Both the position numbers and the translations under genes were made by a program. A DNA stretch of 64,000 nt, taken from Fidelibacterota bacterium. GTDB lineage: Bacteria > Fidelibacterota > Fidelibacteria > Fidelibacterales > Fidelibacteraceae. Positions within the stretch are counted from its first letter, which is position 1; every line of letters begins with the position of its first letter. Shown in pieces: positions 1 through 64,000 of this stretch. Below the pieces are notes generated by a model. The model made no database searches and had not been told where the DNA came from. It saw only the letters and a list, made by a program, of their open reading frames with translations. The DNA is taken from assembly GCA_030156395.1 (NCBI GenBank), contig JASGMP010000001.1, forward strand, positions 1 to 64,000. The letters run 5' to 3'.

Positions 1-112
1 GGGTTCAGGGGTTCAGGGGTTCAGGGGTTCAAGGGTTCAGGGGTTCAGGGGTTCAGGGGTTCAGGGGTTCAAGGGCTCAGGGGTTCAGGGGTTCAGGGGC
101 TCAGGGGTTCCG
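1..112. repeat. Octamer short tandem repeat (GGGTTCAG)n
   Basis: About fourteen consecutive 8-bp units of GGGTTCAG run from the window edge, with scattered changes (GGGTTCAA, GGGCTCAG) and a decayed last unit GGGTTCCG. The array is truncated by the window edge, so its full length is unknown. There are no spacers, so it is not CRISPR. It sits in non-coding DNA upstream of pgk. It resembles the short tandemly repeated repetitive (STRR) sequences known from cyanobacteria and some other bacteria. Confidence 0.93.
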
Positions 113-221
113 ACCGACGACTGCCGCTAAGTTTAAATGAGGACTGTATTTAATCCATTAAATAATACGAAACAACATATATATGATTAACAATATTATC
201 TTGCATTGTGTCGCTTTTCGG

Positions 222-249
222 TGTATTTTACCCCCGGGGTGGGGGGCGC
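222..249 (+). repeat. GC-rich dispersed element, copy 1
   Basis: The stretch reads GTATTTTACCCCC followed by GGGGTGGGGGGCG. The same sequence, with one additional C in the C-run, is found in inverted orientation at 17628-17655. Both copies are intergenic and stand out against A+T-rich surroundings. The C-run/G-run centre (CCCCCGGGG) is self-complementary and could form a hairpin. The flanks of the two copies do not align clearly, so the repeated unit appears to be only about 27 bp. Confidence 0.8.
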
Positions 250-394
250 TACCTAATCGAAATCATATATCCTATTTCTCTAATAATTTCATCATCAGAT
301 CAACAAAAAATCCGCTATCATTTATAAGAAGATGGAAGATGTAGGGACAGACCGCGACCTGTCTGAAGTTAGTGTTGCTCCGCTCCTGGCGTTT

Positions 395-458
395 CAATCC
401 AATCAATCCAATCAATCTCCCCAATCCCCTCGCTACTGTCGACTGCCGACTGCCGACT
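395..458. repeat. Short repeats: CAATCCAAT units and CGACTGC heptamers
   Basis: Positions 395-417 carry repeated CAATCCAAT-like units followed by CCCCAATCCCC. Positions 440-458 carry the heptamer CGACTGC two and a half times. A single CGACTGC also occurs at 118-124, next to the end of the octamer array. These are non-coding low-complexity repeats of the STRR kind. Confidence 0.75.
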
Positions 459-598
459 CAAATCTAAAGGCAAAATGTGTTTTGTCTCTACTCAATTATT
501 GTATACTATATTATGAAAATTTACAATCTCCACTTTTTTCTCTTAAAATCACTGCACAAAATTTCTTATATTAAAAATCTGAAAATGGAGGTGAATAT

Positions 599-1798
599 AT
601 GGCAAGACTTACTGTCAACGATGTCAATTTCAAGAATCAAAAGGTCTTAGTCCGTGTCGATTTTAATGTCCCGGTGAATGACGCCGGCGAAATTACCAAT
701 GATTACCGAATCGTATCTTCTCTGCCAACCCTTCAAAAAATCCTGAATGACGGGGGATCTGTAATTTGTATGAGCCATTTGGGCAGACCCAAAGGTAAAG
801 CCGATCCGGCCTTTTCCCTGAAACCGGTACAAAAACGCTTATCCGAACTGCTGAACCGGGAAGTAAAATTTGCTGAGGATTGTGTCGGCGAAGACGCCAC
901 AAACTTGGCCGCATCCCTGAAACCAGGTGATGTTCTTCTTCTGGAAAATCTTCGCTTCCATGAAGAAGAAAAGAAAAATGATCCGGAGTTTGCAAGGAAA
1001 CTGGCTTCCTATGCCGATATGTATGTCAATGATGCCTTCGGTACTTCCCACAGAGCTCATGCCTCGACGGTGGGTGTCACTGCGTATTTTGAAAAGGTCA
1101 TCTGTGGCCTCCTCCTGGAAAAGGAACTGGTCTATCTAAAAGATAAAGTGGAAAATCCTGTACGTCCCTATACAGCTATTCTAGGCGGTGCCAAAATCAG
1201 CGGTAAAATCGATACCATACAGCACCTGCTGAAAAAGGTGGATCATCTGTTGGTGGGTGGAGGCATGATCTTTACCTTTTTTAAGGCCATGGGGTATGAA
1301 ATCGGGAATTCCCTGGTTGAAGAGGATAAAGTGGATCTTGCAAAAGAAATTCTTGAAAAGGTTAAATCCTCAGGGGTCCATTTCCATCTTCCGGTGGATG
1401 TCGTTGCCGCAGATGCCTTTGAAAACGAGGCACCAGCCGTCACCGTCCCCATAGATCAAATCCCTGCCGGAAAATTCGGACTAGATATCGGTCCGGAAAC
1501 CATCCGCCTTTTTTCAGATATCATCTCCAAAAGCAAAACCGTTCTTTGGAACGGTCCCATGGGGGTTTTTGAGATGCCGAATTTTGCCAAGGGGACTGAA
1601 GCAATCGCCAAAGCGTTGGCTGAAGCGACGGAAAAGGGAACAATCTCTCTGGTTGGCGGCGGTGATTCGGTAGCTGCCGTGAATAAACTGGGTTACAGTG
1701 ATAAAATAAGTCATGTGTCTACCGGTGGTGGAGCCTCTCTGGAACTAATATCAGGACTCGAACTACCGGCAGTGGCAAAGATTTCAGAAAAAGAATAA
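599..1798 (+). CDS. pgk: Phosphoglycerate kinase
   Basis: This cytoplasmic glycolytic enzyme transfers the acyl phosphate of 1,3-bisphosphoglycerate to ADP. The 399-residue product has the normal family length and all landmarks: VDFNVP near the N-terminus, SHLGRPKG, LENLRFHEEE, DAFGTSHRAHAS, GGAKISGKI, GPMGVFE and the nucleotide-loop STGGGASLELISG near the C-terminus. The ATG at 599 follows a strong GGAGGTG ribosome site with seven-base spacing. It is the first gene of an apparent pgk-tpiA-secG unit; tpiA begins nine bases after the stop. Confidence 0.99.
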   Translation: MARLTVNDVNFKNQKVLVRVDFNVPVNDAGEITNDYRIVSSLPTLQKILNDGGSVICMSHLGRPKGKADPAFSLKPVQKRLSELLNREVKFAEDCVGEDATNLAASLKPGDVLLLENLRFHEEEKKNDPEFARKLASYADMYVNDAFGTSHRAHASTVGVTAYFEKVICGLLLEKELVYLKDKVENPVRPYTAILGGAKISGKIDTIQHLLKKVDHLLVGGGMIFTFFKAMGYEIGNSLVEEDKVDLAKEILEKVKSSGVHFHLPVDVVAADAFENEAPAVTVPIDQIPAGKFGLDIGPETIRLFSDIISKSKTVLWNGPMGVFEMPNFAKGTEAIAKALAEATEKGTISLVGGGDSVAAVNKLGYSDKISHVSTGGGASLELISGLELPAVAKISEKE

Positions 1799-1807
1799 AG
1801 GATTTTT

Positions 1808-2581
1808 ATGCGACGTTTATTGATTGCCGGAAACTGGAAAATGAATCATGGACCGTCCCAATCCCGGGAATTCGGTCGTAACCTGAAAGCTAAGGGACTT
1901 CAGAATTTTTTCCCGGAAATCCTTTTGTGTCCGCCCTATGTTTCCATCCAGCCCCTGAAAGAATCCCTGGAGGGAACACCGGTCAAGATTGGGGGACAAA
2001 ACCTCCACCAGGAACTGAAAGGTGCATACACCGGTGAAATCTCCGGTGAAATGCTGAAGGAAACAGGCTGTGTCTATGTTTTAATCGGACATTCCGAACG
2101 CCGGCAGTATTTTTATGAGACGGACGAACTGGTGCACACGAAAATCCTTAGAGCACATGATGCCGGACTGGTTCCCATTGTATGCATTGGCGAAACTCTG
2201 GAAGATCGGGAAAAGGGTATTACAACGGATGTCATCACCCAGCAGTTGAAAGGCGCCTTGAAAGAATTACGCCCGGAAATTATGAAGACACTTGTTTTGG
2301 CATACGAGCCGGTATGGGCTATCGGAACAGGTAAAACGGCAACCGCCGGACAGGCCCAGGAAGTCCATGCCTTGATCCGGAAGATCCTGAAAACGTCTTT
2401 CAGTACCGAAATCAGTGAAAATACCCGGATACTCTATGGCGGCAGTGCCAAACCCAATAATGCTGAAGAGCTTTTGTCTGAAGCTGATATTGACGGACTC
2501 CTCATCGGAGGTGCCAGTCTGAAGACAGAAGATTTCTATGCCATAATCGGCATTGCCCATCAACTTATGAATAAAGGATAA
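1808..2581 (+). CDS. tpiA: Triosephosphate isomerase
   Basis: The enzyme interconverts dihydroxyacetone phosphate and glyceraldehyde 3-phosphate in the cytoplasm. The 257-residue protein is full length, with GNWKMN carrying the active-site Lys, IGHSERR carrying the catalytic His, AYEPVWAIGTG carrying the catalytic Glu and flexible loop 6, and YGGSAKP plus DGLLIGGASL closing the barrel. It sits between pgk and secG with gaps of nine and five bases, so the three genes are probably cotranscribed. The pgk-tpiA-secG order is common in many bacteria. Confidence 0.99.
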   Translation: MRRLLIAGNWKMNHGPSQSREFGRNLKAKGLQNFFPEILLCPPYVSIQPLKESLEGTPVKIGGQNLHQELKGAYTGEISGEMLKETGCVYVLIGHSERRQYFYETDELVHTKILRAHDAGLVPIVCIGETLEDREKGITTDVITQQLKGALKELRPEIMKTLVLAYEPVWAIGTGKTATAGQAQEVHALIRKILKTSFSTEISENTRILYGGSAKPNNAEELLSEADIDGLLIGGASLKTEDFYAIIGIAHQLMNKG

Positions 2582-2586
2582 ACAAT

Positions 2587-2946
2587 ATGTTGACATTTGT
2601 AATTATCATTCTTGTCATTGTTAGTCTGCTTCTGATTTCATCCATTCTCATGCAGTCTTCAAAGGGCGGAGGTCTTGGCGGTTCTACCTTTGGCGGCGGT
2701 ATGGGAGGACTCAATAGTGTCCTGGGCGGACGCAATGCAGCAGGGTTTCTGGCAAAAGCCACCCAGTACCTGGCTATCGTCTTTTTTATTCTTATTATCC
2801 TCATCAATTTTATGGTCAGGGGATCTAATGCCCAGAGAAGTGTGGTTCAGGAACAGGCGGAAAAAGGAGTTGTGACTTCTTCTTCTTCCCTGCCCAGACC
2901 CGCCGGAATCGACATTGAAGAGCCCAATGTACCGGTAAAAGAATAA
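2587..2946 (+). CDS. secG: Protein-export membrane protein SecG
   Basis: SecG is the small auxiliary subunit of the SecYEG translocon. The 119-residue protein has two hydrophobic segments (about residues 2-20 and 55-75) separated by the glycine-rich loop containing SSKGGGLGGSTFGGG, and then FLAKAT, as in the family. The C-terminal tail is longer than in E. coli, polar and rich in Ser/Pro. Start ATG at 2587 lies five bases after the tpiA stop. The downstream 84 bases before the tRNA contain an AAATGC/GCATTT palindrome but no T-run. Confidence 0.95.
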   Translation: MLTFVIIILVIVSLLLISSILMQSSKGGGLGGSTFGGGMGGLNSVLGGRNAAGFLAKATQYLAIVFFILIILINFMVRGSNAQRSVVQEQAEKGVVTSSSSLPRPAGIDIEEPNVPVKE

Positions 2947-3030
2947 AAAATGCGGCATTTCCGGCGAAAATCTTGTAGAATTGCTGATGTAAAGAGTTTA
3001 GATTCCCACAGTTTTTTACTAGGGAATCCT

Positions 3031-3114
3031 GCCCAGGTGGTGAAACAGGCAGACACACTATCTTGAGGGGGTAGCGCCCTACTGGGCATGCGGGTTCAAA
3101 TCCCGCCCTGGGCA
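3031..3114 (+). tRNA. tRNA-Leu (anticodon GAG)
   Basis: A cloverleaf folds from 3031 to 3114. The acceptor stem GCCCAGG pairs with CCTGGGC at 3107-3113, followed by discriminator A. The T arm is GCGGG-TTCAAAT-CCCGC (3090-3106). The anticodon stem CTATC/GGTAG encloses loop TTGAGGG, giving anticodon GAG. A long variable arm is present, as expected for a class II tRNA-Leu. CCA is not encoded, so it must be added enzymatically. It lies between secG and a TPR gene on the same strand. Confidence 0.97.
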
Positions 3115-3152
3115 CAAAATATTTGGTAACTGTAACAAATACAGGAAATATG

Positions 3153-4487
3153 ATGGCTATGAAACACAAAATACGGATCATATCGGTTTTATTGCTGATA
3201 TTTGGATTGACCGCTTCAGGACAGGATTTAGCAACCCTCCAGGGGCAAATTGATCAGGCAAAAGCAATGTTGGAAAACAATGACCTAATGAGTGCTGAAA
3301 TGTTTGTACAACAGGTTTTGGCGCAGGACTCAAGTTTTGCCCCGGCTTACTACCTATTACATGAAATTGAATTGCGTCGGGGTAATCTCACCGAAGCCCA
3401 ACAGGCAGTCCGGAAAGCAATTGATTTTAATCCCACCGACGAAACATACCGGGAACGCTTTGATCAAATCCGGGATCTTGTGAATATGATCCGGGATGGT
3501 CAACGGGAATATGACGCCGGAAATCCTGATAATGCGAAACGTGTCTACCTTCAAGTCGCTGAAAAATATCCCAATTTTGCGGATACCTATTATCGTCTGG
3601 GTGTAATTGCCTTATTGCAGGACGATCATGAAGCTGCTTTAAAATACTACGATAAAGCTATTGAACTAAGCGGCGGCGATGAAAAATATACACGGGCTAA
3701 GCGGGTAATGGTTCAGAAATATTACCAGGACGGACTAAATGCCTACAAAATAAACGATCTTACAACAGCAGAAAAAAAACTCAATATCGCCATATCCATT
3801 GATCCCACTTTTTCTACTGCCTATCAGCTTCTCGGTGCAATCAAACGTAAAGCCGGTGATATTGAAAAGGCCATTGATTATTTACAGCAGGGGATTGAGG
3901 CCAATGCAAATGATGAAGCCCTCCGTTACAATCTGGCGATTTATTTACAGAATGTGGGAGAGCATCTGAAAGCTCTGGAACAATTAAAAAAGTGTGTGGA
4001 AATCAATCCCAATTATGATAAGGCCTATGCAGTCATGGGACGGATATACCTGGACAGAAAGAATCTGAAAGAAGCAGAAGCGAGCTATGCAAAGGCAGTA
4101 TCCCTCGACAAAACGTCTGCTGCTGCCTGGGAGGGTTATGGCGCTGTTTTGATGGAATTAGACCGTTATGAAGAAGCTGTAGAAGCACTTAAAAATGCCG
4201 CAAAATATTCTCCCCGGAATGCCCAGGTGTATTACCGCCTGGCAGAAGCCTATAATTATCTGGAAAAATATGAGCTGGCAATAGAAGCAGCAAAAAACGC
4301 AACACAAATCAATTCCAATTTTGGTGCAGCCTGGTATGAAATGGGCATGGCTTTTGCCCTGATGGGAAACAATGATGATGCCATCAATGCATTCAACCGG
4401 GCCAGAACCGATGCTCGCTGGCGTAAAGTAGCCGAATATGAGATTGAACAAATCCGGAAAGGTAAACCCGTTAGCAGGCAACAGTAA
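3153..4487 (+). CDS. Secreted tetratricopeptide-repeat protein
   Basis: The product (about 444 residues) starts with a signal peptide (basic MAMKHKIR, a hydrophobic LLLIFGL stretch and cleavage near SGQ). The rest is almost entirely tandem TPR helices, with repeated patterns such as AYYLL, YRLGVIALLQ, AYQLLGAIKRKAGD and AYAVMGRIYLDR, roughly nine or ten repeats. It is probably a periplasmic scaffold; no enzyme domain is visible. Start choice: AGGA at 3142-3145 best serves ATG at 3153; ATGs at 3150 and 3159 are alternatives. A terminator follows the stop. Partner proteins are unknown. Confidence 0.85.
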   Translation: MAMKHKIRIISVLLLIFGLTASGQDLATLQGQIDQAKAMLENNDLMSAEMFVQQVLAQDSSFAPAYYLLHEIELRRGNLTEAQQAVRKAIDFNPTDETYRERFDQIRDLVNMIRDGQREYDAGNPDNAKRVYLQVAEKYPNFADTYYRLGVIALLQDDHEAALKYYDKAIELSGGDEKYTRAKRVMVQKYYQDGLNAYKINDLTTAEKKLNIAISIDPTFSTAYQLLGAIKRKAGDIEKAIDYLQQGIEANANDEALRYNLAIYLQNVGEHLKALEQLKKCVEINPNYDKAYAVMGRIYLDRKNLKEAEASYAKAVSLDKTSAAAWEGYGAVLMELDRYEEAVEALKNAAKYSPRNAQVYYRLAEAYNYLEKYELAIEAAKNATQINSNFGAAWYEMGMAFALMGNNDDAINAFNRARTDARWRKVAEYEIEQIRKGKPVSRQQ

Positions 4488-4506
4488 CTCCTGACGATTT
4501 TTTTTT

Positions 4507-4535
4507 AAGGGGAGTTCATATCTCCCCTTTTTTTG
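4507..4535 (+). terminator. Intrinsic terminator after the TPR gene
   Basis: An eight-base stem AAGGGGAG/CTCCCCTT with a seven-base loop is followed by a run of T. It lies 20 bases after the TPR stop and separates this unit from the HAD gene. Confidence 0.93.
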
Positions 4536-4561
4536 TTACATTAAATTTTATATTTTCATAC

Positions 4562-5254
4562 ATGAACATCAAAGCAGTCATTCTGGATCTGGATAATACA
4601 TTGATGGATTTTGGTAATTTAAAAGCCAACTCCATACGAGGGGCCATTACCGGGATGATAGAAGCCGGTATGTCCATTGACGAGGAAAAAGCTTTTGAAG
4701 AAATTATGGCAATCTATAAGGCGAAAGGTTGGGAATACCAAAAGGTTCTGGATGAGTTCATCGTAAACCATGAGGGATTTCTGGATTATCAATACCTGGC
4801 GGCTGGCATCACTCACTATCGAAAAGCCCGTGAAGCCCAGTTAAAGCCCTATCCCACCGTTTTTTCAACCCTGATTTCTTTGATTAAAAGGGGGATAAAA
4901 CTGGCAGTCGTCTCCGATGCTCCGGCCAGAGAAGCGTGGTTAAGACTTTATCAGCTGAATCTACACCGTCTTTTCGATGTCGTGGTGACTTTCGATGATA
5001 CCGGCGTGACCAAGCCGTCACCCGATCCTTTCAGACTTGCTTTGAAAAAACTTGGACTTTCTCCACAGGATGTGATGATGGTGGGGGACTGGCCCGAGCG
5101 AGATATGGCAGGTGCCCGACAGATGGGAATCCGATCCATTTTTGCAAGATATGGTGACCTGTTTGATACTGTCCATTCTGGAGCCGATTTTGAAATAGGC
5201 CGTTTTGATGAAATTCTAAAAATTATCGAAAAAATTGAATCAGCTCATGGTTGA
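4562..5254 (+). CDS. HAD-superfamily hydrolase
   Basis: A cytoplasmic phosphatase-like protein of 230 residues with the four HAD motifs: motif I DLDNTL with the nucleophilic Asp near residue 10, motif II VVSDAP, motif III Lys in TKPSPDPF, and motif IV GDWPERD. The helical cap between motifs I and II places it in the phosphoglycolate phosphatase/YjjG-like subfamily I; the substrate cannot be read from sequence. No ribosome site precedes the ATG at 4562, and a TATATT hexamer lies seven bases upstream, so a leaderless transcript is possible. Its end overlaps acpS. Confidence 0.9.
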   Translation: MNIKAVILDLDNTLMDFGNLKANSIRGAITGMIEAGMSIDEEKAFEEIMAIYKAKGWEYQKVLDEFIVNHEGFLDYQYLAAGITHYRKAREAQLKPYPTVFSTLISLIKRGIKLAVVSDAPAREAWLRLYQLNLHRLFDVVVTFDDTGVTKPSPDPFRLALKKLGLSPQDVMMVGDWPERDMAGARQMGIRSIFARYGDLFDTVHSGADFEIGRFDEILKIIEKIESAHG

Positions 5255-5621
5255 AACAGGCATAGACATTGTTGAAGTTGCACGTGTCCAGCAAGCTATC
5301 ATTCAGCATGGAGATCATTTTTTAAAAAAAATATTCCATCCCAAAGAGATCGCCTACTGTGAAGCCAAAACTCGAAAATATGAACACTATGCAGCGCGCT
5401 TCGCTGCCAAAGAAGCCTGCCGGAAGGCTCTTTTATCCCATTTGTCCTATCATCCTGCCTGGACAGATATGTTTATAGTGAATGACCCGGGGGGAAAACC
5501 CTTTTTACATTTAGATGAAAAAATTATGAAAATCCTGACCATCCGCCACATCTCTGTCAGTTTGAGCCACACCCAAACTCTGGCTACAGCCATTGTCTTT
5601 TTTGAAATAGGAGTAAAATAA
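5247..5621 (+). CDS. acpS: Holo-[acyl-carrier-protein] synthase
   Basis: AcpS transfers 4'-phosphopantetheine from coenzyme A to the serine of acyl carrier protein. The 124-residue protein has the diagnostic GIDIVEVARV at its start (metal-binding Asp) and RFAAKEA in the middle (metal-binding Glu), then SLSHTQTLATA. The ATG at 5247 overlaps the HAD stop; it is preferred over an upstream TTG at 5235. A possible client in this window is the ACP-like domain of the 23.4 kb ligase protein. Confidence 0.97.
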   Translation: MVETGIDIVEVARVQQAIIQHGDHFLKKIFHPKEIAYCEAKTRKYEHYAARFAAKEACRKALLSHLSYHPAWTDMFIVNDPGGKPFLHLDEKIMKILTIRHISVSLSHTQTLATAIVFFEIGVK

Positions 5622-7162
5622 TGACGTATCGTGTCGTATCTTCTGAAGAAGCCGGTCAGATAGACCGGTATACCCTGGAAACCGAGGGTAAGGACGGGAA
5701 AATCCTGATGAAAAAAGCCGGCATTTCAGTGGCTGATTCCGTTTTTGAAATTTGTCAAACCCAACATATTTCCCGATGCCAAATTTTTTGTGGAAAAGGA
5801 AATAATGGTGGAGATGGTGCTGTAGCAGCCCGGGAGCTCCACCTGAAAGGCATTACTGTGGATGTGTTCATAACCGCCGAACCGGAGAACTACACGGGAG
5901 ACGCCGCCTGGCATGTAAAAAAGATGCTCCAAACCGGCATCAAACCCCATATCATAAAAGATGTTGATATTCTGAAAAATTATTTGAGTACAGATTCTGT
6001 CTGGGTGGATGCCCTCTTGGGAACAGGTCTCCGAAATGCCGTACGGGGTATTACATTATCTATTCTAAAAATCTTAAACGATAAACACCGCAATCAGCCG
6101 ATTGTCGCTGTGGATTTACCTTCAGGACTGGATGGAACAAACGGCCACACCCTTGGTCCGGTACTTCGGGCAGATAAAACCGTCACCATGGGATTTTATA
6201 AAACCGGATTATTCCTTCATGAAGGAAAATTCCTTAGCGGGGATATCCTTCTGACAGATCTTGACTACTCTGAAAAAGCCATGGAACACGCAGCACCTAC
6301 ATTTTTATGTACCGATGCCGTCATTCGATCGATGATGCTTCCTGTCCGGGGAACCGACCATAAATACTCCCGGGGACAGGTTGTATGCATCGGCGGTCAT
6401 AAAGAAATGCCCGGAGCCATTACACTGGCTGCCCTGAGTGCTCTTCGGGCTGGTGCTGGCATGGTCAGAGCCCTTGTGCCTAAAGGCGTATCACAGGTTA
6501 TCCATCATCAGGCACCTGAAATTCTTTGCCATACAGGCCAAATGGAATATGTATCTGCTGATGATATCCATCTGTGGGATACACTGAAAATGCGGACAAA
6601 GGCTGTCCTTATCGGTCCGGGGTTGGGACGGCACAAAGAGACAGAACACTTTGTCAGGAATATTTTGAGAGAACTGGATACCCCGGCCGTCCTGGATGCC
6701 GACGCCTTGAATAGTATTCATCTCAATGATTTAAGACTTACAGAAGCTCCTTTAATTCTGACGCCTCATGCCGGGGAATTTCTCAGGCTTACTTCCATTC
6801 CAGAAAAAGACCTTCAATCAGATCCAGTCAACACACTCCGGAATGCCGCTCAAAAATCAGGAAAAATTATTCACTTGAAAGGATCCACCAGCATGAGTGC
6901 TTTCCCTGACGGAAGAATTTACATCCATCCATACAATTCTCCCGGTATGGCTACAGCAGGCTCCGGAGATGTTCTGGGAGGTATCATCACATCCCTGTTG
7001 GCTCAAGGCTTTTCACCGGAAGCCGCAACCCTTTGTGGAAGCCATTTTCATGGACTGGCAGGAATCAAAGCTGCACACATGAAGGGGTGCCGGGGAATGA
7101 TTGCCGGTGATTTAATCCACTCTTTGCCCGAGGTTATGAAAGATTATGAGACTATTGAATAA
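5621..7162 (+). CDS. nnr: Bifunctional NAD(P)H-hydrate epimerase / dehydratase
   Basis: This enzyme repairs damaged NAD(P)H hydrates in the cytoplasm. The N-terminal half (about residues 1-215) is the YjeF_N epimerase with CGKGNNGGDGAVAAR. The C-terminal half (about 235-510) is the ADP-dependent (S)-NAD(P)HX dehydratase with HKYSRGQ, VLDADALN, LTPHAGEF, KGST and the catalytic TAGSGDVLGG. At 513 residues it matches the usual fused form. Its ATG shares one base with the acpS stop, and vanZ starts inside its last codons. The acpS-nnr pairing is frequent in bacteria. Confidence 0.97.
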   Translation: MTYRVVSSEEAGQIDRYTLETEGKDGKILMKKAGISVADSVFEICQTQHISRCQIFCGKGNNGGDGAVAARELHLKGITVDVFITAEPENYTGDAAWHVKKMLQTGIKPHIIKDVDILKNYLSTDSVWVDALLGTGLRNAVRGITLSILKILNDKHRNQPIVAVDLPSGLDGTNGHTLGPVLRADKTVTMGFYKTGLFLHEGKFLSGDILLTDLDYSEKAMEHAAPTFLCTDAVIRSMMLPVRGTDHKYSRGQVVCIGGHKEMPGAITLAALSALRAGAGMVRALVPKGVSQVIHHQAPEILCHTGQMEYVSADDIHLWDTLKMRTKAVLIGPGLGRHKETEHFVRNILRELDTPAVLDADALNSIHLNDLRLTEAPLILTPHAGEFLRLTSIPEKDLQSDPVNTLRNAAQKSGKIIHLKGSTSMSAFPDGRIYIHPYNSPGMATAGSGDVLGGIITSLLAQGFSPEAATLCGSHFHGLAGIKAAHMKGCRGMIAGDLIHSLPEVMKDYETIE

Positions 7163-7565
7163 AAAATATACACTTTTTGCTGTCCTTTACCTTAGTCTGA
7201 TCTTTATTCAGTCTTCCATCCCTTCAGAAAAGATTCCGCGCATGGACATTCTGAGCTTTGATAAAATCATTCATGCAGGCATTTATTTGATAGCAACAAT
7301 TCTGATTTACCTTTCCATCAGGGAATACCGTCCTTTTGATACAGGAAAAATTGCCTGGCTGACCTTTGCCATCACACTGCTTTACGGCCTCTCAGACGAA
7401 ATACACCAGTACTTTGTTCCGGGGCGCCATTCCAGTATTTGGGATTTTGTAGCGGACACAGCCGGAATCACGACAGGACTTCTGATTGTACATGTCGTCC
7501 GAAAAAAGGTTCTTGCCAGACATCATGAGGATCTCAAACACATGAACCATTCACAGGAGCTTTGA
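7146..7565 (+). CDS. VanZ-like family membrane protein
   Basis: A 139-residue protein with about four hydrophobic segments. The signature of the VanZ-like family, DEIHQYFVPGRHSS followed by DFVADTAG, is complete at about residues 81-105, preceded by FDKIIHAGIY. The molecular role of most VanZ-like proteins is unknown; a link to teicoplanin resistance is known only for the Enterococcus member. It starts 17 bases inside the end of nnr and is followed six bases later by recN. Confidence 0.88.
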   Translation: MRLLNKKYTLFAVLYLSLIFIQSSIPSEKIPRMDILSFDKIIHAGIYLIATILIYLSIREYRPFDTGKIAWLTFAITLLYGLSDEIHQYFVPGRHSSIWDFVADTAGITTGLLIVHVVRKKVLARHHEDLKHMNHSQEL

Positions 7566-7571
7566 TAAGCC

Positions 7572-9299
7572 ATGCTTAAGCAACTTCACGTGAAAAATTT
7601 TGCTATCGTTCGTGAAACAGAGATCTCACCAGGTCCAGGTCTGACCATTATAACCGGTGAAACAGGCACAGGGAAATCCATTATCATCGATGCCCTCGGC
7701 TTGGTTCTGGGAGATAGAGCAAACCTCTCAATGATCCGAAAAGGAGCAGATATGGCCGTTGTGGAAGCTGTCTTTGCTCCACCGGTACTTCATGATGATT
7801 TGAAAGAGATTCTGACGACCAATGATTTACCGGTTGATGATACGGAGTGGGTATTTCGGCGTGAAATTCACCGGAATGGAAAATCCAGAACCTTTTTTAA
7901 TGACCATTATGTTTCCCTTCAAATCCTGAGAGAATTGGCAGATGCCCTGGTGGAAATGCACGGACAGCATGAACATCAGAAAATTTTAAACAGCAACAGT
8001 CACATAGACTATCTGGATGCCTACGCAAAGAATCCAGGACTGCTCCGGGACTATAGCCGTGCCCTTATTGATTTGAAAGAAGCCGTCCGGCATGAAGAAA
8101 AACTAAAGAAAAATCAGGATCAGTATCTCAAAGAACAGGAATTAAAATCGTTCCATTATCAGGAGTTGAAAAAAGTCAATCCCCATCCAGGAGAATTGGA
8201 CGAACTGGAAAATGAGTTAAAAATACTGGAAAACTCGCAAGAGCTTGTGGATACCGCCCATCGCATTGCCGATACACTATATGAAAGCGACAATTCGGTA
8301 ATCTCCCTACTCAGTTCATTAAAACATGATCTGGAACATTTGCTCCGAATTGATTCCACTCCTGCCGATTATCTGAAGGAACTGGATTCAGCGATGATTT
8401 CCCTGGAAGAGACAGGTCGGAGTATGGCAGAATACCGGGATCACATTCCCCATAATCCGGCACGGCTTGAAGAAATCAGGGACCGGGTGAATACTCTGAA
8501 TTTTCTGACGCAGAAATATCGCAAGACGTATGATGAATTGTATACTTATTATCAGCAACTGCAATCAGAGTTATCCGGAGACCAAGATTTTTCGACAGAA
8601 CTCCGGAAAGCACGAGAACAGGCAGGAAAAGCCCGTGAAGCATTGATTGAAGCCGGTGAACGTCTGCACAAAAAACGACTTGAAACGGCCCGGGTTTTTA
8701 CTGAAGCGGTAGAATCAAGACTCCATCGTCTGGGCATGGAACACGCCCGGTTCAGGGTTCGCTTTTCCTGTCAGGAGGGAACATCCCCCCTTTCTGTATC
8801 ATGGCACGGCAAAACAGTGATACCGCAATCTCAGGGTTTTGACCTGCTTGAGTTTGAAATTATTACAAACCCCGGTGAAGATTTCCGCCCCCTGACTCAA
8901 ACAGCTTCCGGTGGTGAAGCTTCACGAATTATGCTGGGTATTAAATCGGTCCTTGCCGATGCCGATTCCATCCCAACCTTGATCTTTGACGAAGCCGATA
9001 CCGGTGTCTCCGGACGGATTGCCCGAATCGTCGGTGAACAGATCGAAGAACTTTCCCGGTATCATCAGGTGATTTGCATTACACACCTACCACAGATTGC
9101 CTCCCTTGGAGAACGTCATGTGGTTGTGGAAAAAGAGGTTTTACAGGGGCGCACAGAAACTCGCATCCGCTATCTTCAGGAGGATGACAGAATACGGGAA
9201 ATCGCTAAACTCCTGGGAGCCGGGAAAATCACCGATGCGGCCCTGGAAAATGCCCGGGATTTTCTCAATAAATCACATCAAACAGCGAAAGAATCATGA
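7572..9299 (+). CDS. recN: DNA repair protein RecN
   Basis: An SMC-like ATPase acting in double-strand-break repair. The 575-residue protein has the Walker A loop GETGTGKS near residue 33, two coiled-coil arms in the middle (about 150-380), the ABC signature TASGGEASRI, and Walker B LIFDEADTGVSG near residue 470, followed by ITHLPQIAS. All RecN landmarks are intact. AGGAGC about ten bases upstream supports the ATG at 7572. Its stop overlaps the next start (ATGA). Confidence 0.98.
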   Translation: MLKQLHVKNFAIVRETEISPGPGLTIITGETGTGKSIIIDALGLVLGDRANLSMIRKGADMAVVEAVFAPPVLHDDLKEILTTNDLPVDDTEWVFRREIHRNGKSRTFFNDHYVSLQILRELADALVEMHGQHEHQKILNSNSHIDYLDAYAKNPGLLRDYSRALIDLKEAVRHEEKLKKNQDQYLKEQELKSFHYQELKKVNPHPGELDELENELKILENSQELVDTAHRIADTLYESDNSVISLLSSLKHDLEHLLRIDSTPADYLKELDSAMISLEETGRSMAEYRDHIPHNPARLEEIRDRVNTLNFLTQKYRKTYDELYTYYQQLQSELSGDQDFSTELRKAREQAGKAREALIEAGERLHKKRLETARVFTEAVESRLHRLGMEHARFRVRFSCQEGTSPLSVSWHGKTVIPQSQGFDLLEFEIITNPGEDFRPLTQTASGGEASRIMLGIKSVLADADSIPTLIFDEADTGVSGRIARIVGEQIEELSRYHQVICITHLPQIASLGERHVVVEKEVLQGRTETRIRYLQEDDRIREIAKLLGAGKITDAALENARDFLNKSHQTAKES

Positions 9300-9730
9300 A
9301 CATTTATTTTTGTGGAGCTATCAGCGCCGGCAGGGAATTACTACCGGTATACCGGATGATCGTAAATACATTGAAAGAATACGGTACCGTTCTCACGGAA
9401 CATGTTGCAGACCCCAACCTGACAGCAGTCGGTGAAGAAAAACTGTCCAATCGGGACATTTTTATCCGGGATCTGGACTGGCTGAAAAAAGCAGATTGCC
9501 TGATCGCCGAAGTGACCACCCCCTCCCTCGGGGTTGGATACGAAATTGCCATCGGAGTCCAGCAAAATATTCCCGTCCATGCCTTTTTTCAGAAAAAAGA
9601 TGCCCGCAGACTGAGTGCTCTTGTGAGTGGAAATCCTGGAGTAACCGTCCATACCTACACTGAATTGGAAGAACTTATTCCTCTTGTCCACTCTATCATG
9701 GAACGGAACTTCCCCAAAAACCAACCGTAA
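9296..9730 (+). CDS. DNPH1-like 2'-deoxynucleoside 5'-phosphate N-hydrolase
   Basis: A 144-residue member of the nucleoside 2-deoxyribosyltransferase superfamily. It has the N-terminal FCGAISAGRE loop, VLTEHVAD, the FIRDLDWLKKAD segment with an acidic residue, and AEVTTPSLGVGYE, which carries the catalytic Glu and phosphate-binding Ser of the DNPH1/Rcl subgroup. Members hydrolyse the N-glycosidic bond of deoxynucleoside monophosphates (nucleotide pool cleaning or salvage). Translational coupling to recN by ATGA overlap fits a DNA-maintenance role. Confidence 0.88.
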   Translation: MNIYFCGAISAGRELLPVYRMIVNTLKEYGTVLTEHVADPNLTAVGEEKLSNRDIFIRDLDWLKKADCLIAEVTTPSLGVGYEIAIGVQQNIPVHAFFQKKDARRLSALVSGNPGVTVHTYTELEELIPLVHSIMERNFPKNQP

Positions 9731-9738
9731 ATTTCTTT

Positions 9739-10410
9739 ATGACACGCTGCATCCATTTTTCAGCCATTCTGATTTTATGTTTGATCACATTGGAAGGGAC
9801 AGTTGGTGAACCTTTACTCATCGGGCGCCTGAAATACGGTGGTGGCGGGGACTGGTATGCCAATCCCGGATCCTTGGAGAATCTGGCTTCCTTTATCCAT
9901 GAGCAGACGGATCTGGAAGTGCAGGAAACTCCCGTTACGGTGGATATTGATTCACCGGATCTATTCAAGGTCCATTTTTTGCACATGACAGGACACGGGA
10001 ATTTCTTTTTAAAGGATGAGCAGGTCAGAAGACTCCGTTTTTATCTGGTGAACGGAGGATTTTTGCATGCAGATGACAATTACGGACTGGATAAATCCTT
10101 CAGGCGGGAAATGAAAAAGGTTTTTCCGGACAAAGAGCTGGTGGAGCTCCCCTTTTCTCATCCCATCTATCACCAGGTATTTGCATTTCCCAAAGGCCTT
10201 CCCAAAGTTCACGAACATGACGGAAAACCGCCACAAGGACTGGGCTTGTTTCATGAAGGTCGTCTTGTGGTGTTTTACACCTATGAGTGCGACCTGGGCA
10301 ACGGCTGGGAAGATGCCGAAGTCTATGGGGATCCGGAAGAAATTCGTACAGCCGCCTTACAAATGGGAACAAATATTTATTATTACCATATCAATCCGGC
10401 CTATCCCTGA
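9739..10410 (+). CDS. DUF4159 domain secreted protein
   Basis: A 223-residue protein with an N-terminal signal peptide (hydrophobic FSAILILCLITLEG). The body matches the DUF4159 family: GRLKYGGGGDWY, FLHMTGHGNF, LVNGGFLHADDNYG, and FSHPIYHQVFAFPKGLPKVHEHDG. Its fold is thought to be glutamine-amidotransferase-like, but no function has been shown. The stop overlaps the start of the DUF4175 gene (TGATG), implying coupled translation. In other FCB genomes such genes tend to lie with MoxR/BatA-type envelope clusters; those partners are not next to it here. Confidence 0.85.
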   Translation: MTRCIHFSAILILCLITLEGTVGEPLLIGRLKYGGGGDWYANPGSLENLASFIHEQTDLEVQETPVTVDIDSPDLFKVHFLHMTGHGNFFLKDEQVRRLRFYLVNGGFLHADDNYGLDKSFRREMKKVFPDKELVELPFSHPIYHQVFAFPKGLPKVHEHDGKPPQGLGLFHEGRLVVFYTYECDLGNGWEDAEVYGDPEEIRTAALQMGTNIYYYHINPAYP

Positions 10411-13400
10411 TGCTCTATCCCTTTGAAAAAATACTCCGCATTCTCCGCCGTCGACAGGCTGCAAGCCGGCTTAAAAACCGTGCGTTTAGGTTGTTGGGCT
10501 TTAACAGCTGCTATCTGATTATCCTGGTAATAATTGAAAACATCTGGTATCTGTCATCCACTTTCCGGTGGATTCTTTTGTCACCCCTCCTGGCCAATGG
10601 CATCCTCCTGCTGTGGATCCGGGATTATTGGGTAGACCGAAATATCCACAAAAAGCCGGAAGAAAACACCCGACTCATGAAAACTCTGGGATATCAGTTC
10701 CCGGAAGTCCGTGACAAGTTGATCAATGCCTGGCAACTGAGCAAGCAATCTGATCCCCTTTCACAGATGGCTGTCCAACGCCTGTCTGTAACCCTGCCGG
10801 CTGAACACCTGTTGCAACATCTGGAACAAAATACATCCCCATCTTCTGGTTTTTCTCTTCGGATTAAAACATTTCTTTCACTGCTCATATTTCTGAGTTT
10901 TTCTTTCTTTTTGAAGGATGCCCTGATCCGTGTTTTCACTCCCAACCGGACATATCCGGTCCCCTTCCCCTGGACATGGAGGATTGAACCGGGAAATGTA
11001 ACTCTGCAAGAGGGAGATTCCCTGGAAATCCGTATTACGCATACCCTCCCACGCCATTTTCCAAAAAAGCTGGTGATTCAAAACCTGGAAAAAACGGAGA
11101 CCTTGCTTCCTGAAACGATCAACGATACCCTCTCAACCCTGTTCATCCCCGACTTGAAAACCTCGTTCACATATACACTGATTGTCCGCAGGCCACACCC
11201 TTTTATGCCATGGACACAGAAATCCTCACAAACCTACGCAGTAAATGTGATGAAACGCCCTGTTCTGGAATGGCTGGAATTTCAGGTCATACCGCCGGCA
11301 TATACCGGACTGAAACAGGAAATATATACAGGAGGCACGGACCGGATTCATCTATTGGAGGGATCGCTATTAAACATCACCGGCCGTCTGTCACGACCTC
11401 CGGGAAATGTAACAGCATGTCTTGGTGAACACTATACCCAACTGGACATCCGAAATCAACATTTTCAAGGCACATTGAAACCCGTTCTAAGTGGGAAACT
11501 TATCATCACAGCCAAAGACACTAATGGCACTTCCATGGAAAATGATGTCCGTTATCATATATCCCTTTTTGAAGATGAAAAACCGATCCTCAAGGTGCTA
11601 ACTCCTGAGGAGGACCTGCTTCTAAACGAAAACATGGACATCCCCTGGGGGGTATTCATCAGCGATGATTTTGGCATAGCATCGTTTTCATTGGAAACAC
11701 GAGCCGTAAAATCTTTTCAGGTGGAGCCGGACACCGTCTGGACTGATTATCCCCTCTCTTTTGACCGGGATCAAAAAATCCAAACAACAAGTGGAGTATG
11801 GCACATTCAGGAACGGCTTAGTCCTGGTGATGCCCTGGAATTCCGTTTTAAAGTTACGGACAATAATATTCTTTCCGGACCTGGTATCAGTCGTTCCAGA
11901 GTTTTTACAGCCCGCTTTCCTTCCCTAACGGAACTTTTCAGCCGCACAAGCCGGCAGCATGCGGACACACATGAAAACCTTCAGTCCTTGCAGGATCTTT
12001 CAGAGAATCTTCAGGAAAAGGCAGAATTGCTTCGTCAGGAGATCCTCAAGAAAGGCGAGGTGGACTGGTCCGAGCAGGAAACCATGAAAAACCTGATTGA
12101 GCAGCAGGACATGGTGAAAGAATCCTTGAAATCCATCAAGGAAGCGCTGGAAAAACAACTTGCTGAAATGTCTGAACAGTCCCTTTTTTCCGATGAAGTG
12201 CTGGATAATATGGCCTATATGCAGGAACTGGTGAAAGATTTGGAAAAAAGTGAGATCTTCAGGGAATTGCAGAAAATGCAGGAAAGGCTTAAAAGTAATC
12301 CGGATGCAGAAACCATGGAACGTATGAGTCGGGATTTACAAAAGGAAGCCGAGACATTTTCCAAGGCCCTGGAAAGAACCATCCGTTTACTAGAAACATT
12401 GCGAGACATGGAAACCCTGGAAGAAGGGGAACGGATTCTGGAAGAAGCTCTCCGGAAACAGACAGATCTGATAAAAGATGAGAAAAGCCGCACATCCGCA
12501 GAACTGGCAAAAACAGAACATGATCTGTCTGAGATGATACAAAATCTGCAACAGAATCTTAGTCAGTCATCGGGAAACGTCTCCGAAAGGCTTCAGGAAA
12601 AACTGGAGAATTTCTCAGCTCTTCTGGATTCTTCGGCATTGAGCCGGATCCTTCAGGAAGCCGCTCAGGCCTTTGCAGAAAACCAGCGGCCTGAAGGAAT
12701 GAACAAAGCTGGTGAATCCCGGCAAAAAATGGACGAGTTGCTAAAGCAGTATCAGGCCATGGCATCCAACATGAATCAGGCACGGAAAGAGGAGATTTTG
12801 CAGGATTTTCAGCAATTACTCCGCCGGGCTTTATTGATTTCAGAAAAACAGGAACAAACACTTCCAGGAACTAAGACATTAAAAAACGACTCTCAGGCTT
12901 TACAGGACCGATTTTCGGAGCAGAATGCCATTTTGGAATCCTTGAATCATCTCGAAGCCGGACTGGAAAACATTGCGGGAAAAACTTTTTTCATGGGACC
13001 CCAGCCTTTTCAGGAGCTTCAGGCAGCCCGCTCGTTATCTGCCGAAGCATTAAACCATCTTTTAGAAGGCCGGTTTCAACAGGCTGAACAGACCATGGAG
13101 CAAAATCTGGGGCAAATAAACGATTTAACAGGAACCATTCTTGGACTTATGGGACAGGCGCAGGACAGTGAAAGCGGTTCGGGAATAGAGCAATTTATGG
13201 AGCAATTACAGGCTTTGGCTGACATGCAGGGAGCCCTTAACCAGGATTCCCGGGGAATGCCTATGCCCGGGCCGGGAAATGCATCCATGGATTTAATGAG
13301 TCAGCTTGCGGCCCGACAGCAGGCCTTACGACGTGAATTAGGCCGCGTGAAACAGGCCATGGAACAAACCGGGCAGGGAGACGGTCGTAATCTGGATAGC

Positions 13401-13724
13401 ATCACACAGGAAATGGAAGATGTGATCCGGGATTTACGGGAAGGACGTTATTCACGACGCACCATGCAACGACAGCAGAGCATCCAACAGCGACTCCTGG
13501 ATGCCAGCCGGTCGATCCGGAAACGGGAACTGAGCCGGGAACGGGAAAGCCGTACCGGTGAGCAGATTGTTCGAAGGGGACCAGATGAACTGCCTTACAA
13601 CCTTGGGAATATTGAATCCCTCATCCAAAACATCCGGCAACAGATGAATCATACCCAATTAAGCCCTGAAGAACGAGAAGAAATGGAACGATATCTGGAA
13701 AAACTGCGAGACATTCTGGAATGA
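10410..13724 (+). CDS. DUF4175-like membrane protein with long coiled coil
   Basis: The start is the ATG at 10410, overlapping the DUF4159 stop; an upstream GTG-type extension into that gene is rejected. The 1104-residue product has two N-terminal membrane segments (about residues 30-75), a third near 165-180, an extracytoplasmic beta-rich part (about 190-510), then some 500 residues of Gln/Glu/Leu-rich coiled coil and a charged Arg/Glu-rich C-terminus. This architecture matches DUF4175 proteins. No catalytic motif is seen. It probably forms an elongated envelope structure with its two operon neighbours. Confidence 0.8.
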   Translation: MLYPFEKILRILRRRQAASRLKNRAFRLLGFNSCYLIILVIIENIWYLSSTFRWILLSPLLANGILLLWIRDYWVDRNIHKKPEENTRLMKTLGYQFPEVRDKLINAWQLSKQSDPLSQMAVQRLSVTLPAEHLLQHLEQNTSPSSGFSLRIKTFLSLLIFLSFSFFLKDALIRVFTPNRTYPVPFPWTWRIEPGNVTLQEGDSLEIRITHTLPRHFPKKLVIQNLEKTETLLPETINDTLSTLFIPDLKTSFTYTLIVRRPHPFMPWTQKSSQTYAVNVMKRPVLEWLEFQVIPPAYTGLKQEIYTGGTDRIHLLEGSLLNITGRLSRPPGNVTACLGEHYTQLDIRNQHFQGTLKPVLSGKLIITAKDTNGTSMENDVRYHISLFEDEKPILKVLTPEEDLLLNENMDIPWGVFISDDFGIASFSLETRAVKSFQVEPDTVWTDYPLSFDRDQKIQTTSGVWHIQERLSPGDALEFRFKVTDNNILSGPGISRSRVFTARFPSLTELFSRTSRQHADTHENLQSLQDLSENLQEKAELLRQEILKKGEVDWSEQETMKNLIEQQDMVKESLKSIKEALEKQLAEMSEQSLFSDEVLDNMAYMQELVKDLEKSEIFRELQKMQERLKSNPDAETMERMSRDLQKEAETFSKALERTIRLLETLRDMETLEEGERILEEALRKQTDLIKDEKSRTSAELAKTEHDLSEMIQNLQQNLSQSSGNVSERLQEKLENFSALLDSSALSRILQEAAQAFAENQRPEGMNKAGESRQKMDELLKQYQAMASNMNQARKEEILQDFQQLLRRALLISEKQEQTLPGTKTLKNDSQALQDRFSEQNAILESLNHLEAGLENIAGKTFFMGPQPFQELQAARSLSAEALNHLLEGRFQQAEQTMEQNLGQINDLTGTILGLMGQAQDSESGSGIEQFMEQLQALADMQGALNQDSRGMPMPGPGNASMDLMSQLAARQQALRRELGRVKQAMEQTGQGDGRNLDSITQEMEDVIRDLREGRYSRRTMQRQQSIQQRLLDASRSIRKRELSRERESRTGEQIVRRGPDELPYNLGNIESLIQNIRQQMNHTQLSPEEREEMERYLEKLRDILE

Positions 13725-15550
13725 AAAAATTGTTTATCATTATTCTGCTGTTTTCTACCGGAACTGCTTTGTGTGAGAACATGTCTACTCAGGAAGCAGA
13801 TGCCTTATTCAACCGTGCCCGTTCTGCAGAATCAGCAGGAGATGTGTCAAAAGCTCAGGTCTTATATGATTCTCTTTATAGTGCCTATCCTCAAAATCCC
13901 CGCTATTTGAGCTATTATAAATCTATTCTGATCCGCACCGGAAATCTGGAAAAAGCAGTAGAAATCACCGAAACTTTGTACCGGATGAATCCAGGGAACA
14001 TCAACTATCTAGCGGAATGGGGTGTTCTTTTAATGGCAAACAACCGCCAAGAAGAGGCCTTCCGCCTATGGGAACCTTATCTTCGCACCAGGAACCGGCA
14101 AAGCCGGTTACCCCGGTTGGCGATGATGTATCTGACAGCTTACAATAATGGCAGCGGACTTCCGGAAATGATTACCTTTTTCAGGGAAAAAACCGGTGAC
14201 GTGCTTCTGCAATCCCAAACTTATTTTTCTGATTTGATTGACAGGCAAATGTGGCAGCCTGCCCTGAAAGAATTTCTATTACACCGGGAGCTGTCTCCAA
14301 CAACCCTCCCCTCTCTCATCCGGGAACTCGAAACTTTAGCTCCTGAAACTCCTTTGTACAGCATGTTATTGGATACCCTGCAAAATCTTGCACAGGCAAT
14401 TGATGATTACCGATTTATTGCTGATTTGGCAATGACTTCGGAAAGGTACGACACGGCGGTTCGGATTTTTCTGGATCATATATCACTCTTTAAACCGGAT
14501 GAACTTTTACAGGCTGCCCAACATTTATTTAATGTCTCGCAATATTCATTAAGCCTGACTTTGTTGAGGAATCTGGATCACACGATCCATGACAAGTTAC
14601 AAAGGGAAAACTTGATTTTTTTAAAGGCGCTCAACTATGACGCCCTATCCAACAAACCGGCTCAGTTTGGTCCGGAAATTATACCCCCGTATCACTCTGT
14701 ATTTCTTGCCCTTCCGGTCCGTCCAGCTTATACAATCCATAAAGCTTACCTTGATAGCGCTTATGGACTGTACGAAAAATTATCTGACGCCCAGAACCCA
14801 GAGATACGGTACGAAAGCCGGCTAAGACTCGCTCATATTCATCTTATCGTGACGGGTGATTTGGATCATGCGGAAAACCTCCTGGAAGAGATTCCGGCAA
14901 ATCTTTCTATCCACATTCGGGACAGATTGATAACAGAATATATCACTTGTAAAATACTACAAAAGGATGAAGAAAGTGCCCGGCAAAAAATATGGGAAGC
15001 ACCGGCATTCTATCATCTGGATGCTTCTGAAGAAGACCGGCTAAGACTGAATCTTCTCTTTGTGGATTTGGCCTTTAACCGGTCGGATTCCCTGGAAAAG
15101 CATGTAAACGAAGCTTTGGCTCTCATCAGTAGCCGTGATAAGTACAGCAATGACATTCTGGCGTTGGCCTCCTACCTGCAAATCGGAAGTGAAGAGCCGG
15201 GTATGCTTGAGCTCGAATCCCATATCCGGAAAAGAGAATGGACCCGGGCCATGGAAAAAGCCAGAGAGTTGATGGAACAAAACCCACCGGTGCGAAACCT
15301 GGCGGCATTACGCCTTGAACAGATTCTTTTTCAAACAGGCCGGATAGATGAACTGACACACTTCTGGGAATCGAAGGGGGATATCTTAAAAAAAGATCCT
15401 GTGATGGGGGATTATTTTACACTCCGCCACGCCGCGTATTTCAATTTTACAGAAAACCAGAATCTGGAAAAAAACTTACTTCTGGAATTTTTAAGTAACT
15501 GGCCTGAAAGTCCTTATACGAAAAGCGTTCGAACCTATCTCCGCCCTTAA
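13721..15550 (+). CDS. Secreted TPR protein of the DUF4159/DUF4175 operon
   Basis: A 609-residue protein whose N-terminus is a signal peptide (KKLFIIILLFSTGTALC). TPR-like helical repeats are clear in the first 130 residues (ADALFNRARSAESAGD, LSYYKSILIRTGNLEKAVEI, LAEWGVLLMANNRQEEA) and more divergent helical repeats fill the rest. The start overlaps the DUF4175 stop (ATGA), so it is the last gene of that operon. It probably works in the periplasm with its neighbours; no enzymatic motif is visible. Confidence 0.82.
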   Translation: MKKLFIIILLFSTGTALCENMSTQEADALFNRARSAESAGDVSKAQVLYDSLYSAYPQNPRYLSYYKSILIRTGNLEKAVEITETLYRMNPGNINYLAEWGVLLMANNRQEEAFRLWEPYLRTRNRQSRLPRLAMMYLTAYNNGSGLPEMITFFREKTGDVLLQSQTYFSDLIDRQMWQPALKEFLLHRELSPTTLPSLIRELETLAPETPLYSMLLDTLQNLAQAIDDYRFIADLAMTSERYDTAVRIFLDHISLFKPDELLQAAQHLFNVSQYSLSLTLLRNLDHTIHDKLQRENLIFLKALNYDALSNKPAQFGPEIIPPYHSVFLALPVRPAYTIHKAYLDSAYGLYEKLSDAQNPEIRYESRLRLAHIHLIVTGDLDHAENLLEEIPANLSIHIRDRLITEYITCKILQKDEESARQKIWEAPAFYHLDASEEDRLRLNLLFVDLAFNRSDSLEKHVNEALALISSRDKYSNDILALASYLQIGSEEPGMLELESHIRKREWTRAMEKARELMEQNPPVRNLAALRLEQILFQTGRIDELTHFWESKGDILKKDPVMGDYFTLRHAAYFNFTENQNLEKNLLLEFLSNWPESPYTKSVRTYLRP

Positions 15551-15778
15551 TCACAATGTGCAGGTCACCTGATGACTCAGGGATTTACCTTCTGACAGTT
15601 CGCGAATATTGTTTAACGTGGTCCGGGCAATACTACCCAGCGCTTCGCGTGTAAAAAAACCCTGATGGGACGGTGTGAGTTTGGTTTCAAAGTATTTGAT
15701 TGTATAACCATATTTACGGTTTAAAGCATCAAAGACATCCCGGTCATAGGGTTTTGCATCAAAAAAGGCGATTTTCAT
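15551..15778 (-). pseudogene. ldhA: Internally deleted D-lactate dehydrogenase remnant
   Basis: The 75-codon frame joins the first ~35 residues of a D-2-hydroxyacid dehydrogenase (MKIAFFDAKPYDRDVF to FETKLT) directly to the last ~40 residues (SHQGFFTREALGSIA, TTLNNIRELSEG), which match the C-terminal end of LdhA proteins. The family is about 330 residues, so roughly 250 codons, including the NAD-binding and catalytic domains, are gone in one in-frame deletion near 15671-15676. A good ribosome site (AAGGAGGG) still precedes the start. The product cannot be an active enzyme. An assembly collapse is the alternative explanation. Confidence 0.85.
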
Positions 15779-16016
15779 GGATTCCCTCCTTAATTGTCAT
15801 CAAATGAACCAAAAAAACACATCCCTTTTGTCTTTAAGTAATCAGCTTCCTGTGATTTATCTGGTGGCTAATCTGAAATTCCACGGATAGATCCTTCAGT
15901 TTCAGTAAACAAATCAAGGCATGGTAAAATAAGCGTTTCTGAAACAGGTCACAAACTTTCCCTTTTTCCCTTTAACAGATATTTGTAGGTTGTGCGCTAA
16001 GAAAAGGGACAATCAT
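15779..16016. other. Intergenic region between ldhA remnant and asnA
   Basis: No gene is visible. This divergent gap should contain promoters for both neighbours. It includes GTTTCAG (about 15898) that could pair with CTGAAAC (about 15943) and an imperfect palindrome GTTTCTGAAAC, but no clear riboswitch or clean promoter pair was recognised. Confidence 0.4.
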
Positions 16017-17090
16017 ATGCTGAAGCAAAAGAAAAAATATATTGATCTGACAACTGATTTTCTCACCATCCCAGAGCATTATGAAAGTCCGTTGGATCTG
16101 AAAAAAACCCAGGTAGCCATAGATCTTATCAGGGAGACATTCCGGCAGTCCCTGGCAAGAGCCTTGAATCTCAGCAGGGTATCTGCACCCATCATGGTCT
16201 ATGCCAATTCGGGGATTAATGATGATCTGAATGGTATCGAACGCCCGGTTTCCTTTCCACTGGGGGCCACAGGGGAGACAGGTGAAATAGTCCAATCCCT
16301 GGCAAAATGGAAGAGAATGGCTTTGGCCGATTACGATTTTGAGCCGGGAGAGGGCCTGTATACGAACATGAATGCCGTCCGTCCAGATGAGCTGCCAGAT
16401 AAATTTCATTCACTTTACGTGGATCAATGGGACTGGGAACGTATCATGAGGGATGATGAGAGGAACCATACGTTTTTAAACTCCATCGTTCAGAAAATTT
16501 ACGCAGTGATCAGGGATACTGAAAAAATTGTCTGTAAACATTATCCTGAACTGCCGGAGCCATATTTACCGGAAAAAATCCATTTCATCACAGCTGAAGC
16601 CTTGCTACAGCGCTATCCTGACAAAGATCCCAAAGAAAGGGAAATAGCAATAGCAAAAGAATTTGGAGCTGTCTTTATTCGGGGAATCGGTGCTCCTTTG
16701 AGTAATGGCGTACCCCATGATGGACGTGCTGCGGATTATGACGACTGGTCCACGGAGGCTGAAGACGGTCATCCGGGATTAAACGGAGATATCATCATTT
16801 ATAACCGGATTCTGGACACAGCGATGGAACTTTCATCCATGGGTATCCGGGTCAATCCTGAAGCATTGATACGCCAGTTGAAACACAAAAAAGAAATGCA
16901 CAAGACAAAACTCTATTTTCATAAACGTTTATTGAATGGTGAACTTCCACAAACCATCGGTGGAGGCATTGGTCAGTCCCGTCTGTGCATGTTTTTCCTC
17001 CGAAAGGTTCATATCGGAGAAGTCCATTCATCGATTTGGCCGGATGAAATCCGGAAAATCTGTAAAGACCATAACATTCATCTTTTGTGA
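16017..17090 (+). CDS. asnA: Aspartate--ammonia ligase (asparagine synthetase A)
   Basis: AsnA makes asparagine from aspartate, ammonia and ATP in the cytoplasm. The protein (357 residues; E. coli 330) shows the class-II-synthetase-like landmarks SLAKWKRMAL, GEGLYTNMNAVRPDE, YVDQWDWE, DYDDWST, GLNGDI, ELSSMGIRV and GGGIGQSRLCMFFL. The ATG at 16017 is preferred because AAAAGGG lies nine bases upstream; a TTG at 15990 is less likely. A CpXC protein gene follows six bases later. Use of the ammonia-dependent enzyme suggests ammonium-rich growth, an inference. Confidence 0.97.
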   Translation: MLKQKKKYIDLTTDFLTIPEHYESPLDLKKTQVAIDLIRETFRQSLARALNLSRVSAPIMVYANSGINDDLNGIERPVSFPLGATGETGEIVQSLAKWKRMALADYDFEPGEGLYTNMNAVRPDELPDKFHSLYVDQWDWERIMRDDERNHTFLNSIVQKIYAVIRDTEKIVCKHYPELPEPYLPEKIHFITAEALLQRYPDKDPKEREIAIAKEFGAVFIRGIGAPLSNGVPHDGRAADYDDWSTEAEDGHPGLNGDIIIYNRILDTAMELSSMGIRVNPEALIRQLKHKKEMHKTKLYFHKRLLNGELPQTIGGGIGQSRLCMFFLRKVHIGEVHSSIWPDEIRKICKDHNIHLL

Positions 17091-17096
17091 GACATT

Positions 17097-17537
17097 ATGA
17101 CTAAAACAACCATGTTGCTGGCTTGTCCTGAATGCGGTGCCGAAAGTCCATACGACGTCTGGCAAAGCATTAATACAGCCGAAGAGCCCCAGGCCCGTGA
17201 AGAGGTGTTAAAAGGAAAAATCAACCTTTTTGAGTGTCCCAAATGCGGGACCCGTTCCACAGTTCCCTCATCCCTTTTATACCATGATCCGGACCGGAAA
17301 ATCATTGTTCAGTATTATCCACCCGAAAGCATGAAGGAATCCAATTTTTTCGACCAATTCGATCCTGAAGGACGCATTACCCTTCCCATTCCTGAGAAAC
17401 AACGGCAAAATATGCCTGAATATTTGAATAATATTCATGTCACCTTTACGATGCAGGAACTGATTCTATACATTCGCTTTCGGGAAGAATTGTTCATCAA
17501 ACAGCGGCAAAAAAGAGTAAAAGAAACTGAGCGTTAA
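17097..17537 (+). CDS. CpXC domain protein
   Basis: A 146-residue protein with two zinc-ribbon half-sites, ACPECGAE near residue 10 and ECPKCGTR near residue 47, the pattern that names the CpXC family. The rest is mixed alpha/beta with no catalytic motif visible; the C-terminus is a charged helix. The biochemical role of the family is unknown. It begins six bases after asnA and is probably cotranscribed with it. The zinc sites suggest a structural or protein/nucleic-acid binding role. Confidence 0.78.
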   Translation: MTKTTMLLACPECGAESPYDVWQSINTAEEPQAREEVLKGKINLFECPKCGTRSTVPSSLLYHDPDRKIIVQYYPPESMKESNFFDQFDPEGRITLPIPEKQRQNMPEYLNNIHVTFTMQELILYIRFREELFIKQRQKRVKETER

Positions 17538-17746
17538 ATATCTCTGCACCGTGTGTGGCGATGGATCGGACGATTTAATGGTATTAAGGGATTCGATATA
17601 ATTATTTATTCGAATATTTTTGAGTATCGCCCCCCACCCCGGGGGGTAAAATACGCCGTTTAGAAAAAAACGTCAAGCTTATAGTATTATTAATATATTA
17701 GTATGCGTGTAATACCCATGAATACAATTGTTACCATTTCATCTCC
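17538..17746. other. Intergenic region between convergent genes
   Basis: This gap separates the convergent CpXC and DUF697-like genes. It contains the inverted copy of the GC-rich element (17628-17655) surrounded by A+T-rich DNA. No standard hairpin-plus-T terminator is obvious; the GC-rich palindrome itself may act as a roadblock or terminator for one or both genes. Confidence 0.45.
17628..17655 (-). repeat. GC-rich dispersed element, copy 2 (inverted)
   Basis: On the minus strand this reads GTATTTTACCCCCC then GGGGTGGGGGGCG, matching 222-249 apart from one extra C. It lies between convergent genes. See copy 1. Confidence 0.8.
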
Positions 17747-18811
17747 TTATTCATGAGTCAACGTGAATTCATCGTCCAATTCTTTCTTCTTAAAACTCCT
17801 GAAAAGTTTTAAAAATCCATAACGAAGAGAAGTGCTTCCATAACCGGATGGGGCTTCCAGGGCATAATGATTGTCCGGATCTATTTCCTTCGGATTTATC
17901 CATTCCAGGGTTTTCTGGAACATATCGGTGACAGGCGTCATGGCTTTGGACAGCTTTTCCTTTGCTTTCCGTTTGAGTGTCCCGAAAATTTTATCACGAA
18001 TATCTTTGGTAATATTTTTAGCAGAATCAAACACAAATTTCGGGTCCGGAGATAACTCTTTGTCAGAAGATATCACCGTTTTTTTGCAATAATTTTCTGT
18101 GATGTAAGAAATCCGTGTCAACATCACGGCATTGACATATCCGTCAATCAGGGAGGCGGAAATTTTATTAAATAAGGGAATTGCTTTCATGCCATCGGTG
18201 GCAAAACGGGAAAAGACTTCCTGCGTGGCATATTCCGCTGCTTCAGAACCGCCGACGGCCATAGCCAGGTATATTTTTTTTAAAATGATCAAAAGATCTT
18301 TGTTGGATACCCGGCCATTATACAGGATAAAGATTTCCTTAATATGATTGATGGACGAGGAAAGAATCAGTAAGGCGTCCAAAAATCCATTCTGAGCAAT
18401 AGTGGTAGAATAAAAAAGTTGCGGGATATGTCTTTTGCGAAGCTGTTCTACTCCCTTTTCCATTTCCCGGATCACCCTGTGATAACTCTCTTGATCATTT
18501 TTCAGGGTGGATAGATCCATGCCGCTGCCCATCAAATACTTGTTTTTACGGAAACGATCCATCCGTTTGGCAATCAGACGGGGTTCCTGTCGAAGATCAT
18601 ACACAGGACCGTAGGCAACAGGCATACTGAGTATGCGAAAGAGGGGAATCCCTGCAAAGTAAATGAAGAATGCAGCAGCCAAAACAATAAAACCCCAGGC
18701 AGCAAGGGGATGTACGGCATCCAGCATGGTATAAAGGTGCAAAAATTCCTTAAATATGATATAAAAGACAAATAGAGAAAGAAAAATAACCAGTCGTTTT
18801 ATCAATTTCAT
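17747..18811 (-). CDS. DUF697 (YcjF-like) family membrane protein
   Basis: A 354-residue protein with two N-terminal membrane spans (about residues 4-25 and 35-60), a basic helical stretch, then the region QNGFLDALLILSSSINHIKEIFILYNGR, which resembles DUF697/YcjF proteins (NGxLDAL, then a GRxxxxDLLxxL motif). The C-terminal 130 residues are charged and helical. Function unknown. GGGGAG five bases upstream supports ATG at 18811 rather than the in-frame ATG at 18823. It is transcribed alone, convergent with asnA-CpXC and divergent from the glycosyltransferases. Confidence 0.68.
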   Translation of the reverse strand: MKLIKRLVIFLSLFVFYIIFKEFLHLYTMLDAVHPLAAWGFIVLAAAFFIYFAGIPLFRILSMPVAYGPVYDLRQEPRLIAKRMDRFRKNKYLMGSGMDLSTLKNDQESYHRVIREMEKGVEQLRKRHIPQLFYSTTIAQNGFLDALLILSSSINHIKEIFILYNGRVSNKDLLIILKKIYLAMAVGGSEAAEYATQEVFSRFATDGMKAIPLFNKISASLIDGYVNAVMLTRISYITENYCKKTVISSDKELSPDPKFVFDSAKNITKDIRDKIFGTLKRKAKEKLSKAMTPVTDMFQKTLEWINPKEIDPDNHYALEAPSGYGSTSLRYGFLKLFRSFKKKELDDEFTLTHE

Positions 18812-19013
18812 AATACTCCCCATTCACCGGAAATTCCAGTGACCTTTGATAACCAATTCAAGAATCTGTACATCATAATATTCATAGGGTGAAGTGTACA
18901 TCTTTTTATGTGAAAAAATCAACTGATTCAATTTATAGCTCTCGAAATGAAGATTTCGGTGGAAGTTCAATTCTCCTCGATTAATCGTTTATAAACTGTT
19001 AATTTCCGGCTGT

Positions 19014-20105
19014 ATGACGAAAATATTGTATATCTCGCCGGAAAACACCGTCGGTCTCCTCAGCACCTGGAAAAAGGCTCACGAATCAGCAGGGAACACT
19101 TGCCGTTATGTCACAATGTTTCATACCATTCTGGATTTTCCGGAAGATATCTGTCTGAATCTTCCTTTGATAACCAATCAGGCCTGGTACCTGAAAATCC
19201 GCAGAAAACTCCAGACCCGCTGGTACCGGCGAGACCCGGATATGGAAAGGCCTGGAAATCCACCCTGGTGGACACCGGCCAATCACTTTGAAGCTTATTA
19301 TTTCAGGCTTCGGGATCGTCTATGGCAGGGACGGATTGAAAAGGCTATCCGTAATTACCGGCTTGAAGATTTTGATATTTACCATTTTGAATGGGGATTG
19401 GATCTCTACCGGGATTGCCGTTTTGCCGAACGTTTGAAAAAGGCTGGGAAACACATTGTGACCCATTATCATGGTATCGATTTAAGAAACCGGGGAGTTC
19501 TTCCCAAAATGGATGAATTGAGTGATCTTGTTTTAACCAATGAATTAGATCTTTTACCCCGGTATCCCCGGATGAAATATCTTTTTTTACCCTATGACAC
19601 GGAGCAGTTTCCCGCCAAAAAACATCTCAATTCACCTCTCCGGATTCTCCATATGACCATGAACCGGTATTTCAAGGGAACAGAACGCATTATCGAAGTC
19701 TGCAAACAACTGGAAAAGGATTTCAAGGTAGAATTTATCCTCCTGGAAAGAGTCCCACATGATCAGGCCATGGCCATAAAAGCCAGCTGTGATATCAATA
19801 TAGACCAAATATCCAATACAGGCGGATGGGGATATGGCATGAATTCCGTCGAATCTCTCAGTATGGGAATCTGCACTTGTACCAATATGCTGCCGGAGTA
19901 TGAAGCCTTTATTCCTGATCACCCTTTTGTAAATATCGACAGTGAAAACCTGTACGACCAACTGGCAGAACTGATTCGTAATCCGGAAAAAATCCAGAAA
20001 AAGGGTGCTGAAGGAAAAATTTGGGTGCGTAAAACGCATGGGGTAAACAGCGTCAGGGAACAATTGTATCAATATTACCGGGAAGTTGGTTTTATCGGGG
20101 ATTAA
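19014..20105 (+). CDS. Glycosyltransferase (GT-B fold, group 1-like)
   Basis: A 363-residue cytoplasmic or membrane-associated transferase. The N-terminal half contains FDIYHFEWGLDLYRD and THYHGIDLRN; the C-terminal half contains ILHMTMNRYFKGTERII, LERVPHDQAM and NSVESLSMGICTCTNMLPEYE, equivalent to the donor-binding ExxxxGxP region of family GT4. The donor and acceptor sugars cannot be read. No ribosome site precedes the ATG. The next glycosyltransferase starts two bases after its stop, so the two probably act in the same surface glycan pathway. Confidence 0.82.
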   Translation: MTKILYISPENTVGLLSTWKKAHESAGNTCRYVTMFHTILDFPEDICLNLPLITNQAWYLKIRRKLQTRWYRRDPDMERPGNPPWWTPANHFEAYYFRLRDRLWQGRIEKAIRNYRLEDFDIYHFEWGLDLYRDCRFAERLKKAGKHIVTHYHGIDLRNRGVLPKMDELSDLVLTNELDLLPRYPRMKYLFLPYDTEQFPAKKHLNSPLRILHMTMNRYFKGTERIIEVCKQLEKDFKVEFILLERVPHDQAMAIKASCDINIDQISNTGGWGYGMNSVESLSMGICTCTNMLPEYEAFIPDHPFVNIDSENLYDQLAELIRNPEKIQKKGAEGKIWVRKTHGVNSVREQLYQYYREVGFIGD

Positions 20106-20107
20106 GA

Positions 20108-21271
20108 ATGCGCATTGCTTTCAATATGGTAAGTCTACACACGGGTGGAGGAAATAGAATCGCCAAAAATCTGCTGCTGAGTCTTGAAAACCACCCTGAA
20201 CATGAGTATCTGATAATCATTCCGGTGGATAAGGGTTTTGATTACATCCTGGAAAAAAGTCGTCTTTCTTTTACCGTAATCCGGAAGCCCCACCGAAAAA
20301 CATCGTTTCTTGGCCGACTCTGGTTTGATAATGTTCAGATTCCCCGGTATATCCGGTCCTTCAAGGCGGATGTCCTCATCAGCCTGACCAATATCAGTAC
20401 TTTTTTTCCGCCAGTTCCTCACATTCTCCTTTTTCACCATCCTCACTTTGTGTATCCTGAATCGCTTTATTACCGCATGATCGGAAAGGTAGAAAGATTT
20501 CGAAAAATAATGGAAAAGATCTGCTTTCGGTTGACGCTGAGAGGATCAACCATCACCGTGGTTCAAACACCTGTTTCCAAAGAAAGGCTAATCACACACT
20601 ATGCGTCCGATATCAAACCTGAAGCGGTTCGTGTCATTCCTCATTCAGCCATTCCCATCACACCGGAACCTGTACACTCTTTTACTTATTCCTACGATAA
20701 AAATACTTTTTATATCTTCAGTCCAACCCGCTATTATCCACATAAAAACCTGGAATTGCTTGAAAAAATCGCACAAAAACTGATCAAAATGAATATTTCG
20801 GATATCAAATTTTTAATGACACTTGATCCGGAACATGATAAACGCAGTGCACTTTTTTTAAATAAAATCTCCCGGCCGCCCCTATCCAAATACTTTGATA
20901 ATCTTGGATTTATTCCAACAGAGTGCCTGGAGGATATATATCACCACAGCCAGGCAGTCATTGTTCCGTCTCTTCTGGAAAGCCAGAGTTTCTCCTATCT
21001 GGAAGCTTTGCATTTTCATAAACCCATCCTGACAACGGACATGGATTTTGCCCATGTAGTTTGCGGACTCGCGGCATGGTACTTTTCTCCGGAAGAACCA
21101 GAAGCATGGGCAGAAGGTATCGCCGAACTGAAAAAGAATCCTTTAAAACGGGAAGAGATGAAAAAGGCATCTGCAGCCCGGGCGAAAGAATACCTGGTAT
21201 CCTCCGAAGAAGTTTGTCAGGCTTATCTAAAGCTAGCTGAAGAAATACGGATCCCTTTAAAAAATAATTAA
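20108..21271 (+). CDS. Glycosyltransferase family 4-like protein
   Basis: A 387-residue GT-B glycosyltransferase. N-terminal MRIAFNMVSLHTGGGNRIAKNLL is the acceptor-domain glycine loop; the donor domain includes IFSPTRYYPHKNLELL, DNLGFIP, and VPSLLESQSFSYLEALHFHKPILTTD, the GT4 nucleotide-sugar binding motif. It forms a two-gene operon with the preceding transferase. Its 3' side is followed by an A+T-rich gap and then the groL terminator on the opposite strand. Substrate unknown. Confidence 0.9.
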   Translation: MRIAFNMVSLHTGGGNRIAKNLLLSLENHPEHEYLIIIPVDKGFDYILEKSRLSFTVIRKPHRKTSFLGRLWFDNVQIPRYIRSFKADVLISLTNISTFFPPVPHILLFHHPHFVYPESLYYRMIGKVERFRKIMEKICFRLTLRGSTITVVQTPVSKERLITHYASDIKPEAVRVIPHSAIPITPEPVHSFTYSYDKNTFYIFSPTRYYPHKNLELLEKIAQKLIKMNISDIKFLMTLDPEHDKRSALFLNKISRPPLSKYFDNLGFIPTECLEDIYHHSQAVIVPSLLESQSFSYLEALHFHKPILTTDMDFAHVVCGLAAWYFSPEEPEAWAEGIAELKKNPLKREEMKKASAARAKEYLVSSEEVCQAYLKLAEEIRIPLKNN

Positions 21272-21367
21272 TCACAAACGAATATTTCAGATTCTTTGTC
21301 GATATATTCAAAACCCGACAGAAATAATTATATCATTTTCTAAATAACATGCACATGACCTGGAGGA

Positions 21368-21396
21368 TAAAAAAGAGGGCGATGTATCGCCCTCTT
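21368..21396 (-). terminator. Intrinsic terminator of groL
   Basis: A perfect nine-base stem GAGGGCGAT/ATCGCCCTC with a two-base core is followed, on the minus strand, by a T-run. It lies about 40 bases after the groL stop. It may also help stop transcription from the converging glycosyltransferases. Confidence 0.92.
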
Positions 21397-21397
21397 C

Positions 21398-21434
21398 ACA
21401 ACTCACTTACTCTTAACTCTTAATTCACAACTCT
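21398..21434. repeat. Short repeats between groL stop and its terminator
   Basis: The stretch has ACTCTTA heptamers (TACTCTTAACTCTTAA) flanked by two copies of a TCACAACTC nonamer. It is of the same short-tandem-repeat style as the other intergenic repeats in the window. Confidence 0.6.
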
Positions 21435-21435
21435 A

Positions 21436-23118
<1,683 letters not shown>

Positions 23119-23238
23119 CTACTCATTCCTCCTCATTTTTAATTCGTAGCTTTTCGTTTCCGAATGATTAGTGCTTCACTCTCTTTTTTGTTACATTTGG
23201 TTTTGACAGACCGATTTTCTTCTTTTTTATACCCAATT

Positions 23239-23265
23239 TTAGCACTCTCATCATCCGAGTGCTAA
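23239..23265 (-). promoter_or_regulatory. CIRCE operator of groL (HrcA site)
   Basis: A perfect TTAGCACTC-N9-GAGTGCTAA inverted repeat, the canonical CIRCE element bound by the HrcA repressor. It directly abuts the predicted -10 box of the groL promoter. No hrcA gene lies in the window. Confidence 0.98.
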
Positions 23266-23294
23266 TTTTACGAAAATAAGCTGAAAAGTTTCAA
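23265..23294 (-). promoter_or_regulatory. Predicted groL promoter
   Basis: On the minus strand TTGAAA (23294-23289) and TAAAAT (23270-23265) are separated by 18 bases, a sigma-70-like arrangement. The -10 box touches the CIRCE element, the expected geometry for HrcA repression. Confidence 0.75.
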
Positions 23295-23396
23295 GTATTT
23301 TCCTGAAAATCTCCTGAAAGCGATTAAAAATATCCGTAAGTTTCTTATTGCACATGTTTCTATGTTTTAAAAAATGAACACAAAGGAGTTTCTCCC

Positions 23397-25862
23397 ATGA
23401 TCAAGCAGATACATAAAGTAGCACTAATTTATAAAGAAGAGACCATTTTATATCAGGAGCTGATGGGGCGAATCGGAGCTGTCTCACAACGGATTGCAAC
23501 ACGTAATCCGGAAAAGGTTGTAATTTTTATGGAAAACCGCCCGGAGTGGGTCTATGCGTTTTACGCCGCCTGGATGCACGGAAGTATTGCCGTCCCTGTG
23601 GATTACCTGTCCACCGCTGATGAAGTCCGGTATATCCTTGAGGATTGTGAACCGGAAGTCCTTTTTTACAGCCAGGAAACCCGGGATACAGTCCAAAAGG
23701 CAGTTAAGGGGTTGAAAAACAGTCCGGAACTCATTCACGCAGACGACATCGGGACGGAAGCCCTGCCAGAGATGCAGGCATTTCCGGAACAAGAGAAAGA
23801 TAAAGTGGCCATGCTGATTTATACATCAGGCACCACGGGATCTCCAAAGGGTGTGATGCTGACCTTTGATAATGTCCTGGCCAATATCGAAAGTGTTGCC
23901 GTGGGTGTTCCCATTTATAAAGAAGAGGAATCCATCCTCGTTCTATTACCCCTTCATCACACTTTTCCTCTTATGGGAACCCTGATTGCTCCTCTTTACT
24001 CGGGAATGACCTGTGTTTTTAGTCCCTCCTTAAACAGCGAGGATCTTCTGGGAACCCTACAACATAACCGGGTCACCATGATCCTGGGAGTTCCCCGTTT
24101 TTATTCGCTGTTACACAAAGGTATTATGACCAAAATCAACAGCAGCGGTGTGGCAAAAAAGATCTTTGCGCTGGCAAAAAAGGTCCAGTCTCCCCGCCTT
24201 TCCAAAAAGCTGTTCAAAAAAGTTCACGAAAATTTTGGCGGGAACATCAAGTATCTTATCAGCGGTGGAGCTGCCCTGGATAAGACTATTGATGAAGATT
24301 TTCGGACCCTGGGTTTTGAAATTCTAAGTGGTTACGGGATGACGGAATGCGGCCCTCTCATCAGTTTTCCCCATCCCGGGAAATCCAAACCGGGAACGAC
24401 AGGTTTTGTGACCAGCACCCTGGAATTAAAGATCACGGATGACAGTGAGATCATAGTGCGTGGCAGGAATGTGATGAAAGGGTACTATAAGAATCCGGAA
24501 GCAACGGCGGCAGTTATCCGTGACGGATGGTTGCACACCGGCGATATGGGACATGTGGACAAAAAAGGGTATTTGCATATTACCGGCAGGTTAAAAGAGA
24601 TTATCGTTTTGCCCAACGGAAAAAACATTAACCCCGAAGATATCGAAAAAAAGATTTTGGAGGTATCCGATCTGATCAAGGATGTGGGAGTTTTCATGGC
24701 GGATGACAAGTTGCAGGCCGTGATATATCCTGACTTTCAGCGTCTAAAGGATGTCAACGCCGTCAACATTGAAGAGCAGATCCGCTGGGAAGCCATTGAC
24801 CTATATAACAGGAATGCTTCGCCGTCCAAGCGGATCAGCGGATTCACTATCATTCAGGAAGAAATCCCCCGTACCCGTCTGGGAAAAATCAAACGCTTTG
24901 TCCTGGAATCCATGGCCAAAGCCCGGAAAACTTTGGAGAAAAAACCAACAGACCAGGAGCCTGATTTTCGCGAATACCAGCTTATCAAAGCGTTTTTGAT
25001 GCAGCAGAAAGAACGACGGGATATTTATCCCGGAGACCATCTTGAGCTGGATCTGGGAATGGATTCGCTGGACAAGGTCAGCCTGCAGTCATGGATAAAA
25101 AACACCTTCGGTGTGGATCTTCAGGAAGACCATCTGATTCATCTTCCAACCGTACAACAACTTTCGGATTACATCCGGGAAAAACGGACCCGGCTCAATG
25201 CCCAGGCGACGGACTGGGGACATATCCTAAAGGAAAAAGTGGATTTAACCCTTCCCAAAATCGGACCTTCTCATAAAATCATCCGAAATTCGGCAAATTT
25301 GCTTTTTAAATTCTATTTTCACCTTCGTTCTTCCGGAATTGAAAATCTGCCCGAGTCCCCCTTTATTCTAGCCCCCAATCACCAGAGTTTTCTGGATGGG
25401 ATGTTTGTCAGTCTTTTTCTCTCTGATAATCTTTCACGAAAAACCTATTTTTATGCCACGGAAAAACATGTCCGAAAGAACTGGGTCAAGAAACTGGCAG
25501 ATACAAACAATGTCATCGTGGTGGATATCAACAAGGATCTGAAAGGATCAATTCAGAAAATGGCGGAAGTCATCCGTCAGGGAAATAATATCATCATCTT
25601 TCCTGAAGGAGCCCGGACACGGGACGGGAAACTCATGGAATTCAAGAAAACCTTTGCCATCATTGCATGTGAAATGGGAGTTCCTGTCGTTCCGGTAGCA
25701 ATCAGCGGAGCCTATGAAGCCTTTCCTACCGGTACGAAAATTCCAAAATTGTTTAAAGAAATCCACGTGGATTTTCTCACACCGGTCTATCCCGAAAATT
25801 ATGGATATGATGAACTGACCCAAGCAGTGAAAGAGAAAATTGCCGAAGCTATAAAATTTTGA
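23397..25862 (+). CDS. Acyl-AMP ligase / acyl carrier / PlsC acyltransferase fusion
   Basis: An 821-residue three-domain protein. The AMP-forming acyl ligase (about 1-520) has YTSGTTGSPKG, GYGMTECGP, HTGDMG, GRLKEIIVLPNGKNI and a C-terminal Lys motif RLGKIKR. A carrier domain (about 530-600) has GMDSLDK with the attachable Ser557. A PlsC-type lysophospholipid acyltransferase (about 630-821) has NHQSFLD (His662, Asp667) and FPEGARTRDG. A logical role is to activate a fatty acid, hold it on the built-in carrier and transfer it to a lysolipid. E. coli Aas has acyltransferase and ligase in the opposite order and no carrier domain. Start ATG follows AAAGGAG. Confidence 0.92.
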   Translation: MIKQIHKVALIYKEETILYQELMGRIGAVSQRIATRNPEKVVIFMENRPEWVYAFYAAWMHGSIAVPVDYLSTADEVRYILEDCEPEVLFYSQETRDTVQKAVKGLKNSPELIHADDIGTEALPEMQAFPEQEKDKVAMLIYTSGTTGSPKGVMLTFDNVLANIESVAVGVPIYKEEESILVLLPLHHTFPLMGTLIAPLYSGMTCVFSPSLNSEDLLGTLQHNRVTMILGVPRFYSLLHKGIMTKINSSGVAKKIFALAKKVQSPRLSKKLFKKVHENFGGNIKYLISGGAALDKTIDEDFRTLGFEILSGYGMTECGPLISFPHPGKSKPGTTGFVTSTLELKITDDSEIIVRGRNVMKGYYKNPEATAAVIRDGWLHTGDMGHVDKKGYLHITGRLKEIIVLPNGKNINPEDIEKKILEVSDLIKDVGVFMADDKLQAVIYPDFQRLKDVNAVNIEEQIRWEAIDLYNRNASPSKRISGFTIIQEEIPRTRLGKIKRFVLESMAKARKTLEKKPTDQEPDFREYQLIKAFLMQQKERRDIYPGDHLELDLGMDSLDKVSLQSWIKNTFGVDLQEDHLIHLPTVQQLSDYIREKRTRLNAQATDWGHILKEKVDLTLPKIGPSHKIIRNSANLLFKFYFHLRSSGIENLPESPFILAPNHQSFLDGMFVSLFLSDNLSRKTYFYATEKHVRKNWVKKLADTNNVIVVDINKDLKGSIQKMAEVIRQGNNIIIFPEGARTRDGKLMEFKKTFAIIACEMGVPVVPVAISGAYEAFPTGTKIPKLFKEIHVDFLTPVYPENYGYDELTQAVKEKIAEAIKF

Positions 25863-25921
25863 CATAAGAAAAATTTGAATAATATCCTGTTGAAACCGCT
25901 CGGCCATATTTATGGCTATCT

Positions 25922-26110
25922 TTTATAGAATAGAATCTTGATAGACAGAGTCATTGCAATCAATAGCAGAAAAATCTCCAATATTCCGGTTTGCACAAGC
26001 CCAAAAACCGAAAAAGTAACCGTTTCCCAAATAAGGATGAGGAAAATCGCTTCGGTGTAGTTACTAAGAGCACGGTGATGCATCCAGCCACCAGGCCAGA
26101 GGTGATCAGA
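25922..26110 (-). pseudogene. Possible remnant of a small integral membrane protein gene
   Basis: A minus-strand frame without a suitable start reads HHRALSNYTEAIFLILIW, then VFGLVQTGILEIFLLLIAM and LSIKILFYKR before a stop, a strongly hydrophobic C-terminal-like segment. A neighbouring frame also carries a hydrophobic stretch (LLITSGLVAG), which would suit a frameshifted or truncated gene. A distant resemblance to the C-terminus of YhhQ-type queuosine precursor transporters is possible but weak. It may be a decayed gene end left after rearrangement. Confidence 0.3.
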
Positions 26111-26265
26111 AGTATTTTATGAAAATCCTATAATTTTATCTTGTTCTCCCCTGACATAAGGTAAAATTACCGTGTGCGACACGTTATATGGAAATCACAG
26201 ATATCCGGAAACTGAAACATCTGCAGGTAACATTTTTATAAATATTTTTTTAATATATTAAAGTA

Positions 26266-26294
26266 TTGATTTTGTCAGTTTGAAAAACTATATT
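26266..26294 (+). promoter_or_regulatory. Predicted promoter of the HemC-like gene
   Basis: TTGATT and TATATT are separated by 17 bases, a good sigma-70-like pair. It would give a leader of roughly 115-120 bases before the ATG at 26420. Confidence 0.55.
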
Positions 26295-26419
26295 TAAAGT
26301 CAGGCAATAATACAGCATAATACACTTCACGCTCATGACACGACAAAATACGATGATACTTCTGTTTTTAAACACTGGTTTCATCATGATTGTATCTTAT
26401 ATATAGAAAAGGAGTGTTC

Positions 26420-27325
26420 ATGGATGAATTAATCATTGGGACTCGTGGTGACCGTTTATCCATCTGGCAGGCGAATCACATCAAGCAGCTATTAAAGAAT
26501 CATTATCCGGACATGAATATCCGAATGAAGATTATTAAGACCCGTGGAGATCAGTTAAGTGAATATCCTTTATCCAATCTTGATCGCAGGGGACTGTTTA
26601 CAGCTGAACTTGAGCAGCAGCTATTGAATGATCAGATTCAGATGGCGGTACACAACGCACTGAACATCGATATTTCCCTTGCGCCGGGACTTACCCTGGC
26701 GGGTTATCCCAAACGTCAGTCCGCTGAAGAAGCTTTTGTCAGCTACAAATGGGCTGAACTGGAAGAGCTCCCCCCTTCACCGGTTATTGCCACAAGCAAT
26801 ATCCTTCGCCGTATTCAATTCCATAAAATGTATCCCAAGACTCGTTTTGTCGGGTTGCAGGGACATTTCAACTCCCGGATTTTCAAATTAAAAAACCAGA
26901 AATGGGATGGATTGATTACGGAATATGTAAACGTTGAACGGACATCCGTTCAGAAAGTTCATGTAATTCCCTTTGATGTGGAATCTTTCGTTCCTTCAAT
27001 TGGACAGGGAGCCATTGGGGTTGAAATCTCCAGCTACAATGACGAAATCCGCGAGTTACTGGAGCCGATACTCGATGAAGAGACCAATGCCTGCGTAAAC
27101 TTAGAGCGAAAAATTTACCGGGATTTATTCCGTTTGAATGACCGGCTGATTATCGGAGCCAATATCCGCATGGAAGATAAAACCATGAAAATAGTTGTTT
27201 TTGTGGCTTCTCCTGAAGGGAAACCATCCCTGAAAAAAACAAAAAAGGGGAAACCTGAAGAAGCAGATAAACTGATCACTGCTGTGGTGGACACATTTAA
27301 AGCGGAAAATGTTGCAGACTGGTGA
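26420..27325 (+). CDS. HemC-like protein lacking catalytic and cofactor residues
   Basis: The 301-residue protein aligns along its length with hydroxymethylbilane synthase (porphobilinogen deaminase): IGTRGDRLSIWQA, KTRGD, RRGLFTAELE, MAVHN, TSNILRRIQ, LQGHFNSR and SIGQGAIGVE. However, the catalytic Lys-Asp (VHSMKDVP in E. coli, Asp84) is replaced by Leu81-Asn82 (VHNALNID), and the GGCQ segment whose Cys carries the dipyrromethane cofactor is RLNDR; the only Cys (NACVNLE) is elsewhere. It should not be able to make hydroxymethylbilane. No other heme gene is nearby. AAAAGGAG supports ATG 26420 over an upstream TTG. It has its own promoter and terminator. Confidence 0.85.
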   Translation: MDELIIGTRGDRLSIWQANHIKQLLKNHYPDMNIRMKIIKTRGDQLSEYPLSNLDRRGLFTAELEQQLLNDQIQMAVHNALNIDISLAPGLTLAGYPKRQSAEEAFVSYKWAELEELPPSPVIATSNILRRIQFHKMYPKTRFVGLQGHFNSRIFKLKNQKWDGLITEYVNVERTSVQKVHVIPFDVESFVPSIGQGAIGVEISSYNDEIRELLEPILDEETNACVNLERKIYRDLFRLNDRLIIGANIRMEDKTMKIVVFVASPEGKPSLKKTKKGKPEEADKLITAVVDTFKAENVADW

Positions 27326-27352
27326 ATCAAATAAAATATTTAAATACATAAG

Positions 27353-27380
27353 AAAAAGGGCTTCATGTGAAGCCCTTTTT
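27353..27380. terminator. Bidirectional terminator between HemC-like and barrel genes
   Basis: A perfect GGGCTTCA/TGAAGCCC stem with a two-base core is flanked by A5 on the left and T5 on the right, so it can terminate both converging transcripts. Confidence 0.92.
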
Positions 27381-27403
27381 CTTGGTCATGACTAGTACAA
27401 ACA

Positions 27404-28048
27404 TTAGAAAGGAAGAACCTTCGGCAGTGAATATTCCACACCCAGGCGGACATCCAGCCATTCCATGGTGCCATCGGCATCTTTGGAAGGACCGGTCAGA
27501 ATTTCATGACCGCCTAGTTTGACAATAACACCCAGGTTTTCAACCACATCATTCAGATCATATCCTGCCACCACGGCACCATTGATGCCAACACCGGCAT
27601 AGCTGTCTGTCCGGGTTAAAAAGTAACCACCAACACCCAGTTCAACAGCCAGTTTCATGTTGGCAGGCATAAATTTAGACATATCCAAACCGCCATAAGG
27701 GGCTACTATGATACCACTCATGTCATCGCCCACATCTGCAGCAGCCGTAAAATAACCCAGGTTCAGACCGGCATAGACACAGAGATCCTGAATATTCGCC
27801 AGTTTAGGAACCTGAGCATTCAAAGAAACCGGGATTCCCGTTCCAAAAACATCTTTGATATTTTGGCCAACCGGAATCATCACTCCACCATTCAGGCCAA
27901 GAACCAGGTCATGACCCATTTTGACCTCGGCCTCTTCTTCAACTGCTTCCACAACCTCTTCTACATCTTCAGCAACCACATCCTGTGCTGACAACAGTGT
28001 AAAAGATGCCAGAAGCACACCAAGAAAAACTACAAGCATTCGTTTCAT
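27404..28048 (-). CDS. Outer-membrane beta-barrel protein with acidic linker
   Basis: A 214-residue protein with a signal peptide (MKRMLVVFLGVLLASFTLLSA), a Glu/Val-rich acidic stretch (about residues 23-43) and then amphipathic beta strands ending in an aromatic residue (LPKVLPF), typical of small eight-stranded porin-like barrels. No family was recognised with certainty. A strong GGAGG ribosome site and a good promoter precede it. It is probably an abundant outer-membrane protein whose ligand is unknown. Confidence 0.75.
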   Translation of the reverse strand: MKRMLVVFLGVLLASFTLLSAQDVVAEDVEEVVEAVEEEAEVKMGHDLVLGLNGGVMIPVGQNIKDVFGTGIPVSLNAQVPKLANIQDLCVYAGLNLGYFTAAADVGDDMSGIIVAPYGGLDMSKFMPANMKLAVELGVGGYFLTRTDSYAGVGINGAVVAGYDLNDVVENLGVIVKLGGHEILTGPSKDADGTMEWLDVRLGVEYSLPKVLPF

Positions 28049-28100
28049 TTTATATTCACCTCCACCTTTGATTTACTGTTTTTCATGATTTTTTTGGCTT

Positions 28101-28115
28101 TGTTTCTTTGAAACA
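28101..28115. promoter_or_regulatory. Palindrome overlapping the barrel-gene -10 box
   Basis: A perfect TGTTTC-TTT-GAAACA inverted repeat overlaps the predicted -10 box of the barrel gene. Its position suits a repressor operator, but no regulator is identified. Confidence 0.35.
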
Positions 28116-28140
28116 TATTGAATATTAAGAGTTCAGTCAA
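28112..28140 (-). promoter_or_regulatory. Predicted promoter of the barrel gene
   Basis: On the minus strand TTGACT (28140-28135) and TATGTT (28117-28112) are separated by 17 bases, about 65 bases upstream of the ATG. Confidence 0.65.
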
Positions 28141-28196
28141 CAGAAAATTTATATTTATGCTTCTTTCCCTCATGTTTTTTTGTGATTTAGAGCAAA

Positions 28197-29564
28197 TCAG
28201 AGGGTCATCTCGCACATGAATGTCCTGGCAGACATCATCTCACAGGAAAAAACAGCCTGTGTGATTTTACTTATTTGGGTTTCATCGGCACTTGGTTTTG
28301 CCAGCGCTGAAAATTTGTTCTTTAGGTCCTCTACTGTCATGGGTTCCCGGGGATCCCCTTTGGGATATTCTAGGTATTGTTCAAAAACACGTCCATCTTT
28401 CAAAATCATTTTCACTTTAGAGGGTTGTTTCGCCGGGAACATCTTTTCAAACTCAACCGAAGCTTCCCCTTTGATCTTGTCAATAACTTCCCACAATCGA
28501 GGATCTTTCAACTTTTCATCGGAAAAACTCTCTGTGGTGATTTGCTTATCAATTAAAGCCCTGGCAATACAGTAGGGCAGACTGTGATCCGCCGTTTCCC
28601 GGCTTTCAGGCCTGTATTTATGGGGATCGAATAAAATATCACAGGCCCGGGCGATGGTGGTGATTACCACTTCACTGATTTGATCATACGAAATGTCATT
28701 TTCGGTGACAATCTTGATCGCAGCAGACAGGTGGGTATGGGTAAGTCCTTCGGTAGGAAATGCTTTCATACTGCATTCCATGATCCGGTAAGATTTTCCC
28801 AAACCGTCAATTAGTACGTCATCATCCCAGTCGGGGCCATACACATCCTGAAATCCTTCCTTGCCTTCAAAGATTGCTTCAGTCCCTGTGTACCCTTTTT
28901 GAGCCATCAGAGCAGCAAAGACACCCGATTGTACAGCCATGGGGTCCACTGTATTTTTCATCATCGTCAGGTTACCCGCTGTTGGACATCCGATGGTATG
29001 GTTATGGCATCCGTTGATCCCAATGGCGTGAACCATTTGATCTTCAGAAAGCCCAAGAATTTTCCCTGCCACAAGGGGAGATACCAGCTGAGTCAGTGTG
29101 GCATGATGCCATTTCCGTTCACGGAGCCCCGGTTTTGCCCATTCACACAAGCGTTGTTCAAATTCATAGGCTAGTACAATGGCTACAATCACATCCTTCA
29201 TGGAAGCATCCACCTTTTCTGCCAGTCCCAAGGCTGCTGGGATTAAATCTGACGGGTGGGATGGATCCTCCTTCCAGTAAATATCATTAAAATCCAGTGC
29301 CCTTATCATAAGTGCGTTGAGAAGGGTGCTATTGACTGCCGGAAGCTTATCTCCAAAGCCCAACACGGTCGATTCCGGTTCTCCTTTCATTTCAAGAAAA
29401 AGATCCCGAATAATGTTCACGTCACGTGTTTTCATGCTTCCCAGAGCACATCCCACAGAATCATAGATAACCCGTTTGGCCTGCGAGACAACTTCTTCCG
29501 GGAGGTCTTCATACGTCAGGTTTACGGCAAATCGTGCAATCTTGCGACTGATCACATCAGTCAT
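28197..29564 (-). CDS. MmgE/PrpD family protein
   Basis: A 455-residue cytoplasmic protein of the 2-methylcitrate dehydratase (PrpD) / immune-responsive gene 1 family. Recognisable are the N-terminal helix FAVNLTYEDLPEEVVSQAKRV, ALMIRALDFNDIYW, HPSDLIPAALGLAE, GCHNHTIGCPTAGNL and KAFPTEGLTHTHLSAA. Members act on 2-methylcitrate, cis-aconitate or related acids, but no prpB/prpC genes are present, so the substrate is open. It is immediately upstream of the barrel gene and downstream of the M16 genes on the same strand, with a 28-bp gap to the latter. Confidence 0.9.
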   Translation of the reverse strand: MTDVISRKIARFAVNLTYEDLPEEVVSQAKRVIYDSVGCALGSMKTRDVNIIRDLFLEMKGEPESTVLGFGDKLPAVNSTLLNALMIRALDFNDIYWKEDPSHPSDLIPAALGLAEKVDASMKDVIVAIVLAYEFEQRLCEWAKPGLRERKWHHATLTQLVSPLVAGKILGLSEDQMVHAIGINGCHNHTIGCPTAGNLTMMKNTVDPMAVQSGVFAALMAQKGYTGTEAIFEGKEGFQDVYGPDWDDDVLIDGLGKSYRIMECSMKAFPTEGLTHTHLSAAIKIVTENDISYDQISEVVITTIARACDILFDPHKYRPESRETADHSLPYCIARALIDKQITTESFSDEKLKDPRLWEVIDKIKGEASVEFEKMFPAKQPSKVKMILKDGRVFEQYLEYPKGDPREPMTVEDLKNKFSALAKPSADETQISKITQAVFSCEMMSARTFMCEMTL

Positions 29565-29592
29565 AGAAAATACCCCCTTTTTTTAATCTAAT

Positions 29593-31080
29593 TTAACGTT
29601 TCTGTAAAAAATCCAGCGTCCCATACCGTTCTATAATGCCAGGCGGCAGGGGAAATGCTTCTATTCCCTGATCCCGTTTGAGAACATCTGCACCAGGCTG
29701 TGTTGTATACAACGGGGATACAGGCAGATTTTCTGTCAGAATTGTCTCAAGTGAATCTGTATCACCGCCAACAACTACCACAACCATCCGGTACAGATCG
29801 ATAGCATCTTTAATTATGTCCTGTCCTGTTTGATAATCCGTAGAATCCAACCATTGCTGGGCTGAAGCCGGAAAATTTTCAAGCCCATAATAGGCATAAT
29901 CCTGGGAAAAACCCAGATAATCTGCCTGATTTTGGGCATATAGATTGATGTACGAGATGAGGAAATCCTTCGTATGAGCATAGTCAAGGCTATCCAGACC
30001 ATATTTCTGAAAATTCTCTAGATCATGAAAAACCAGCCGGAGTGCAAAAGGAACATTCTGATTTTTTAGGGGACGAATCCAGATACTGAAATACTGGTAC
30101 AGGCGGGGATGTCCCGGCTGGGGAAACACAGAGTGGTGATTTTGCACAAAGTGCTCACTGTAGGCATAATCCCCATAGTTAAATCCCCGTTTCACACGGA
30201 GTTCTTTCATCAGGTGACCGTAAAAGGTCCTGTGCTCTCCAAGATAAGAACTAAATATCCAGGAAGGATAGAACTTTTTGTCGGATCGGTTAAAAGGCAG
30301 GTGCCATCCAAGGGAAACAGCCGATACATCCGAACCATTGTCAATTAGAACATAGTGAATCGTATCTGGAAAAACGGGCGGGGGTAATTCAGGGACCGGT
30401 GGGTGGACTCTGGGGTGAAAATCCGAAAGGATTTCAATCAGTTTGTCCTGTTGGTCCGGACTGACAGGGCCTGAAACAGCAACGTGCATATTGTGAACTG
30501 AAAACGACTGTTCCCACCACACTTTTAAATCCTCTCCAGATAGTTTCATCAAAGTATAAGGATACCCCACTGATAAACCGGCATATGGATGCCCACTGAA
30601 GAGTTTGTCGACCAACACATCCCTGGATAAATCCTCGCTGCGGTACAATATTTTATGCTCCAGTCTCTCTGTTTCCTGACGGATGAGAAGCTGTACTTCA
30701 TGTTCCGCAAAAGCCGGATTATAAAACCTTTGTTTAAACAGTGAAAGCCATGTATCCATGTGGTCCTTGTGTAAACGGAAAAGAAAGGTTGATACATCGG
30801 TATCCACGATGATTCGTTCAGAAATAGCCCGATCATTTAATTCTTTCAGAATTTCACTTCTGGATGATTGTTTTGTTGAATGTTCCAGCACCGACATCAT
30901 GGTCAGGCGTGAAATGCCCTTTTTATCTTCCGGTTCGATGGCCGAACCTGTATCAAAACGAAGGCTGACAGATACAATCGGACTGCTTTCATGGGGGATA
31001 TATGCATACCATGCCGGAATTTCCCGGTCACAGCCGGCAATCAGGATAAGGAATAATCCGGAGAGCAGGATTTTCTTCAT
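29593..31080 (-). CDS. M16 peptidase-like lipoprotein without the zinc motif
   Basis: A 495-residue protein. Start ATG at 31080 overlaps the upstream M16 stop. A lipoprotein signal (LLSGLFLILIAGC, lipobox Cys near residue 17) predicts membrane anchoring. Two M16-like lobes follow, but the HxxEH zinc site is absent: the matching helix reads ISRLTMMSVLEH. In two-subunit M16B systems one subunit carries HxxEH and the other an R/Y pair that helps bind substrate; this is probably that non-catalytic subunit, paired with the gene just upstream. Confidence 0.85.
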   Translation of the reverse strand: MKKILLSGLFLILIAGCDREIPAWYAYIPHESSPIVSVSLRFDTGSAIEPEDKKGISRLTMMSVLEHSTKQSSRSEILKELNDRAISERIIVDTDVSTFLFRLHKDHMDTWLSLFKQRFYNPAFAEHEVQLLIRQETERLEHKILYRSEDLSRDVLVDKLFSGHPYAGLSVGYPYTLMKLSGEDLKVWWEQSFSVHNMHVAVSGPVSPDQQDKLIEILSDFHPRVHPPVPELPPPVFPDTIHYVLIDNGSDVSAVSLGWHLPFNRSDKKFYPSWIFSSYLGEHRTFYGHLMKELRVKRGFNYGDYAYSEHFVQNHHSVFPQPGHPRLYQYFSIWIRPLKNQNVPFALRLVFHDLENFQKYGLDSLDYAHTKDFLISYINLYAQNQADYLGFSQDYAYYGLENFPASAQQWLDSTDYQTGQDIIKDAIDLYRMVVVVVGGDTDSLETILTENLPVSPLYTTQPGADVLKRDQGIEAFPLPPGIIERYGTLDFLQKR

Positions 31081-32408
31081 CGTGCAAACATCCATAGTTC
31101 GGATTGATTCCTACGTGTCAGATACTTTTCTTTGCACAGGCGGACATCCAGAATTTCAAGCCGTTCCAGTGTCAGAAAATAGTGGTTTATTTCCTGAGGG
31201 TCTCCCTTAATATGGGCGTAATCTGCAAGCACCCCCAGGATGGATGAAGGCGAACTTAATTGCATGTGGGTCTTGTAAAACTGGCGTTTTTTAAGGCTTT
31301 CAAGTTCTCCGGCCTTTAGGGTATATCGACTGTCCTGTAAAATACCGAGGACGTAATCACCTATGGCTGCCCCCACTCCCTCTTCGGTCAGAACAAGATC
31401 CAGAGAAATCCAATAGGGGTCAATGGTTAAAGGTACATTGTAAGTTCCTGAGGAAATCCACTTTTTCTCATCGCGAAGTTTCATCATCAGGGGGGAATTG
31501 TCGGAAAAATAGTGTTCCGCCAGGATCCGGGCAGCGATGTGTCCCAGGCAGTCCTGCGCATATCCGGGAATTTTCCAGGCGATTTTCACTCTCGGTGCAG
31601 GTATGGTTGCATCATAAAGTGTATCCCGGCAACTGACAGGTTTCAGAGAGGGTCTGATCGTCGGAAGAGGTGCCGGTTTATATGTCCATCCGGAAAAAAG
31701 ATCCCCGGCTTTTGACAGTACCTCTCCTGGTTTGTCAATTTTTCCTGCTATGAACATAATAGTTTTATCCGGTCGGTATTCCTTTATGTAGAATTCCCGG
31801 ATATACTTATAGCCTTCAGGCATATTCATCACGTCTTCACGGTATCCAATCACCGAGTGCTCGTAAGTGTGTCCCTGAAACATACACCCCCGCAGGGCGT
31901 TGTCCATACGGTTGGAAGGATATTTTTCAGAAATGCCGAATTCACCGATGACAGCCCCCGTTTCGGCTTTAAAATCTTCCTTCTTCAGGGAGAGTCGCAT
32001 CAGGCGATCTGCTTCAAGAGCTAGGACTTCTTCCAAGCCTGCCGGATCACAACTGACAGTATAACACGTATAATCCATGGATGTAAACGCGTTGCTGTCT
32101 CCGCCGTAACGGTATAAAAGATTCACCCTGTCTTCGGTGGAATAATTCTCCGATCCTCTGAACATCATATGTTCCAGCAGGTGAGCATACCCGGTGTATC
32201 CTTCATCTGTTTCATTCCTTGAACCGGTCCGGACCAGGGTGGCAAAACTTACGGTTCGGGCATCCCGGATAGGAACCACCACAATACGCATGTGATTCGG
32301 CAACTCTTTTTCATACATAAGATAGGGAAAAAAGCTAGCATTTAGAGGAAGGACCGCAATATAGAATCCAAAAAGAATTGCAATACTTAGTTTATGACGT
32401 TTCTTCAT
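31077..32408 (-). CDS. M16 family zinc peptidase, catalytic subunit
   Basis: A 443-residue secreted peptidase with an N-terminal hydrophobic signal (about residues 7-25), the zinc motif HLLEH at residues 76-80 (TGYAHLLEHMMFRGS) and the third ligand Glu near residue 156 in AVIGEFG. It should form a heterodimer with the following HxxEH-less lipoprotein and degrade peptides in the periplasm. Start ATG 32408 is chosen because the region upstream in frame overlaps sdhB; the ribosome site is weak. It lies 62 bases downstream of sdhB and may be cotranscribed with the sdh operon. Confidence 0.9.
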   Translation of the reverse strand: MKKRHKLSIAILFGFYIAVLPLNASFFPYLMYEKELPNHMRIVVVPIRDARTVSFATLVRTGSRNETDEGYTGYAHLLEHMMFRGSENYSTEDRVNLLYRYGGDSNAFTSMDYTCYTVSCDPAGLEEVLALEADRLMRLSLKKEDFKAETGAVIGEFGISEKYPSNRMDNALRGCMFQGHTYEHSVIGYREDVMNMPEGYKYIREFYIKEYRPDKTIMFIAGKIDKPGEVLSKAGDLFSGWTYKPAPLPTIRPSLKPVSCRDTLYDATIPAPRVKIAWKIPGYAQDCLGHIAARILAEHYFSDNSPLMMKLRDEKKWISSGTYNVPLTIDPYWISLDLVLTEEGVGAAIGDYVLGILQDSRYTLKAGELESLKKRQFYKTHMQLSSPSSILGVLADYAHIKGDPQEINHYFLTLERLEILDVRLCKEKYLTRRNQSELWMFAR

Positions 32409-32469
32409 CAATAGAAAAATACAAGCTGTTGAAATAAAAAGAAAGGTTTTCTGATCGAAAAAGGAAGAA

Positions 32470-33201
32470 TTAGATCCCTTTTTTGGAAAACTTTGGGTTA
32501 AGTTGTCGGGCAATAATCTGCCTCTTGAGATTGGCAATATTCGCTGTGGGATCCACATTTTTCGGACACACCGTCTGGCAGTTAAAAAGGGTATGACATC
32601 GAAAAACACCATGTTCATCACACACCAGGGCCAGGCGTTGTTCATCAGCCTTATCCCGTGAATCCATCAGAAAACGGTTTGCCTTCGCCAGCGCAGCCGG
32701 TCCAAGATATTCATCATCAAAGCCGTTGACGGCGCAGGAAGCATAACAGGCACCACAGAGAATACAATCAACAATATGGTCAAGATACGCGCGTTCGTCC
32801 TGCGTCTGAATCCGTTCTGCCCCCTCATCGGGATTACCGGGGATCAGATAAGGTTTAATGGCCTTGAGCTTTTCAAAAAAGGGTGTCATATCTACAACCA
32901 GGTCCCGAATAATATCCATATGCGCCATGGGACGAATGGTGATGGAACCCCTCAAATGATTCACCTGTGTTTCACAGGCGAGGCGGTACTTTCCATTGAT
33001 ATGCATGGCACAGGATCCACAAATTCCTTCCCGGCAGGATGAACGATAAGCCAGGGATCCATCCAAATTTTCCTGAATATAGTTCAGGGCTTGCAAAACA
33101 GTCATACCCGGACGGCAGGGAACTTTGAAAGTATCAAAACGGTGTCTTTTATCTGTTTCGGGATTAAAACGGAATATGTTAAATGTCTTTGTATCAGCCA
33201 T
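32470..33201 (-). CDS. sdhB: Succinate dehydrogenase/fumarate reductase iron-sulfur subunit
   Basis: The 243-residue electron-transfer subunit carries the [2Fe-2S] ligands in SSCREGICGSC and a later Cys (YRLACE), the [4Fe-4S] motif CILCGACYASC, and the [3Fe-4S] motif in CHTLFNCQTVCPK. It passes electrons between SdhA and the membrane anchor. GGAG directly precedes ATG 33207 but is ideally six bases from ATG 33201, which is chosen. It follows sdhA with a 20-bp gap. Confidence 0.97.
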   Translation of the reverse strand: MADTKTFNIFRFNPETDKRHRFDTFKVPCRPGMTVLQALNYIQENLDGSLAYRSSCREGICGSCAMHINGKYRLACETQVNHLRGSITIRPMAHMDIIRDLVVDMTPFFEKLKAIKPYLIPGNPDEGAERIQTQDERAYLDHIVDCILCGACYASCAVNGFDDEYLGPAALAKANRFLMDSRDKADEQRLALVCDEHGVFRCHTLFNCQTVCPKNVDPTANIANLKRQIIARQLNPKFSKKGI

Positions 33202-33221
33202 ACTCATCTCCGGAAGATCTT

Positions 33222-34949
33222 TTAATAATGACGTTTTTTTGCTTTATGCAGGGACAGGTCCACGGAAGAATAGCTGAGGTGGATCGTCCCATCTTTCCAC
33301 CTGGCAACGGTATGTTTCATCCAGTTTTTATCATCCCGCATGGGATAGTCTGTTCGGAACTGTGCGCCACGGCTTTCCTGACGGTTGATAGCACCACGAA
33401 GAATCACTTCCGCCAGATCCAGGCTTCCCTTAAGCTGTATAGCCCATAACAAATCAAAGTTCGCAATCCGTCCATTACTATTCAACCCGATATGCTCATA
33501 TCTTTCCTTGAGCTCATTTACCTTTTCCAACGAGTCATTCATTGTTCGGGCTTCCCGGAAAATACCGGCCCCTGTATCCATAGCATTCCCCAGTTCGTGC
33601 TTAATGGCGGAATGGTTTTCTTTCCCTTTGGATTTCAGCAGACGGGTGATTTTATCTTCTTCCTCTTTGAGGATTTGGTTCAAAAAACTCACGGGGACAT
33701 CTGTTCCCCCCCCATCTTTAAAATAGGCGGAAGCATACTCGCCGGCAATTTTTCCAAAAACAACTGTTTCAAGGAGTGAATTCCCTCCCAGTCGGTTGGA
33801 TCCATGGACACTTACACAAGCACATTCACCGGCAGCAAAAAATCCCTTTATTTTTGATTCCGTATTCAGATTTACATCCAGCCCTCCCATAGTATAATGC
33901 TGACCTGGTGCAACAGGAATGGGCTGGTAGATGGGATCCACACCGGCAAAATGGATGGCATGCATCCGAATTCCGGGAAGCCTTTCGAGAATTTTCTTTT
34001 TTCCCAGGTGACGGAGATCCAGGTGGATATATTTTCCTTCCACACCCCGGCCGGCTAAAATTTCCCGTTGCATGTTCCGGGCGACAATATCCCGAGGAGC
34101 CATCTCCATAGCCTTTGCCGAATCTTCATAATTTGCCAGAAACCGCTCTTGTCTGTTATTCAGGAGGAAACCGCCCTCGCCCCGTGCACCTTCTGTAATA
34201 AGCACATTATTCGTGTAGAGTTCGGTAGGATGGAACTGAATAAATTCCATATCTTTCAGGGGAACTCCTTCATAAAAGGGGACGCACATTCCCCAGCCGG
34301 TATTGATGTACGCGTTGCTGGTCCGGCCGAAAACCCTGCCTGAACCGCCTGTCGCCCAAATCACCGCCTGGCCGGTAAAAATTTCAAGTTCACCTGTATT
34401 GATATTCAAGGCAATCACACCCTTTGCGGTGTCCTTATGCACGATCAAACGGGTTACAAACCATTCATCAAAAATCTGCATATCAGCCCGTTCACTCGCG
34501 GCTTCAAATTTCAAGGCCTGTTCATAAAGGGTATGAAGCAACACATGGCCGGTTTTATCCGTTGCGTAACAGGTACGGGGAAAACCAGCACCTCCAAAAG
34601 GTCTTTGGGCGATACGCCCGTCTTCCGTCCGGCTGAAAGGGGCTCCCCAGTGTTCCAACTCGTATATGCGATCAATACCTTCTGTGGTCATTTTCAACAC
34701 AGCTTTCTGATCGGCAAGATAATCACTGCCTTTAATCGTGTCGAAAGCATGGAGTTCGGGACTGTCAAACTGACCACGGGGATGGTTCCTCAGGGCAGCG
34801 TTGATTCCTCCCTGGGCAGCCACGCTATGGGAGCGGACGGGGTGAACTTTCGTGACGACGGCGACTTTCACATTGTGACGATTCAATTCCAATGCTGCCC
34901 GCAATCCCGCTAATCCGGCTCCAACCACAATCACATCCGATGTAACCAT
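33222..34949 (-). CDS. sdhA: Succinate dehydrogenase/fumarate reductase flavoprotein subunit
   Basis: The 575-residue catalytic subunit binds FAD covalently. It has the dinucleotide loop GAGLAGLRAAL, the flavinylated His41 in SHSVAAQGG, TGGSGRVF, GARGEGGFL, HTMGGLDVN and GSNRLGGNSLLE. It interconverts succinate and fumarate at the inner membrane face. Sequence alone does not decide between succinate oxidation and fumarate reduction. GGAGG upstream supports ATG 34949. It is third in a four-gene operon. Confidence 0.98.
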   Translation of the reverse strand: MVTSDVIVVGAGLAGLRAALELNRHNVKVAVVTKVHPVRSHSVAAQGGINAALRNHPRGQFDSPELHAFDTIKGSDYLADQKAVLKMTTEGIDRIYELEHWGAPFSRTEDGRIAQRPFGGAGFPRTCYATDKTGHVLLHTLYEQALKFEAASERADMQIFDEWFVTRLIVHKDTAKGVIALNINTGELEIFTGQAVIWATGGSGRVFGRTSNAYINTGWGMCVPFYEGVPLKDMEFIQFHPTELYTNNVLITEGARGEGGFLLNNRQERFLANYEDSAKAMEMAPRDIVARNMQREILAGRGVEGKYIHLDLRHLGKKKILERLPGIRMHAIHFAGVDPIYQPIPVAPGQHYTMGGLDVNLNTESKIKGFFAAGECACVSVHGSNRLGGNSLLETVVFGKIAGEYASAYFKDGGGTDVPVSFLNQILKEEEDKITRLLKSKGKENHSAIKHELGNAMDTGAGIFREARTMNDSLEKVNELKERYEHIGLNSNGRIANFDLLWAIQLKGSLDLAEVILRGAINRQESRGAQFRTDYPMRDDKNWMKHTVARWKDGTIHLSYSSVDLSLHKAKKRHY

Positions 34950-34954
34950 ATAAC

Positions 34955-35353
34955 TCAGCTTCCTCCAAACAGGATTTTCAATTCGGGAATAAAGTGTAAT
35001 AAGGAGGCCAATGCAATCATACCACTTAAAATAAAGACCCAGAGAATAAGCACTTTTTGTTTATGGGAGAAACGAAGAAAATCCGTCACCGTAATACGAA
35101 TTCCATTGAACATATGCCATAAAACTGCTAAAAGCAGAAAATATTCCAGTACATGTCCGACCGGTGTGTTGTATCCTTTCATCATCTGGTTAAAAGAATC
35201 ACCACCTCCCAGGGAGTGTCCCACACTGTAAATATGCAAAACAATGTACAAAACAAGAGCCAGTCCCGTAATCCGGTGAAAGACAAAGGCAAGCATCCCC
35301 CAGTTGAAATTCAGCATCCACTCTCTTAAAAAGCCTGGTCTCCGGTTGGACAT
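34955..35353 (-). CDS. sdhC: Succinate dehydrogenase cytochrome b membrane subunit
   Basis: A 132-residue integral membrane protein with three spans. FHRITGLALVLYIVLHI holds the family HRxTG signature and heme-ligand candidates, and LWHMFNGIRI carries another conserved His. It anchors SdhAB and binds quinone and heme b. Its ATG overlaps the upstream stop as TGATG, and sdhA follows five bases after its own stop. The sdhC/sdhD naming of the two anchors is provisional. Confidence 0.88.
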   Translation of the reverse strand: MSNRRPGFLREWMLNFNWGMLAFVFHRITGLALVLYIVLHIYSVGHSLGGGDSFNQMMKGYNTPVGHVLEYFLLLAVLWHMFNGIRITVTDFLRFSHKQKVLILWVFILSGMIALASLLHFIPELKILFGGS

Positions 35354-35718
35354 CAGACACCTCCCTGCCGCGTAAAGGGTAAGAGGGCCAAAATGCCATA
35401 TATTACAAGGATGGTACCTCCAAAAAAGAGTACCCAGGCAATGATTTTTTTTATGACAGGCCGGGGATTGTAATCGCTGATCACGTTGTACAAACCGTTA
35501 AAAGCATGGTAGATGACGGCTATCAACAGTATCACATCAAAAAAGACCCATCCGGGTGATAAGAGTCTGTTCTGTACTTTTTCAAATGTCACCGGTCTTT
35601 CAATGGCAAAATGCATTGCCCAGAAATGAACAAAGAGTCCCACTACCAGAATCATGGCGGTAATCCTCTGCATATACCAGTGAAAAGCCGGGCTGATGTT
35701 TCGAATGAGTTTCCCCAC
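35353..35718 (-). CDS. sdhD: Succinate dehydrogenase second membrane anchor
   Basis: A 121-residue protein with three membrane spans, first in the operon. WYMQRITAMILV and HFWAMHF resemble the anchor-subunit quinone/heme region, and IYHAFNGLYNV parallels the conserved HxxNG of its partner. The start is GTG at 35718 with GAGGGG about eight bases upstream. The gap before dsbD contains the promoter region, but no clear hexamer pair was found. Confidence 0.83.
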   Translation of the reverse strand: MGKLIRNISPAFHWYMQRITAMILVVGLFVHFWAMHFAIERPVTFEKVQNRLLSPGWVFFDVILLIAVIYHAFNGLYNVISDYNPRPVIKKIIAWVLFFGGTILVIYGILALLPFTRQGGV

Positions 35719-35858
35719 GATTTTTCCCCTCTTTGAGAACCGATTCCAACTTTTATTTGTTGATACTAAAGTACAAAGTTTCTGCTAAAGAATCATGGAA
35801 AAGGTCTGAAACATAAGAAATAGATATAAAGCGCGTTATTCAAGGAAAGAAAATACAC

Positions 35859-37679
35859 TTATTCCTTGTTTTTCAGGTGTTTCAGACGATTCAGGAAATC
35901 GCGGGGCTTTTCAAAACCCAGGAGCCGGGCGTTCCGGATTTCCCGCCTGTCAGGATCCAGGAACACCACAGTGGGAAACCCTTTAATATCATACATTTCA
36001 ATTAGATCCTCACCACCACGTGTAAGATCCACTTTAATGACAGTAAAACTCTTTAACATGTCAACAACTTCCGGATCGCGGAACGTGATGGCATCCAGCT
36101 CTTTACAGGGTACGCAGCTATTGGAATAAAAATCGATCATGACATAGCGGTCTTCTTGGTCAGCCTGTTGGAGGACAGCAGTTGAATAGGGTTGCCAATC
36201 CAGCAAGGTTTGCGTATCTGCTTCCGGTTTCATCATCCATGTCCCGGCAATCACGGCGAACATACTGAGAACCCATTTGATTTTGCGGAATCCGGCAGAG
36301 GATTCACCAGCGCGGTTAAAAACAGCATAGTAAAAACCAGCCAGAATCAGATATCCAGGCATGAGAATCTTGGAAAAAGGTGGATTCAAGAGGGGGTGAA
36401 TAAACCAGATCGCCATCCCGACCAGAACCAGTCCAAAAAAGATACGCACGCCGTTTAGCCACTCTCCGGACCGGGGAAGGGCATCCAGTTTAGCAGAAAA
36501 CATAGCCAGAAAGATATAGGGAATTCCCAGTCCAAGAGACATGGTAAAAAAGAGGAGGAATCCGGTTAGAGCACTCCCAGAGGCTGCCACATAGGTCAAC
36601 AGGCTAATCACAAAGGGACCGATACAGGGAGCCGCCACGATGCCCATGGTGAGTCCCATCATCAGAGAGCCGACATACCCGGTTCGGCTTCCACCGCCAA
36701 GCTGGGTCAAGGCATAGGGCAGCCGGAATTCATAAAGGCCGAACATGCTCAATGAAAGGGCAAGCATCAACAGTGCCAGCAAAATCAGGACCACTGGGTT
36801 GGTCATCAGGGAACCGAACAAACTTCCGGAGAGAGCCGCAACAGTTCCCAAAACCGAGTATGTAACAGCCATGCCCAGCACATAGAGCAGCGCCAGAATC
36901 AACACATTTCCTTTTGCCTTCTGGGACCCAAAATAACTGATAGTCACTGGTATGAGCGGATATACACAGGGAGTCAGGTTCAATGCAAGTCCACCCAAAA
37001 ATACCAGGATCAAAACCCAGAAAAAATTCCGGGCCGCAAGGGGATTTTCCTCTCCAAGAGCCTGAAAATCACCTGTTTTAAGAATTGATTCTGTGTCGGA
37101 AGCCTGCCCTTCGGAATTTTGTACAGGTTCAAAATCTTTAACCGGAGTTTTCTCAATAGACTGGGATTGTCGTGGTTTTCCAATCTCCACCGGGATAGCC
37201 GTTTCCGGGCTATTCGTCTCCACAGGGACAGAAAACGCTGTTTCCATAGGGATAAGGCACACCTCATTATCACAACCCTGGTAGGTAAGGGTTCCGCTCA
37301 GTGTGGTACCGGTTGGCACAGGTTGCTTTTGCTTCAGATGCAAACCAATCATGACTGTTCCGTCGAAAACAGAGCTTTTTCCTCCCATGGATTCAAGATC
37401 AATCAGATGGGGTTCAGGATATTGCACCGTTTCCACAGAAAAATACGGATTTTCATTTAAAGAAATACTGGCCGGGATGGAATAATCATCCAACGGATCA
37501 TGGCTGTTGATATGCCAGCCTTGTTTAATGGCAAAATGAAGCGCGATATAGGTTTTCCCATCTTCCTTCCCCGAAAAGACTTCATATTTCTGCAGGTGGA
37601 CCAATTCATCCGGAACAGCTGCAAACAACCGTGTAATCATGAACAGAAGTAAAAAGAATTTGTGCAATATCCTTTTCAT
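35859..37679 (-). CDS. dsbD: Thiol:disulfide interchange protein DsbD
   Basis: DsbD carries reducing power from cytoplasmic thioredoxin to the periplasm. The 606-residue protein has a signal peptide, an N-terminal beta domain with a Cys pair (YQGCDNEVCLIP, about residues 133-143), a long linker, eight membrane segments with the key NLTPCVYP and APCIGPF cysteines, and a C-terminal thioredoxin domain with SCVPCKELD. All three redox pairs are present. The gene is a single unit upstream of sdh on the same strand and divergent from apeB. Confidence 0.95.
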   Translation of the reverse strand: MKRILHKFFLLLFMITRLFAAVPDELVHLQKYEVFSGKEDGKTYIALHFAIKQGWHINSHDPLDDYSIPASISLNENPYFSVETVQYPEPHLIDLESMGGKSSVFDGTVMIGLHLKQKQPVPTGTTLSGTLTYQGCDNEVCLIPMETAFSVPVETNSPETAIPVEIGKPRQSQSIEKTPVKDFEPVQNSEGQASDTESILKTGDFQALGEENPLAARNFFWVLILVFLGGLALNLTPCVYPLIPVTISYFGSQKAKGNVLILALLYVLGMAVTYSVLGTVAALSGSLFGSLMTNPVVLILLALLMLALSLSMFGLYEFRLPYALTQLGGGSRTGYVGSLMMGLTMGIVAAPCIGPFVISLLTYVAASGSALTGFLLFFTMSLGLGIPYIFLAMFSAKLDALPRSGEWLNGVRIFFGLVLVGMAIWFIHPLLNPPFSKILMPGYLILAGFYYAVFNRAGESSAGFRKIKWVLSMFAVIAGTWMMKPEADTQTLLDWQPYSTAVLQQADQEDRYVMIDFYSNSCVPCKELDAITFRDPEVVDMLKSFTVIKVDLTRGGEDLIEMYDIKGFPTVVFLDPDRREIRNARLLGFEKPRDFLNRLKHLKNKE

Positions 37680-37747
37680 ACAAACCTCGTTTTGGATTTT
37701 TTGTCTGTTTCCGAAAAGAAACGTTACAGAAAATATGGAGTCTCTTT

Positions 37748-37776
37748 TTGAGATTCATGTAAAAAGCATGTAGATT
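37748..37776 (+). promoter_or_regulatory. Predicted promoter of the M18 aminopeptidase gene
   Basis: TTGAGA and TAGATT are separated by 17 bases and lie about 36 bases upstream of the ATG at 37813, in the divergent dsbD/apeB gap. Confidence 0.6.
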
Positions 37777-37812
37777 TCAAAAAGTTTGACTTATGCACGA
37801 AAGGATCGAAGG

Positions 37813-39123
37813 ATGAAAACCTCAAAAAAGAAAAACCAAAACCTTATACATTTTTTGAATGCATCACCTACGGCCTCGCATGCCGTTCATGCATTGAAAA
37901 CCATGGCAGAGCAAAAAGGATACCGGGAAATCCGGGAAAATGAGCGTTGGTATTTGGAACCCGGAAAAGGGTTTTATCTTGTCCGTGAAGACACAGGATT
38001 TGTCGCTGGCATGTTAGGAAATAAGTCCGTTGAAAAACAACGATGGAACATCGCCGCGGCCCACACGGATTCCCCGGGGTTCAGACTCAAGCCCAATGCG
38101 GTACATGTCAAACAGGGAGCTGTTCTTTTAGGTGCAGAGGTATACGGCGGTCCCTTATTGGCAAGCTGGACTGACCGGGATTTATCCTTGGCGGGAAGGA
38201 TCCTTGTGAGGGAATCCTCCGGAAACGTTGTTACACGTTTATGGCAGTGTCCACGACCGGTACTTCGCATACCCCAGGCGGCTATTCACCTGAACCGCCA
38301 GGTGAATGATGAGGGACTGAAGCTAAACAAACAAACCCAGCTTGTCCCTTTATTCAGAATGGAAAATCCGGACCAGCCATTTGATCAAAAGGCATTGATT
38401 CAGTGGCTAGGCCGGGAAATCGGGGCAGATCCCCGGTCAATTGTAGATTTTCAGCTTGAATTATATGATACACAACCTGCGACCTTGGGTGGACCGGAGG
38501 AAGAATTTCTCTTATCCGGAAGAATTGATAATCTGACCATGTGTTATGCCGCTGTTCAGGCACTCCCACATGTAGGGATGGTTCCGGATTACAATGCTCT
38601 TACTGTCTGTTTTGATCATGAAGAAACCGGTTCCAAAACACTCAAGGGCGGAGATTCATTCTTCCTGGGATCCGTCATGGAACGGATTGGGCTAAGTCAG
38701 GGCATGGATCGCGAAATCTTTTTGCGCAGTCTTTCAGAATCTGTTCTCTTTTCCGCCGACGGTGTACATGCCACTCATCCCAATTATGCTGAACTGCATG
38801 AACCGGCTCATCCGGTGTACATGAACCGGGGACCCGCATTGAAAGTAAATGCCCAGAACCGTTATGCCACCTCATTGTATACATCCGCCCTTTTCAGGGA
38901 AATTGCACGGGATGCAGGTGTGCCGATCCAAACCTATGTCCACCGTTCCGACATCCCCTGCGGCTCTACCATCGGACCTCTCGTTTCTGCCCAGCTTGGG
39001 TTGAAAACCCTGGATGCCGGAATCGGAATGCTTTCCATGCATTCTGTCCGGGAAATGGCTGGTATCGAGGATATCCACAGTATCATAACAATCTTGTCAA
39101 AGTTTCTGATCTACAACGGATAA
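37813..39123 (+). CDS. apeB: M18 family aminopeptidase
   Basis: A 436-residue zinc aminopeptidase of the aspartyl aminopeptidase family (M18). Metal-binding and catalytic landmarks are AAHTDSPGFRLKP, DHEETGS with the catalytic Glu pair, SADGVHATHPNY, and a C-terminal SMHSVREMAG His. It forms large dodecameric shells in relatives and trims peptides in the cytoplasm. ATG 37813 follows GAAGG and is preferred to an upstream GTG/ATG-type extension starting at 37786. Confidence 0.96.
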   Translation: MKTSKKKNQNLIHFLNASPTASHAVHALKTMAEQKGYREIRENERWYLEPGKGFYLVREDTGFVAGMLGNKSVEKQRWNIAAAHTDSPGFRLKPNAVHVKQGAVLLGAEVYGGPLLASWTDRDLSLAGRILVRESSGNVVTRLWQCPRPVLRIPQAAIHLNRQVNDEGLKLNKQTQLVPLFRMENPDQPFDQKALIQWLGREIGADPRSIVDFQLELYDTQPATLGGPEEEFLLSGRIDNLTMCYAAVQALPHVGMVPDYNALTVCFDHEETGSKTLKGGDSFFLGSVMERIGLSQGMDREIFLRSLSESVLFSADGVHATHPNYAELHEPAHPVYMNRGPALKVNAQNRYATSLYTSALFREIARDAGVPIQTYVHRSDIPCGSTIGPLVSAQLGLKTLDAGIGMLSMHSVREMAGIEDIHSIITILSKFLIYNG

Positions 39124-39144
39124 AACAGATTGCCCGCTTTTTCA

Positions 39145-39176
39145 TTGTTCTTTTAATCAGAATAATTTAAATTATT
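39145..39176 (+). promoter_or_regulatory. Predicted promoter with 16-bp palindrome
   Basis: TTGTTC (39145-39150) and TAAATT (39168-39173) are 17 bases apart. The -10 box lies inside a perfect 16-bp palindrome AATAATTTAAATTATT (39161-39176), which could be an operator or simply A+T-rich DNA. It precedes the CpoB-like gene by about 40 bases. Confidence 0.5.
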
Positions 39177-39212
39177 TAAGTGGAATAACATCTATATAAA
39201 AAAGGGCTTATT

Positions 39213-40052
39213 ATGAAAGGCAGAACTGTTATCATCACGAGTATCATCTTGTCAGCATTCCTTGTTTTCGGTTGTTCCGGTCCGAAAAACCTGACAGATG
39301 AGGCAGCACATGAAAAAATTGATGCACTTACCAGGGATCTCGAACTGGTCAAGAGCAAAGTTGAAGGGCTTGAAACCGGCCCCGGCAAGCCTGTCTCACG
39401 AAGTGATTTGGAAACTGTGATTAAAGAGGTCAAAAAACTCAATTCACAAATTGAAGCCTTGAATATCCGACAGAATTCGCTTGCATCGGAACTGAAACAG
39501 CTTAAATCGGGGGAGATGAATTTTCAGCAAAGCACGGCTTTCATCGATAGCATCAATTACAGCATCCTGGAAGATATTCAATACCTGAAAAATAAAATCA
39601 GCGAATTTAACGAAGCCTTGAAATCACTCCCTGCCGCCGGTTCTGGAGCTGCTACAATATATCCGGGACGGCGAACCCCTGAAGTTTTTAAAGAAGATTA
39701 TGTGGAAAGCCTTGGCGATTTTCAGAACAAACAATACGATAAAGCAATCGAAAAATTCTCAGATTTGTTACGGACCAATCCGGATCATGAGCTGGCAGAC
39801 AATGCACAATACTGGCTTGCAGAAGCGTATTACATGAAAGGCGACTACCGGCGGGCTCTTGTGGAATTTGAAAAAGTATTCACCTTCACCCAAAAAGGGA
39901 AATATGACGATGCCCAATTGAAATTGGGTTACTGTTACCTGAAACTGGGACAGAAAGAAAAGGCCAAAGAGGAATTTGAACGACTTATAACCCATTATCC
40001 CTATAGTGAATACTACCAAAAAGCACAGGAAATGTTAACACAATTACAATAA
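39213..40052 (+). CDS. CpoB/YbgF-like TPR lipoprotein
   Basis: A 279-residue lipoprotein: signal with lipobox VFGC (Cys21), coiled coil (about residues 25-140), Pro/Gly linker and three C-terminal TPR-like repeats (YVESLGDFQNKQYDKAIEKF, DNAQYWLAEAYYMKGDYRRAL, QLKLGYCYLKLGQKEKAKEEF). This arrangement matches YbgF/CpoB, a coordinator of Tol-Pal and peptidoglycan synthesis at division in Proteobacteria. No tol or pal gene is adjacent, so the partner set is uncertain. A GT5-like gene follows eight bases later. Confidence 0.85.
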   Translation: MKGRTVIITSIILSAFLVFGCSGPKNLTDEAAHEKIDALTRDLELVKSKVEGLETGPGKPVSRSDLETVIKEVKKLNSQIEALNIRQNSLASELKQLKSGEMNFQQSTAFIDSINYSILEDIQYLKNKISEFNEALKSLPAAGSGAATIYPGRRTPEVFKEDYVESLGDFQNKQYDKAIEKFSDLLRTNPDHELADNAQYWLAEAYYMKGDYRRALVEFEKVFTFTQKGKYDDAQLKLGYCYLKLGQKEKAKEEFERLITHYPYSEYYQKAQEMLTQLQ

Positions 40053-40060
40053 GAGTGATT

Positions 40061-40894
40061 ATGACATTACGCATTTATGCCTCGACACGAAAAATAACAC
40101 CTTTCACGGAGTCTTCTCTGACCGGTGATTTTCTTCAGGGAGTATCAACCATCTATAATGAGAACAAGATTGATATCCGTCTTTATATGCCAAAATATGG
40201 ATTTATTTCGGACAGAAAATATATCCTGCGGGAAGTGATCCGCCTCAAAGAAATCCCAGTCCCCTATAAGGATGAAAAGATTGTTCCCTCTGTGAAGTCG
40301 GCATTTATCCCCGAAACCCGTGTTCAGGTTTACTTTTTGGTCTATCCTGAATTATTCAAAAAAATTACACGGCCCATCGCCGAATCCCATGACCTGAGCC
40401 AGTACGAACAATGGGAAAGCTGCACTGCAATTTTCGACCATACAGCTATCCAAACCCTTGAATACCTCTACTGGCAACCGGATATCATGCTCTGTTGCAA
40501 TACCGAATCAGCCCTAATCCCTTATCTTCTTAAGAAGTCCTACCATGATAATGAATGGTACAAACCAACAAAACCCGTCCTTCTCCTTAGCCAGGATACC
40601 GTTTTTAAAGGCATTCGCAAAGAGATCCTTGATGAATACCATATTGATACAGGAAATGAGGATTTAAGTGATCCGCTCGGATTATTAAAATCTGCCATCA
40701 CACATTCCCATGCCGTGATTCTTCTGGACCACCCTGACATGTCAGATCTGAATGACCTGCTGTCTGAAGATTCGGTTGCGAAGCTGCTGAAACAAAAAGG
40801 GGAACAATATCTGAAACTCTCCATAGAAAATCCTGATGAAAACACATGGAATGACATGGCGAAACAGTTATACCACTTTCTCGAAAGTATCTGA
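40061..40894 (+). CDS. Truncated GT5 (glycogen synthase N-domain)-like protein
   Basis: A 277-residue protein. Its first 110 residues match the N-terminal domain of glycogen/starch synthases (GT5): ITPFTESS-LTGDFLQGVSTI, then IDIRLYMPKYGFI, KEIPVPYKDE and VQVYFLVYPELF. The ADP-glucose contacting KTGGL loop of active enzymes is replaced by ESSLTG, and the C-terminal nucleotide-binding domain is missing; the end (about 190-277) is a short alpha/beta segment with a His-rich HSHAVILLDHPD. Catalysis is unlikely. ATG 40061 follows AAGAG. Function unknown; it may bind a sugar or regulate. Confidence 0.72.
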   Translation: MTLRIYASTRKITPFTESSLTGDFLQGVSTIYNENKIDIRLYMPKYGFISDRKYILREVIRLKEIPVPYKDEKIVPSVKSAFIPETRVQVYFLVYPELFKKITRPIAESHDLSQYEQWESCTAIFDHTAIQTLEYLYWQPDIMLCCNTESALIPYLLKKSYHDNEWYKPTKPVLLLSQDTVFKGIRKEILDEYHIDTGNEDLSDPLGLLKSAITHSHAVILLDHPDMSDLNDLLSEDSVAKLLKQKGEQYLKLSIENPDENTWNDMAKQLYHFLESI

Positions 40895-40921
40895 TTATAT
40901 TTTCAAAAACTCATGGTATAT

Positions 40922-40957
40922 TCCCGGGTGGTTTTGAACACCCCCGGGATTTTTTTT
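40922..40957 (+). terminator. Intrinsic terminator after the GT5-like gene
   Basis: TCCCGGG (40922-40928) pairs with CCCGGGA (40943-40949), extended by TG/CA across a small bulge, and is followed by eight T. It ends only 12 bases before the next start codon. Confidence 0.9.
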
Positions 40958-40969
40958 GCAGGGAGGCTT

Positions 40970-42127
40970 ATGCACAAACTTTGGTTCTTTCTAACGTTAC
41001 TTATCCTGATGGCATCATGCGAAAAGGATCAAGTACAGCTTCCTTCCGGGCCGGGAATGGCAACGGTGGATTCGGTTCTGCTGACACATGATGACTTCGA
41101 TTCATTAACCGTAAAATATAATTCTTCTTCATCCTCATCTTCCATTTACAATTATGTCGGTGGTTACCGGGATGCTGATTGTAAAACCGTTTTGGTCTTT
41201 ACAAATTTTACTTCACTGCATGATACAGATACCGATGCGGATTCCCTTATTATCACAAGTGCCCGTATTATTCTCAGTGAATATCAAACATGGGGAAATC
41301 CGGAATCATTCACATTTCAAACCTTTCTAATTCCTCAAACAGAAGAGTATACCTGGTCGGATACCAGCGATTTTGATACATACTGGCAATCTGTCAGTCC
41401 ACAATTAACCCCCTTGAATACTTTCCCCTATACCTCTGATTCGCTTGTGATTCCTATAGGCACCGATGTGGCTAACAGCTGGTGGAATCCGGAAGACGAT
41501 GTCACAAATAACGGGATCGTCCTAAGTTATGATCCTGCCAGAGAGGAAGGAATGGCCGGTTACTACTCTTCAAACTACAATTCGGTTCCCAACTGGCCCC
41601 GTCTGGAACTTACCTGCACAGTTTTTGATTCTTCCGGGATAAAAGACAGTACATTCACAGTGTATGCAAACCGGGATTTTACCTATTCTGAACTCCGGAA
41701 TACCGGTAGCACTCCCTCGTTTTTTGTATCCCAGGGAGCCATTCGTCGTGCTTTTATCACTTCATCTCTTTTACTGCCTGCAGTACAGGGAAAATCCGTC
41801 AATTATGCCGAACTTTTCCTCACTGTAAATCTGCTGGAATCTCACTTTGATCATGACTCCCTTACTGTGTATATCGGCCTATTCACTTCAGAGGATTGGG
41901 AAACAAAAAACTTCCTCTTCAGCAGCTATCAAAATCCGGCAAAAATCTATAAAGCCAATCCCTCTGTCAACATTCCCATTACAGAAGTCCTGATGGATTT
42001 ACAGGATAACAGCGGAACTGCCATCAGCGGACTCTTTATCCGTCTGGGCAATGAGTTGTACGGATTTAACCAAATTGCCTTTGATCCCGATTCAGTTCGG
42101 ATGAAAATTGTAACCACTGAGTTTTAA
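40970..42127 (+). CDS. Secreted lipoprotein, unknown family, Ser-rich stretch
   Basis: A 385-residue lipoprotein: start ATG 40970 after GGGAGG, signal peptide ending in lipobox LMASC (Cys17). The mature protein is beta-rich, with a run of serines (YNSSSSSSS near residue 50) and repeated patterns such as SLIITSARIIL, DSLVIPIGTDV and GIVLSYDP, reminiscent of bacterial cell-surface carbohydrate-binding or DNRLRE-like modules. I do not recognise a family. It is followed ten bases later by an outer-membrane barrel gene and is probably exported to the same compartment. Confidence 0.7.
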   Translation: MHKLWFFLTLLILMASCEKDQVQLPSGPGMATVDSVLLTHDDFDSLTVKYNSSSSSSSIYNYVGGYRDADCKTVLVFTNFTSLHDTDTDADSLIITSARIILSEYQTWGNPESFTFQTFLIPQTEEYTWSDTSDFDTYWQSVSPQLTPLNTFPYTSDSLVIPIGTDVANSWWNPEDDVTNNGIVLSYDPAREEGMAGYYSSNYNSVPNWPRLELTCTVFDSSGIKDSTFTVYANRDFTYSELRNTGSTPSFFVSQGAIRRAFITSSLLLPAVQGKSVNYAELFLTVNLLESHFDHDSLTVYIGLFTSEDWETKNFLFSSYQNPAKIYKANPSVNIPITEVLMDLQDNSGTAISGLFIRLGNELYGFNQIAFDPDSVRMKIVTTEF

Positions 42128-42137
42128 CAGGAGTTTC

Positions 42138-43343
42138 ATGAGACGCATACATAAAAAGGTAATTATTATTCTTTTTGCTACTATATCCAGTCTGAATGCC
42201 GGGATTTTTGAGTTGTACGGGACCGGGAGATATGGAACGGACTATTCTGCTTCGGCTTTTGGCCGGGGAGGAATATCCACCGCCTACACCGACACACTGA
42301 GCGGAAGCACAAACCCTGCCCAACTAGCCCATATACAGTTCGCCGAACTTGAAGCAGGGTTGAATAGCCGCTTTTCATATATCTCAGATTTCGGTTACAA
42401 TGAATCATCCATCCGCTTTGATTATGCCAATCTGATGATTCCCGTGGGTCGAAAAGGGGGATTGCAACTTGGCATTCATCCCATTTCATCGGCGCAGGCT
42501 GAATATCAGATAAAAACATCCTATATCACGGAAGTCATTGAAACCATAGGAGATATCTACTCGCTCTCCCTGGGCTTCGGTTATCAGATAGCTCCCAGGC
42601 TTTATGGTGGAATTGCTTTTGAATTAATCACCGGAAGCTACACCCTCAGCAATGAAATTCGCTTTTCAAACGATGCATATTTCAGTTCTGAAAAGTATTT
42701 TTCAAAAGGAATTGACGGCAGGCGGATCACGCTGGGGACTGTTGTGGATCTGAAAAATCTGACGGTAGGAGTACGCTATGCCCATCCTTACCGTATGAAA
42801 TACAAAACGCTGGAATATAACAGCTACAGTGAATATGTATACAATGAACCGACGGACACCACTCTGACACATCACATAATTATCCCGCAGGAACTTGCAG
42901 CCGGCATAGCTCTGAAAATCGGACGCCGACATTACCTGATGTCTGATTATACCCTCAGGTATCTTCAGAATGCTTCTTCATTGATATCTTTCAACCCGGT
43001 TAATCCGGATTACTCCTCATCGTCATCCCATCATCTGGCTGCCGGATATGAACGGCGGGGTGCCGTAGGTTTGTTTGTCCCTTTTTTTCAAAGCCTGACC
43101 TACCGGACCGGTGTTTTTTATGACAAACAGGGGTTGGGAACGGAATATCAACGCTATGGAATCAGCGCCGGATTGGGGATTCCTTTTAATAATTTTAAAA
43201 GTCGTATTGACGTTGGCTTACATTACGGTTTAAATTCAGGAGATATCTTTGACAATATTGAAATGAATGAATCATTTTTTCAAATAAAAATTTCTGTAAA
43301 TTCCATTGAGCGGTGGTTTAACACCCGGGGTAAATACCGGTAA
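42138..43343 (+). CDS. Outer-membrane beta-barrel protein (PorV/FadL-like)
   Basis: A 401-residue protein with a signal peptide (KKVIIILFATISSLNA) and a beta-strand pattern throughout. The segment GTGRYGTDYSASAFGRGGISTAYTD followed by NPAQLAHI resembles the start of UPF0164/PorV/PorQ and FadL-type barrels, where the first strand carries a small Gly-rich plug. A second Ser run (YSSSSSHHLA) lies near residue 295. It is the partner, by position, of the preceding lipoprotein. A TPR lipoprotein gene follows after 23 bases. Confidence 0.78.
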   Translation: MRRIHKKVIIILFATISSLNAGIFELYGTGRYGTDYSASAFGRGGISTAYTDTLSGSTNPAQLAHIQFAELEAGLNSRFSYISDFGYNESSIRFDYANLMIPVGRKGGLQLGIHPISSAQAEYQIKTSYITEVIETIGDIYSLSLGFGYQIAPRLYGGIAFELITGSYTLSNEIRFSNDAYFSSEKYFSKGIDGRRITLGTVVDLKNLTVGVRYAHPYRMKYKTLEYNSYSEYVYNEPTDTTLTHHIIIPQELAAGIALKIGRRHYLMSDYTLRYLQNASSLISFNPVNPDYSSSSSHHLAAGYERRGAVGLFVPFFQSLTYRTGVFYDKQGLGTEYQRYGISAGLGIPFNNFKSRIDVGLHYGLNSGDIFDNIEMNESFFQIKISVNSIERWFNTRGKYR

Positions 43344-43366
43344 AAACAAAAATCAGGAGATATGAT

Positions 43367-44644
43367 ATGATGAAAAAGCATCAGAACCGTATTCTTTTTC
43401 TTGGAATATCTTTGTTGCTGGGAGGAATCTTTTTAACAAATTGTGCCCCACAGGAACAAAGATCTCCGGAAGAAATCGCTGCAATTCAGCGTGCCAAGCG
43501 GGATTCCATCCGAAAAGCAAATTATAATCGCTGCCTGTTTAAAATGAGTAATGCAGACCAGTACAAAATTCAGGAGAACTGGTCCGCGGCCATCCAGAAT
43601 TACAAGGATGTGATTGAGCTGGGATGTGTGGAAGATTTTGCAGATCCTTTATTTAAGGATTTAGCCCATTGTTATTATCGGAATAACCAGCCGGATTCGG
43701 CAGCGTGGGCCATAGAAGAGGGGCTGATTTACAAACCAATGGACATTCACATGCTGAAACTTATGGCTTATTACAACCGGGGCAATCTGGACAAGACCAT
43801 TGAAGCTTGGACACGTATCAACAACCTGTACCCGGGAAATACAGAATATATGTTTGAATTGGCAGATATTTATTTCAAAGCCGGCCGTTATGACGAGCAA
43901 ATTGCCCTTCTTGAAGAAATCCTGGAAATCGAGCCAGACAATAAGAAAGCCGAGCTGTCCATTATTGCGGCCTATGAAGCCAAGGGAGTTGATCCCATCG
44001 AGCTTTATGCCAAGAATTTTGAGACCGATAAATCCAATCCCCAGTATGCTTATCAGTATGCCCAACGTCTGATTGACAGCAATAATTATGTGAAAGCAGT
44101 GACGGTCCTGGAAGAAGCTTTGAAATACAATGCTTCAAATAAAAATCTAACAGAAATGCTGGCGGAATCGTATGTAAACACCGGGCAACGGGATAAAGCA
44201 GTTCTCGTATACGAAGACCTGGCCCAGAAAAATCCCACAGACAATGAGTTACTCATTAAAATTTCCAGTCTGTACCGTGAAATGGGGCAATATCAGAAAG
44301 CTCTTCAATTTGCAGACAAGGCTGTAACTATCCCCCCGCATAATGGCAGGGCCATGGCAGAACGGGGAGAAGTGTATTTGGCCATTGCCCAGGCGAATAC
44401 TGTAAACCTGAACCTGAATGACAAACTGGTATACCACATGGCCTATGAGGATTTCAAAGAAGCCCTGAAACAGGGAAACAACAATGTCCGCAGCAAGATT
44501 AATTTCCTGGAAAGTAACGAACTGATTATCACAGGTCAGCGGGATTATTTTCTGGCAACGGATGCCAATAAAGTGGGTCCCAATGAATTTAAGCCTGTGG
44601 GAGAGGGTTACGCTTGGATTACACGAACCGTCAAAGTACAGTAG
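43367..44644 (+). CDS. TPR lipoprotein
   Basis: A 425-residue lipoprotein with lipobox FLTNC (Cys26) and about eight TPR repeats (for example AWTRINNLYPGNTEYMFELA, YDEQIALLEEILEIEPDNKK, KAVLVYEDLAQKNPTDNELL). CAGGAGA six bases upstream supports ATG 43367. It may organise an envelope complex with the two preceding genes. Its last 31 bases overlap the start of rpiB. Confidence 0.85.
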   Translation: MMKKHQNRILFLGISLLLGGIFLTNCAPQEQRSPEEIAAIQRAKRDSIRKANYNRCLFKMSNADQYKIQENWSAAIQNYKDVIELGCVEDFADPLFKDLAHCYYRNNQPDSAAWAIEEGLIYKPMDIHMLKLMAYYNRGNLDKTIEAWTRINNLYPGNTEYMFELADIYFKAGRYDEQIALLEEILEIEPDNKKAELSIIAAYEAKGVDPIELYAKNFETDKSNPQYAYQYAQRLIDSNNYVKAVTVLEEALKYNASNKNLTEMLAESYVNTGQRDKAVLVYEDLAQKNPTDNELLIKISSLYREMGQYQKALQFADKAVTIPPHNGRAMAERGEVYLAIAQANTVNLNLNDKLVYHMAYEDFKEALKQGNNNVRSKINFLESNELIITGQRDYFLATDANKVGPNEFKPVGEGYAWITRTVKVQ

Positions 44645-45078
44645 TCTATATCGGTTCCGATCATGCCGGTTTTTCCATAAAGCAGAAAACGGTGGAATAT
44701 GTACGGTCTTTGGGATATACCGTTCATGATATGGGAACGGATTCAGAAGAATCGGTGGATTATCCGGATTATGGTGTAAAAGTCGGTCGGATGGTTCAGG
44801 AAAAGGAAGATGCCTGTGGGATTATTTTTTGCGGAACAGGCATTGGCATCAGTATTGCCGCCAATAAGGTCCCCGGGATCCGTGCTGCTTTATGTACCAG
44901 TGAATTTCATGTGGAAATGGCCCGAAGACATAATGATGCCAATATCCTGGCCATGGGCGCCCGGGTTTCATCCTTTGATGACGTAAAAAAAATGGTAAAC
45001 AAGTGGTTTTCGACCCCTTTTGACGGGGGCCGTCATAAAAGACGGGTCAAAAAAATTCATTCACTCACGGGGTGCTAA
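44614..45078 (+). CDS. rpiB: Ribose-5-phosphate isomerase B
   Basis: RpiB interconverts ribose 5-phosphate and ribulose 5-phosphate in the pentose-phosphate pathway. The 154-residue protein has SDHAGFSIK, the Cys-containing [14 protein letters not shown], and [15 protein letters not shown]. The only usable start is TTG at 44614, inside the end of the TPR gene, with GAGAGGG about seven bases upstream. The C-terminal HKRRVKKIH tail is basic and family-typical. glyA starts one base after the stop. Confidence 0.96.
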
Positions 45079-45079
45079 T

Positions 45080-46381
45080 ATGCTTAGTGTACTACAAAAG
45101 CAGGATCCGGAATTGTTTCAAACGATAACTCGTGAAATCCAGCGCCAGAATAAAACCCTTGAAATGATTGCCTCGGAAAATTTTGTCTCTCCAGCTGTCC
45201 TGGAAACCGCCGGGAATGTGATGACCAACAAATATGCCGAAGGATATCCAGGACACCGTTATTATGGTGGATGCGAGTATGTAGATGAGGCGGAAAACCT
45301 GGCCAGAGAACGTGCGAAAAAGCTCTTTGGCGCTGATTATGCCAATGTTCAGCCTCACTCCGGCAGCCAGGCCAATATGGCAGCTTATTTTACCTACTGT
45401 CAACCTGGTGATACAGTCCTTGGCATGGATTTATCCCATGGAGGGCATCTGACCCACGGGAGCCCCGTCAATTTTTCCGGCAAACTTTACAATATTGTCA
45501 GTTATGGCGTAAAGGCAGATACCGGCCGTATCGATTACGATGATGTGATCCGGAAAGCCAGGGAACACAAACCCAAACTGATTATAGTCGGTGCCAGTGC
45601 GTATCCCCGCTTTTATGATTTTGCCCGTTTTCGGGAAATCGCCGATGAAGTTGGCGCTTATTTGATGGCCGATATCGCCCATCCGGCCGGACTCATTGCC
45701 GCTGGAGTTCATCCAGATCCCATACCCTGGTGTGATGTGGTCACTACGACAACTCATAAGACCCTTCGGGGTCCCCGGGGTGGCATGATCCTTATGGGCA
45801 AGGACAAGGAAAATCCCTTTGGACTCACTGCTGCCAAAAGCGGGCGGACAAAAATGATGTCCGAAATTATGGATTCCACCGTGATGCCCGGAATTCAGGG
45901 CGGACCCCTGATGCATATTATTGCCGCCAAGGCTGTTGCTTTTGGTGAAGCATTGAAACCAGAATTCAAAAGCTATTGTCAACAGATCATTCAAAACACG
46001 AAAGCTTTGGCTGATGCCCTGATCAGTACGGATTTTAACCTTGTATCCGGAGGATCTGATAACCACCTGGTTCTCATCGACCTGAGAAATAAAAATATCA
46101 GCGGTAAAAAAGCAGAAAACGCTCTGGAAGCAGCAGGCATTACTGTGAATAAAAATATGGTTCCTTTTGATACCCGGAGTCCCTTCGTCACCAGTGGTAT
46201 CCGCGTAGGAACACCGGCCCTGACAACCCGAGGATTCAAAGAAACAGAAATGAAAGAGATTGCCCGATTTATTAACCGGGTGATTTCCGATCCAGATAAC
46301 GAGAAAAACCTTAGGACTGTTCGGAAGGAAATAGAAGTCCTCTCGGATCAATATCCCCTATATCCGGAACTCCTGAGCTGA
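45080..46381 (+). CDS. glyA: Serine hydroxymethyltransferase
   Basis: This PLP enzyme makes glycine and methylene-tetrahydrofolate from serine. The 433-residue protein has [33 protein letters not shown], the PLP-lysine segment [14 protein letters not shown] and [20 protein letters not shown] 45080 immediately follows the rpiB stop, replacing an overlapping upstream start. The rpiB-glyA-nrdR order is conserved in many bacteria, coupling pentose, one-carbon and nucleotide supply. Confidence 0.98.
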
Positions 46382-46389
46382 TATGTATC

Positions 46390-46845
46390 ATGAAATGCCC
46401 CCAATGTGATCAACCCGACACGCGGGTTATCGACAGCCGGCCTCTGACAAAAGGGATTGGTATCCGCCGCCGGCGGGAATGTCCAGCCTGTGGATATCGC
46501 TTTACAACCTATGAATATGTCGCCCTGAGTCCGGTCCTTGTCATTAAATCCAATGGTACCCGGGAAGAATTCAACCGGGAAAAACTGATGCACAGCATTC
46601 AGCTTTCCTGTACCAAACGGCCTGTCCCCCTTAAAACCATCCAGAATATCGCCTGGGAAATTGAACAGAAAATTGAGCAACTAGGTTTATCTGAAGTCAA
46701 ATCCTCTTTTATCGGTGAAGAAGTCATCCACAAACTTCGTCAAATTGATAAAGTCGCCTATATCCGCTTTGCGTCCGTCTACCATGAATTTAAAGATGTG
46801 ACAGAGTTCAAGGAAGAGATTAAAGTTTTGGAAGAAAATGCATGA
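46390..46845 (+). CDS. nrdR: Transcriptional repressor NrdR
   Basis: NrdR represses ribonucleotide reductase genes. The 151-residue protein has the N-terminal zinc ribbon (CPQCDQPDTRVIDSR and CPACGYRFTTYE) followed by an ATP-cone domain (VIKSNGTREEFNREKL to YIRFASVYHEF) that senses ATP/dATP. It starts eight bases after glyA. No ribonucleotide reductase gene is in the window, so its targets lie elsewhere. Confidence 0.98.
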   Translation: MKCPQCDQPDTRVIDSRPLTKGIGIRRRRECPACGYRFTTYEYVALSPVLVIKSNGTREEFNREKLMHSIQLSCTKRPVPLKTIQNIAWEIEQKIEQLGLSEVKSSFIGEEVIHKLRQIDKVAYIRFASVYHEFKDVTEFKEEIKVLEENA

Positions 46846-46902
46846 TGGGCACTACGGAACTGTCAGCCCTTTCTGTCGTATATAAGTAATAATAGAGAAA
46901 TG

Positions 46903-47062
46903 TTGACATTCTGAATATAAGGGTATTAACTTTCAACGCAAAAAATAGAGAGGTGTGCATCAGGAACGTTCGTTAAAGGATTATTTGAAAAAGTGAACCG
47001 ACAAATATGTCCTTTGAACGAACAATCAGGCCGAACGTGTCATTGTCGTTCGGTTTTTTTTT
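46903..47062 (+). ncRNA. Candidate structured RNA: hairpin plus intrinsic terminator
   Basis: Between nrdR and the PorV-like gene a TTGACA (46903-46908) could serve as a -35 box. A 12-bp stem with one bulge forms between GTTCGTTAAAGG (46968-46979) and CCTTTGAACGAAC (47011-47023). It is followed by a terminator: CCGAACG (47031-47037) with CGTTCGG (47047-47053) and nine T. The unit could be a short regulatory RNA of about 130 nucleotides or a leader/attenuator of the next gene, whose ATG is only 18 bases past the T-run. The -10 box is not clear. Confidence 0.5.
47031..47062 (+). terminator. Intrinsic terminator upstream of the PorV-like gene
   Basis: CCGAACG and CGTTCGG form a seven-base stem with a nine-base loop, followed by nine T. 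It ends 18 bases before the next start codon. Confidence 0.9.
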
Positions 47063-47079
47063 GAAGGAGACCCTAAATT

Positions 47080-48435
47080 ATGATGCGACGATTCATATTA
47101 TTTTTTATATTCATTGTTATTGCATCTTCTGGTACCTTGTTGGCCCAGGGGGATGCCGGGGCGATTTTCCTGCTGATTGCTCCCGGAGCACGAGCCGAAG
47201 CCATGGGTGAAGCCCAGGTAGCTGACGCCAGTGATGCTTATTCTTCTTACTGGAATCCGGCCGGATTGGCCTATATGGATAAAAACGAAGTGGGACTCAT
47301 GTACCTTAAATGGCTCCCGAATCTGGTTGATGATATGTATTACAACTTCCTCACCACCGGATACCGGATTCCCGGCTTTGGCACCGTGGGAGGACACATC
47401 ATCTATCTTAATTTAGGTGAACAACAACGGCGGGATGAAAACAATAATGATCTGGGCACTTTTGTTTCTTATATGGCTGCCGTGACTACCTCTTTTGGAA
47501 CCAAGATTTCTGAAAATCAGGCCTTCGGTGTGAATGCAAAAATCGTATATCAGATGCTGAGTCCGTACGGAACCATTCAGGAAAAAGGAAAGGGGTCCTC
47601 CACCAGTTTTGCCTTTGATTTTGGCTATTTGTATAAAGGGCTTCTTTGGAACAAAATCGATTTTGGGATGAATCTTTCAAATCTGGGCCCCAAGGTGGCT
47701 TTTATCGATGTCGCCCAGGCAGATCCCATGCCAACCAATATGAAACTGGGAATCAATCTGAAGGTTTTGGAAAAACAACATAACAAATTCTCCGTCGTTT
47801 TTGATGTAAATAAACTGCTGGTAGCCAGCTATCAGCCCATGGACCGGAACGGTAATTTGAGAATTGACAAAGATACCAAGGAAGAGGCATACGCCGATCC
47901 CTGGTATAAAGCCATCTTTACATCCTGGATCAACGACTGGAAATATGAAGGCGATATCGATTATTCGGGAGATGGCATCATCGGAGGTTATGATGCCGAA
48001 GGAAAACCCCAGGGCGGATATGATGAAAACGGCAATGAAATGATTGGCGGTAACTACGATGAAAACGGCAATCTGGCTGTCAGCTATCATCCTGATACCG
48101 GTGAAGAAATGGTGGGCTGGGGAATATATGGGGGACATCCGACCAATAAGGTGATGAATAAAGTGGAAGTGGGATCCATCAATGATGGCAGTTTTCAAAA
48201 TGAAATTGATCAGATGATTTTTAATGTCGGAGCTGAATATGTTTATAACGACCTGATTGCCCTAAGAGCAGGATATATTTACGACAAAGCGGGAAAAATC
48301 AGCAATCCAACCCTGGGATTCGGACTCATGTACCATAATTTGGGTTTTGATTTTGGATATACAGCCGGTGCTGAAAACCACCCTTTGACCAATACGATGC
48401 GTATCAGCCTCAGGTACCGATTCGGAAAAGATTGA
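47080..48435 (+). CDS. PorV/PorQ-like outer-membrane protein with inserted Asp/Gly repeats
   Basis: A 451-residue protein with a signal peptide and the PorV/UPF0164 hallmark LLIAPGARAEAMGEAQVADASDAYSSYWNPAGLA at the mature N-terminus. The barrel runs to a C-terminal YRFG end. Residues about 253-352 are a polar insertion with DRNGNLRID and three near-repeats of GYDxxGN (GGYDAEGKPQGG, GGYDENGNEMIGG, NYDENGNLAVS), possibly calcium binding. In T9SS organisms PorV shuttles cargo to the surface; this may be a PorV/PorQ-like component or a paralogue. GGAG lies ten bases upstream of the ATG. Confidence 0.85.
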   Translation: MMRRFILFFIFIVIASSGTLLAQGDAGAIFLLIAPGARAEAMGEAQVADASDAYSSYWNPAGLAYMDKNEVGLMYLKWLPNLVDDMYYNFLTTGYRIPGFGTVGGHIIYLNLGEQQRRDENNNDLGTFVSYMAAVTTSFGTKISENQAFGVNAKIVYQMLSPYGTIQEKGKGSSTSFAFDFGYLYKGLLWNKIDFGMNLSNLGPKVAFIDVAQADPMPTNMKLGINLKVLEKQHNKFSVVFDVNKLLVASYQPMDRNGNLRIDKDTKEEAYADPWYKAIFTSWINDWKYEGDIDYSGDGIIGGYDAEGKPQGGYDENGNEMIGGNYDENGNLAVSYHPDTGEEMVGWGIYGGHPTNKVMNKVEVGSINDGSFQNEIDQMIFNVGAEYVYNDLIALRAGYIYDKAGKISNPTLGFGLMYHNLGFDFGYTAGAENHPLTNTMRISLRYRFGKD

Positions 48436-48439
48436 TCAC

Positions 48440-51373
48440 ATGATGAACAGACTGCGATTATCAACGATTGTGGCGATGTTCTTAGTCGCCACTTTTTTTA
48501 CAACAAGTTATGCCCTTCCCCTACGGACACCGTCAAAATTTAACATGTCAACTCTGGGGCCCCAGCGCTGGAATGTGGTTCTGGTGGAATTTGAGGAGGA
48601 TAATACGCCGGTCACAACCGGAAACGGATCATTTCTCCAGACCTGGGAAGACAGCGATTATGAATACATCCTGGATCCTCCACCACATCACAAACTCTAC
48701 TTCCAATCCCATCTGAAAGCCATCAGCCATTACTGGCGCCATGTAACCCATCAGGCCCTGCAAATTGATACCAGTGCATCCGTAATTCTGCCCGGTGATG
48801 CTGAATCTGTACGCCTTCCCCATAATATCCGTTATTATCATCCCGCCGATAAACCGGACAGCGTGGACTACCGCCTGGCTGAGCTGGTCTATGAAGCACT
48901 CCGAATCCTCAAAGAGGATCACGGTGAAAATTCCCTAACAGAAACCCTTATCCTTTTTCATGCCGGTGTGGGACAAGATTTTGACTTTTCCGACATGTAC
49001 GATCCCACCCCTTTTGATATCCCATCCTTTTATTTTGATGAATCATTCCTCTCTGAATATCTCAGTTCAGAAGCCGTTGCCCTGATACAATCCCTGGGAG
49101 TCAAACAGGGTATCGTTCTGCCGGAAATGCAGAATCAACTGGAACTCAATGTGGCCTTGAACGGGACGTCTCTCCTGATGTCCGGTTTTCTTCTTGGGTT
49201 ACCACCCCTTTACAATACAGAGACGGGCAGATCGGGAACGGGCATTTTTGGATTTATGGATCAGGGATCCAATAACGCAAACGGACTTTTACCCATTGGA
49301 CTTTCTGCTTTTGAACGGATCATCATGGGAATTCAATCCCCCCAAATGGCAGACCATGCAAGCCGCTACTCCCTGCTTCCAGGCGATATCCTGAAAATTC
49401 CGGTCAGCAGCCGGGAATATTTTTTGGTGGAATATCGAAAAAATGCCGGTATCCGCCTGGATTCTCTCTATCAAAATCACCTGTCAGATACGCTTCCCGA
49501 TGATGAACGCTTCGAAAGCTATCTGGATGCCCTGGAAAAAGTCCGGAAGATGGGTCTGACAGATTACACCCTCAATCCATCCACCGGTGTGCTTGAAGCG
49601 GTGGAAAACTACGATATCACCCTCCCTGCATCCGGCCTGCTTATCTGGCATGTCTACGATCCCCACAAAACCCTTTTTGAGTATCCGGAAAATCCCAACG
49701 GTCAGACTATTCCCATGGTTCGGCTTGAAGAAGCAGACGGTGGATACGATATCGGTAAAAATTACGGTCCCTTGAGCGGCTCAGTGAACCAGGGATGGAA
49801 ATGGGATATGTGGTTCCCGAAAAATATGGGCTTTCTGGATAACAATTCCCACATTTACAACATCAAAGATATTGAATTTTCCGACAGGACCCATCCCAAT
49901 ACCCGGAGTTTTTCAGGAATTGAAACCGGAATTCGATTGAAACAATTCACCTTCACGCCAGATTCAGCCTCCTTTACTCTGGATTTCCTCAAAGAACGTC
50001 CGGAACATTTTGCAGGATTTGAAGCCCTGGGAACATGGGATTTTCACAATACTGGAAAATCCATCCCATACGGATTGCAGGACAACCATCTGGTTTGCCT
50101 GGAGGATACGGGATTTGTTTCCCTTGCAGATCTGAGTCCCCTCACTGTCAATGCCGAAAACACGGCCATTTTTCCTTATGAAAACAAGCTTATTCTTATC
50201 CACTCACAGGATGATTATTGTCTCATCAGGCAATATCAAATCCAGGAAAACCCTTTCAAGGCCATCTCAGCCACGTCCACTTCCCGTTCCTTCGCTCTCG
50301 ATATTGGCTCTCTTGTACTTTATGACAAAACTCTTTTCCTGCCACACCATGATGCCGTCAATCCCGGATTCAGCCTTTATCAGATTGACCGGGATCTTGT
50401 CTCCGGTCCCTTTTCAACCGTTTCTGATTCAAGCCGGGCCCTCGTATATGATCATTCTCTCCTGGTAAGTTCAGGTAACTTCCTGCATTACCCCGATGAA
50501 GGCCGTGTTGAACAACTGCCCTTTACCATCGGTAAGATGGTTTCATACTCAGATACTCTGATTGTCACCGATTCGGATCATGGGGGATTTTATTATTATG
50601 ATGTGACGGCTGGCCGGCTGATAAATACCCGGGCATATCAGCAGGATTTGATCATTGATGAGATCATTCCCCTGGATTTGCCCGAAACCCGGGGACCGGA
50701 TTTTCTGCTTCTGGGAACACATGAAACAGGAAAATCTTTGGTTCTGACAGACAGTGACGGTCATCCCTGGAATGGATTCCCCGTTAAGAGTTTCTATGAC
50801 GCCTTGCGTGTCTACTTCGACCAGAATGATCTTAGGATTATGGCTTTAAAAACTGACGGTCAGGTGGATATCCTTGATCAAAGCGGTACAAAGCTTTCAT
50901 CCTATACCATCACTCCAAAACCTTTCTCTTTCTTTCTATCCTCTTATGGATCGGGGTTAGCCCTTTTTTCGGAAGGGGACCGGCTTGAAATAGAGGGGGA
51001 TTCTCTTCACTGGGCATATCCTAACGGAGATCTTTGGGGAACCCGGTATCTCGGGATTAAAACCACGGCTACGGATTATCCGGGAGGAATTCTGATCGCC
51101 AAAGACCTGATTTACAACTATCCCAATCCTGTGTCAGATGAAAAGACCTATTTCCGGTATTTTGCCGTCGAAGCAGAATATGTGGATATCAAAATCTACG
51201 ATTTACGGGGTAAATTTGTGGAACAACTTCAGCAAACCCCTATTCAACAGCAGTGGAATGAAATCCCCTGGGATATCCGCGCTCTTGATTCAGGTGTTTA
51301 CATTGCAAAAATCACCATCACAGGATCAGGAAGAGAAAAAACCTTCATCATTAAACCGGCAATACTGAAATAA
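48440..51373 (+). CDS. M6-like pseudopeptidase with type IX-like sorting tail
   Basis: A 977-residue secreted protein. After the signal peptide come M6-protease-like elements: NVVLVEFEEDN (about 45-55), LILFHAGVGQDFD (about 170-182), and LLGLPPLYNTETGRSGTGIFGFMDQG (about 251-276). The zinc motif HEFGH of active members is replaced by LMSGF (246-250), so it should be inactive. A large beta-propeller-like middle follows, and residues from about 889 to the end (NYPNPVSDE, IYDLRGK, LDSGVYIAKI) match the T9SS type A C-terminal sorting domain. It starts five bases after the PorV-like gene, its likely exporter partner. Confidence 0.82.
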   Translation: MMNRLRLSTIVAMFLVATFFTTSYALPLRTPSKFNMSTLGPQRWNVVLVEFEEDNTPVTTGNGSFLQTWEDSDYEYILDPPPHHKLYFQSHLKAISHYWRHVTHQALQIDTSASVILPGDAESVRLPHNIRYYHPADKPDSVDYRLAELVYEALRILKEDHGENSLTETLILFHAGVGQDFDFSDMYDPTPFDIPSFYFDESFLSEYLSSEAVALIQSLGVKQGIVLPEMQNQLELNVALNGTSLLMSGFLLGLPPLYNTETGRSGTGIFGFMDQGSNNANGLLPIGLSAFERIIMGIQSPQMADHASRYSLLPGDILKIPVSSREYFLVEYRKNAGIRLDSLYQNHLSDTLPDDERFESYLDALEKVRKMGLTDYTLNPSTGVLEAVENYDITLPASGLLIWHVYDPHKTLFEYPENPNGQTIPMVRLEEADGGYDIGKNYGPLSGSVNQGWKWDMWFPKNMGFLDNNSHIYNIKDIEFSDRTHPNTRSFSGIETGIRLKQFTFTPDSASFTLDFLKERPEHFAGFEALGTWDFHNTGKSIPYGLQDNHLVCLEDTGFVSLADLSPLTVNAENTAIFPYENKLILIHSQDDYCLIRQYQIQENPFKAISATSTSRSFALDIGSLVLYDKTLFLPHHDAVNPGFSLYQIDRDLVSGPFSTVSDSSRALVYDHSLLVSSGNFLHYPDEGRVEQLPFTIGKMVSYSDTLIVTDSDHGGFYYYDVTAGRLINTRAYQQDLIIDEIIPLDLPETRGPDFLLLGTHETGKSLVLTDSDGHPWNGFPVKSFYDALRVYFDQNDLRIMALKTDGQVDILDQSGTKLSSYTITPKPFSFFLSSYGSGLALFSEGDRLEIEGDSLHWAYPNGDLWGTRYLGIKTTATDYPGGILIAKDLIYNYPNPVSDEKTYFRYFAVEAEYVDIKIYDLRGKFVEQLQQTPIQQQWNEIPWDIRALDSGVYIAKITITGSGREKTFIIKPAILK

Positions 51374-51377
51374 ATCC

Positions 51378-54368
51378 ATGAAATGTCTGAAACAATGCCT
51401 TACTCACCTGATGATCTTTTCTTTTCTGGCAGTTCCTCTTTTGGGAGAACCCAATCATCCTGAACTGAACTGGCATACCTTTGAATCGGAACATTTTGTG
51501 TATCACTATCACGACGGGACAGAACAGACAGCCCGGATGGTCATGAAAGTGGCAGAGGAAATGTATCCTCATGTGACAGGTCTGTATAATTTTGAGCCGG
51601 CCACCAAAACACAGATTGTGATACAGGACACCGATGATTATGCCAACGGGGGCGCCTATTATTTTGAAAACAAAATCCTGCTATGGGCATCCCCTCTCCA
51701 ATTTGACCTGAGGGGAAACCACAACTGGATCCGGAATGTATTCACCCATGAGTTTTCCCATATCGTCTCCTTAGGGAAAGCCATGAAATTTCCCATCACA
51801 TTTCCTGCCGCTTATATTCAGATTCTGGACCGTGAAAAACCCTATAAAGACAATATTATCATGGAATATCCCAAGGGAATCGGTGCCATGCCGGTGGCCA
51901 ATGTGGTTGTCCCCATGTGGTGGGCTGAAGGTGTTGCCCAGTATCAGTTCGCTGAAAGCAGTGGGGATCTCTGGGATTCACACAGAGATATGCTTCTGAG
52001 GGACAGGGCTTTGCACGGTACCTTATTCAGTTGGAATGAAGCAGCATACTTTGATAAAAAGGGAACGGGGAATGAGTCTGTATACAACACCGGTTTTGCC
52101 TTTGTACGTTATCTGAGCCATACCTATGGTCCTTCTATCCACCGCCGTATCGCTGAAACGGCCGCCTCGGCCCGGCACTGGTCTTTTAACCGGGTTTTCA
52201 AATCCGTCTTCGGAAAAAACGGTCGCGAGATCTACAATGCCTGGCAAGATACCCTCACTGCCAATTATCTCCGGGATACAGAAACAATCCGTAGGCATGA
52301 AAAAAAGGGGGATATCCTCCTACAGAAGGGGCCTGCCTATTTTAATGCCTCCGTCTCTCCCGATGGTGAGAAAATCATTGTGTCCGCTGCAGAAAACAGG
52401 GATTATCTGGGACAGACCTATTTATTCAGACTCATGGAGGATGGCCATCTGGAACCATTGGATAAACACTCCCGTATTCGGGGAGATATGTCCTGGAGCC
52501 CTGACAGCCGCTATATTTACTACGTAAAACAACGCCTTCCCAATATCTATGGCTCAGTTTATTTCGATTTGGCAAAATACGACCTGGAAACGGACGAAAC
52601 GGAGTTCATCACTGAGAATGCCCGTGTGTATTCTGTTGCCGTTTCGGAGGATGGCGAAATATACGTGATTACTGTTCATGACGGAAGCCATAACCTGGCC
52701 CGTGTTTCCCCGGATGGCACCGTGGAACCCTTGACATCCTTTACATACGGTGAACAGGTATATGACATGGATATATCTCCCAATGGAAAAAGCCTCATTT
52801 TCGATATGGCCTTGTTACACGGGAGAAACATCTATAGTCTGGATATCCAAACCCATGAAATACATCCGATATTGCCTTCAGAAAATTGTGACAATCGCCA
52901 TCCTGCTTTCACACGGGACGGAAAGTCCATTATTTTCTCCTCGGACCGGACGGGAATTTTCAATCTATACTCCCGGAATCTGGAAAGCGGCGAGGAATTC
53001 CTCCTGACCAATGTCACGGGAGCAGCTTTCTATCCTGAAAGTACCCCGGAGGGAGACATCCTTTACACCCTGTTTGAAAATGGAATTTTCAAATTGGCAA
53101 GGCTTACACCCACTAAGGCAGTCAATCCCGCTCATGCTGTGTACCGGCCTTACGCCTTGCCGGATAACGATTATGATCCGACTCAATTGCCTCACATTGA
53201 ATCTGCCCCCTATACCTCCCAATTTTCCCGTTTCTTTGTCATGCCCTACCTGATGATTGATTATCTTAAGCCAAAATTGGGTTTTGCCGCCTTTCAGAAT
53301 GAAGTCCTGAATAAGTATAATTTGTATACATCCATGGGAATCGCTGCCAATAAGGATATGGATATCTATGCCCGGTTGGATTTCAATTTCCTCCTGCCAA
53401 CCTTCTATTTGGAAGGGTATTATGTCACCTACCACCTGGATCCCCAGTCAGAGCGGCTGTATGAATTGACGGATCTCGAACGGGATATCTCATTCAGACT
53501 CTGGGAAGCCATCGGAGGAATGGAATACCGGTGGATGAATCACCTTTTTCACCTGTCCCTCAATCATCAGCAATATTCCGCTTCCATCACTGATTACGAC
53601 AAAACCCGGGGCATCTTGTACGATCCCTTTGGGTATACCTATTTTAAAGGGACCTCAATACAGTCAGACTGGACCTTGGATTTTATTGTGCCGGACTGGC
53701 ACAGCGACATCAATCCCCGACGCGGCTTTTCCACAAAACTTAGCGCTGCCTACGATTTTAACCGCTACCTTCAGGATTTTGGTATCAGTGAGGAATACAG
53801 CACTTTACAGGAAATCTACAGCCGTGAAAACACCTTCCGGTTGGAGTTGAATTCCGAACTTTTTATCCCCGTATCTTTTCCGGACCGAAGTGCACTGAGT
53901 GTGGCTATTAACAGCGGCTGGCAGGAAAATACGGAAATTGACAGTTTTTTCCATTACTACGGAGGGGGCCGTCCGGGACTGAAAGGCTATCCCTTCTATT
54001 CCATCGAAGGAACCCAGAAAATGGTCGTGACGGGGATGTATCGCTTTCCGGTGATCCCGGACATGCACATTGGATTAGAACCCTTCTTTTTTAACCGTTT
54101 GTATGCCGGGATCTATTACCAGGCCGGGGATGCCTGGCGTGGCGGATTGGGAGATCTTGACATAAAACAAAATGTGGGCATCGAACTCCGCCTGGGCGGA
54201 CACTCCTTTTATGCCTATCCCCTGGCTATCTCACTGGATGCTGTTTATGGCCTGGATTCCTTTAGCCGGCTGGATGAAGCCAATGGAAAGATGGTCACTT
54301 TCGGAAAAGAGTGGCGGTTTTATTGGTCCGTTCTCTTTAACTTTCCCAACAGGACTGATCCCTTATAA
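51378..54368 (+). CDS. Metallopeptidase / beta-propeller / outer-membrane barrel fusion
   Basis: A 996-residue protein. After the signal peptide, residues 24-270 form a peptidase-MA-like gluzincin with HEFSH at 124-128 and a probable third ligand Glu184 (MWWAEGVAQ). Residues about 305-590 hold TolB-like WD repeats (NASVSPDGEKIIVSA, DMSWSPDSRYIYY, YDMDISPNGKSLIFD). Residues about 610-996 are a BamA-type outer-membrane barrel with GRPGLKGYPF in place of the usual V/L-R-G-Y and an aromatic terminal strand. It would hold a protease and a propeller at one face of the outer membrane. It follows the pseudopeptidase by five bases. Confidence 0.87.
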   Translation: MKCLKQCLTHLMIFSFLAVPLLGEPNHPELNWHTFESEHFVYHYHDGTEQTARMVMKVAEEMYPHVTGLYNFEPATKTQIVIQDTDDYANGGAYYFENKILLWASPLQFDLRGNHNWIRNVFTHEFSHIVSLGKAMKFPITFPAAYIQILDREKPYKDNIIMEYPKGIGAMPVANVVVPMWWAEGVAQYQFAESSGDLWDSHRDMLLRDRALHGTLFSWNEAAYFDKKGTGNESVYNTGFAFVRYLSHTYGPSIHRRIAETAASARHWSFNRVFKSVFGKNGREIYNAWQDTLTANYLRDTETIRRHEKKGDILLQKGPAYFNASVSPDGEKIIVSAAENRDYLGQTYLFRLMEDGHLEPLDKHSRIRGDMSWSPDSRYIYYVKQRLPNIYGSVYFDLAKYDLETDETEFITENARVYSVAVSEDGEIYVITVHDGSHNLARVSPDGTVEPLTSFTYGEQVYDMDISPNGKSLIFDMALLHGRNIYSLDIQTHEIHPILPSENCDNRHPAFTRDGKSIIFSSDRTGIFNLYSRNLESGEEFLLTNVTGAAFYPESTPEGDILYTLFENGIFKLARLTPTKAVNPAHAVYRPYALPDNDYDPTQLPHIESAPYTSQFSRFFVMPYLMIDYLKPKLGFAAFQNEVLNKYNLYTSMGIAANKDMDIYARLDFNFLLPTFYLEGYYVTYHLDPQSERLYELTDLERDISFRLWEAIGGMEYRWMNHLFHLSLNHQQYSASITDYDKTRGILYDPFGYTYFKGTSIQSDWTLDFIVPDWHSDINPRRGFSTKLSAAYDFNRYLQDFGISEEYSTLQEIYSRENTFRLELNSELFIPVSFPDRSALSVAINSGWQENTEIDSFFHYYGGGRPGLKGYPFYSIEGTQKMVVTGMYRFPVIPDMHIGLEPFFFNRLYAGIYYQAGDAWRGGLGDLDIKQNVGIELRLGGHSFYAYPLAISLDAVYGLDSFSRLDEANGKMVTFGKEWRFYWSVLFNFPNRTDPL

Positions 54369-54376
54369 GGAAAATC

Positions 54377-55192
54377 ATGAAACGTATCATCCTCCTTTTT
54401 CTGATCCTGAGTGCGACGGTGTCAGGACAAAAAATTGAGAAAATCCAGGTTGGGCAGGTGGAAAAAAATCCAAAAAAAGCGATGCTCATGTCTGCCGTTT
54501 TACCGGGAAGCGGTCAATTCTATTCACAATCCTATTCATGGGGGATTCTTTATTCCGCGCTTGAACTGGCAGGCATCAGTGGTGCGGTCTATTACAATCA
54601 GGCAGGAAACACCAAAACAAATGACTATAAATCTTTTGCCGATAATCACTGGGATGTCATCCGTTGGCTGGATGACTATTACGGGGAATATGAACAACCC
54701 TACACCAATCCAGCAGCAGAAAAAACGCACAATGTCTATCTTAGTATCGGGTCACATCGTTATACTTTCACAGAATTTATACAGACCTTTGAAACCTGGG
54801 AAGACTGGCAGGCGTACCGGGATCAGATTGAACTAGAAAAAGAATATCACTTTTACGAAAATATCAGCAAATACAAGCAGTTCAAACAGGGATGGGATGA
54901 CTGGCAGGAATACAAAGATGATCCTGATTATCAGGTGATTCAACGCTCATCTCCTCATCAGGAACACTATGCCAACATGCGGAAAGATGCCAATGACTTT
55001 TTGAAACGTTCCACCTATTTTACATCCGCTCTTATGTTTAATCACCTGTTTTCGGCCGTTGATGCGTATTTTCGTACAACCCGATGGAACAAACGCTTTG
55101 CACACCGTGTACATATGAACATGGTGCCCAATCTGTCTTCCCGGAATCAGGGCTTAATGTTTCACATGCAAATTGATTTGGCAGGCTTATGA
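54377..55192 (+). CDS. DUF5683-like secreted protein
   Basis: A 271-residue protein with a signal peptide and the DUF5683 landmark KKAMLMSAVLPGSGQFYSQSYSWG near residue 35. The middle is highly charged and aromatic with repeated YxDDWQEY-type helices (WEDWQAYRDQ, WDDWQEYKDD). Function unknown; members are common in the FCB envelope. Its start is eight bases after the barrel gene, and its stop overlaps the start of the BamD-like gene, indicating one operon. Confidence 0.8.
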   Translation: MKRIILLFLILSATVSGQKIEKIQVGQVEKNPKKAMLMSAVLPGSGQFYSQSYSWGILYSALELAGISGAVYYNQAGNTKTNDYKSFADNHWDVIRWLDDYYGEYEQPYTNPAAEKTHNVYLSIGSHRYTFTEFIQTFETWEDWQAYRDQIELEKEYHFYENISKYKQFKQGWDDWQEYKDDPDYQVIQRSSPHQEHYANMRKDANDFLKRSTYFTSALMFNHLFSAVDAYFRTTRWNKRFAHRVHMNMVPNLSSRNQGLMFHMQIDLAGL

Positions 55193-55941
55193 AATCTTAC
55201 ACACAGACTTTTCTCTTGTTCTCCGTCATCTTTGTCATCCTGTGGGGATGTTCCGGTTCCAAAACCGTTGATACCGGTTCCTTTATGCAGCGATATGAAA
55301 AAGGGAATCAGCTCTATGAGGATGAAAAATATTATAAAGCGATCGACCACTTTACGTTTGTGGTTTACAACGCACCCGGAAGTGATATTGCCGATGACGC
55401 CCAATTCAAACTGGCAAAATCTCATTATTATTTAGAAGAATATCTGGTAGCCATCGACGAATTTCAACGGTTATTGCTCCGTTGGCCGGCCAGTGACCTG
55501 GCTGAAGAAGCGGATTTCATGATCGGTGAATGCTATTTTGAACTATCCCCTATCTATCAAAGGGATCAAACCTATACATACGATGCCATTCAACAGTACC
55601 AGGATTTCATCGAGACATACCCCCACAGCAAATTCCGGCAACAGGCTGAAGAACGGATTCAGACATGTCGTTTGAAACTGGCCAAAAAAGTATTTGATGC
55701 CGGTGAACTGTATATGATTCTACGGGAATGGAGAGCGGCAATCATCACCTTTGAAGAAATTATCAATAAATACTACGACACACCTCTCTATCAGCCCACT
55801 CTGCTGAATATGGCGGAATGTTACAAGAAGATCGGAGATGTGGAGAAACTGTCAGAAATATATGGAGAAATTGACAAAACCAAACTGGAATCACCTCAGG
55901 ACAGACTCCGTTACAATTCCCTGATGAACACCCCGGACTGA
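55189..55941 (+). CDS. bamD: BamD-like outer-membrane assembly lipoprotein
   Basis: A 250-residue lipoprotein: lipobox WGCSG (Cys21), then five TPR-like repeats (YEKGNQLYEDEKYYKAIDHF, DDAQFKLAKSHYYLEEYLVAI, YDAIQQYQDFIETYPHSKF). Length and order match BamD (YfiO), which helps BamA insert outer-membrane proteins. Linkage to barrel genes supports this. It starts by overlapping the DUF5683 stop; nadD follows 11 bases later. Confidence 0.87.
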   Translation: MKSYTQTFLLFSVIFVILWGCSGSKTVDTGSFMQRYEKGNQLYEDEKYYKAIDHFTFVVYNAPGSDIADDAQFKLAKSHYYLEEYLVAIDEFQRLLLRWPASDLAEEADFMIGECYFELSPIYQRDQTYTYDAIQQYQDFIETYPHSKFRQQAEERIQTCRLKLAKKVFDAGELYMILREWRAAIITFEEIINKYYDTPLYQPTLLNMAECYKKIGDVEKLSEIYGEIDKTKLESPQDRLRYNSLMNTPD

Positions 55942-55952
55942 AAGTAAAACCC

Positions 55953-56540
55953 ATGAATCTTTGTTTATATGGTGGATCCTTTGATCCCGTCCATAACGGT
56001 CATCTCTTTTATGCCCGCAAGGCACAAGAGCAACTGGCACCGGACCGGATCATTCTAATGCCAGCAAACCGATCTCCATTCAAAGAGAAAAATCCTTCAG
56101 CGGGAATCCATCGGCTGGAAATGCTCAAACGGGCTTTTATGGATATGGAAAACATCCAAATCAGCACCTGGGAGCTTGAAAAACCCGGCCCTTCTTACAC
56201 AATTGATACGGTCAGACACTTAATATCCCTTTATGATGCCATTAAAAAATTATACATTCTCGCCGGTATGGATCAAATAGCTGAAATAGAAAAATGGAAG
56301 GATATTGAAGAGATGCTGTCGCTCGGTGTCTCGTTTGGTGTTTTTCCCAGAAAAGGTTACAATTTCTCAGATATTCATCCCGATTTCCGACCACGTTGTG
56401 TTTTGATTGACGGACCCGTTGTGGAAATCAGCGCGTCAGACCTACGAGAAAAAATCCGCAAAGGTGAAGATGTGTCAGATCTGATCCCTTCATCCGTCTT
56501 GAACTATATTCAGGAAAATAAACTTTATATTCATGCCTGA
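55953..56540 (+). CDS. nadD: Nicotinate-nucleotide adenylyltransferase
   Basis: NadD adenylates nicotinate mononucleotide in NAD synthesis. The 195-residue protein has the nucleotidyltransferase motif GGSFDPVHNGHL at its start and ISASDLREKIRKGE near the end, with PGPSYTIDTV between. Its stop overlaps the start of the cation exchanger gene. The ribosome site is weak, so translation may be coupled from bamD. Confidence 0.96.
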   Translation: MNLCLYGGSFDPVHNGHLFYARKAQEQLAPDRIILMPANRSPFKEKNPSAGIHRLEMLKRAFMDMENIQISTWELEKPGPSYTIDTVRHLISLYDAIKKLYILAGMDQIAEIEKWKDIEEMLSLGVSFGVFPRKGYNFSDIHPDFRPRCVLIDGPVVEISASDLREKIRKGEDVSDLIPSSVLNYIQENKLYIHA

Positions 56541-57483
56541 ACTCGTACAACAACTGATGTTGTTTGCCATCGGCATTGTGCTGCTATATTACGGGGCGGA
56601 TTTTCTGGTCCGTGGAGGAGCTAATATTGCCCGGATTTTGGGGGTAAAACCCTTGGTCATTGGGCTCACCATCGTGGCATTCGGGACATCCATGCCTGAA
56701 TTTTTGGTAGGGACTGTGGCATCCATCAAGGGACAGTCGGATATTGCTATCGGGAATGTAGTAGGAAGCAATATCGCCAACATCGCCTTGATTTTGGGAC
56801 TTTCTGCACTCTTCTCGCCCTTGATCATACACTATAAGATGATCCGGAAAGAACTCATATTTCTCCTTATCTCATCACTGGTTTTCATATACTTTATTCG
56901 TGATGGTGTGAATTTTGGGGAAGGTCTTCTTTTTGTGGCGATCCTTGTGGGTTATACCGTCTATCTGGCCATGCATCCCGGAGAGGTTCCGATTGTTGAA
57001 GAGCTGCCGGAAAAAACAAATTCAACATGGATGAACATATTTTTTATTGTGATCGGTGTAACAGGACTTACTTTTGGTTCAGACTGGCTTGTAAGCTCAG
57101 CCGTTTACATCGCACAACTTATCAAAATCCCGGACATCGTGATTGGGATGACCATTGTGGCTGTGGGCACTTCTCTTCCCGAACTGGCTGCCAGTGTGAC
57201 GGCTGCGGTGAAAAATGAGACAGATATTTCCGTGGGGAATATCATCGGGTCCAATTTGTTTAACATGTTTTTTGTGATCGGTGGTATTAGTCTCTTCAAA
57301 CATGTCCCTGTTAACCCCATCATTTTTACTTTTGAAATCCCTGTCATGCTGGGGCTCGTCATTATTCTTTTTCCCATGATTATCCTTCAGAAAGGATTAA
57401 ACCGCTATTGCGGAGTGATTCTGATAGTCATTTATATCGTGTTTAATCTCTATCTGTATATGACGCGGCAAATGCCCCTATGA
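56533..57483 (+). CDS. Calcium/sodium antiporter-type cation exchanger (CaCA family)
   Basis: A 316-residue inner-membrane exchanger with about ten spans and two homologous halves. Each half carries the CaCA alpha-repeat: VAFGTSMPEFLVG with GNVVGSNIANI, and VAVGTSLPELAAS with GNIIGSNLFNM. The conserved Glu of each repeat binds the cation. It is of the YrbG type; ion preference cannot be read. It overlaps nadD at the 5' end and the methyltransferase at the 3' end. Confidence 0.94.
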   Translation: MPELVQQLMLFAIGIVLLYYGADFLVRGGANIARILGVKPLVIGLTIVAFGTSMPEFLVGTVASIKGQSDIAIGNVVGSNIANIALILGLSALFSPLIIHYKMIRKELIFLLISSLVFIYFIRDGVNFGEGLLFVAILVGYTVYLAMHPGEVPIVEELPEKTNSTWMNIFFIVIGVTGLTFGSDWLVSSAVYIAQLIKIPDIVIGMTIVAVGTSLPELAASVTAAVKNETDISVGNIIGSNLFNMFFVIGGISLFKHVPVNPIIFTFEIPVMLGLVIILFPMIILQKGLNRYCGVILIVIYIVFNLYLYMTRQMPL

Positions 57484-58259
57484 GCCACCCCCTTCATATC
57501 ATTCCGCCTTATAGCCGGTCTGCAGATTTTTACGACGAGCTCATGGCAGATATTGATTATGAAGGATGGGCAGAATATTTACTGGATCTATCAGCCGAAC
57601 TCAATATCCGGACAGATGCCATTATCGATTTTTCCTGTGGTACAGGGACTCTTTTACACCACTTATCCGCCAGATGCCGGCAAATTCGTGGACTGGATAT
57701 TTCAGAATCCATGATCCGGCAGGCGAAAACAAAATATCCTGAACATGAATGGCTTATCGGCGATATGATGACAGCAACCATGCCAGAAGGCTTTTCGTTA
57801 GGACTCAATCTCCACGACTCTTTGAATTACATAAAAGATACGAAGGCTTTAAAGCATTATATTCATCGCATGCAAAAATCCTGCAAACCGGGACAAAGTC
57901 TATATTTTGATTTTGCCCTTCCGGCTTTGATTGAAAAATATTTTATCCATCAGGACGAGACAAAATATATGCGGAATGGGGATATTGTCCACCGTAGGCA
58001 TGAGTACTTAAAGGGAGAAAATCTCTGTCTAACATATCTGGAAATCACCCATAGGGAGCAACGCGTTCTGGAAATCCATTCTCAGCGTATCTGGCCTTTT
58101 CATGAATTAAAAGAAATGTTTATTGGATTACCGACTCAGAATCTCTTATTTTTAGAAGAATTTACATACCTGGAGGCACATGAACTATCTGAACGCTTAT
58201 TGGTTGTAATGACCCATGATTACGTGCAGCAAACTGACCGTCAATTTCGGAAACGGTGA
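57480..58259 (+). CDS. SAM-dependent methyltransferase
   Basis: A 259-residue class I methyltransferase. The S-adenosylmethionine-binding motif I reads IDFSCGTGTLLHHL (about residues 48-61), followed by LDISESMIRQAK and LIGDMMTATMPEGFSLGL. The substrate is unknown. It starts by ATGA overlap with the exchanger and extends 44 bases into ftsE; its position before ftsE suggests cotranscription only. Confidence 0.88.
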   Translation: MSHPLHIIPPYSRSADFYDELMADIDYEGWAEYLLDLSAELNIRTDAIIDFSCGTGTLLHHLSARCRQIRGLDISESMIRQAKTKYPEHEWLIGDMMTATMPEGFSLGLNLHDSLNYIKDTKALKHYIHRMQKSCKPGQSLYFDFALPALIEKYFIHQDETKYMRNGDIVHRRHEYLKGENLCLTYLEITHREQRVLEIHSQRIWPFHELKEMFIGLPTQNLLFLEEFTYLEAHELSERLLVVMTHDYVQQTDRQFRKR

Positions 58260-58868
58260 AGGCATCCGGAATATTACCACCCAGTTTTACGAAGGGGATT
58301 TCACCCTGCTGCTGGGTCCTACGGGGTGCGGTAAATCCACCCTGATGCGTGTGATGTATATGGATATTCTGCCAAGTAAAGGGTATATCAGCATCCGAAA
58401 CTGGGACAGCCGGAAAATCAGCAAGCGGCAGATACTGAAACTCCGCCAGGGTATTGGGATTATCTTTCAGGATTTCCGCCTGATTGAAAACCTGAATGTC
58501 TTTGAAAATGTCGCTTTGCCCCTGATTATGACCGGTCACTCCCGAAAAGCCATTCACGAAAGAGTGAGTGTGATCCTCGACGAAGTGGGCCTTTTGGAAA
58601 CGTGGCGTCAGAAAGCCGGATCCTTAAGTGGCGGAGAGAAACAACGGGTTGCCATTGCCCGGGCAATTGTAAAAAAACCTTTTCTCATTCTTGCAGACGA
58701 ACCGACTGGCAATCTGGACCCTGAAGCCGCTAACACCGTTTTTGAATTATTAAAGAAAATCAATGCCCTGGGTACGTCGGTCATCATGGCTACGCATAAT
58801 TATACCCTGATTGAAGATACGGATTACCGACGGATATATATGGAAAACGGAAGCTTGGTGGATTTATA

Positions 58869-58869
<1 letters not shown>
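58216..58869 (+). CDS. ftsE: Cell division ATP-binding protein FtsE
   Basis: FtsE is the ATPase of the FtsEX complex that activates cell-wall amidases or hydrolases at division. The 217-residue protein has Walker [11 protein letters not shown]-loop [16 protein letters not shown], signature [14 protein letters not shown], Walker [11 protein letters not shown] and a switch His in MATHN. It overlaps the methyltransferase and its stop overlaps the ftsX start (TAATG). Confidence 0.97.
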
Positions 58870-59784
<915 letters not shown>

Positions 59785-59813
59785 AAAAAAGGGTGCCTCG
59801 CACCCTTTTTTTA
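59785..59813. terminator. Bidirectional terminator between ftsX and groS
   Basis: GGGTGC/GCACCC with a three-base loop is flanked by A7 and T7, so it can end both ftsX and the converging groS transcript. Confidence 0.93.
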
Positions 59814-59828
59814 TGATTTTTCCTAAGA

Positions 59829-60101
59829 TCAGTCCTCTATAATTGCAAGAATATCACTCCGCTGGAGAAGAATATATTCCTTATCATCCAACTTGATCTC
59901 TTCTCCCGCATACTTTCCATAGAGTACTTTATCACCGGGTTTGACGAGTTCTTTCAGCTCTTCGTCTGTTCCCACTTCAATAATGGTCCCCAGATGTTTT
60001 TTCTCTTTGGCCGTATCGGGAATGATAATCCCGCTGGCTGTCTTTTCTTCCTGGGGAGCTGTTTCTACAAGCACGCGATCATCAAGTGGTTTGATTTTCA
60101 T
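59829..60101 (-). CDS. groS: Co-chaperonin GroES
   Basis: The 90-residue lid of the GroEL chaperonin, with KIKPLDDRVLVETAPQEEK, the mobile-loop TASGIIIPDTAKEK and GDKVLYGKYAGEEI. GGAGG precedes the ATG. It follows a glutaredoxin gene and is about 37 kb from groL. No CIRCE element is seen in the 350 bases upstream of the glutaredoxin or between the genes, so its regulation may differ from that of groL. Confidence 0.97.
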   Translation of the reverse strand: MKIKPLDDRVLVETAPQEEKTASGIIIPDTAKEKKHLGTIIEVGTDEELKELVKPGDKVLYGKYAGEEIKLDDKEYILLQRSDILAIIED

Positions 60102-60117
60102 GAATTTCCTCCGACTC

Positions 60118-60363
60118 TCATGTTTTGAGATTTAACATTTTATCTATTTTGGGTCTGTCAAAACCTACAATGGGTCTGTTGTTTATCCATAGCTGGGGCA
60201 CTCCTTGTTGCCCGCTTTTTCGCATCATGTCCTGAGCCGCTTTTGTGTTACGGCTTACATCCACTTCTTTGAACCGGATCTTTTTCTCAATGAGATACCG
60301 CTTCACCTGTTTGCAAAAGGTACACGTGGGGGTCGTAAAAATAATCACTCGTTTCTGTTCCAT
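60118..60363 (-). CDS. Glutaredoxin-like protein
   Basis: An 81-residue thioredoxin-fold protein with the redox centre TPTCTFCKQV (Cys-Thr-Phe-Cys), VPQLWIN with the cis-Pro, and a C-terminal GFDRPKIDKML helix, as in NrdH/glutaredoxin-like proteins. GGGAG five bases upstream supports ATG 60363 over an in-frame ATG at 60390. It shares a transcript with groS, an association that hints at redox or stress coupling but is inferred from position only. Confidence 0.92.
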   Translation of the reverse strand: MEQKRVIIFTTPTCTFCKQVKRYLIEKKIRFKEVDVSRNTKAAQDMMRKSGQQGVPQLWINNRPIVGFDRPKIDKMLNLKT

Positions 60364-60446
60364 AGCACTCCCAAAATCCGGCCTTGTCAAATAGCATAGT
60401 AATAGCCTATTAATTTAACAAGGTCCTTCATTTTTTTCAATTTTTT

Positions 60447-60704
60447 TCACTCCTTGAAATCCTCAAGATTCAGAACATTCAGAAGCCGCAATTCCATTTC
60501 TTCTTCCATATCCTTTTCATTGTCTACTTGCCGGTACATTTCAATCGTTTTTTCCACGGAGTTGTAGAAGAAATGGCAATCGGGACACTTTTCCAGTTCA
60601 ACGGCAATTCCCTTGCAGATCTCTTCATCCATATCCTGGGACAGGCCAAGGCAGAGTTTTTCAAAGGGTGTTAACGGTTTTTTTTCGGTTTTTTCATTTT
60701 TCAT
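60447..60704 (-). CDS. Small Cys-rich putative anti-sigma factor
   Basis: An 85-residue soluble protein overlapping the end of the sigma-factor gene. LCLGL, ICKGI and LEKCPDC resemble the zinc-binding anti-sigma (ZAS) fold, but the usual HxxxCxxC has Glu at the His position (ELEKCPDC). A partner role for the adjacent sigma factor is inferred from this pattern and the overlap. No membrane span is present, so a cytoplasmic redox-responsive anti-sigma is likely. Confidence 0.68.
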   Translation of the reverse strand: MKNEKTEKKPLTPFEKLCLGLSQDMDEEICKGIAVELEKCPDCHFFYNSVEKTIEMYRQVDNEKDMEEEMELRLLNVLNLEDFKE

Positions 60705-61281
60705 TGAACTGACCTTCCTGAAAATATTTTTGCAGATTCTGTCTGAGATAATAGCGGGCCCTCATCAGGCGGACTTTAACATTGGATTCAGTAAGATCCA
60801 GTAGTTTTTGGGTCTCGATGGTGGAAAGGCCCTCCAAATCTCTCAGAATGAAAACGGAGCGGTATATCGCCGGGAGTTCTTTCACCGCATTATCCAGCAA
60901 TTTCCGAAACTCTTCGTTGGATATGAGCTTCTGATTGAAAGCCGGCCATTCTGACAGGTGTTGCCCGTGAATCGATTCAATATCCGGATCGGACAAAGAC
61001 ACCATGGCACTCCCCTTGTTCCTGTCCCTGAGTTTTTGAAGTGAAATATTCATAGTGATCCTGTAAAGCCAGGTAAAAAACTGGGACCGTCCTTCGAAGG
61101 TATGAAGTTTCCGCAGAGCTGTCAGGAAAGTTTCCTGCATCACATCTTCAGCATCTTCCTTATCCCGCATCATTCGCAAGGCCAGATTGAAGACTTTTTT
61201 CTCATATCTCAGGACGAGCTGGGCCTGGGCTTTCCGGTCTCCGTTCTGCGCTTTTTCAATGAGCTCAAGTTCATCTTTCAC
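60694..61281 (-). CDS. ECF-family RNA polymerase sigma factor
   Basis: A 195-residue sigma factor. Region 2 (about 20-90) has DAEDVMQETFLTALRKLHTF and FFTWLYRITMN, and region 4 (about 130-185) has LPAIYRSVFILRDLEGLSTIETQKLLDLTESNVKVRLMRARYYLRQ. This is the RpoE/SigW type. It is followed by its overlapping small Cys-rich partner. Its own upstream region abuts ptb; no autoregulatory promoter was recognised. Confidence 0.93.
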   Translation of the reverse strand: MKDELELIEKAQNGDRKAQAQLVLRYEKKVFNLALRMMRDKEDAEDVMQETFLTALRKLHTFEGRSQFFTWLYRITMNISLQKLRDRNKGSAMVSLSDPDIESIHGQHLSEWPAFNQKLISNEEFRKLLDNAVKELPAIYRSVFILRDLEGLSTIETQKLLDLTESNVKVRLMRARYYLRQNLQKYFQEGQFNEK

Positions 61282-61324
61282 ATTTCATCCTTTTTAGATG
61301 ATTTTTATCTGGGAGGTTACAAGC

Positions 61325-62194
61325 CTATAAAAGACTTAACACGATAGAGTTTAATTTTGTTTCGGCCGTGTCGGAACGGGATAATACAATCACCGGTACA
61401 GATGCATTGAGGATAAGTCCGCCGGCTTTCGCCTGTTCCAAAAAGATCATCTGTTTGATCATAAAATTGGCCGGTGTAATTTCCGGAAAAATGATCACAT
61501 CCACCTTTCCGGAAATTTGCGATGGTATCCCTTTTTTTCGGGCGGCATCTTCCGATAAAATCACATCCAGGGCCATGGGACCTTCAGCAGGATATCCCTT
61601 TTCTGTATATTCCCGCGCCAGTTCAAAAGCATCACCGGTAGCCGGGATTTTGGAATTTACTTTTTCAATAACTGCCGCAAAGGCAATTCGGGGTTTACGA
61701 CCCAACACTTTTTCTGCAAAAGCAACGGTCCCTTCTGTAATTTCTCTCTTTGTCTCCAGATCCGGCGCAATATTAATGCCCCCATCCGCCGCAAAGAGGA
61801 GCCGGGGATAGGCTGGTGTATCAGAAACTGCCACATGGGACAAAACTTTCCCGGTCCGAAGCCCTTTTTCTTTATCCAAAATGGGTTTCATAAAATCTGC
61901 TGTGGGAATATCACCCTTCATGATCAAATCTCCTGCACCTTCCCGGATATCAGCTACGGCTGCCACTGCCGCTTCAACCGGTGATGGAGCATGATAAACA
62001 GCCGAGATCTTCAATTGATGTTGTTCCGCCTTCTCTTCAATGAGGGGTCGGTTCCCGAAAAGACGAAGCCGGATTAAACCCTGGTTTGCCGCTTGCCTAA
62101 GGCCTTCAAACACAGAATCCGCCTCAGGATTTACGACATTACAATTTTTGGGTTCCCGGGTGGAAACCCGTTCATACAAATCTGTAAATCTCAT
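61325..62194 (-). CDS. ptb: Phosphate butyryltransferase
   Basis: This 289-residue enzyme interconverts acyl-CoA and acyl phosphate. The phosphotransacetylase/phosphotransbutyrylase landmarks are LIMKGDIPTADFMKPIL, FAADGGINIAPDL, AFAAVIEKVNSKIPAT, EGPMALDV and PEITPANFMIKQMIF. GAGG before the ATG at 62194 supports this start over one at 62209. The upstream gene is butyrate kinase, so ptb-buk together would form butyrate or branched-chain acids with ATP production. Confidence 0.93.
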   Translation of the reverse strand: MRFTDLYERVSTREPKNCNVVNPEADSVFEGLRQAANQGLIRLRLFGNRPLIEEKAEQHQLKISAVYHAPSPVEAAVAAVADIREGAGDLIMKGDIPTADFMKPILDKEKGLRTGKVLSHVAVSDTPAYPRLLFAADGGINIAPDLETKREITEGTVAFAEKVLGRKPRIAFAAVIEKVNSKIPATGDAFELAREYTEKGYPAEGPMALDVILSEDAARKKGIPSQISGKVDVIIFPEITPANFMIKQMIFLEQAKAGGLILNASVPVIVLSRSDTAETKLNSIVLSLL

Positions 62195-62201
62195 GATATC
62201 C

Positions 62202-63254
62202 TCACACATAATCCCGAATGGGAATGTCTCCTTTCAGCGCCCTGAATCCACCATCTGCCATCGCTTCCAACTCATTTTCACCGGGGATAATATAAATATT
62301 AAACCGGGAAAAATGATCCTGAAGCTGACGGGTAATATACAAACAATGGGCCAAACCACCCGTGACCAAAACTGCTTTTACTTCAAAGTGACAAGCCGCC
62401 AGCATGGCTCCAATTTCCTTTTCAATCTGATAGATCATGGCATCCATAATCAGCCTGGCATATTCATCCCCTTCCTGAATCCGTCTTACCACTTCCCGGG
62501 CATCATTGGTTTTCAAATACCCTTTTAATCCGCACTCCCGGGAAAGATAATGATCCAGTTCTTTCCGGGTATAATCTCCGGAAAAAGCCAAATCCAGCAG
62601 ACCACTGATGGGGAGTGCTCCTGCCCTTTCCGGTGAAAAAGGCCCCATACCCAGCAAACCATCATTCACATCCCGAATCTTTCCCAATTTTAAGGCACAA
62701 ACAGAAATACCACCTCCCAGATGGGCGACCACAAAATTTTCTTTTTCAAGGGTTGCCCCATATTCGTCACACCATTTTCTAGCCGTTGCTTTAATATTCA
62801 GAGCGTGGCTGCGACTGCGACGTTTGATCTCAGGAACACCAGAAATCCGGGAAATCTCGTCAAATTCATCCACACTCACCGGATCAATGATCCATGCCGG
62901 AACATGGTACAATTCCCCAAAATAATGAGCCAGCAATCCCCCCAAATTACTGGCATGATTGGAATACCGACATTCCCGAAGATCCGAAAGCAGTTTAGGC
63001 GTAATTTTATACACACCGCCCTCCATAGGCTTCAGGGGAGCTCCCCGGCCAACCACGGCAGCCAGCCCTGATAAATCGGTCTTTTCCAAAAATCGCTTTA
63101 ATAAGTCCCGGCGATATGCGAATTCCTGTACCACGTTCTTTCGGGCATATTCCGGCTCTACAGAAACGGATATTTCATCTATTTTCCCTTCGGAAGTAAA
63201 TAAGCCTGCTTTCGTGGACGTGGAACCGGGACTAATAGTAAGTATTTTTTTCAT
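62202..63254 (-). CDS. buk: Butyrate kinase
   Basis: A 350-residue acyl kinase of the acetate/butyrate kinase family. It shows the phosphate-1 motif SPGSTSTKAGLF, PAWIIDPVSVDEF, the ADP-binding AHLGGGISVCAL, and LVTGGLAHC. It converts butyryl phosphate and ADP to butyrate and ATP, and may also act on isobutyryl or isovaleryl phosphate. Its stop is eight bases before the ptb start. GGGGAGAGAC precedes its ATG. Confidence 0.95.
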   Translation of the reverse strand: MKKILTISPGSTSTKAGLFTSEGKIDEISVSVEPEYARKNVVQEFAYRRDLLKRFLEKTDLSGLAAVVGRGAPLKPMEGGVYKITPKLLSDLRECRYSNHASNLGGLLAHYFGELYHVPAWIIDPVSVDEFDEISRISGVPEIKRRSRSHALNIKATARKWCDEYGATLEKENFVVAHLGGGISVCALKLGKIRDVNDGLLGMGPFSPERAGALPISGLLDLAFSGDYTRKELDHYLSRECGLKGYLKTNDAREVVRRIQEGDEYARLIMDAMIYQIEKEIGAMLAACHFEVKAVLVTGGLAHCLYITRQLQDHFSRFNIYIIPGENELEAMADGGFRALKGDIPIRDYV

Positions 63255-63429
63255 ACATGTCTCTCCCCTGATTCAAATAGACGTTGTCTGATGTTTCCTC
63301 CCTTTCAAAAAGACAGATTTTTTATAACTGCTTGGGGTTTGTCACTTTTTTTTCTCATTAAATATATATAATATTTTAATAAGAAAGAAAGATTTCTTTC
63401 TTTTCAACCCAAACTTATCGTGTAAAAGC

Positions 63430-63846
63430 TCACGGGTTCATAAGATATTCTGAGGTAATCTCCGCCGTAGATCTCAACATGACACTCACGCTGCAATACT
63501 TGGTTTCACTGAGTTCAATGGCCCGGGCAATGGCTTTTTCCGAGAGTTCATTCCCCCAAAATTTGTAAACCACGTGAATCTTTGTAAAAACTTTCGGATG
63601 TTCACCTGCCCGCTCCGCTTCAATATCCATGGAAAAACGATCAAAATTCATGCGTTTTTTTCGCAATATGGATAAAACATCCATGGCTGTACATCCACCC
63701 AAAGCTTCCAGAACCAGCTCCATAGGCCGTGTCCCTGCATTAAAGCCATGTAAAGATTCATCGGCATCCAGAACAACCCAATGACCTGAATCCCCTTTTG
63801 CCAATAATGTTAAATGATCCCCCAGTCCATGCAATGTTACTTTCAT
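63430..63846 (-). CDS. OsmC/Ohr-family protein
   Basis: A 138-residue protein with the two reactive cysteines of the OsmC family in GGCTAMDVLSIL (about residues 51-62) and KYCSVSVMLRS (about residues 116-126), and the PMELVLEALGG helix preceding the first. Members reduce organic hydroperoxides. The YhfA-like subgroup is likely, since no Ohr-specific motif is seen. GGAGG precedes the start; it follows the thioredoxin-fold gene by 13 bases. Confidence 0.9.
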   Translation of the reverse strand: MKVTLHGLGDHLTLLAKGDSGHWVVLDADESLHGFNAGTRPMELVLEALGGCTAMDVLSILRKKRMNFDRFSMDIEAERAGEHPKVFTKIHVVYKFWGNELSEKAIARAIELSETKYCSVSVMLRSTAEITSEYLMNP

Positions 63847-63859
63847 TCAATCCTCCAGA

Positions 63860-64000
63860 TTATTTATTAACGTTTTTTATAATTCTATCAATAAACTGAT
63901 CTTCAGGCAAGGCACCTTCCAGATCAACAAAATGGTTGACAATAGTTTTAGGAACGGCTTTAACACCTGCTTCGTTTCCCAGTTCAGGGAATTCCGTCAC
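63860..64000 (-). CDS. Thioredoxin-fold protein, C-terminal end (partial)
   Basis: The last 46 codons of a gene that runs off the window. The frame reads TEFPELGNEAGVKAVPKTIV with the cis-Pro of the thioredoxin fold, followed by GALPEDQFIDRII. It resembles the C-terminal part of glutaredoxin-like protein disulfide oxidoreductases. The active-site Cys pair lies outside the window. Confidence 0.75.
   Translation of the reverse strand: MTEFPELGNEAGVKAVPKTIVNHFVDLEGALPEDQFIDRIIKNVNK

Follow-up and report, generated by a model that had tools for sequence, protein, structure and literature searches.

The closest described system to the gene reported here is porphobilinogen deaminase (HemC, EC 2.5.1.61), of which several inactive laboratory variants exist. 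In the Escherichia coli enzyme the D84A and D84N substitutions abolish activity, as do R131L/R132L, which affect cofactor binding (PMC3945110); D82A and D82N inactivate the Bacillus megaterium enzyme (PMC8561815). The B. megaterium D82N variant (PDB 5ov6) carries the same replacement of the catalytic Asp by Asn as our protein but was made in the laboratory in an enzyme that is normal in other respects and has its cofactor Cys, whereas the change described here occurs in nature, is fixed and comes with many more. More distantly, two cleft-forming domains resemble the type II periplasmic-binding-protein fold (TM 0.35–0.45), found in solute-binding proteins and LysR/OxyR sensor domains, which bind ligands without performing chemistry. 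At about 10% identity, and with a HemC-derived third domain retained, our protein is not a member of that group, and unlike LysR/OxyR and solute-binding proteins it has no DNA-binding domain and no obvious signal peptide. The literature searched, consisting of titles and abstracts with most subscription journals outside its range, holds no natural HemC pseudoenzyme, priority being unproved, and its titles and abstracts hold nothing relevant on heme loss in Marinimicrobia.

The gene lies in a stretch of 64,000 nucleotides from a Fidelibacterota bacterium (the window; features in Table 1). Our overall best reading, to which we assign a probability of roughly 0.6, is that it encodes a HemC-derived pseudoenzyme whose old cleft likely holds a different ligand. 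The heme genes searched for have been lost, the catalytic residues have been lost and selection is strong, and the protein has therefore probably been put to a new use.

Table 1. Positions of the HemC-like gene, its altered active-site codons and surrounding features in the window.
Feature	Position	Strand	Basis or remark
HemC-derived gene, very probably of a pseudoenzyme	26420..27325	+	301 aa plus stop; ATG at 26420, stop at 27325; profile and sequence matches, alignments, model
Codons 81–83, Leu-Asn-Ile in place of catalytic Lys83-Asp84-Val85 (E. coli numbers)	26660..26668	+	Alignments
Codons 129–130, Leu-Arg in place of cofactor-binding Arg131-Arg132	26804..26809	+	Alignment; R131L mutant literature (PMC3945110)
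Codon 241, Asp in place of cofactor-bearing Cys242	27140..27142	+	Alignments
Conserved promoter-proximal motif AATATATTAAA-N3-TTGATTTT (= AATATATTAAANNNTTGATTTT)	26252..26273	+	Holds -35-like TTGATT (26266)
15-bp hairpin with A/T-rich flanks	27350..27383		Likely shared terminator of convergent genes
821-aa fusion: AMP-binding enzyme, carrier-protein domain, acyltransferase	23397..25862	+	
Broken small membrane-protein gene, presumably DUF454-like	25922..26148	-	Stops and deletion(s)
sdhDCAB	32470..35718	-	Two histidine-bearing Sdh_cyt anchors

Homology to HemC and state of the active site

The preliminary description had proposed homology to porphobilinogen deaminase from end to end, and this was confirmed together with the limits of the frame and its start and stop. 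The window protein matches Pfam PF01379 (E = 5.6e-48), NCBIfam TIGR00212 hemC (203.6 bits over residues 4–289, cut-off 164) and the E. coli HMBS chains (6.5e-37, residues 4–288). A genome-wide search returned no normal hemC, the degenerate gene being the only HemC homologue found. We compared 19 genomes of one family, namely the window's genus (g1, 6 genomes), g2 (10 genomes) and g3 (3 genomes), along with a member of a second family within the same order (G001). Named relatives of the protein belong to the Neomarinimicrobiota (Marinimicrobia; NCBI phylum Fidelibacterota), among them bacterium 46_43, UBA6817 and TCS52. The degenerate protein occurs in 6/6 g1 and 3/3 g3 genomes, and its presence in nine genomes rules out an artefact of a single assembly.

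Alignment places E. coli K83-D84 on Leu81-Asn82 and C242 on Asp241, bearing out the earlier claim that the Lys-Asp catalytic pair is replaced and the cofactor Cys missing. It is sound at both sites, with D84 in a gap-free block adjoining the invariant A-V-H and the conserved Gly247 standing five residues beyond C242. The segments MAVHN, TSN..RR.Q and SIGQGAIGVE are retained as described, and R11, Q19, H80, R132, R155, R176, Q198 and G199 are kept. The losses first named (K83, D84 and C242) stand, but the list was too short, with S13, S81, S129, R131, R149, A170 and G241 lost too. In a comparison with 28 canonical HemCs (21 from the phylum's other families, 6 from contig scans and that of E. 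coli), positions that show 100% conservation in the canonical set but are altered in g1 include S13 (Asp), S81 (Asn), K83 (Leu), D84 (Asn), S129 (Asn), R131 (Leu or Ile; Leu in the window protein), R149 (Gln, as in the window protein), A170 (Glu) and C242 (Asp or Pro). The absence of S13, S81, K83, D84, S129, R131, R149 and C242 sets the window protein apart from HemC; among these, S13, S81, K83, S129, R131 and R149 belong to the Arg, Lys and Ser residues that hold the cofactor and the carboxylates of the chain.

D84 and C242 are gone in all nine members (6/6 g1 genomes and 3/3 g3), and the lesion is thus no sequencing error. The g3 proteins have lost D84 (to His, Tyr or Asn), C242 (to Asn), S13, S81, S129 and R149; they additionally lack R11, D46, K59 and R132, and two of the three lack R155, while R131 is kept throughout and K83 in two of three. 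As a control, very diverged 512-residue HemC fusions from elsewhere in the phylum still read HSWKD, SPRR, RGNIxTRLKK and GGGC, so the losses seen here exceed what sequence divergence alone gives. These fusions (L084, L085, L086 and L087, one of them truncated) come from other Neomarinimicrobiota families, have a canonical HemC active site, mostly lie near hemB or hemE, and their C-terminal part is probably HemD.

The catalytic Asp and the cofactor Cys have not simply shifted to nearby sequence positions in the alignment. The sole Cys of the protein, C225, was considered as a relocated cofactor Cys and rejected; it lies ahead of the cofactor turn in helix 220–239, and several canonical enzymes likewise have Cys at that position. 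Asp84 in the protein's own numbering, two residues past Asn82, is acidic throughout g1 and Ser in g3, and could conceivably take the role of E. coli Asp84 within g1. The window protein combines the equivalents of D84N and R131L, and its cofactor turn has no Cys. Judged by sequence, a protein without C242 would lack the known means of holding the dipyrromethane cofactor, and loss of catalysis appears near certain; established biochemistry leads us to expect no porphobilinogen deaminase activity.

Heme pathway, distribution and gene neighbourhood

HemA (glutamyl-tRNA reductase family), HemB, HemD and ferrochelatase were not found in any of the 19 family genomes, among them the single-contig G002 (95% complete). 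The enzymes that would give HemC its substrate and use its product (HemB and HemD) are hence missing across the family, and in this lack of a pathway the window protein again differs from HemC. G001, from the second family, has all four proteins, with hemA, hemC, hemD and hemE adjacent. HemB is present in 41/44 other phylum genomes with a HemC match and in 0/9 of those with the degenerate protein, a comparison between related genomes to which no probability is attached.

These findings bear on whether the protein might be an active porphobilinogen deaminase that has relocated its catalytic residues and works on imported porphobilinogen. The fold, R176, Q19 and Q198 are kept, as are R11, R132 and R155 in g1, the g1 proteins carry an Asp two residues from the lost one, and the NCBIfam hemC cut-off is passed. 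We nevertheless give this proposal hardly any credence: no HemD or ferrochelatase was found that could process the product, the cofactor site has no Cys, in characterised enzymes activity is lost with D84N and cofactor binding is impaired with R131L (PMC3945110, PMC8561815), and the charge of the g1 cleft has fallen to a third.

No HemC-like protein was found in the ten g2 genomes, where the stretch past PrpD continues into other genes with no HemC-like frame; the gene is thus dispensable in the family. In the tree a branch with support 100/99 separates the g1 and g3 members from the others, a placement to be read with caution given the long branches. S81N and S129N are common to both groups, as is the gene order PrpD, outer-membrane-like protein and, convergent with these, the HemC-like gene; PrpD is missing in G018 and reduced in G019. 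The shared branch, the shared substitutions and the gene order point to one origin of the g1 and g3 proteins, and porphobilinogen deaminase would have been retained as a pseudoenzyme in two genera after pathway loss in this Neomarinimicrobiota family. In G019 PrpD is reduced to a short frame matching N- and C-terminal pieces only (L079:6451-6726), next to an intact HemC-like gene. A viral source was rejected, the single relative on a viral contig carrying canonical residues. That relative is a hemC with a canonical active site on a 399.8-kb contig classed as viral (L023:5001-5867, IMGVR_UViG_3300036770_003657), which may come from a large virus with a hemC of its own or may have been mis-sorted.

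The HemC-like gene is convergent with the genes for the outer-membrane-like protein and PrpD, the only neighbours that are conserved, and its upstream neighbour varies by genus, an AMP-binding gene in one case and DnaK in the other. An operon or shared regulon as a clue to function was rejected on these grounds and on the uniqueness of the upstream motif (see below).

The sdhC/sdhD anchors, 8 kb away in a genome with none of the heme-synthesis genes searched for, raise the idea that the protein carries a tetrapyrrole such as heme to the membrane anchors of succinate dehydrogenase, and the ancestral cleft did accommodate a linear tetrapyrrole. The distributions are opposite, however, g2 having anchors without the HemC-like protein and g3 the HemC-like protein without anchors, and we regard a link to succinate dehydrogenase heme as very improbable. 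The sdhDCAB complex itself may use imported heme or be heme-free.

Selection and transcription signals

Purifying selection on the HemC-like gene is strong. Between G000 (the window's genome) and G002 its dN/dS is 0.036, compared with 0.039 for the nearby sdhA, 0.005 for GroEL, 0.060 for PrpD, 0.087 for the outer-membrane-like protein and 0.135 for an M16 peptidase. Among g1 pairs with unsaturated dS (0.45–0.72) the values are 0.036–0.085, and they are higher among g3 pairs (0.14–0.22). All nine frames are open, with no stops; on this and on the low dN/dS the gene is not a pseudogene, in agreement with its first appraisal, and a dN/dS close to that of sdhA despite the lost enzyme chemistry upholds the suggestion that it is selected for something else. 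Loss of essential residues (D84N, R131L and no C242) thus goes together with purifying selection (dN/dS 0.036), and we consider the pseudoenzyme part of our reading very probable.

The gene could instead be a functionless relic decaying slowly after loss of the heme pathway, as the missing pathway genes tested, its complete loss from g2 and the weaker constraint in g3 would allow. Against this, the g1 ratios are as low as that of sdhA at considerable dS, the nine frames are intact, and a truly dead neighbour shows what decay looks like here: the small membrane-protein frame (25.92–26.15 kb), which we take to be DUF454-like, is already broken in the window and in G005, and intact in G002 (L080:10045-10455) and G004. 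A relic is strongly disfavoured.

The upstream motif overlaps a promoter-like site, TTGATT-17-TATATT. In the five g1 genomes whose sequence covers this stretch it is free of mismatches ahead of the HemC-like gene, and no other mismatch-free copy was found in the six g1 genomes. Perfect in five genomes and found nowhere else, it supports a gene-specific promoter, as the preliminary description had supposed, and gives no clue to a regulon. The terminator proposed there corresponds to the downstream hairpin, with the qualification that it is shared with the convergent gene. A search for RNA regulators nearby gave two matches far below gathering scores, which were taken as chance.

Predicted fold, substrate cleft and possible new role

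The AF2 model of the window protein (pLDDT 91.8) superposes on 1PDA with TM 0.89 and rmsd 2.7, so that the three-domain fold is predicted to be intact, a likeness to HemC alongside the homology over its whole length. The fold is also predicted well for g3. Next after HemC itself in the fold searches come solute-binding proteins and LysR/OxyR sensor domains.

Cleft contacts were defined as the 30 positions in Table 1 of a simulation paper (PMC3945110). Canonical HemCs are at least 90% conserved at 20/30 of these positions versus 23/269 others. Within g1, contact positions are invariant at 25/30 compared with 153/269 (57%) elsewhere (p = 0.005, from six related sequences), and the cleft bears a new residue signature that is nearly fixed in all six members. 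Within g3 the figures are 16/30 and 181/269 (67%), with no preferential conservation of the cleft. Over 27 canonical enzymes the net charge of the contact positions is 6.5 ± 0.6; it is +2 in all g1 proteins (hence +2 versus about +6.5 for the window protein and HemC) and 0 to +4 in g3. Conservation of the g1 cleft with a new sequence and lower charge argues that this cleft retains a role, one that does not involve the polycarboxylate pyrrole chain.

The earlier suggestion of small-molecule binding is accordingly favoured by the renewed conservation in g1, but the same conservation is not found in g3, and the suggestion is still inference. With no preferential cleft conservation, higher dN/dS and different changes in g3, a single cleft ligand shared by both groups is unsupported, and g3 seems to have taken a separate path. 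The g3 data, in which the cleft has lost preferential conservation though the fold is still predicted well, and the loss of different basic residues in g1 and g3 suit another explanation, that the fold now serves as a scaffold for protein–protein interaction or regulation and its cleft no longer binds a small molecule. The g1 cleft, more conserved than the rest of the protein and with its nearly fixed new signature in 6/6 members, speaks against such a scaffold, which we consider unlikely, if of some weight.

Under the preferred reading, a HemC-derived pseudoenzyme with a new ligand, the g1 protein would be a non-catalytic cytoplasmic binding protein, whose old substrate cleft would take up a smaller or less anionic ligand as the two type-II-binding-protein-like domains close around it; the protein may act as a carrier, a sequestering protein or a sensor. 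By analogy with the type II binding-protein fold we infer such binding in the interdomain cleft of g1 with moderate confidence, the ligand part of the reading being a little better than an even bet. HemC assembles its own cofactor and joins pyrroles into chains; that its scaffold became, after pathway loss, a carrier or sensor devoted to a ligand and free of catalysis, in what is apparently the first natural family of HemC pseudoenzymes, may be true or false with equal chance.

There is a practical warning for annotation. The curated hemC model, an equivalog for hydroxymethylbilane synthase, scores the window protein above its cut-off and likewise accepts two g3 relatives in which both defining active-site residues are missing, so that bacteria without the rest of the tested pathway would be annotated with hydroxymethylbilane synthase. 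The protein is also a natural combination of substitutions earlier made in the laboratory (D84N, R131L), and it provides a testable example of how an enzyme may outlive its pathway by switching job.
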